Shown in pieces: positions 1 through 20,580 of a stretch of DNA of 20,580 nucleotides. Position numbers and translations under genes: made by a program. Position 1 is the first letter of the stretch. Every line of letters begins with the position of its first letter. The stretch is from a virus, in IMG/VR virus record IMGVR_UViG_3300032087_001176, positions 1 to 20,580 of that record, one strand, 5' to 3'. Under the pieces are notes generated by a model. That model ran no database searches and was not told the origin of the DNA. It saw only the letters and a program-made list of their open reading frames with translations.

Positions 1-2
1 AT

Positions 3-215
3 GAAACAAGCGAAGAATACGAACTAGACCGAGTTGCGCTCCGTTGCGAGTTTTCCGAATACCGCAGCCTAGTTGTGTGGGCGGACTCTTACGGGGCAGA
101 CCTAGGGGAAGCGCCCGAAGACGACGAAGAGCGCGACGAAGAAATTCGGGAGTACATCCAAGACCGCGGAGTGCTCATTGAATTCGACGGCGGCATCATC
201 GTTTCCGAGTTTTAA
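3..215 (+). CDS. Partial small acidic hypothetical protein (5' end outside window)
   Basis: An open frame runs from the first bases of the window to a TAA at 213-215 and encodes about 70 residues, so the gene begins upstream. The visible part is strongly acidic, with clusters such as EAPEDDEERDEE, and ends in IIVSEF. There is no membrane segment or recognisable motif. Small acidic proteins are common in the early region of T7-like phages, where some act as host inhibitors or DNA mimics, but nothing here proves that role. The ATG at position 1 is in another frame and stops after eight codons, so it is not the start. Confidence 0.5.
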   Translation, partial: ETSEEYELDRVALRCEFSEYRSLVVWADSYGADLGEAPEDDEERDEEIREYIQDRGVLIEFDGGIIVSEF

Positions 216-234
216 CCACAACCACCACACACTA

Positions 235-248
235 GCCCCGAAAGGGGC
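235..248 (+). other. Small GC hairpin with GAAA tetraloop in the intergenic leader
   Basis: GCCCC-GAAA-GGGGC forms a perfect 5-bp stem closed by a GNRA-type tetraloop between the partial first gene and the gene at 265. No T-tract follows, so it is not a standard intrinsic terminator. It may stabilise an mRNA end or pause the polymerase. A hairpin this short can also arise by chance. Confidence 0.35.
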
Positions 249-264
249 GCAACCAATACACACT

Positions 265-507
265 ATGAAAACTACATTCAAACTCCGTAACAAAACAAAC
301 CGCCAAAGCGGTTGCACTCTTCTAATAGACCCAGTTCGCAACGCCCTTGGGTGGGACGTCGTTCGGCAATATGAGTGCGATGAAGGAACTCGACTTACGG
401 GTGCAGAGATGGTAATATCCTACGATGTTAGCACACTAGCACGGCAATTTGACCTTACAAGTAAACGGGCCAGGGAACTCTCAGACCTTTTTGACTCGAT
501 GCTTTAA
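265..507 (+). CDS. Hypothetical early protein (80 aa)
   Basis: The product is not recognised. The frame remains open upstream to 178, but the ATG at 265 is preferred because it follows the previous stop (215) and has the ACTATGA context shared with neighbouring early genes. The N-terminus is basic (MKTTFKLRNKTNRQ). The C-terminal part has a helical, charged look, with TSKRARELSDLFDSML as the tail. There is no signal peptide or membrane helix. It lies in a row of small genes ahead of the integrase, where T7-like phages keep host-takeover genes. Confidence 0.55.
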   Translation: MKTTFKLRNKTNRQSGCTLLIDPVRNALGWDVVRQYECDEGTRLTGAEMVISYDVSTLARQFDLTSKRARELSDLFDSML

Positions 508-527
508 CCACACACCACAAAACACCT

Positions 528-779
528 ATGAAACCACACCCACACAACGACGCCACCGACGCTTGGGAATCCGCCAAGCAATCCATTGCATCCACTATCA
601 CAACGCAGCGCACAGACCTAGCGCACCTATTATTCATCCTTATTGAAGAGCACACCGCAAATGGCGGGAAGTTTGCTTCTATGGAATCCGACATCCTGTT
701 CCGTAGGTTCTTCTGGGGAGAGTCCGACACAAGCCACACAGAAGTCCTACAGCGCCTCTTTAACCACTATCGCAAGTAA
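528..779 (+). CDS. Hypothetical early protein (83 aa)
   Basis: The product is unrecognised, soluble and mostly helical by appearance. It begins with a His/Asn-rich stretch (MKPHPHNDATDAWE). The middle (residues about 22-40) is a helix rich in Leu and Ile, and the C-terminus contains LQRLFNHYRK. The start ATG lies 20 nt after the previous stop, in a completely G-free leader ending ACACCTATG. That leader is shared with the genes at 786 and 1338 and supports this start. No Shine-Dalgarno sequence is present. Confidence 0.55.
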   Translation: MKPHPHNDATDAWESAKQSIASTITTQRTDLAHLLFILIEEHTANGGKFASMESDILFRRFFWGESDTSHTEVLQRLFNHYRK

Positions 780-785
780 ACACCT

Positions 786-947
786 ATGACACCAACACAA
801 GTAATCGTAGCCGTTCTCATAGCCGTATGCGGCACAACTATAGCTCTCATCTGTAAAACAAATGACATCATCAGAAACGCAACCCAGCCAACACACCAAC
901 ACGTCGACCGCAAAAGAGATTTTAGAGGCTCTCGTCGCCGCCATTAA
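786..947 (+). CDS. Small single-pass membrane protein (53 aa)
   Basis: The ATG at 786 follows the previous stop by 6 nt in the same ACACCTATG context as its neighbours. The protein has one hydrophobic helix at about residues 6-23 (VIVAVLIAVCGTTIALIC). A polar tail with a very basic end (RKRDFRGSRRRH) follows and would probably lie in the cytoplasm. The topology suits a tiny inner-membrane effector, but no family is recognised. The last 86 nt overlap the frame starting at 862 in a different reading frame. Confidence 0.5.
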   Translation: MTPTQVIVAVLIAVCGTTIALICKTNDIIRNATQPTHQHVDRKRDFRGSRRRH

Positions 948-996
948 AACACACCAAGACACACTAGCAGCCACTGGCATCAGTACTGACCTATGA
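862..996 (+). CDS. Possible small Thr/Gln-rich protein (44 aa), overlapping frame
   Basis: A short frame starts inside the preceding membrane-protein gene and ends in an ATGA overlap with the gene at 993, an arrangement typical of translational coupling. The N-terminal half is low in complexity (Thr, Ser, Gln, His). The C-terminal half could form one amphipathic helix (KEILEALVAAIKTHQDTLAA). The long overlap with the gene at 786 makes it less certain. The stop-start fusion with the downstream gene argues for it. Confidence 0.4.
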   Translation: MTSSETQPSQHTNTSTAKEILEALVAAIKTHQDTLAATGISTDL

Positions 997-1169
997 AAGA
1001 CATTACATACCAACTGGAGTGCGCCCGCACCGTTATTCGTAACCTAGTGGGCTCACACCAAGCAACACCCGAAGCCGCTGCAAGATACGCCTGTCGACAA
1101 CTAGACCTTCCGAGTGACGTGCGAGCGTCGCTCACTGAATACGCCGAGCAATTGGCACATAATAACTAG
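993..1169 (+). CDS. Hypothetical small helical protein (58 aa)
   Basis: The product is not recognised. Its start ATG overlaps the previous stop codon (ATGA) and again sits in ACCTATGA. The sequence looks fully helical and soluble (YQLECARTVIRNLVG; EAAARYACRQLDL; LTEYAEQLAHNN). It carries two cysteines but no CxxC pair. The compact size and surroundings suggest a phage early effector or regulator. No function can be assigned from sequence. Confidence 0.45.
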   Translation: MKDITYQLECARTVIRNLVGSHQATPEAAARYACRQLDLPSDVRASLTEYAEQLAHNN

Positions 1170-1183
1170 AAAATAAAACCACT

Positions 1184-1273
1184 ATGGACAAGCATCATTA
1201 CAAGTTTGACCTGTTCCTGATTACCCTGTTCATAACAACGCTAGCTCTGCTGCCCCTATTCGTAGAGCTATAA
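1184..1273 (+). CDS. Very small membrane peptide (29 aa)
   Basis: The ATG at 1184 in the context ACCACTATGG opens a 29-residue frame. It is made of a short polar N-terminus (MDKHHYKFD) and one hydrophobic helix (LFLITLFITTLALLPLFV). Its start context matches neighbouring early genes, and it fills an otherwise empty interval. Peptides this short are easily spurious. The clean membrane helix and spacing give moderate support. Confidence 0.35.
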   Translation: MDKHHYKFDLFLITLFITTLALLPLFVEL

Positions 1274-1337
1274 CAAACCACACACACAACATACATACAC
1301 CACACCACAAACCGCCACAGCGCGACCAAAAACACCT

Positions 1338-1586
1338 ATGAAAACAGCATTACATTCCCGCAACCGTAACGTCCGTGACCTCTACAGAGCAGTACCAGTA
1401 AGCCGAGAGCGAGAGCTACGCCTAGCCGAGGCTGAAGCCGAGCAAGAACTTATCGACGCCGTTGACCGCGCCCACAAAACCTTTTGGGCAAAACGTGGTC
1501 ACAGCAAACCGCCACGGGTCTCAAAGATTGCCCTCTATGACTTCGATGTTCCTAATCAAGCTTGGGTGAGTCCTATGACTGATTAA
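1338..1586 (+). CDS. Hypothetical charged early protein (82 aa)
   Basis: The product is unrecognised. It has a basic N-terminus (MKTALHSRNRNVRDLYRA), then a highly charged helix rich in Glu and Ala (residues about 23-47, RERELRLAEAEAEQELIDAV) that could form a coiled coil. A less charged tail follows. The start has the ACACCTATG context of the other early genes, after a 64-nt CA-rich and G-poor spacer. It is the last gene before the integrase control region. Confidence 0.55.
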   Translation: MKTALHSRNRNVRDLYRAVPVSRERELRLAEAEAEQELIDAVDRAHKTFWAKRGHSKPPRVSKIALYDFDVPNQAWVSPMTD

Positions 1587-1611
1587 ATGTCGGACAATTA
1601 AATGTCAGACA
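1582..1611 (+). repeat. Two tandem 15-bp repeats, operator-like
   Basis: ATTAAATGTCGGACA is followed directly by ATTAAATGTCAGACA: two adjacent 15-bp copies differing at one base. Each copy contains the small inverted repeat TGTC-N-GACA, and the spacing puts the two sites on nearly the same DNA face after about 1.5 turns. The position, just upstream of the integrase promoter region and overlapping the previous stop codon, suggests binding sites for a regulator of lysogeny. No repressor gene is recognised in the window. Confidence 0.5.
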
Positions 1612-1615
1612 ATTG

Positions 1616-1646
1616 TTGCATACGTATGCAAAAACGGCTAAATAAT
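1616..1646 (+). promoter_or_regulatory. 16-bp palindrome and putative integrase promoter
   Basis: TTGCATACGTATGCAA (1616-1631) is a perfect 16-bp palindrome. It could include a weak -35 (TTGCAT), followed after 19 bp by AATAAT (1641-1646), which matches a sigma70 -10 box at five of six positions. A dimeric repressor bound at the palindrome would block this promoter. The integrase start lies 60 bp downstream. The palindrome is directly visible; the promoter assignment is inference. Confidence 0.45.
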
Positions 1647-1705
1647 GTGGATTCACTTTTAGAATCGCTTAGCGTACATTTAAAAAAGACAGGGAGGTAT
1701 TACCC

Positions 1706-2719
1706 ATGAGTATAAGAATCAAAGGCAACAAGTTCCTTGCGGATATGATGCACGACGGGACGCGCTACAGACGCGCCTTTCCGACAGACGCAGAGGCTCG
1801 CGAGTGGGAAGCCACATTGCGTAAGCGTCTCACCTTAGGACAACCAGTAAGCGACCTACTGCACGGACAAACCGCCACAGGTATCAACCTTAGGGAGCTT
1901 CTGGAGGCGTGTTACCAAGCCGAGTGGCGTGACACCAAGAACGAGCGCCACCAGCTTATCAATATGAGACAGCTAGAGGCACACTTTGGTCACGACCTAC
2001 CTGTTGTTACTATCACGACGGAGGCTGTTGACAGCTTCATAAGGTCACTTGAAGAGCGCCAGTTATCGCCCGCTACGATTAACAGCCGCCTATCGACACT
2101 CAGTAAGGCTCTCAACTTCGGGGCTGACCGTAACTACATTACAAACCGCCCAAAGATTACCCGTAAGAAAGTAGGCAACAACGCTCGCCTACGCTTCCTT
2201 ACCGAAGAAGAAGAGATGGACATACTTGACGTTCTGGACGCCGACGGGCGCACCGAGTTCAAGGAGTTCTTTATCTGGTCACTAGACACTGGTATGCGCC
2301 CTATCGAGGCACGCCACGTACCACAGACAGCAGTGAGGTTTGACAAGGGTTTAAACCGCTACATCGTTGACCTTAGACGTACCAAGAACGGATACCCTCG
2401 CACCATTCCATTGACCGACCGTGCTTACGAAGCCTTCAAAGCTCTCCGAGATGAGCCCTTTCCATTCGCTAGGTTCACCGAGTCAAACATCCGTAGCAAC
2501 TGGAAGTTTGTTAGAGAGGCACTCAACGACCACGACCCAGAGTTTGTGTTCTACCTCACAAGGCACACCTGTGCGTCACGTCTGGTGCAACGCAAGGTCG
2601 AGCTATACACCGTAAAAGAATGGATGGGTCACAAGACTTACGAGATGACTATGCGCTACGCAAAGCTATCTCCCCGCAATATGCTTGACGCTGTGGAGGC
2701 ACTACAACAAGCTATTTAA
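1706..2719 (+). CDS. int: Tyrosine site-specific integrase
   Basis: A 337-aa phage integrase of the tyrosine recombinase family, which joins attP and attB and lets this T7-like phage lysogenise. An N-terminal arm-binding region (about 1-55) precedes a SAM-like core-binding domain (about 60-150) and the catalytic domain (about 160-330). Visible catalytic positions are R198 (TGMRPIEA), K227 (RRTKNGY), R286-H287 (YLTRHTCAS), H309 (MGHKT) and the nucleophile Y318 (MRYAKLSP). The His that usually starts box II (HxxR) is Tyr283 here. This gene has one of the clearest Shine-Dalgarno sequences in the window (GGGAGGT at 1692-1698). The probable attP lies at 3968-4027, with repeats nearby that may be its arm sites. 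Confidence 0.95.
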   Translation: MSIRIKGNKFLADMMHDGTRYRRAFPTDAEAREWEATLRKRLTLGQPVSDLLHGQTATGINLRELLEACYQAEWRDTKNERHQLINMRQLEAHFGHDLPVVTITTEAVDSFIRSLEERQLSPATINSRLSTLSKALNFGADRNYITNRPKITRKKVGNNARLRFLTEEEEMDILDVLDADGRTEFKEFFIWSLDTGMRPIEARHVPQTAVRFDKGLNRYIVDLRRTKNGYPRTIPLTDRAYEAFKALRDEPFPFARFTESNIRSNWKFVREALNDHDPEFVFYLTRHTCASRLVQRKVELYTVKEWMGHKTYEMTMRYAKLSPRNMLDAVEALQQAI

Positions 2720-2740
2720 TTACAACCAACACACACACAT

Positions 2741-3220
2741 ATGAAGACAATACTACTATTAACATCACTCCTCGCGGTGTCATCGCTGGGAGCCTTTACA
2801 ATACTTGATATTAACGACGGCTTACTAGCCAACGAGCCCAAGGTAGCCTTCAAGGGAGGCAGCACCAAGGTACGCCTAGACAACGGCGACTTCTTTAAGA
2901 TGCAGGGCTTTGGAGACCGCGTAGAGCTACAGAGCGTCTCTAACAAGGACTGGTCGTTCGACAACAAGGTTATCTATTCAGGTGAGTTACCACTCGCTGA
3001 CATCTATAACCTCAGCCAGAGCGACATCCTTACTATCACGGCTACAGCACGTCACGACAATCTTACTGAGTACGCCGTAGGACTTATCAAATACTTTAAC
3101 AACGGTAAGCTGACCCTCAGAGCTGTTTCGGTACACGCTGTGCCAGAACCAAACACGTTTGCTCTGTTAGCTGGTTTGTTTGCTTTCTTTCACGTCGCAA
3201 TGAAGCGCCGTGCAGCCTAA
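2741..3220 (+). CDS. Secreted PEP-CTERM sorting-signal protein encoded by the phage
   Basis: A 159-aa protein with a Sec signal peptide (MKTILLLTSLLAVSSLGA, residues 1-18) and a tripartite C-terminal signal. That signal is VPEP at 134-137, a hydrophobic helix at about 139-154 and a terminal KRRAA. This is the PEP-CTERM architecture, recognised by exosortase in Gram-negative exopolysaccharide producers and leading to export and surface or EPS association. The middle (19-133) looks beta-rich and has no recognised enzyme motif. The start follows a 21-nt G-free leader 21 nt after the integrase stop, so it probably shares its transcript. Its place between int and attP fits a lysogenic-conversion gene. 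The C-terminal signal is clear; the mature domain's function is unknown. Confidence 0.85.
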   Translation: MKTILLLTSLLAVSSLGAFTILDINDGLLANEPKVAFKGGSTKVRLDNGDFFKMQGFGDRVELQSVSNKDWSFDNKVIYSGELPLADIYNLSQSDILTITATARHDNLTEYAVGLIKYFNNGKLTLRAVSVHAVPEPNTFALLAGLFAFFHVAMKRRAA

Positions 3221-3227
3221 CCCCAAA

Positions 3228-3473
3228 ATGCACGAAACTTACAAATGTCTTGAGATTGATGGCGTCGATGTTGACGTTACCATCCACTGGGTAGCCGAGG
3301 AGTGTGGTGAAGACTACTACATCGGTGACGCCCACGTTTGGAGAAGCACCACAGAGTATCGCATAAGCCACGTCGAGTCCGACGATGAAATATATGACTT
3401 CGAGTACGCTCCGCTGACAGCTTTCGAGGTCGCCGTATCCGCAGCATACCAACAGAACCACTTTGAACCCTAA
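3228..3473 (+). CDS. Hypothetical acidic protein (81 aa)
   Basis: The product is not recognised. The ATG at 3228, 7 nt after the PEP-CTERM gene stop, is preferred; a GTG at 3210 in the same frame would overlap that gene and add six residues. The protein is acidic and aromatic-rich (DGVDVDVTIHWVAEECGEDYY), with likely beta strands followed by a helix near the C-terminus (LTAFEVAVSAAYQQN). It has no membrane segment. It is probably co-transcribed with int and the PEP-CTERM gene. Confidence 0.5.
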   Translation: MHETYKCLEIDGVDVDVTIHWVAEECGEDYYIGDAHVWRSTTEYRISHVESDDEIYDFEYAPLTAFEVAVSAAYQQNHFEP

Positions 3474-3495
3474 TACATATACTACCCGCGAGCGT

Positions 3496-3654
3496 ATGCG
3501 TGAAACCTACATTGCTGAGCTCGAAAAAGATAAGCGCCGACTAGACTACTTACTCGCCACCCAAAAAGTACCCATCCTCAAAACACGTACGATTATTGAC
3601 TACGTGATGAAGCACGAACGCTACGACAAACGACATAAACAAAAACACACATGA
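3496..3654 (+). CDS. Hypothetical small basic protein (52 aa)
   Basis: The product is unrecognised. The start is uncertain: the ATG at 3496 gives 52 residues, while a TTG at 3463 would overlap the previous gene and give 63. The protein is strongly charged and helical in its first half (MRETYIAELEKDKRRLDYLL) and ends in a basic run (KHERYDKRHKQKHT). A size and charge like this would suit a small DNA-binding or excisionase-like protein, and it lies near the attachment site. No helix-turn-helix can be defended by eye. Confidence 0.45.
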   Translation: MRETYIAELEKDKRRLDYLLATQKVPILKTRTIIDYVMKHERYDKRHKQKHT

Positions 3655-3851
3655 GTATATCAAAAACTAATCGCCCTATGTTCAAACCCACGACCGAGGA
3701 CGTTCTTACACGCGGTCTTAACGCTATGACGATGGCTTGTGATTCCCTAACCAAGCAAAACCAAACCCTGAACAAGGATATTGAGGGTCTTAAAGCCAAG
3801 ATTGCTAGGTTACAGGACAGGATTCTCACCGAAGGTGGTGAAAAGCGGTGA
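3651..3851 (+). CDS. Hypothetical coiled-coil protein (66 aa)
   Basis: The start overlaps the previous stop (ATGA at 3651-3654), indicating translational coupling. The C-terminal half (about 33-60) has heptad-like spacing of hydrophobic residues in a charged helix (LNKDIEGLKAKIARLQDRIL), so a dimeric coiled coil is likely. The N-terminal half is unrecognised. The gene ends within the first GTGACAA repeat of the attachment region. A role as a small accessory factor in recombination is possible but not shown. Confidence 0.5.
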   Translation: MSISKTNRPMFKPTTEDVLTRGLNAMTMACDSLTKQNQTLNKDIEGLKAKIARLQDRILTEGGEKR

Positions 3852-4136
3852 CAAATTAGTGACAAACTACGTCATCGGTGACAAATCGCGACAAATCCAA
3901 CCCATAATGAGAACATTCCGTAAACTTGACAAAACGCGGAATAAGTCTTTTAATTCAAACACTTAAGTGGTACCCAAGGTCGGACTCGAACCGACACGCC
4001 CGTTAAGGCGGGGGATTTTGAATCCGCTGTAATCGCCAGACTCAGTCTAAATTACTGAAATTACTACAATAATTACAAATACTTATCCCCAGTATCGGTG
4101 ACAACGCTATAGCCGTGGTGACAAACTGGTGACAAT
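3848..4136 (+). repeat. Repeated GTGACAA boxes flanking the attP core (possible integrase arm sites)
   Basis: This region has no convincing gene apart from the first four bases, which overlap the preceding gene's stop. The 7-mer GTGACAA occurs in direct orientation at 3848, 3859, 3878, 4098, 4118 and 4129, with near copies at 3888 (GCGACAA) and 3926 (TTGACAA). The left group starts are 11, 19 and 10 bp apart and the right group 20 and 11 bp apart, close to multiples of a helical turn. The tRNA-like core lies between the groups. This layout is what arm-type integrase or accessory-factor sites look like in temperate phage attP regions. Iterons or regulator sites for the RNA polymerase gene at 4146 are alternatives. 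Confidence 0.6.
3968..4027 (-). other. attP: attP core: 3' half of a tRNA-Leu(CAA)
   Basis: On the minus strand this reads as the 3' half of a tRNA-Leu. It has an anticodon loop TTCAAAA (anticodon CAA), the 3' anticodon stem TCCCC, and a long variable arm with CGCC/GGCG stem. The T-arm is GTCGG-TTCGAGT-CCGAC, and the acceptor strand CTTGGGT-A-CCA includes an encoded CCA. The 5' half of a tRNA is missing: there is no ACCCAAG acceptor strand upstream, and the 5' anticodon stem (GCGGA) already mismatches once. A tRNA 3' end in a phage with an integrase is the usual attP signature, because integration restores the host tRNA. The crossover is expected at or near the anticodon stem-loop. Confidence 0.8.
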
Positions 4137-4145
4137 CCTTCTCCT

Positions 4146-6563
4146 ATGGACAACCTCACTCAAGACGAGCTCAACAATGATATGACCACCATCGGTGTGG
4201 GCCGCTACCGCAACAAGGTAGAGGGAGCTCGTGCTCGTGGGACGGAATCCGAGACAGCCTACGGGCAGCGACTCATACGTGGTGCGCTTCCTAAATATAT
4301 CAAGGCTATCGATGACCTCAAGGGTACTTGGAAGAAAGTTAAGAACAAAGGACAGTGGCAGTTAGATTTACTTGAAGTCCCGTCAGACAAGATTGGCTTC
4401 ATGGTGATGCGTACTGTGTTGGATATGCTCACTCGCAACAGCAAGATGGCAGCGATGTGTACGAAGGTAGGCAATGTGTTGGACTACCAGATACGCTGCG
4501 ACAGGCTGATAAAAACAAACAAGAAGGGCGAGGGCATCGTGCTGGGGGCTACCCGTAAGAGAGGTTGGGTAGCCTCCAAGCACCATATCCGTGTGAGTAT
4601 TAAACACGAGGTCGAGAAGGGTCTAATGGAGGACATCCCCACGTGGACTCGCCGCGATGTTATGGCGTCAGGGCTCAACCTTGTGGAGCTCCTTCGAGAC
4701 GTTACAGGTATTATTGAGTACCGCTACATCACCGACACGGGCCGCCGCAACCCTACTCGCTACGTTACCGCAGCCGAAGAGACGCTACGCTGGGTCGAGG
4801 AGTTCAACTATCACAAAGAGATGCTGACTCCGTTCTGGTTACCTACGGTGGACACACCAATGGAGTGGAAGAACATCTGGGAAGGCGGTTACCGTGTTGA
4901 AGACACCGAGCTTCCTAAGCTGCCATTCATCAAGACAACTAACATGGAGTTCCTTCGTGGCATCGAGGGTAAACTAGATGAGCCTATGGAGGCTTGTAAC
5001 CTAGTTCAGCAGACCCCGTGGAAGATTAACGATGAAGTCCTAGCCACTATGGACTGGGCTTGGAAGAACTCAGTAAAGGTTGGTGGACTGCCGAGCCGCG
5101 ACGACGAGGTGATGCCAGACATCCCCGCCGACTTCAACGAGAACCAGCGCTCAAAAGCTATGTGGAAACGTATGGCTGCGGGTGTTCACAAGCGTAATAT
5201 GAGCACTCGCTCAAGGCGTCTATTGGTAGCTAAAGTTTTGTTCCTAGCTGAGAAGCTTAGTGACAATCGTTTCTTTTATCCATCTCACTGCGACTTCCGT
5301 GGTCGCGTGTACAACATTCCAGCTTTCTTAGGTATCCAAGGCCCCGATATGTGTCGCGGGCTTCTTAAGTTTGCGCGACCCCAACGTATCAAAACAGATG
5401 ATGACTACAAGTGGCACGCCGTTCAGGGTGCGAACACTTGGGGCTACGACAAGGTAACACTAGATGAGCGCGTTAAGTGGGCTAATGACTTCGCCGCTGA
5501 CGCAATACGAATTGCTGCAAACCCAACCAAAGAGCGACTATGGACAGAAGCCGATGACCCTTGGCAGTTCCTAGCGTGGTGCTTTGAGTGGGCTCAGCTC
5601 CAGAACACGGGTAAGCTAGACACCTTCCTCCCTGTAAATATGGATGCCACAAATAATGGTCTCCAGATTTTGTCTATGCTTACTCGTGACGAATACGGGA
5701 TGGCAGCCACCAATGTGTTGCCTACAGACAACCCTGCGGACATCTATTTGGTTGTTGCTAAGCAAGCCGAGCGGTTCCTACGGAAGCAGGCCGACGAGGG
5801 GGACGCCATCGCTAACGCTTGGTTAGGTTTCGGCATTGACCGTAAGACCACGAAACGCCCTGTTATGTGTTACAGCTACGGTCTCACCGAGTACAGTAAT
5901 CGTGCTTACATCGACCAGTGGTATGACGACCAGATACACGGAGAAGGACGCACACGCCCCTTCGGTGAGGACGAGAAGTACCTAGCCATCCACGTACTAG
6001 CTAAGGCCGTATGGAAGGGCATTGAGAGTGTCCTCGACAAGCCTAAGCAGTGTATGGACTGGTTCCAAGAATGCGCCACTATCATCAGCAAAGAAGAGCA
6101 GCCACTAAGTTGGGTAACACCCAGCGGTTTCCCTGTACACCAGCAGTACTTCAACTACACCCAGAAGAAGGTTGATACTTGGATTAGCGGCTCAGCTACC
6201 CACGTCCGCTACCGTGAGGAAGACGACAAGATTAGTAAGCTACGCCAGAAGAACGGTGTTTCCCCTAACTTTGTACACAGTCTCGACGCGGCTGCCCTTC
6301 ACAAAACAATCATCAAAGCAAACAAGGAGGCGGGCATCTATGACTTCGCATTTATCCACGATTCCTACGGGACTCACGCCACAGGATGTAAAGCACTTGC
6401 TAAATCTTTACGGGAAGTATTTGTTGATATGTTTTCCGTTGACTTGCTCCAAGACTGGAAACATCAACTAGAGCATAACACGAACACAGTCCTTCCAGAG
6501 CCTCCAGAATATGGCACTGCGGACATCTCCAAAATCACCGACAGCACATATTTTTTCAGCTAG
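4146..6563 (+). CDS. T7-like single-subunit DNA-dependent RNA polymerase
   Basis: An 805-aa homologue of T7 gp1 (883 aa), which transcribes the phage middle and late genes from phage promoters. Visible landmarks are YPSHCDFRGRVYN (about 378-390; T7 DWRGRVY) and LPVNMDATNNGLQ with catalytic D500 (T7 D537). K570 and Y578 in KRPVMCYSYG correspond to T7 K631 and Y639. SPNFVHSLD (H711) and FAFIHDSYG with catalytic D739 (T7 D812) complete the palm. The C-terminus is TYFFS, where T7 ends FAFA. The specificity-loop segment after FPVHQQY looks different from T7, so promoter sequences should differ. The start context is TCCTATGG, directly downstream of the attachment region. Confidence 0.97.
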   Translation: MDNLTQDELNNDMTTIGVGRYRNKVEGARARGTESETAYGQRLIRGALPKYIKAIDDLKGTWKKVKNKGQWQLDLLEVPSDKIGFMVMRTVLDMLTRNSKMAAMCTKVGNVLDYQIRCDRLIKTNKKGEGIVLGATRKRGWVASKHHIRVSIKHEVEKGLMEDIPTWTRRDVMASGLNLVELLRDVTGIIEYRYITDTGRRNPTRYVTAAEETLRWVEEFNYHKEMLTPFWLPTVDTPMEWKNIWEGGYRVEDTELPKLPFIKTTNMEFLRGIEGKLDEPMEACNLVQQTPWKINDEVLATMDWAWKNSVKVGGLPSRDDEVMPDIPADFNENQRSKAMWKRMAAGVHKRNMSTRSRRLLVAKVLFLAEKLSDNRFFYPSHCDFRGRVYNIPAFLGIQGPDMCRGLLKFARPQRIKTDDDYKWHAVQGANTWGYDKVTLDERVKWANDFAADAIRIAANPTKERLWTEADDPWQFLAWCFEWAQLQNTGKLDTFLPVNMDATNNGLQILSMLTRDEYGMAATNVLPTDNPADIYLVVAKQAERFLRKQADEGDAIANAWLGFGIDRKTTKRPVMCYSYGLTEYSNRAYIDQWYDDQIHGEGRTRPFGEDEKYLAIHVLAKAVWKGIESVLDKPKQCMDWFQECATIISKEEQPLSWVTPSGFPVHQQYFNYTQKKVDTWISGSATHVRYREEDDKISKLRQKNGVSPNFVHSLDAAALHKTIIKANKEAGIYDFAFIHDSYGTHATGCKALAKSLREVFVDMFSVDLLQDWKHQLEHNTNTVLPEPPEYGTADISKITDSTYFFS

Positions 6564-6578
6564 CACTCCGCTGGCTGA
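6556..6578 (+). other. 9-bp hairpin spanning the RNA polymerase stop codon
   Basis: TCAGCTAGC and GCTGGCTGA pair as nine consecutive pairs (one T-G wobble) around a 5-nt loop, ACTCC. The TAG stop of the polymerase gene lies inside the stem. No T-tract follows, so it is unlikely to be a terminator. In T7, RNase III processing hairpins lie downstream of gene 1, and a similar processing or mRNA-end-protecting role is possible here. The structure is seen; the role is inferred. Confidence 0.45.
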
Positions 6579-6610
6579 GCAGTAAACCACCGAAATAGGT
6601 AATAATACAA

Positions 6611-7213
6611 ATGAGTAAAGTATATACAACGCCAAAAGGAAACGCGGTTTGGCCCCGCATCGACACACCAGACACCAAGTTTGACGAGGACGGTTTGTTC
6701 TCGTGTAAGCTCCACGTTTCTGAAGGAGACTTCAAAGCCTTTGAAGCTCAGTTGAACAATGAAATCGAGGCTGGATATAAAGCCGAGTGCGCGAAGCAAG
6801 GTAAAGACAAGCTTCGTATGGCTCCCTCCAAGCCCCTCCGTATCACCGACGAAGGTGACTACGAAATCTTTGCCAAGCAAAAGGCAAAGGTTCACACCAA
6901 GTCTAAGGGAACTCTTGAGTTCTCCGTAGCTGCCTACGATAGCCAAGGTAAGAAGATTGCTACTCCTAAGATTGGTAGCGGTTCGACCATCAAGATGGCT
7001 GTTGAGGTCAACACTTGGTTCGTTCCCAGTCAGGGCTTCGGCTATACGCTCCGTCTACGCGCTGTACAGGTCATCGACCTCGTAGAGTATGGCGACGGCG
7101 GCGGTGGCTTCGGCTTCGGTGCAGAGGAAGATGGCTACGTCGGAGAAGGCGAGTCATTCAACGATACCTTCAAGAGCAACGATGAGGCGGAAGCGACCAA
7201 CGCGCCGTTCTAA
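6611..7213 (+). CDS. T7 gp2.5-like single-stranded DNA-binding protein
   Basis: A 200-aa protein matching T7 gp2.5 (232 aa) in position, size and layout. An OB-fold-like body (about 1-160) contains VWPRIDTPDTKFDEDGLFS near the N-terminus, followed by a Gly-rich linker (GDGGGGFGFGAEEDG). The tail is strongly acidic and ends in an aromatic residue (DEAEATNAPF). The acidic tail with terminal Phe is the known contact for phage DNA polymerase and helicase. It coats ssDNA at the fork and supports recombination. The gene follows the polymerase gene after 47 nt, and its end overlaps the endonuclease gene by 32 nt. Confidence 0.9.
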   Translation: MSKVYTTPKGNAVWPRIDTPDTKFDEDGLFSCKLHVSEGDFKAFEAQLNNEIEAGYKAECAKQGKDKLRMAPSKPLRITDEGDYEIFAKQKAKVHTKSKGTLEFSVAAYDSQGKKIATPKIGSGSTIKMAVEVNTWFVPSQGFGYTLRLRAVQVIDLVEYGDGGGGFGFGAEEDGYVGEGESFNDTFKSNDEAEATNAPF

Positions 7214-7559
7214 GTTTCGCTCTCGATTTGAGGAAAAAGTGGCCTCCGCTCTCAAGCGGGCGGGGGTCACCCACTCCTACGAGTCGATGAAGTTAACTTA
7301 TACGAAGGAATGCAAATACACGCCTGACTTCGTTTTGGACAATGGAATTATACTGGAGGTTAAAGGCTATTGGCTAGCATCAGACCGAACCAAACATCTA
7401 CGAGTAAGGGAAGCACACCCCGACCTCGACATACGATTTGTTTTTCAGAGAGCAACCAACACACTCAACAAGACCTCAAAGACAACATACGCGGACTGGT
7501 GCGACAAGCACGGGTTCCTATGGTGCGAGGGGACGATTCCAAAAGAATGGATGAACTAA
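7182..7559 (+). CDS. Endonuclease I, Holliday-junction resolvase (T7 gp3-like)
   Basis: A 125-aa homologue of T7 endonuclease I (149 aa), a PD-(D/E)XK nuclease that resolves branched DNA and degrades host DNA. Conserved blocks include FRSRFEEKVASAL (metal-binding Glu), KYTPDFVLDNGIILEVKG with the PD...ExK active site, and HLRVREAHPDLDIRFVF. The C-terminal PKEWMN matches T7 IPAEWIK. The frame is open further upstream to an ATG at 7089, but that would overlap the SSB gene by 125 nt. The ATG at 7182 gives a T7-like basic N-terminus (MRRKRPTRRSKFRS) and a 32-nt overlap. The 3' end overlaps the primase-helicase gene. Confidence 0.93.
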   Translation: MRRKRPTRRSKFRSRFEEKVASALKRAGVTHSYESMKLTYTKECKYTPDFVLDNGIILEVKGYWLASDRTKHLRVREAHPDLDIRFVFQRATNTLNKTSKTTYADWCDKHGFLWCEGTIPKEWMN

Positions 7560-9172
7560 CGGCGATTGCCACACACCAACCCTGCCCCGATTGTGGGAGC
7601 AGTGACGCATTAACACACAACGCAGACGGAAGCACCAAGTGCTACTCCTGCGGACTGTTCACACCGAACAGGAACAAAACAAACACACCAACACAACACA
7701 CAAGTATGAGTAACGTATCACCGCTTGGATTCGTCCAAGGTAAGTTTATGGACATCACCCCACGGGGGATTAACAAGGAAACCTGCACCAAGTACAGCTA
7801 CCAAATCGGAGAGATGAACGGCAAGCCCTGCCACATCGCCAACTACCGTAACCTCGATGGAGCGCAGGTCGCACAGAAGTACCGCTTTGCTGACAAGAGC
7901 TTCCACTGCAACGGAACTCCGAACTATTTCTTTGGGCAGAACCTGTGGCCTAACGGAGGTAAGAAGCTGGTCATCACCGAGGGTGAGATTGACTGCCTGA
8001 CCGTTAGCCAGCTTCAAGGAAACAAGTGGCCCTGTGTGTCCCTACCGAGCGGGGCTCAGTCGGCCAAGAGTATCTTTAAGCGTCAACTGGAGTGGCTCTC
8101 ATCGTGGGATGAGGTCGTTGTTATGTTCGACCAAGACAAGGCAGGACGTGAGGCGGCTGAGAGTGTTGCTCACATCCTTCCCGCTGGTAAGTGCAAGATT
8201 GCTCGCCTGAGCGGTAAAGACCCCAATGAGATGCTACTCGCCAACAAAGGCGACGAAGTTATCCGCGCATTCTGGGACGCTAAGGTATGGCGACCAGATG
8301 ACATCGTAGATGGCACTGAGCTGTATGAACGCCTGACCACACCGAAGTTAAACGACAGCATCCCCTACCCCTACAGCGGTCTTAACGATATGACCCGCGG
8401 TATGCGCAAGGGAGAGATTGTTACCTTCTGTGCTGGTTCTGGTATCGGTAAGTCAGCGGTCTGTAAGGAGATTGCACTACACGTTCTCAAGTCCACCGAC
8501 CGCAAGCTTGGATACATTGCCCTTGAGGAATCCATTGAGCGCACCGCTAACGGTATCATCGGTCTGGAGATGTCTCGCCCACTTCACCTTGAGCCCTTCG
8601 AGGCTGACGAGGCGTACAACAAGGCGTACAAGGATACAGTCGGCTCTGGTCGCTTCTTCCTGTATGACCACTGGGGTTCTCTGGATAGCGACAACCTACT
8701 TGGTCACATCCGTTATATGGCTAAAGCTATGGACGTTGACTACGTAGTTCTCGACCACCTCTCCATTGTTGTCTCTGGTATGGGCGACGGAGATGAACGC
8801 CGTATGATTGATAACACTATGACGAAGCTCCGTGCTCTCGTCGAGGAAACCAAGATTGGTGTTATCCTTGTTAGCCACCTCAAGCGCCCTGAAGGTAAGG
8901 GACACGAGGAAGGTGCAGCCACTTCCCTAGCGCAACTCCGAGGCTCCGCTGCCATCGCCCAGTTGTCCGATATGTGCATCGGCTTGGAGCGTAATCAGCA
9001 AGACAAAGAGAACCGTAACCGCACAGCCCTTCGTGTCCTTAAGAACCGCTTCAGCGGTGAGACAGGGCTAGCTTGTCAGCTCCTATACAACAAGGAGACT
9101 GGACGAATTTCAGAAGAAACAAACCCTCTGTTCGCTGACACCGAAGACGAGGCTAACCCGTTCACCCATTAA
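7547..9172 (+). CDS. Bifunctional DNA primase-helicase (T7 gp4-like)
   Basis: A 541-aa homologue of T7 gp4 (566 aa) that unwinds the fork and makes primers. Order: a zinc-binding domain with C13-x2-C16 and C32-x2-C35, then a TOPRIM primase with E145 (VITEGEID) and DQD at 195-197 (MFDQDKAG). The RecA-like hexameric helicase carries Walker A AGSGIGKS at 296-303 (K302), Walker B VLDHL with D403 and a sensor-like LVSHLKRP (H444). The ATG at 7547 is chosen because it begins just before the zinc finger and overlaps the endonuclease stop; an upstream ATG at 7370 in the same frame would only add shadow sequence. Met54 (7706), after a G-free stretch in the linker, could start a shorter helicase-only form as in T7 gp4B. 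Confidence 0.95.
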   Translation: MDELTAIATHQPCPDCGSSDALTHNADGSTKCYSCGLFTPNRNKTNTPTQHTSMSNVSPLGFVQGKFMDITPRGINKETCTKYSYQIGEMNGKPCHIANYRNLDGAQVAQKYRFADKSFHCNGTPNYFFGQNLWPNGGKKLVITEGEIDCLTVSQLQGNKWPCVSLPSGAQSAKSIFKRQLEWLSSWDEVVVMFDQDKAGREAAESVAHILPAGKCKIARLSGKDPNEMLLANKGDEVIRAFWDAKVWRPDDIVDGTELYERLTTPKLNDSIPYPYSGLNDMTRGMRKGEIVTFCAGSGIGKSAVCKEIALHVLKSTDRKLGYIALEESIERTANGIIGLEMSRPLHLEPFEADEAYNKAYKDTVGSGRFFLYDHWGSLDSDNLLGHIRYMAKAMDVDYVVLDHLSIVVSGMGDGDERRMIDNTMTKLRALVEETKIGVILVSHLKRPEGKGHEEGAATSLAQLRGSAAIAQLSDMCIGLERNQQDKENRNRTALRVLKNRFSGETGLACQLLYNKETGRISEETNPLFADTEDEANPFTH

Positions 9173-9184
9173 ACCAAGGAGTAA

Positions 9185-9538
9185 ATGAAATACTGTTCAA
9201 ACTTTAAGTACGACCTCGAAGTAGGACAAGCAGCAGAAAAGGAAGTAGGTGAGATGCTCGCCAATCAAAAGATAGAAGTCAAACTCGACAAACGAGCTGT
9301 TCAGACGGGTAACCTGTTTGTTGAGTATGAATCTAGAGGAAAGCCTTCGGGGGTCTCCCGCTCAGAGGCTGAACACTATTGCTTCGTCGTTGGTAACTTA
9401 AAGTTATTCATCCCAACCGAGCGCCTAAAGGAACTTATTGAGCCACTCAAGGGTACTAAGTTCGACAAACGGGGCGGAGACAACAACACATCCAAAGGTG
9501 TCCTTCTAAAGTTGACGGACATCCTTACCGCCATATAG
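9185..9538 (+). CDS. Putative PD-(D/E)XK nuclease-like protein (117 aa)
   Basis: A small soluble protein between primase-helicase and DNA polymerase genes. The pattern resembles a small phage PD-(D/E)XK or resolvase-like fold. A conserved Glu sits in an N-terminal helix (VGQAAEKEVG, E18), followed by KIEVKLDKR with an E31-x-K33 pair. Next come TGNLFVEYESRGKPSGV and an Ala/Glu helix (SRSEAEHYCFVV). It may process replication or recombination intermediates, or the fold may serve another purpose. The assignment is by motif only. An AAGGAG Shine-Dalgarno lies 5 nt before the ATG, unlike most neighbours. Confidence 0.6.
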   Translation: MKYCSNFKYDLEVGQAAEKEVGEMLANQKIEVKLDKRAVQTGNLFVEYESRGKPSGVSRSEAEHYCFVVGNLKLFIPTERLKELIEPLKGTKFDKRGGDNNTSKGVLLKLTDILTAI

Positions 9539-9553
9539 TCAGAAAATATACAC

Positions 9554-11350
9554 ATGAAAACAACAGCATACTTCGACATTGAAACCAACGGGATTGAAGA
9601 CTGGGCAACACTAAGTGACTTAGAAACCATCCACTGTCTTGTTGTTATCGACCAGAACGGAACGGGACGCTACAGCGCTGACAACCTCCTCGATGGTCTT
9701 AAGCGATTATCAGAAGCCTCTACAATCATTGGACACAACGCCATTGGTTTCGACGCTATAGCACTCTGGAAACACTACGGGTTCCGTCACCCAGACGTGC
9801 AGGACACAGCCATTATGGGACGTTTGTTGTTCCCCGATGTTCGTGCCGACGACTTCAAACGCGAAGGGTTCCCAAAAGAACTCATCGGTTCCCACTCCCT
9901 GAAGGCTTGGGGCTACCGCATCGGTGACCACAAGAGCAACCACGGTGAGACCGAAGACTGGTCTACGTGGTCACAAGAGATGGAGGACTACTGTGTAACT
10001 GACGTTGAGGTAACCAAGAGTCTCCACGATTTCTTCCTTAAGAAAGGCATTGGAAACCTTAAGCAAGCCAACGACCTAGAGCACGGGTTTGCTAAAGCTA
10101 TCCGCATCCAAGTAATGAACGGCTTCCCGTTTGACGTTAAGGCTGCTGAGGAACTCACCTGTTCCCTTATGGCTCGCCGCGCTGAGTTAGACGTAGAACT
10201 CCGCGAAGTATTTCCGCCAACCATTGAGACCACCAAAAGCAACTGGTGGTTAGCACCTGACGGTACAAAGTCCCGCACTAAGAAAGCCCTAGTCGAACAA
10301 GGCTTCAAAGCAAAGGACATCGTTAAAGGAGACCCCGTAACGAAAGAAGTACCATTCAACCCTAACAGTCGTGACCAGATAGCGGAGCGACTAATGGCTG
10401 ACGGCTGGAAGCCAAACAAATACGAAGGTAAACGCCCAGCAATCAATGAGGGGGTACTTAAGGAAATCGGCACACCCCAAGCCAAAAAACTCCTTGAGTA
10501 CCTCCTCGTCTCCAAGCGTCTAGGTCAGGTAGCTGAGGGAAACCAAGCGTGGCTTAAGCTAGAAAAGAACGGATATATCCACGGCTCAGTTAACACCAAC
10601 GGTGCTATCTCTGGTCGCTGCACTCACAGCAACCCTAACGTAGCTCAAGTGCCATCTACTCGTGCTCCCTATGGTGAGCGCTGTCGTGCCGCATTCACAG
10701 CCCCAGAGGGCAAGGTGCTTGTAGGCGCTGATGCGTCTGGTCTGGAACTACGTTGCCTTGCTCACTACCTCGCGATGTTTGGTGATAAGGAATACGCCAA
10801 GACAATCCTAGAGGGTGACATCCACACAGCCAACCAAAAGGCAGCAGGACTCCCTACTCGTGATGATGCCAAGACGTTTATCTACGCCTTCCTGTATGGC
10901 GCAGGGGACGCCAAGATTGGTTCTATTGTTGGTGGTTCTTCTCGCCAAGGGAAGCAACTCAAGGAAGCCTTCATGCGTAAGACTCCCTCCATCAAGAAAC
11001 TCTATGACGCTGTAGCCAACGCCATTGAAACCAAGGGTATGCTCAAGGGTCTCGACGGGCGTCCACTGCCTTGTCGCTCAGCTCACTCAGCGGTGAACCT
11101 GCTACTCCAGTCCGCTGGTGCTGTTGTTATGAAGCAAGCCCTCGTGGAGTTCGTTAAGTCCGCTAAGTTGCCCTACACAATGCACGCTAATGTTCACGAC
11201 GAAGTTCAATTCAGTTGTGACCCTAAGCACGCCAACGAGTTAGGCCAGAGCTTCTGTAATGCTTTGACAAAAGCGGGTCAGGTACTCAACTTTAATTGCA
11301 GGCTCGATGGCGAATACAAGGTAGGCGCTAACTGGGCTGAAACACACTAA
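9554..11350 (+). CDS. Family A DNA polymerase with 3'-5' exonuclease (T7 gp5-like)
   Basis: A 598-aa replicative polymerase. The exonuclease domain shows D8-x-E10 (YFDIETNG), GHNAIGFD at about 60-67 and a YCVTD block near 146-150. Polymerase motif A is GADASGLELR (D392). The O helix TRDDAKTFIYAFLYGAG carries K440, Y444 and Y448. Motif C is NVHDEV (H548-D549-E550). Y444 aligns with T7 Y526, the residue associated with weak discrimination against dideoxynucleotides. T7 gp5 has 704 residues; the roughly 100-residue difference suggests that the thioredoxin-binding insertion in the thumb is absent. It starts 15 nt after the PD-(D/E)XK-like gene. Confidence 0.97.
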   Translation: MKTTAYFDIETNGIEDWATLSDLETIHCLVVIDQNGTGRYSADNLLDGLKRLSEASTIIGHNAIGFDAIALWKHYGFRHPDVQDTAIMGRLLFPDVRADDFKREGFPKELIGSHSLKAWGYRIGDHKSNHGETEDWSTWSQEMEDYCVTDVEVTKSLHDFFLKKGIGNLKQANDLEHGFAKAIRIQVMNGFPFDVKAAEELTCSLMARRAELDVELREVFPPTIETTKSNWWLAPDGTKSRTKKALVEQGFKAKDIVKGDPVTKEVPFNPNSRDQIAERLMADGWKPNKYEGKRPAINEGVLKEIGTPQAKKLLEYLLVSKRLGQVAEGNQAWLKLEKNGYIHGSVNTNGAISGRCTHSNPNVAQVPSTRAPYGERCRAAFTAPEGKVLVGADASGLELRCLAHYLAMFGDKEYAKTILEGDIHTANQKAAGLPTRDDAKTFIYAFLYGAGDAKIGSIVGGSSRQGKQLKEAFMRKTPSIKKLYDAVANAIETKGMLKGLDGRPLPCRSAHSAVNLLLQSAGAVVMKQALVEFVKSAKLPYTMHANVHDEVQFSCDPKHANELGQSFCNALTKAGQVLNFNCRLDGEYKVGANWAETH

Positions 11351-11357
11351 TACACAC

Positions 11358-12104
11358 ATGAAAGAAACTAAAAACAAAATACTACTCATCGACGCTGATA
11401 TGGTCTTGTACCGCTCAGTGTGTGCCGCAGAACAAGAGATGCGGTGGGACGACGACATCTGGACACTTCAAACCAATATGTCGGAAGCCAAGGCAGAGGT
11501 AGACAACCAACTGTCTACTATCACGAAACGCCTCAAGTCCGACAACATCCTATTGTTGTTCTCCCCTAAGCGTACCTTCCGCCACGACTTGTTACCCGCC
11601 TACAAGGCTAACCGCTCCAGTAAGCGCAAGCCCCTAGGTATTAGTGAGCTCAAGGAGTGGATGATGAATGAGTACCCATCGGAGATGTTCCCTAATATCG
11701 AGGCTGACGACGCTATCGGCATCTTAGCTACAGAAGACCCAGACAATCGTGTGGCTGTGTCCGCCGACAAGGACTTCGGAACACTCCCAATCACTTGGTA
11801 CAACCACCAGAAAGACGTCCTGCGTATCGTGTCATCCGAGGAAGCTAATCATTTCCACCTTATGCAATCACTTATGGGTGACTCTACGGATGGCTTCACA
11901 GGTCTTCGGGGGTGTGGGCCACGTACCGCTGAGAAGCTCCTAGAGAAGAACGGAGCAACTTGGGGAACCGTTGTGGATGCCTACAAAGCTAAGGGACAGA
12001 CAGCAGAGGACGCGCTGTTGACCGCTCGGTTAGCCCGCATCCTGCGTCACGGAGATTACAACAAGGAAACCAACGAGGTGAAGTTATGGCAGCCAGAAAG
12101 TTAA
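11358..12104 (+). CDS. 5'-3' exonuclease (T7 gp6-like, FEN/PIN-like fold)
   Basis: A 248-aa flap-type exonuclease; T7 gp6 removes RNA primers and degrades host DNA. Acidic metal ligands are visible in order: LLIDADMVLY (D12, D14), NIEADDAIGILA, VSADKDFGTL, and DSTDGFTGLRGCGPRTAEKLL. The last is the helix-hairpin-helix DNA-binding motif with its preceding aspartates. The basic helix-arch segment PAYKANRSSKRK also fits. The gene starts 7 nt after the polymerase stop in a CACACATG context and overlaps the next gene by 19 nt. Size and order match T7. Confidence 0.93.
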   Translation: MKETKNKILLIDADMVLYRSVCAAEQEMRWDDDIWTLQTNMSEAKAEVDNQLSTITKRLKSDNILLLFSPKRTFRHDLLPAYKANRSSKRKPLGISELKEWMMNEYPSEMFPNIEADDAIGILATEDPDNRVAVSADKDFGTLPITWYNHQKDVLRIVSSEEANHFHLMQSLMGDSTDGFTGLRGCGPRTAEKLLEKNGATWGTVVDAYKAKGQTAEDALLTARLARILRHGDYNKETNEVKLWQPES

Positions 12105-12523
12105 ATGCGATTGACCGCCTAGTTTACGATATTGAACAAGCCAACAAGAGACACACAGAAAATATGAGTAAAGTAATTGAAACAGTACTACCAGACAGTG
12201 GAGAGCGCTCCGAATTTGACACAGGTGCAGTCCGTGACGCTATGAGCGGTAAGGGAATGCCCAGCTTGGTTCCTATTGAGGCACTCAGAGCTGTCTCTAA
12301 GCGTTTTGAGGACGGAGCTAACAAATATGGGCGCGACAACTGGAAGAAAGGTATCCCCCTGAGTCGCTATGTGGACAGCCTCTATCGCCACCTTTGGCAG
12401 CTTATGGAGGATGACCAGTCTGAAGACCACGGTGGAGCGGTTATCTGGAACGCTATGTGCTTGATACAGACCAAGAAGTGGATTTCGGAAGGTAAATTAC
12501 CGAGTGAACTCAATGACCTATAA
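12086..12523 (+). CDS. DUF5664 / MazZ-like nucleotide pyrophosphohydrolase
   Basis: A 145-aa all-helical protein matching the phage dATP/dGTP pyrophosphohydrolase family (DUF5664, MazZ-related). Diagnostic pieces are a Gly-rich lead (MSGKGMPSLVPIEAL), the block FEDGANKYGRDNWKKGIPLSRYVDSLYRHL, acidic residues MEDDQSEDHGG, and VIWNAMCLIQT. Known members hydrolyse dNTPs (dGTP or dATP) to monophosphates; MazZ does this in 2-aminoadenine (Z) genome phages. No PurZ or DatZ is recognised in this window, so pool adjustment is a safer guess than base replacement. The start at 12086 has GAGGTG upstream and a 19-nt overlap with the exonuclease; Met27 (12164) is an alternative. Confidence 0.8.
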   Translation: MAARKLNAIDRLVYDIEQANKRHTENMSKVIETVLPDSGERSEFDTGAVRDAMSGKGMPSLVPIEALRAVSKRFEDGANKYGRDNWKKGIPLSRYVDSLYRHLWQLMEDDQSEDHGGAVIWNAMCLIQTKKWISEGKLPSELNDL

Positions 12524-12542
12524 TGTTTAGAAGAACCCCGTT

Positions 12543-12746
12543 ATGAACGATAGCAGCAGTTATACGCAAATGCCCCCAGTTTCGGGGGCGCTTATCAAAG
12601 CTCTTGAAGAGGTCTATCCCTCCCAAGACTTCACCCCCTCTAAGGGTGTTAGAGAACTAGATTACCACTATGGACAGCGCTCCGTAGTGAATTTCCTCAA
12701 GCACACCTACCAAATTCAAAACGAAAATATCTTAACGAAAGAATAG
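12543..12746 (+). CDS. Small conserved-looking protein of T7-like phages (67 aa)
   Basis: The sequence pattern ALIKALEEVYPSQDF followed by REL...YGQRSVVNFLKHTY resembles small uncharacterised proteins found between the exonuclease and the portal in marine T7-like phages. No function is known to me. A downstream ATG at 12570 could be the true start (MPPVSGALIKAL). A GC hairpin (12572-12589) lies at that position inside the frame. The protein is soluble, about two helices, with no membrane segment. Confidence 0.6.
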   Translation: MNDSSSYTQMPPVSGALIKALEEVYPSQDFTPSKGVRELDYHYGQRSVVNFLKHTYQIQNENILTKE

Positions 12747-12748
12747 TT

Positions 12749-12952
12749 ATGTGTATGTCATCGCCCAAAATGCCTGACCCCGTGCCACCACCAGCGCCTC
12801 CCCCACCTCCCACGAAGACCGCGCAGAAGGTAGAAAACAAGGCACTTAAAAGCCGTCAGAGCTCCAAGAAGCGAGGCACTTCAGCATTAACCATTCGCCG
12901 TTCTTCCGTGAACACAGGTTCACAGGGGATTGGCGCTAACATCTCTTACTAA
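12749..12952 (+). CDS. Proline-rich small virion/tail-assembly protein (T7 gp7.3-like)
   Basis: A 67-aa protein with a short Cys-containing start (MCMSSPKM), a polyproline segment (DPVPPPAPPPPP) and a basic middle. The C-terminus has the typical pattern TSALTIRRSS...GIGANISY. This layout is seen in the small tail-assembly or virion proteins (gp6.7 or gp7.3 type) encoded just before the portal in T7-like phages. It starts 2 nt after the previous stop. The family placement rests on layout and position, not on a strong motif. Confidence 0.6.
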   Translation: MCMSSPKMPDPVPPPAPPPPPTKTAQKVENKALKSRQSSKKRGTSALTIRRSSVNTGSQGIGANISY

Positions 12953-12957
12953 CTTAT

Positions 12958-13311
12958 ATGCCTGACCAAACTCTCACGATTAACCACGCCGATGGAGGCA
13001 GCGAAACCTATACCATCAACCGTGATGAGTTTGAAAGTATTCGGAATATGGTCGTTGATGGTGGAGCTGTTTCCGTTGACCATACACCCCCTCCAGAAAC
13101 CAGAACGATGTCCATCAATGGTAGCCCTATTACCATATCAAGGGCTACTGGAGGGGACATAAGAACGATTACCATAGACAGCCAAGAGGTAACGATAAAT
13201 CGCAGTAAAACCCTTACATCTAACGCCCAAATCATTCGTCCTTATTACGTCTCAGGTGGCTTCAAAGTCTACCAACCAGACGGTCAATCCCTATACTTAC
13301 AACCAGAATAA
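12958..13311 (+). CDS. Hypothetical beta-repeat protein, probably tail-fibre associated (117 aa)
   Basis: No family is recognised. The protein consists of short beta-like repeats: TLTINHADGGSETYTINR, then TMSINGSPITISRATGG, then TITIDSQEVTINRS. Each is a pair of strands with alternating Thr/Ile, followed by a tail ending LYLQPE. Its place 5 nt before the fibre gene, and the shared MPD start, suggest that it belongs with the host-recognition apparatus, for example as an adaptor or chaperone. That is inference from context. Confidence 0.55.
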   Translation: MPDQTLTINHADGGSETYTINRDEFESIRNMVVDGGAVSVDHTPPPETRTMSINGSPITISRATGGDIRTITIDSQEVTINRSKTLTSNAQIIRPYYVSGGFKVYQPDGQSLYLQPE

Positions 13312-13316
13312 AAATT

Positions 13317-14813
13317 ATGCCAGATATTACAGTTAGTAGCTCAGTAGATAAATTACTGAAATCAGATAACGAAAACGACATCCGCTCAAACATAGGTCTT
13401 GGAGCTGCTGACGTCCCATCGTTTGGGGGTTTAAACCTCCCCGATGGTGTTACCTTTGGGATGTTATCCTCCCAATTAAAGTCTTCCATCGCTGGTAGTC
13501 TTGACCCTGAAGACTACGCAGGGGAATTGACTGATAGCACTTTTAATTTCCCTAGCGCGTCAAGTAGTGCGGGTAAATGGTATTACTTAAATGGCGTTAG
13601 TGGGACACTTACAGGCTCAAACGCCCCCTCAGGTATTGCTGAAGATGGTGGTTATGCGTTCAGTGATGGCTCCGCTTGGTCGCTAAGAGGAGCTACACCA
13701 ACGAACATACTCGACGGGAGTGTTACAGCGGCTAAAACCTCGTTCCTCACCCCTACCCGTAACATTTTCGACATAAGTTCGATTACAGAAAACACCTTCC
13801 TAAACGCTGGTAATGGAAACACATCAACAAACACAACCTACTTCGTCTCAGACTTCATTGAGGTACAGGCGGGTCAGACTTATTTCTGTAAGAGTACAAT
13901 CCTAAATCGCAATATGCGAGGTTGGGCTGCTTACGATTCTAGTTTTGTAAGAGTGGGAGCTGAAAGTAGCACAGACAGCGGTAATACGATTACTGTACCA
14001 GCTAGCGGTGTTAAGTATTACAAGTTTATTGGTTACATGGATGCAAAAGAAGGTTACCAGTTCGAACTTGGAGCTGCACAAACAAAGTTTATTGCTAACG
14101 GTTACCATTTAGATACTACAAAAATTATTCCAGAAGTTGAGTTACCGTTGTACTCTAACTGGGTTGGTAAAAAATTCACCAGCTACGGGGATAGTGTTAC
14201 TGCTGGTAATTACTGGCAGCAGCATATTGTACCTTATTTCGATTTAGACCACACCAACCGTGGGCAAGGCGGTCGTAGAATATCTGGTAATGGTTCAGTT
14301 ACGACAGCTATGTGCTTCCAAGCGGATGTAGATACAATCGCCACCGACTGCGAGCTTCTTATCGTTATGGGTGGCGTTAATGATTGGGCAAACAACTGTC
14401 CACTAGGCTCGCCAAATAGCGTCGACACAAACGATTTCTATGGTGCTCTCAATGTGATGTCGGAGCGTTTAACGACGCGATTACCTAACTGCCGAATTGT
14501 GTATGCAACAACCACCTATTCGGAATACGCTGATGGTAATTGGCAAGTGAGAACGCTAGGTAATCCTTGGTCGAGCGGAGCTGTTAATGGTGCTGGTTTA
14601 AGCTCAAACGACTACGCAGAGGCTATACGGGTTGTGGCAAAAAAGTGGGGGTTCCCGATTATGGATTGCGCGGCTGAGGATGGTGTTAACACTGTTAATG
14701 TTGACGCTTACCGAGCTGATGATGGCAACCATTTTCACCATAACGAAATAGGTGGTAAGAGAACCGCTGAAACAGGTATTAAGCTCCTTTCGAGTCTTGC
14801 ACCCCTCTCTTAA
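13317..14813 (+). CDS. Tail fibre/spike with C-terminal SGNH-hydrolase (esterase) domain
   Basis: A 498-aa protein. The N-terminus (about 1-60) has the fibre-type pattern KLLKSDNENDIRSNIGLGAA. The middle, about 150-255, resembles beta-sandwich or carbohydrate-binding modules (SDFIEVQAGQTYF). The C-terminal domain (about 280-495) has SGNH blocks: YGDSVTAG with nucleophile S293, NRGQGG (G316), MGGVND (N355), and DDGNHFH with D469 and H472. Such domains in fibres usually remove O-acetyl or similar esters from surface polysaccharide during adsorption. It lies upstream of the portal, not after the internal virion genes where T7 has gp17. An intrinsic terminator follows directly. Confidence 0.88.
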   Translation: MPDITVSSSVDKLLKSDNENDIRSNIGLGAADVPSFGGLNLPDGVTFGMLSSQLKSSIAGSLDPEDYAGELTDSTFNFPSASSSAGKWYYLNGVSGTLTGSNAPSGIAEDGGYAFSDGSAWSLRGATPTNILDGSVTAAKTSFLTPTRNIFDISSITENTFLNAGNGNTSTNTTYFVSDFIEVQAGQTYFCKSTILNRNMRGWAAYDSSFVRVGAESSTDSGNTITVPASGVKYYKFIGYMDAKEGYQFELGAAQTKFIANGYHLDTTKIIPEVELPLYSNWVGKKFTSYGDSVTAGNYWQQHIVPYFDLDHTNRGQGGRRISGNGSVTTAMCFQADVDTIATDCELLIVMGGVNDWANNCPLGSPNSVDTNDFYGALNVMSERLTTRLPNCRIVYATTTYSEYADGNWQVRTLGNPWSSGAVNGAGLSSNDYAEAIRVVAKKWGFPIMDCAAEDGVNTVNVDAYRADDGNHFHHNEIGGKRTAETGIKLLSSLAPLS

Positions 14814-14818
14814 AATTA

Positions 14819-14853
14819 AAAACCCCTCAGGGCTAAAAACTCTGGGGGGTTTT
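14819..14853 (+). terminator. Intrinsic terminator after the tail-fibre gene
   Basis: AAAACCCCTCAG pairs with CTGGGGGGTTTT over 12 bp (one T-G wobble) around an 11-nt loop, with the T-tract at the end of the stem. It lies 5 nt after the fibre stop codon. It would separate the replication/fibre transcript from the virion operon. Confidence 0.85.
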
Positions 14854-14888
14854 GCTTACATTGTTGACACACGCACTCCACCCATCAG

Positions 14889-14906
14889 AATAAACAAAGA
14901 ATAACT
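14889..14906 (+). promoter_or_regulatory. Candidate phage promoter or leader element (copy 1)
   Basis: AATAAACAAAGAATAACT differs at only two of 18 positions from a sequence at 18427-18444. Both copies lie in the non-coding leaders of the two main virion genes (portal and capsid), 111 and 115 nt before the start codons, and are followed a few bases later by CCCACC. This could be the recognition sequence of the phage RNA polymerase or a shared RNA leader element. A sigma70-type TTGACA is also present at 14864 without a good -10. Confidence 0.35.
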
Positions 14907-14909
14907 TTT

Positions 14910-14984
14910 CCCACCTACGCAGTGTGTTCCTTAACCCTATCGGTTAGACTCCTCGCACGAAGGCAACACCAGTCGTAGGCTGGG
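14910..14984 (+). ncRNA. Long folded leader hairpin upstream of the portal gene
   Basis: The 75-nt stretch folds into an extended hairpin. CCCA (14910-14913) pairs with TGGG (14981-14984) and CCTACG (14914-14919) with CGTAGG (14974-14979), leaving one bulged C. A symmetric internal loop CAGT/CAGT follows. GTGTT (14924-14928) then pairs with AACAC (14965-14969) and CCTT with AAGG, with another bulged C. A small AACC/GGTT hairpin sits in the apical part. That is 19 bp of interrupted stem ending 15 nt before the portal ATG. T7 uses comparable irregular hairpins as RNase III processing sites; that or a translational control role is inferred. Confidence 0.6.
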
Positions 14985-14999
14985 TCATTTTCCCTATAT

Positions 15000-16541
15000 A
15001 TGAATACTGAATCAGCCCAAAGCCTCTACTCCAAACTGGAGGGTAAGCGGTACCAATACGTAGACCGCGCTCGTCAGTGTTCCAAATTAACCCTTCCGTA
15101 CATTATGCCTGAAGAGGGCTTTGGGGCCCACAGTCGCCTTGAGACTCCCTTCCAAGGTATTGGAGCTCGTGGTGTAAATAACCTAGCATCCAAGTTACTA
15201 CTCGCGCTACTCCCGCCTAACGCTCCGTTCTTTCGTCTTAACATTGACGCTCGTGGGTTAGCCGAGGAAGGCGCTCCACCAGAGCTAGCTACAGAGATTG
15301 AGACAGCTCTCCAGCAAGTCGAAGAGTCCGTAATGGACGAGATTAGCCGTGAGACCTATCGCACAGCACTCCACGAAGCTCTTAAGCACCTTATCGTCAC
15401 TGGTAACTCCCTCGTCTATCTTCCTGAAGAAGGCGGTATGCGTGTGTTCCACCTCGACCGCTATTGCGTAGAGCGTGACCCAATGGGCAACATTCTTTAT
15501 ATCTGCACCAAGGAGCAACTCTCCTATATGTCCCTGAGCCCAGAGATGAAAACTCTAGCGGGCGCTGAGGGCGGTGAAGGCGCTGACAACGAAGTCCACC
15601 TGTACACCGCTGTGTGTCGCAAAGAGAACGGCTGGAAGGTCTGGCAGGAAATTAACGGTAATGTCATCCCAGACAGCGAAGGCTTCTACGCTCTGGACAA
15701 GAACCCGTTCATCCCTCTCCGCTTTAGCCGTATTGATGGCGAGGACTATGGACGTGGCTACGTCGAGGAATACCTTGGCGACCTCCAGTCCCTTGAGTCC
15801 CTCCAGCGTTCCCTTGTAGAAGGCTCTGCGGCTGCCGCTAAGGTTCTTTTCCTAGTGAACCCCAACGGGACTACACGCGCCAAGACACTTGCTGAGAGCC
15901 CTAACGGTGCTATCGCTCAGGGTAATGCGGCTGACGTGTCCGTACTCCAGCTCAACAAGTTTAATGATTTCCGTATCGTACAGGAAGCTATCGTCAAGAT
16001 TGAGGAGCGCCTCGGTCACGCCTTCCTGTTAACCTCTGGTGTTGTCCGTAACGCCGAGCGTGTTACCGCTGAGGAAATCCGTATGCTAGGACAAGAGCTT
16101 GAGACCGCTATCGGTGGCCTCTACTCGCTCCTCTCAGTGGAACTTCAGATGCCCCTCGTGAACCGCCTGATGGCTGTGATGGGTAAGAAGCAGAAGCTCC
16201 CCAAGCTGCCTAAGGACATCGTTAATCCTGTTATCATTACAGGTGTTGAAGCCCTTGGACGCGGTCACGACCTACAGAAGTTGGATATGTTCCTAGCTGG
16301 AGCAGCTCAAGTCGTAGGCCCTGAGGCTGTAGCCCAGTTCGTCAACGTGGGTGAATACTTTAAACGTCGCGCAACCAGCCTCGGTATCAAGACTGTGGGT
16401 CTGGTTAAAAGCGAAGAACAAATGGCTCAAGAAGCCCAACAAGCTCAAATGATGCAAATGACGGAGAAGCTCGGCCCTAGTGGTATCAAAGCAATTTCCG
16501 ACCAAGCAAAAGCACAACAAGAAATAAGCGAGGAACAATAA
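15000..16541 (+). CDS. Portal (head-tail connector) protein, T7 gp8-like
   Basis: A 513-aa homologue of the T7 gp8 portal (536 aa), which forms the dodecameric ring through which DNA is packaged and ejected. The N-terminal RARQCSKLTLPYIMP, the block TPFQGIGARGVNNLASKLL, and GRGYVEEYLGDLQSLESLQ are typical of podovirus connectors. So are RVTAEEIRMLGQELE and a Gln-rich C-terminal tail. It begins after a 186-nt leader with terminator and folded RNA, and is the first gene of the virion operon. The scaffold gene starts 1 nt after its stop. Confidence 0.95.
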   Translation: MNTESAQSLYSKLEGKRYQYVDRARQCSKLTLPYIMPEEGFGAHSRLETPFQGIGARGVNNLASKLLLALLPPNAPFFRLNIDARGLAEEGAPPELATEIETALQQVEESVMDEISRETYRTALHEALKHLIVTGNSLVYLPEEGGMRVFHLDRYCVERDPMGNILYICTKEQLSYMSLSPEMKTLAGAEGGEGADNEVHLYTAVCRKENGWKVWQEINGNVIPDSEGFYALDKNPFIPLRFSRIDGEDYGRGYVEEYLGDLQSLESLQRSLVEGSAAAAKVLFLVNPNGTTRAKTLAESPNGAIAQGNAADVSVLQLNKFNDFRIVQEAIVKIEERLGHAFLLTSGVVRNAERVTAEEIRMLGQELETAIGGLYSLLSVELQMPLVNRLMAVMGKKQKLPKLPKDIVNPVIITGVEALGRGHDLQKLDMFLAGAAQVVGPEAVAQFVNVGEYFKRRATSLGIKTVGLVKSEEQMAQEAQQAQMMQMTEKLGPSGIKAISDQAKAQQEISEEQ

Positions 16542-16542
16542 T

Positions 16543-17367
16543 ATGGCTGAACTACAGCAAATGCAGGTAAACGAAATCAACGAGGAAGAGAACATCTCCC
16601 TCGAAAAACAGGCGGCTATGCAAGAAGAAGCTGCCCAACAGCGTAACCAAACGCTTGAAGCTGACCCCAAGGCTGGCAAAGAGACCATCGAGGAGCAGCT
16701 TAAGGAAGAAGAACCAGAGCGCCCTGAGTGGCTCGACGAGAAGTTCGAGAGCCCTGAGGAGATGGCTAAGGCTTACAAGGAACTACAGAAGAAGATGTCC
16801 GAGCCTAAGCCCGCTAAGAAGACGACCGCTAAGAAGGACGCAGAGCCTGACGTTAACCCTACAGAGGTTATGTCTGAGGCTATCGACAGCGCTACCAATG
16901 AGTTCTCAGAGAACGGTGAGTTGTCCGACAAGACCTTTGAAGCTTTAGAGCAAGCTGGTCTTCCACGTCACTTCGTTGAGGCGTATATCAACGGTCAACA
17001 AGCTATGTCCGTACAGCAGGCTTCTGCTATTCAAGAGTCCATCGGTGGTGAGGGTAACTACTCCGCTATGTCCGAGTGGGCTACAGAGAACCTGACAGAC
17101 AGCGAGTTGGACGCCTTTAACTCTATTGTTGAGGGTAGCTCCGTAGACGCCGCTAAGGTAGCCGTTAAAGGTCTCTATTCACAATTCCTAGCTGCTGGTG
17201 GTAAAGGCCCGTCGCTAGTTCAAGGCTCCACCTCTGGAGAAGCTGGTGTAAAGCCTTTCGGTTCCGCAGCACAGCTCACAGAAGCTATGCGTGACAAACG
17301 ATACGAGACTGACCCTGCTTATCGCGAGCAAATCGAGAAGCGTCTAGCGGTCTCCACAATCTTCTAA
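16543..17367 (+). CDS. Capsid assembly scaffolding protein, T7 gp9-like
   Basis: A 274-aa acidic, largely helical protein in the scaffold position after the portal. A Glu/Gln-rich N-terminus is followed by RPEWLDEKFESPEEMAKAYKE, a pattern repeatedly found in podovirus scaffolds. A Lys/Ala/Pro linker and an Ala/Glu-rich body come next. The end (DKRYETDPAYREQIEKRL) is the basic C-terminal helix that in scaffolds contacts the capsid protein. A GAGGA Shine-Dalgarno within the portal 3' end precedes the ATG. T7 gp9 has 307 residues. Confidence 0.92.
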   Translation: MAELQQMQVNEINEEENISLEKQAAMQEEAAQQRNQTLEADPKAGKETIEEQLKEEEPERPEWLDEKFESPEEMAKAYKELQKKMSEPKPAKKTTAKKDAEPDVNPTEVMSEAIDSATNEFSENGELSDKTFEALEQAGLPRHFVEAYINGQQAMSVQQASAIQESIGGEGNYSAMSEWATENLTDSELDAFNSIVEGSSVDAAKVAVKGLYSQFLAAGGKGPSLVQGSTSGEAGVKPFGSAAQLTEAMRDKRYETDPAYREQIEKRLAVSTIF

Positions 17368-17370
17368 AGA

Positions 17371-17775
17371 ATGTCTATCGAACTTTTATCAATGCTTGGA
17401 GGTGGCGTCACGGGTTTCGTGATGCGCCTCATAGCTTCCCAAGCGGAAGCACAGGGTAAGGCTCTTGAACGAGCTCTCGCCCTTCAATCGGCTGCTGACG
17501 ACTCTGCTGACCGAGCTGCTGCTCGTAACGCTGGTGTGTGGGTACGACGCCTTATTGCTGCGTGTATCCTGTTTGCGGTCATCATCGCCCCCTTCGTTCT
17601 TGCTGTTATCGACGTACCTGTTGCCTTGGAGACCGAGCGTTCGGGCATCCTGAAACTACTACTAGGTAACGGAGGTTATAAACAAGTTGAAGGTTTCATC
17701 TTACTTCCAGAGGTACGCCAAGGTATGCTGGCTTTGCTTAGCTTCTACTTTGGTTCCTCAATGGTCAAACGCTAA
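17371..17775 (+). CDS. Holin-like membrane protein (134 aa)
   Basis: A small membrane protein with a Gly-rich N-terminal hydrophobic stretch (LLSMLGGGVTGFVMRLIA) and an Ala-rich charged helix (QGKALERALALQSAADDSADRAA). A strong transmembrane helix follows at about 61-83 (LIAACILFAVIIAPFVLAVI), with a final hydrophobic segment (GMLALLSFYFGSSM) ending in KR. The topology resembles three-TM holins seen in podoviruses. The next gene encodes a lysozyme-like protein, so a membrane-permeabilising lysis role is likely. It begins 3 nt after the scaffold stop, and its last 89 nt are shared with the start of the next gene in another frame. Confidence 0.65.
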   Translation: MSIELLSMLGGGVTGFVMRLIASQAEAQGKALERALALQSAADDSADRAAARNAGVWVRRLIAACILFAVIIAPFVLAVIDVPVALETERSGILKLLLGNGGYKQVEGFILLPEVRQGMLALLSFYFGSSMVKR

Positions 17776-18211
17776 CCCAATCTCATTAAATGAATTCGTC
17801 AATCTCATACCTCATTGGGAGACTTCTCATCATTCTCCTAGTACCATTGTTGGTGACGGCGGACTTGCTTATGGACGGTTTCAAATTCACGAAACGATGG
17901 TTAGGGACTACAATCGCATCACTGGTCGCAAAGTCGCCCACGTGGTTGCGTTCGACCCTGTCTTCAGTAAGCACATCGCTAAAACAGTTCTGGAGTACTA
18001 TTCAGAAATCATAAGACGACGAGGAATTGTTCCCACCACTGACCACTGGCTGTACATCTGGAACGGCGGTGGCGGTGCGTGGACTCGCGTATCAAACCCA
18101 AGAAGCGACAACAAACAACGTAATTTAGAGCGCTACAAACGACGCGCTGACAAAATCATTAACCAGTACATAAATGAAAAGAAAAGGCGTAAGTCTCCGA
18201 AAGGAGCATAA
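17687..18211 (+). CDS. Exported lysozyme / lytic-transglycosylase-like endolysin
   Basis: A 174-aa protein. The ATG at 17687 lies inside the holin-like gene and supplies a plausible signal peptide (N-region KVSSYFQRYAK, hydrophobic CWLCLASTLV, and SNA before NP at 30-31). No ATG in this frame occurs again until residue 71, inside the catalytic domain. The body has the lysozyme-like pattern: HWETS with candidate catalytic E45, followed by GDGGLAYGRFQIH (57-69), a helix-rich core, YIWNGGGGAW, and a basic tail. It should cleave peptidoglycan. A Sec-exported endolysin needs the holin mainly for timing or activation, a combination also known in signal-arrest-release systems. Confidence 0.72.
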   Translation: MKVSSYFQRYAKVCWLCLASTLVPQWSNANPISLNEFVNLIPHWETSHHSPSTIVGDGGLAYGRFQIHETMVRDYNRITGRKVAHVVAFDPVFSKHIAKTVLEYYSEIIRRRGIVPTTDHWLYIWNGGGGAWTRVSNPRSDNKQRNLERYKRRADKIINQYINEKKRRKSPKGA

Positions 18212-18413
18212 ATCTTCCAAGGGCGGACTGACCGCTAAAGGGCGGAAGTATTACAACGCCAAGACTGGTTCAAATCTAAAAGCCCCACAGCCACAAGGTG
18301 GCTCTCGCAAGAAATCCTTCTGTGCTCGTATGAGTGGCGTTAAGGGGCCTATGAAGGATTCTAAAGGACGACCAACACGTAAGGCACTAGCCCTGCGCCG
18401 TTGGAAGTGCTGA
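18174..18413 (+). CDS. Small basic conserved phage protein (DUF6321-like, 79 aa)
   Basis: A very basic protein with the conserved pattern KSSKGGLTAKGRKYYNAKTGSNLKAP, then KKSFCARMSGVKGPMKD and GRPTRKALALRRWKC. This matches a widespread but uncharacterised family in marine phages (I recall it as DUF6321). Two conserved cysteines are visible. The charge suggests nucleic-acid binding, but no function is established. The start overlaps the lysozyme gene by 38 nt. Confidence 0.75.
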   Translation: MKRKGVSLRKEHKSSKGGLTAKGRKYYNAKTGSNLKAPQPQGGSRKKSFCARMSGVKGPMKDSKGRPTRKALALRRWKC

Positions 18414-18426
18414 CAACTTTCGTTCC

Positions 18427-18444
18427 AATAAACAAGGAGTAACT
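18427..18444 (+). promoter_or_regulatory. Candidate phage promoter or leader element (copy 2), in the capsid leader
   Basis: AATAAACAAGGAGTAACT is the second copy of the element at 14889. It lies in the 128-nt non-coding leader of the capsid gene (18414-18541). The leader also holds a CCAC-CGAG-GTGG hairpin (18451-18462), a CGAGT-aaaa-CGAGT repeat, and GTTCC/GGAAC arms (18422-18426 and 18490-18494) that could enclose the region as one fold. The AAGGAG inside the element has no start codon at a suitable distance, so it is not serving as a ribosome site there. Confidence 0.35.
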
Positions 18445-18541
18445 ACTGGCCCACCGAGGTGGATAACCTGCGAGTAAAACGAGTGAATCGGAACACCTAA
18501 ACAAACCTAAATAATAACTAAATACAGAAAGAAAATATATC

Positions 18542-19561
18542 ATGGCTGATACAACTGCATCCCGTTTGGGACAAGTTAATGCAACTGGTGATGTCGATAG
18601 CCTCTTCCTGAAGGTGTTCTCTGGTGAAATTCTTACTACGTTCGAAGAACAGAACGTGATGAAGGATTTGCACATGGTTCGCACCATCAGCAGCGGTAAG
18701 ACTGCCCAGTTCCCTGTTACAGGCGTAGCTAGCGCTGCTTACCACACTGTCGGTGAAGACATCGTGGACGGCTCTAACGGCTACCTCTCAACCATTAAAC
18801 ACGCTGAGCGTACAATCAACATCGACGATGTACTGATTGCTTCTACGTTCATCGCTAACATCGACGAGCTGAAGAACCACTACGACGTCCGTAGCATCTA
18901 CGCTAAGGAACTCGGTAAGGCACTCGCGAAACGCTTCGACATCGCTACGATGAAGACTCTGTTCGCTGCTGCTGGCGGTACTTCCGAAATCGGCGGTAAC
19001 GGCGGTACTTCGGTTTCTGGTGCTACTACAACGACTGCTAGTGGTCTTGTTGATGCGCTGTATGCTGTTGCTCGCTCGCTTGACGAGAAAGACGCTCCAG
19101 AAGACGGTCGCTTCGCTATCCTGACCCCAAGCCAGTACTACACTCTGTTGACTGCTGACAACGTTGCTATCAACCGCGACAACGGTGGTGTTGGTAATGT
19201 TGCTGACGGTAGCATCGCTCGTGTTGCTGGAATCAACCTGTTCAAGAGTAACCACCTCGACAGCATCATCGGACTCGGTGACGACTCTGCTGTTGCTACT
19301 GGTGACGGCTCGTCTAACAATGACGTGTTCGGTGCGGGTGGTACAGGCTACAACGGTGACTTCTCCGCTCTTAGCGGTACTGCTGGAGCCAAGGGCTTCC
19401 TTGCGGGTACTAAAGAAGCTATCGGTACTGTTAAGCTGCTCGACTTGGCTACCGAGTCTGAGTACCAGATTCAGCGTCAAGGCACTCTGTTCGTTGCTAA
19501 ATACGCAATGGGCCATGGAGTTCTCAGACCTGAGTGTGCCGTGAAGGTCATTCCTGCTTAA
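18542..19561 (+). CDS. Major capsid protein, T7 gp10-like
   Basis: A 339-aa homologue of T7 gp10A (345 aa) with an HK97-type fold. Diagnostic blocks are LFLKVFSGEILTTFEEQNV, HMVRTISSGKTAQFPVTG, TINIDDVLIASTFIANIDE and LKNHYDVRSIYAKELG. The C-terminal domain ends MGHGVLRPECAVKVIPA. A Gly/Thr/Ser-rich loop at about 145-165 (GGNGGTSVSGATTTTAS) is a probable surface insertion. The gene has its own long leader and its own terminator, as expected for the most highly expressed phage gene. No Shine-Dalgarno is seen; the ATG follows an A/T-rich leader. Confidence 0.96.
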   Translation: MADTTASRLGQVNATGDVDSLFLKVFSGEILTTFEEQNVMKDLHMVRTISSGKTAQFPVTGVASAAYHTVGEDIVDGSNGYLSTIKHAERTINIDDVLIASTFIANIDELKNHYDVRSIYAKELGKALAKRFDIATMKTLFAAAGGTSEIGGNGGTSVSGATTTTASGLVDALYAVARSLDEKDAPEDGRFAILTPSQYYTLLTADNVAINRDNGGVGNVADGSIARVAGINLFKSNHLDSIIGLGDDSAVATGDGSSNNDVFGAGGTGYNGDFSALSGTAGAKGFLAGTKEAIGTVKLLDLATESEYQIQRQGTLFVAKYAMGHGVLRPECAVKVIPA

Positions 19562-19577
19562 ACGATAACCCTTAACT

Positions 19578-19615
19578 GGAGACCCCTTGGGCCAATCCCC
19601 TTGGGGTCTCTTTTT
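19578..19615 (+). terminator. Intrinsic terminator after the capsid gene (T-phi-like position)
   Basis: GAGACCCC (19579-19586) pairs perfectly with GGGGTCTC (19603-19610). After two mismatches there is an inner GGG/CCC stem, and the hairpin is followed by TTTTT. It lies 17 nt after the capsid stop codon, the same place as T7 T-phi, where partial termination raises capsid over tail expression. Confidence 0.88.
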
Positions 19616-19635
19616 AACCCTTTATAAATCCAATT

Positions 19636-20226
19636 ATGCCAACCCTGACATCAAAGCTAGAAGCTGTTAATTCAATGCTAGGTCACATCGGTGAGTCACC
19701 TGTGAATAGCATTAGCGACACCAACGCGCTCCCTATTAGTGCTGCTACAGCAATCTCAGTTCTCGACGAAGTTAGCCGCGCTGTTCAAGCTGAGGGGTGG
19801 CATTTCAACACAGAACTTAAAGTCACCCTGAGCCCTGCTGGGGATGGCACTATCACACTGGACGAGGACGTCCTAGAGGTTGACACCACAAGCAACCCCG
19901 ACATCGCACAACGCGGTCTCGCACTCTTTGACCGCTCCAGCAACACATCGGTATTTACTAGCGACCTAGAGGTCAACCTGACACGCCTACTGGACTGGAC
20001 AAGCCTTCCAGAGGCAGCGCGCCGCTACATCACCCTCAGAGCCTCTAGGGTCTTCCAAGGACGCCTTGTGGGTTCTCGTGAGCTTGAGGCTCTTATCGCT
20101 CGTGACGAATACAACGCACGGGCTGACCTTATGGACGCTGAAGCAAACACCTCTGACCGTTCTATATTTGACAGCTACGACGCAGCAATCAGAATTGGTA
20201 TCAACCGTAACTACGACCTTGCCTAA
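19636..20226 (+). CDS. Tail tubular protein A / adaptor, T7 gp11-like
   Basis: A 196-aa protein, the same length as T7 gp11, which forms the ring between portal and nozzle. The N-terminal block KLEAVNSMLGHIGESPVNSI and the following AEGWHFNTE are typical. Later come LPEAARRYITLRASRVFQGR and a C-terminal acidic helix. It follows the capsid terminator and overlaps the next gene by 1 nt (TAATG). Confidence 0.94.
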   Translation: MPTLTSKLEAVNSMLGHIGESPVNSISDTNALPISAATAISVLDEVSRAVQAEGWHFNTELKVTLSPAGDGTITLDEDVLEVDTTSNPDIAQRGLALFDRSSNTSVFTSDLEVNLTRLLDWTSLPEAARRYITLRASRVFQGRLVGSRELEALIARDEYNARADLMDAEANTSDRSIFDSYDAAIRIGINRNYDLA

Positions 20227-20580
20227 TGGCCTTAATTAACACCTCTGTTCCTAACCTTATCCAAGGTGTCTCTCAACAACCAGACGCAAGTCGCTTTGCT
20301 GGTCAATGTGAGGAGCAGGAGAACGCTCTGAGTTCCGTAGCGGATGGCCTTAAGAAGCGCCCTAACACTAGGCACGTTGCTAGGATACTACAGACAGCTA
20401 TTACTGCGAACAGCTTTGTTCACTTTATTAACCGAGACAGCAACGAAAGATACGTTGTTGTTCACGATGGGACTAAGATACAAGCGTGGAATATACTTAC
20501 TGGTGTCGAAGCTAGCATTGAGGGCGTCACGGGCGGTTATACGCCGACATCTGGGAGTTACTTAGACACAGCAACACCTC
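20226..20580 (+). CDS. Tail tubular protein B / nozzle, T7 gp12-like (3' end outside window)
   Basis: The ATG at 20226 overlaps the gp11 stop (TAATG). The frame stays open to the window edge, giving the first 118 residues. T7 gp12 hallmarks are visible: MALINTSVPNLIQGVSQQPD at the start, VADGLKKRPNT, HFINRDSNERYVVVHDG, and SGSYLDTATP. The protein forms the tail nozzle. In T7 it has 794 residues, so most of the gene lies outside the window. Confidence 0.92.
   Translation, partial: MALINTSVPNLIQGVSQQPDASRFAGQCEEQENALSSVADGLKKRPNTRHVARILQTAITANSFVHFINRDSNERYVVVHDGTKIQAWNILTGVEASIEGVTGGYTPTSGSYLDTATP

What the first reader, a model, noticed from the sequence alone, without database searches (positions are those of the whole stretch)
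2741..3220. Phage-encoded PEP-CTERM (exosortase-sorted) surface protein in the lysogeny module
Seen: an N-terminal signal peptide, VPEP at residues 134-137, a hydrophobic helix and a terminal KRR, all in a gene 21 nt downstream of the integrase and upstream of attP. Known: PEP-CTERM is the exosortase sorting signal of Gram-negative bacteria that make exopolysaccharide. Inference: the prophage uses host exosortase to place its own protein on the cell surface or in the matrix, which could block superinfection, alter receptor access or change biofilm properties. I know of no described phage protein with this sorting route, though I could not search.
Basis: partly seen in the sequence, partly recalled or inferred. 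Interest (0 to 1): 0.88.

Follow-up and report, generated by a model that had tools for sequence, protein, structure and literature searches.

The report
Phage gene with host surface-sorting tag
A marine phage carries, next to its integrase, a small extra gene for an exported protein ending in the tag that bacteria use to sort their own surface proteins (PEP-CTERM); the same gene has hopped as a single-gene cassette among several unrelated phages, which suggests phages use it to alter the surface of the cells they infect, although nothing has been tested at the bench.

Summary
Window 2741-3220 encodes 159 aa: signal peptide, ~115-aa beta-rich domain, VPEP at 134-137, hydrophobic helix, KRR. 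PEP-CTERM models hit it near their cut-offs. Nine further complete homologues lie in IMG/VR contigs; all keep signal peptide, PE[P/I/L], helix and basic tail, against 0 of 22,500 shuffled ORFs. They sit in three or four unrelated phage types (T7-like temperate, T4-like, others).

The gene is a single-gene cassette: near-identical phages differ by its clean presence or absence; one allele sits in unrelated backbones, and divergent alleles are swapped inside near-identical backbones. It is not confined to prophages.

Host evidence conflicts: attP equals a Rhodobacterales tRNA-Leu, but Rhodobacterales use VPxPA/XrtD; accessory genes and missing Shine-Dalgarno signals match a Puniceicoccales (Verrucomicrobiota) phage.

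Best reading: an exported phage moron borrowing host exosortase sorting. A surface or superinfection role is inferred; a spanin-like lysis role is the main rival. I found no published phage PEP-CTERM protein in the open-access library searched.

The parts
2741..3220 (+). PEP-CTERM-type cassette gene, 159 aa
   Evidence: homologues; exact presence/absence of 2721-3224 versus L013
2741..2794 (+). signal peptide, residues 1-18 (cleavage site approximate)
   Evidence: sequence; conserved hydrophobic stretch without lipobox in all homologues tested, (SignalP not available)
2795..3139 (+). mature beta-rich domain, residues 19-133
   Evidence: AlphaFold2 pLDDT 92.2; dN/dS 0.11-0.18 where not saturated
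3140..3217 (+). PEP-CTERM-type tail, residues 134-159: VPEP, hydrophobic helix, KRRAA
1706..2719 (+). tyrosine integrase
   Evidence: PF00589 6.5e-17; phrog_1
3228..3473 (+). small ORF of unknown function that directly follows the integrase in L013, where the PEP gene is absent
   Evidence: no Pfam match
3968..4025 (.). attP core, 3' part of a tRNA-Leu(CAA) gene in reverse orientation
   Evidence: 58-nt exact match to tRNA-Leu of Rhodobacterales genomes
3846..4135 (.). GGTGACAA(A) direct repeats on both sides of the attP core, probable integrase arm sites
17371..17775 (+). holin-like membrane protein shared with phage P8625 and the T4-like carriers; used here as host evidence

Best explanation
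The gene is a single-gene accessory cassette (moron) of phages of a Gram-negative, PEP-CTERM-using marine host, most likely Puniceicoccales (Verrucomicrobiota). The protein is exported by its signal peptide and held in the inner membrane by its C-terminal helix. It is then recognised at PE(P) by the host's exosortase, cut and passed to the cell surface or matrix, so that the phage displays its ~115-aa beta domain on the cell it occupies. The likeliest benefit is to change what competing phages or neighbours meet at the surface (superinfection exclusion or receptor masking), during lysogeny in the T7-like phages and during infection in the others. Shown: architecture, conservation, purifying selection, cassette behaviour. 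Inferred: exosortase processing, location, function.
For: Tripartite tail plus signal peptide in all 10 complete homologues, 0 of 22,500 shuffles. PF07589/TIGR02595 hits near or above cut-off; PF07589 matches 6 and TIGR02595 7 of 10 members at E <= 1. Clean single-gene presence/absence in two phage pairs. Same allele in unrelated backbones and swapped alleles in near-identical backbones. Carriers of three or four phage types. Purifying selection. Host: P8625-specific gene matches and lack of Shine-Dalgarno signals.
Against: HMM scores are borderline. L003, L016 and L063 have PEI/PEL, not PEP. attP equals a Rhodobacterales tRNA, where signals are VPxPA with XrtD and 8 of 10 attB-bearing genomes sampled lack an exosortase. 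No exosortase could be looked for in Puniceicoccales. No functional data; no domain or fold match. SleB endolysin lies next to the gene in four contigs, which fits lysis too.
Confidence: 0.5

Rival explanations
1. It is an unusual unimolecular spanin: an exported beta-rich protein bridging the periplasm by its C-terminal membrane helix, used with the endolysin to disrupt the outer membrane. The PEP motif would be incidental or borrowed.
For: u-spanins have a C-terminal transmembrane domain and a mainly beta periplasmic domain without cysteines (PMC6139136); the model here is beta-rich. An exported SleB-type endolysin lies directly upstream in L002, L003, L057 and L063.
Against: No lipobox in any homologue tested, whereas u-spanins carry an N-terminal lipoylation signal. 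In the T7-like phages the gene sits between integrase and attP, away from the holin-like gene at 17371, and is cleanly absent from sister phages. PE is invariant.
Confidence: 0.2
2. It is an ordinary membrane-anchored exported phage protein, for example a superinfection-exclusion protein, with its C-terminal helix a permanent inner-membrane anchor and no exosortase involved.
For: Borderline HMM scores; PEI/PEL variants; an exosortase-poor set of attB-bearing Rhodobacterales. Cassette and allele-swap behaviour fits exclusion without sorting.
Against: An invariant PE at a fixed distance from the helix in 10 homologues, with helix and basic tail kept while their sequence diverges, is what a sorting signal predicts and a plain anchor does not need.
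Confidence: 0.25
3. It is a host surface protein gene picked up by chance and carried without benefit to the phage.
For: PEP-CTERM proteins are a bacterial class (PMC1569441), and phages capture host genes (general knowledge).
Against: No bacterial homologue in a scan of 84,980 species genomes (narrow patterns) or in 197 Rhodobacterales genomes. Purifying selection and repeated retention in three or four phage types.
Confidence: 0.05

Closest known systems
PEP-CTERM / exosortase (EpsH) sorting, TIGR02595 / PF07589 (PMC1569441)
   Same: N-terminal signal peptide, PEP-type motif, C-terminal helix, basic cluster; the rest of the protein without known homology, as is usual for this class
   Different: Encoded by phages; third motif position varies (P, I, L); HMM scores borderline; exosortase of the host not identified
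VPLPA-CTERM / XrtD of Rhodobacterales (TIGR04152)
   Same: The attP core matches tRNA-Leu of this order; same tripartite logic
   Different: Motif is PE[PIL], not VPxPA; the VPLPA model does not match the tail at E <= 10
Morons / lysogenic conversion and superinfection-exclusion genes of prophages
   Same: Single gene, present or absent in otherwise collinear phages, at what would be a prophage end
   Different: Also in T4-like and other phages; carries a host exosortase-type tag; no promoter or terminator of its own recognised
Unimolecular spanins (T1 gp11; PMC6139136)
   Same: Exported, beta-rich domain, C-terminal membrane helix; endolysin neighbour in four contigs
   Different: No lipobox; integrase-linked in the T7-like phages; invariant PE motif
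Verrucomicrobia phage P8625 (KP792622; PMC4642752)
   Same: Shares the holin-like protein (50% with the window, 66-70% with the T4-like carriers) and the gene beside the cassette (55% with L011)
   Different: A lytic siphophage in which no gene with this tail was found

Membership tests
PEP-CTERM exosortase substrate | N-terminal signal peptide | tested here: met
   Hydrophobic stretch and cleavage-like sites in all homologues tested by a simple scan; SignalP not available
PEP-CTERM exosortase substrate | PEP-type motif, helix and basic cluster at the C-terminus | tested here: met
   third residue is I or L in L003, L016, L063
PEP-CTERM exosortase substrate | Score above the curated model cut-off | tested here: inconclusive
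   PF07589 17.0 by hmmscan, 20.4-20.8 in the genome search, cut-off 20.7; TIGR02595 12.8 whole protein, 17.4 tail alone, cut-off 16; L002 17.3
PEP-CTERM exosortase substrate | Host has an exosortase of matching type | tested here: inconclusive
PEP-CTERM exosortase substrate | Cleavage and surface delivery | not testable with these tools
   needs experiment
VPLPA-CTERM (XrtD) substrate | VPLPA motif | tested here: not met
Phage moron (accessory cassette) | Single-gene presence/absence between collinear phages | tested here: met
   window/L013 and L025/L010
Phage moron (accessory cassette) | Horizontal movement between unrelated phages | tested here: met
   L011/L057 and L057/L060
Phage moron (accessory cassette) | Own promoter and terminator | tested here: inconclusive
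   no consensus sites on the + strand, but the host promoter type is unknown
Phage moron (accessory cassette) | Expressed from the prophage | not testable with these tools
   needs transcript data
Unimolecular spanin | N-terminal lipobox | tested here: not met
Unimolecular spanin | C-terminal membrane helix and beta-rich periplasmic domain | tested here: met
Unimolecular spanin | Location in a lysis cassette | tested here: inconclusive
   SleB upstream in four contigs; integrase upstream in the window, L011 and L025 and one small gene away in L016

The most novel reading that the evidence does not exclude
Phages of marine Verrucomicrobiota share a mobile one-gene cassette that hijacks the host exosortase to place a phage-made protein on the cell surface, and swap divergent alleles of it, so that it acts as an exclusion or identity marker among competing phages.
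Probability: 0.35. Interest if true: 0.85.

Novelty: new variant of a known kind. Interest (0 to 1): 0.62.

Why it matters
Exosortase sorting is known as a bacterial system whose substrates are mostly of unknown function. A phage-borne substrate family, moved around as a cassette, would show that phages exploit it and would give a small, testable substrate whose benefit can be measured by plating. It would also be among the first candidate surface-modification genes in phages of marine Verrucomicrobiota, for which P8625 was described as the first lytic phage (PMC4642752).

Tried and rejected
Chance match: rejected. Member of a PHROG family: no match. Relative in cultured phages: none by tblastn apart from noise. 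Bacterial homologues: none found, with limited reach. Known fold: no Foldseek match at E <= 0.001 in PDB for either model or in BFVD for the full-length model; best VIA Z 4.9 (PAS-like or lipoprotein-like chains), at the level the tool calls common; this does not show a new fold. Sequence search of PDB: only weak hits to a cadmium-efflux accessory protein, ignored. Literature: papers holding 'PEP-CTERM' together with 'phage' and 'exosortase', or with 'bacteriophage', showed no phage-encoded PEP-CTERM protein by title and abstract; one was opened, and there the term concerns host genes. First idea that the host is Rhodobacterales because attP matches: kept open, but sister phages carry a different tRNA-Leu attP absent from 299 Pseudomonadota and 150 Rhodobacterales genomes.

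Full report
What is there. Window 2741-3220 (+) encodes a 159-residue protein 21 nt downstream of a tyrosine integrase (1706-2719) and upstream of a 58-nt segment identical to the 3' part of a tRNA-Leu(CAA) gene (3968-4025) flanked by GGTGACAA repeats, a convincing attP. The window belongs to a T7-like phage: single-subunit RNA polymerase, head-tail connector, major head protein. The protein has a signal peptide, a central domain, VPEP at 134-137, a hydrophobic helix and KRR. PF07589 gives 17.0 bits by hmmscan and 20.4-20.8 in the genome search (cut-off 20.7); TIGR02595 gives 12.8 on the whole protein and 17.4 on the tail alone (cut-off 16). By model scores alone this is borderline.

Family evidence. 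Homologues were found in IMG/VR: complete in L002, L003, L011, L016, L025, L057, L059, L060 and L063, cut by the contig end in L058, disrupted in L062. Their tails read IPEPETF or IPEPETV, IPEIAAF, LPELAEF and LPELSNM. P135, E136, L142, G145, L146 and R156 are invariant. Signal peptide, helix and basic tail are kept, and there is no lipobox. Among 1,125 ORFs of these viral loci only this family has the tripartite tail, and none of 22,500 shuffled ORFs does. Where synonymous change is not saturated, dN/dS of the central domain is 0.11-0.18, so it is a real, selected protein.

A mobile single-gene cassette. The window and L013 align at 91% through the integrase and 93-95% beyond; the window has exactly one extra gene, 2721-3224, between the integrase and the next ORF. 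L025 and L010 show the same: 97.5% before, 96% over the long stretch beyond, one extra gene, this one. L011 (T7-like, integrase) and L057 (a different phage with primase-like and dNMP kinase genes) share the gene at 89% over 457 nt; otherwise only a repeat-protein gene beside it aligns. L057 and L063 are 94-97% identical upstream and 89% downstream of the locus but carry alleles with only 51% nucleotide identity. L002 and L003 are T4-like (gp32 in L002; L003 is 75-89% identical to L002). L059/L060 share only this gene with L057 by blastn and seem a further type. So three or four unrelated phage types carry it. This is how morons behave, and the allele swaps suggest selection for difference.

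Host. Exact matches to the attP core in 84,980 species genomes are three Rhodobacterales, and the L012/L013 variant also matches Rhodobacterales exactly. But sister phages with related integrases (L010, L011, L025, L016) carry another tRNA-Leu segment, absent from 299 Pseudomonadota and 150 Rhodobacterales genomes with up to three mismatches. Rhodobacterales tails found here are nearly all VPxPA, and the two exosortases scanned are VPLPA-specific XrtD. Against 50,697 phage records, the window's holin-like protein matches only phage P8625 (two entries of one phage) of Puniceicoccales sp. IMCC8625 and a phage of unknown host; the repeat-protein gene next to the cassette in L011 matches P8625 at 55% and otherwise gives one weak hit. 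Shine-Dalgarno-like sites precede 4 of 22 window genes (background 14%) and 8 of 52 P8625 genes (13%), but 26 of 44 genes of Roseobacter phage CRP-171 (8%) (Fisher p 0.002 for window versus CRP-171). The window gene starts were chosen by me, so this test is approximate. I favour Puniceicoccales, about 70%, and cannot explain the attP match. IMCC8625 is nearest to Coraliomargarita akajimensis, 95.4% by 16S (PMC4642752). In the same phylum Verrucomicrobium spinosum has 65 PEP-CTERM proteins (PMC1569441); whether Puniceicoccales have exosortases was not tested.

Structure. AlphaFold2 on ten homologues gives a confident beta-rich domain (pLDDT 92.2) with no convincing match in PDB. A missing match is not evidence of a new fold.

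Mechanism. Shown: an exported-type protein with a PEP-CTERM-type tail, selected, and moved as a one-gene cassette. Inferred: inner-membrane capture, exosortase recognition at PE(P), cleavage and surface or matrix delivery, and a benefit in superinfection or receptor masking. In the T7-like phages the gene, lying between integrase and attP, would be at a prophage end, a usual place for conversion genes (inference). Main rivals: a plain membrane-anchored exclusion protein without exosortase; and a spanin-like lysis role, because SleB-type endolysins with signal peptides lie directly upstream in L002, L003, L057 and L063. Against the latter stand the missing lipobox, the integrase linkage in T7-like phages and the clean absence in sisters.

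Novelty. The papers found with PEP-CTERM and phage, bacteriophage or auxiliary metabolic genes gave no phage-encoded case by title and abstract. Only open-access papers were searched, so this is weak evidence of absence. I rate it a new variant of a known kind: a moron that uses a known host sorting signal.

Noticed in passing
window 3968-4025; L011 near 5264, L025 near 1542, L016 near 1600, L010 near 2245: Phages with closely related integrases (94% aa between window and L010) carry attP cores from two quite different tRNA-Leu(CAA) genes, one identical to Rhodobacterales, the other absent from the Pseudomonadota sampled. Possible change of host phylum with little change in integrase.
   Followed up: partly
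L002 7369-7827; L003 up to 7883; L057 5130-5549; L063 up to 7920: SleB-type cell-wall hydrolase with a signal peptide lies directly upstream of the PEP gene in these non-integrase contexts.
   Followed up: partly
L011 4287-4799; L057 6198-6919; L058 2622-4260; L063 near 8490-8763; P8625 27304-27762: A family of repeat proteins (units like YYEDSDGYWERYE) accompanies the PEP gene in several phages and is shared with Verrucomicrobia phage P8625; copies vary in number and unit count.
   Followed up: partly
window, gene starts throughout: Gene starts lack Shine-Dalgarno-like sites and often follow A/C-rich leaders such as ACACACACATATG; P8625 and uncultured phage AP013544 also lack them, Roseobacter phage CRP-171 does not.
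   Followed up: partly
window 1616-1631: Perfect 16-bp palindrome TTGCATACGTATGCAA upstream of the integrase, next to a near-repeat AATGTCGGACAATT / AATGTCAGACAATT; possible operator.
   Followed up: no
window 13317-14813: 498-aa protein with a GDSL/SGNH hydrolase domain (PF13472), possibly a tail-associated surface-polymer esterase.
   Followed up: no
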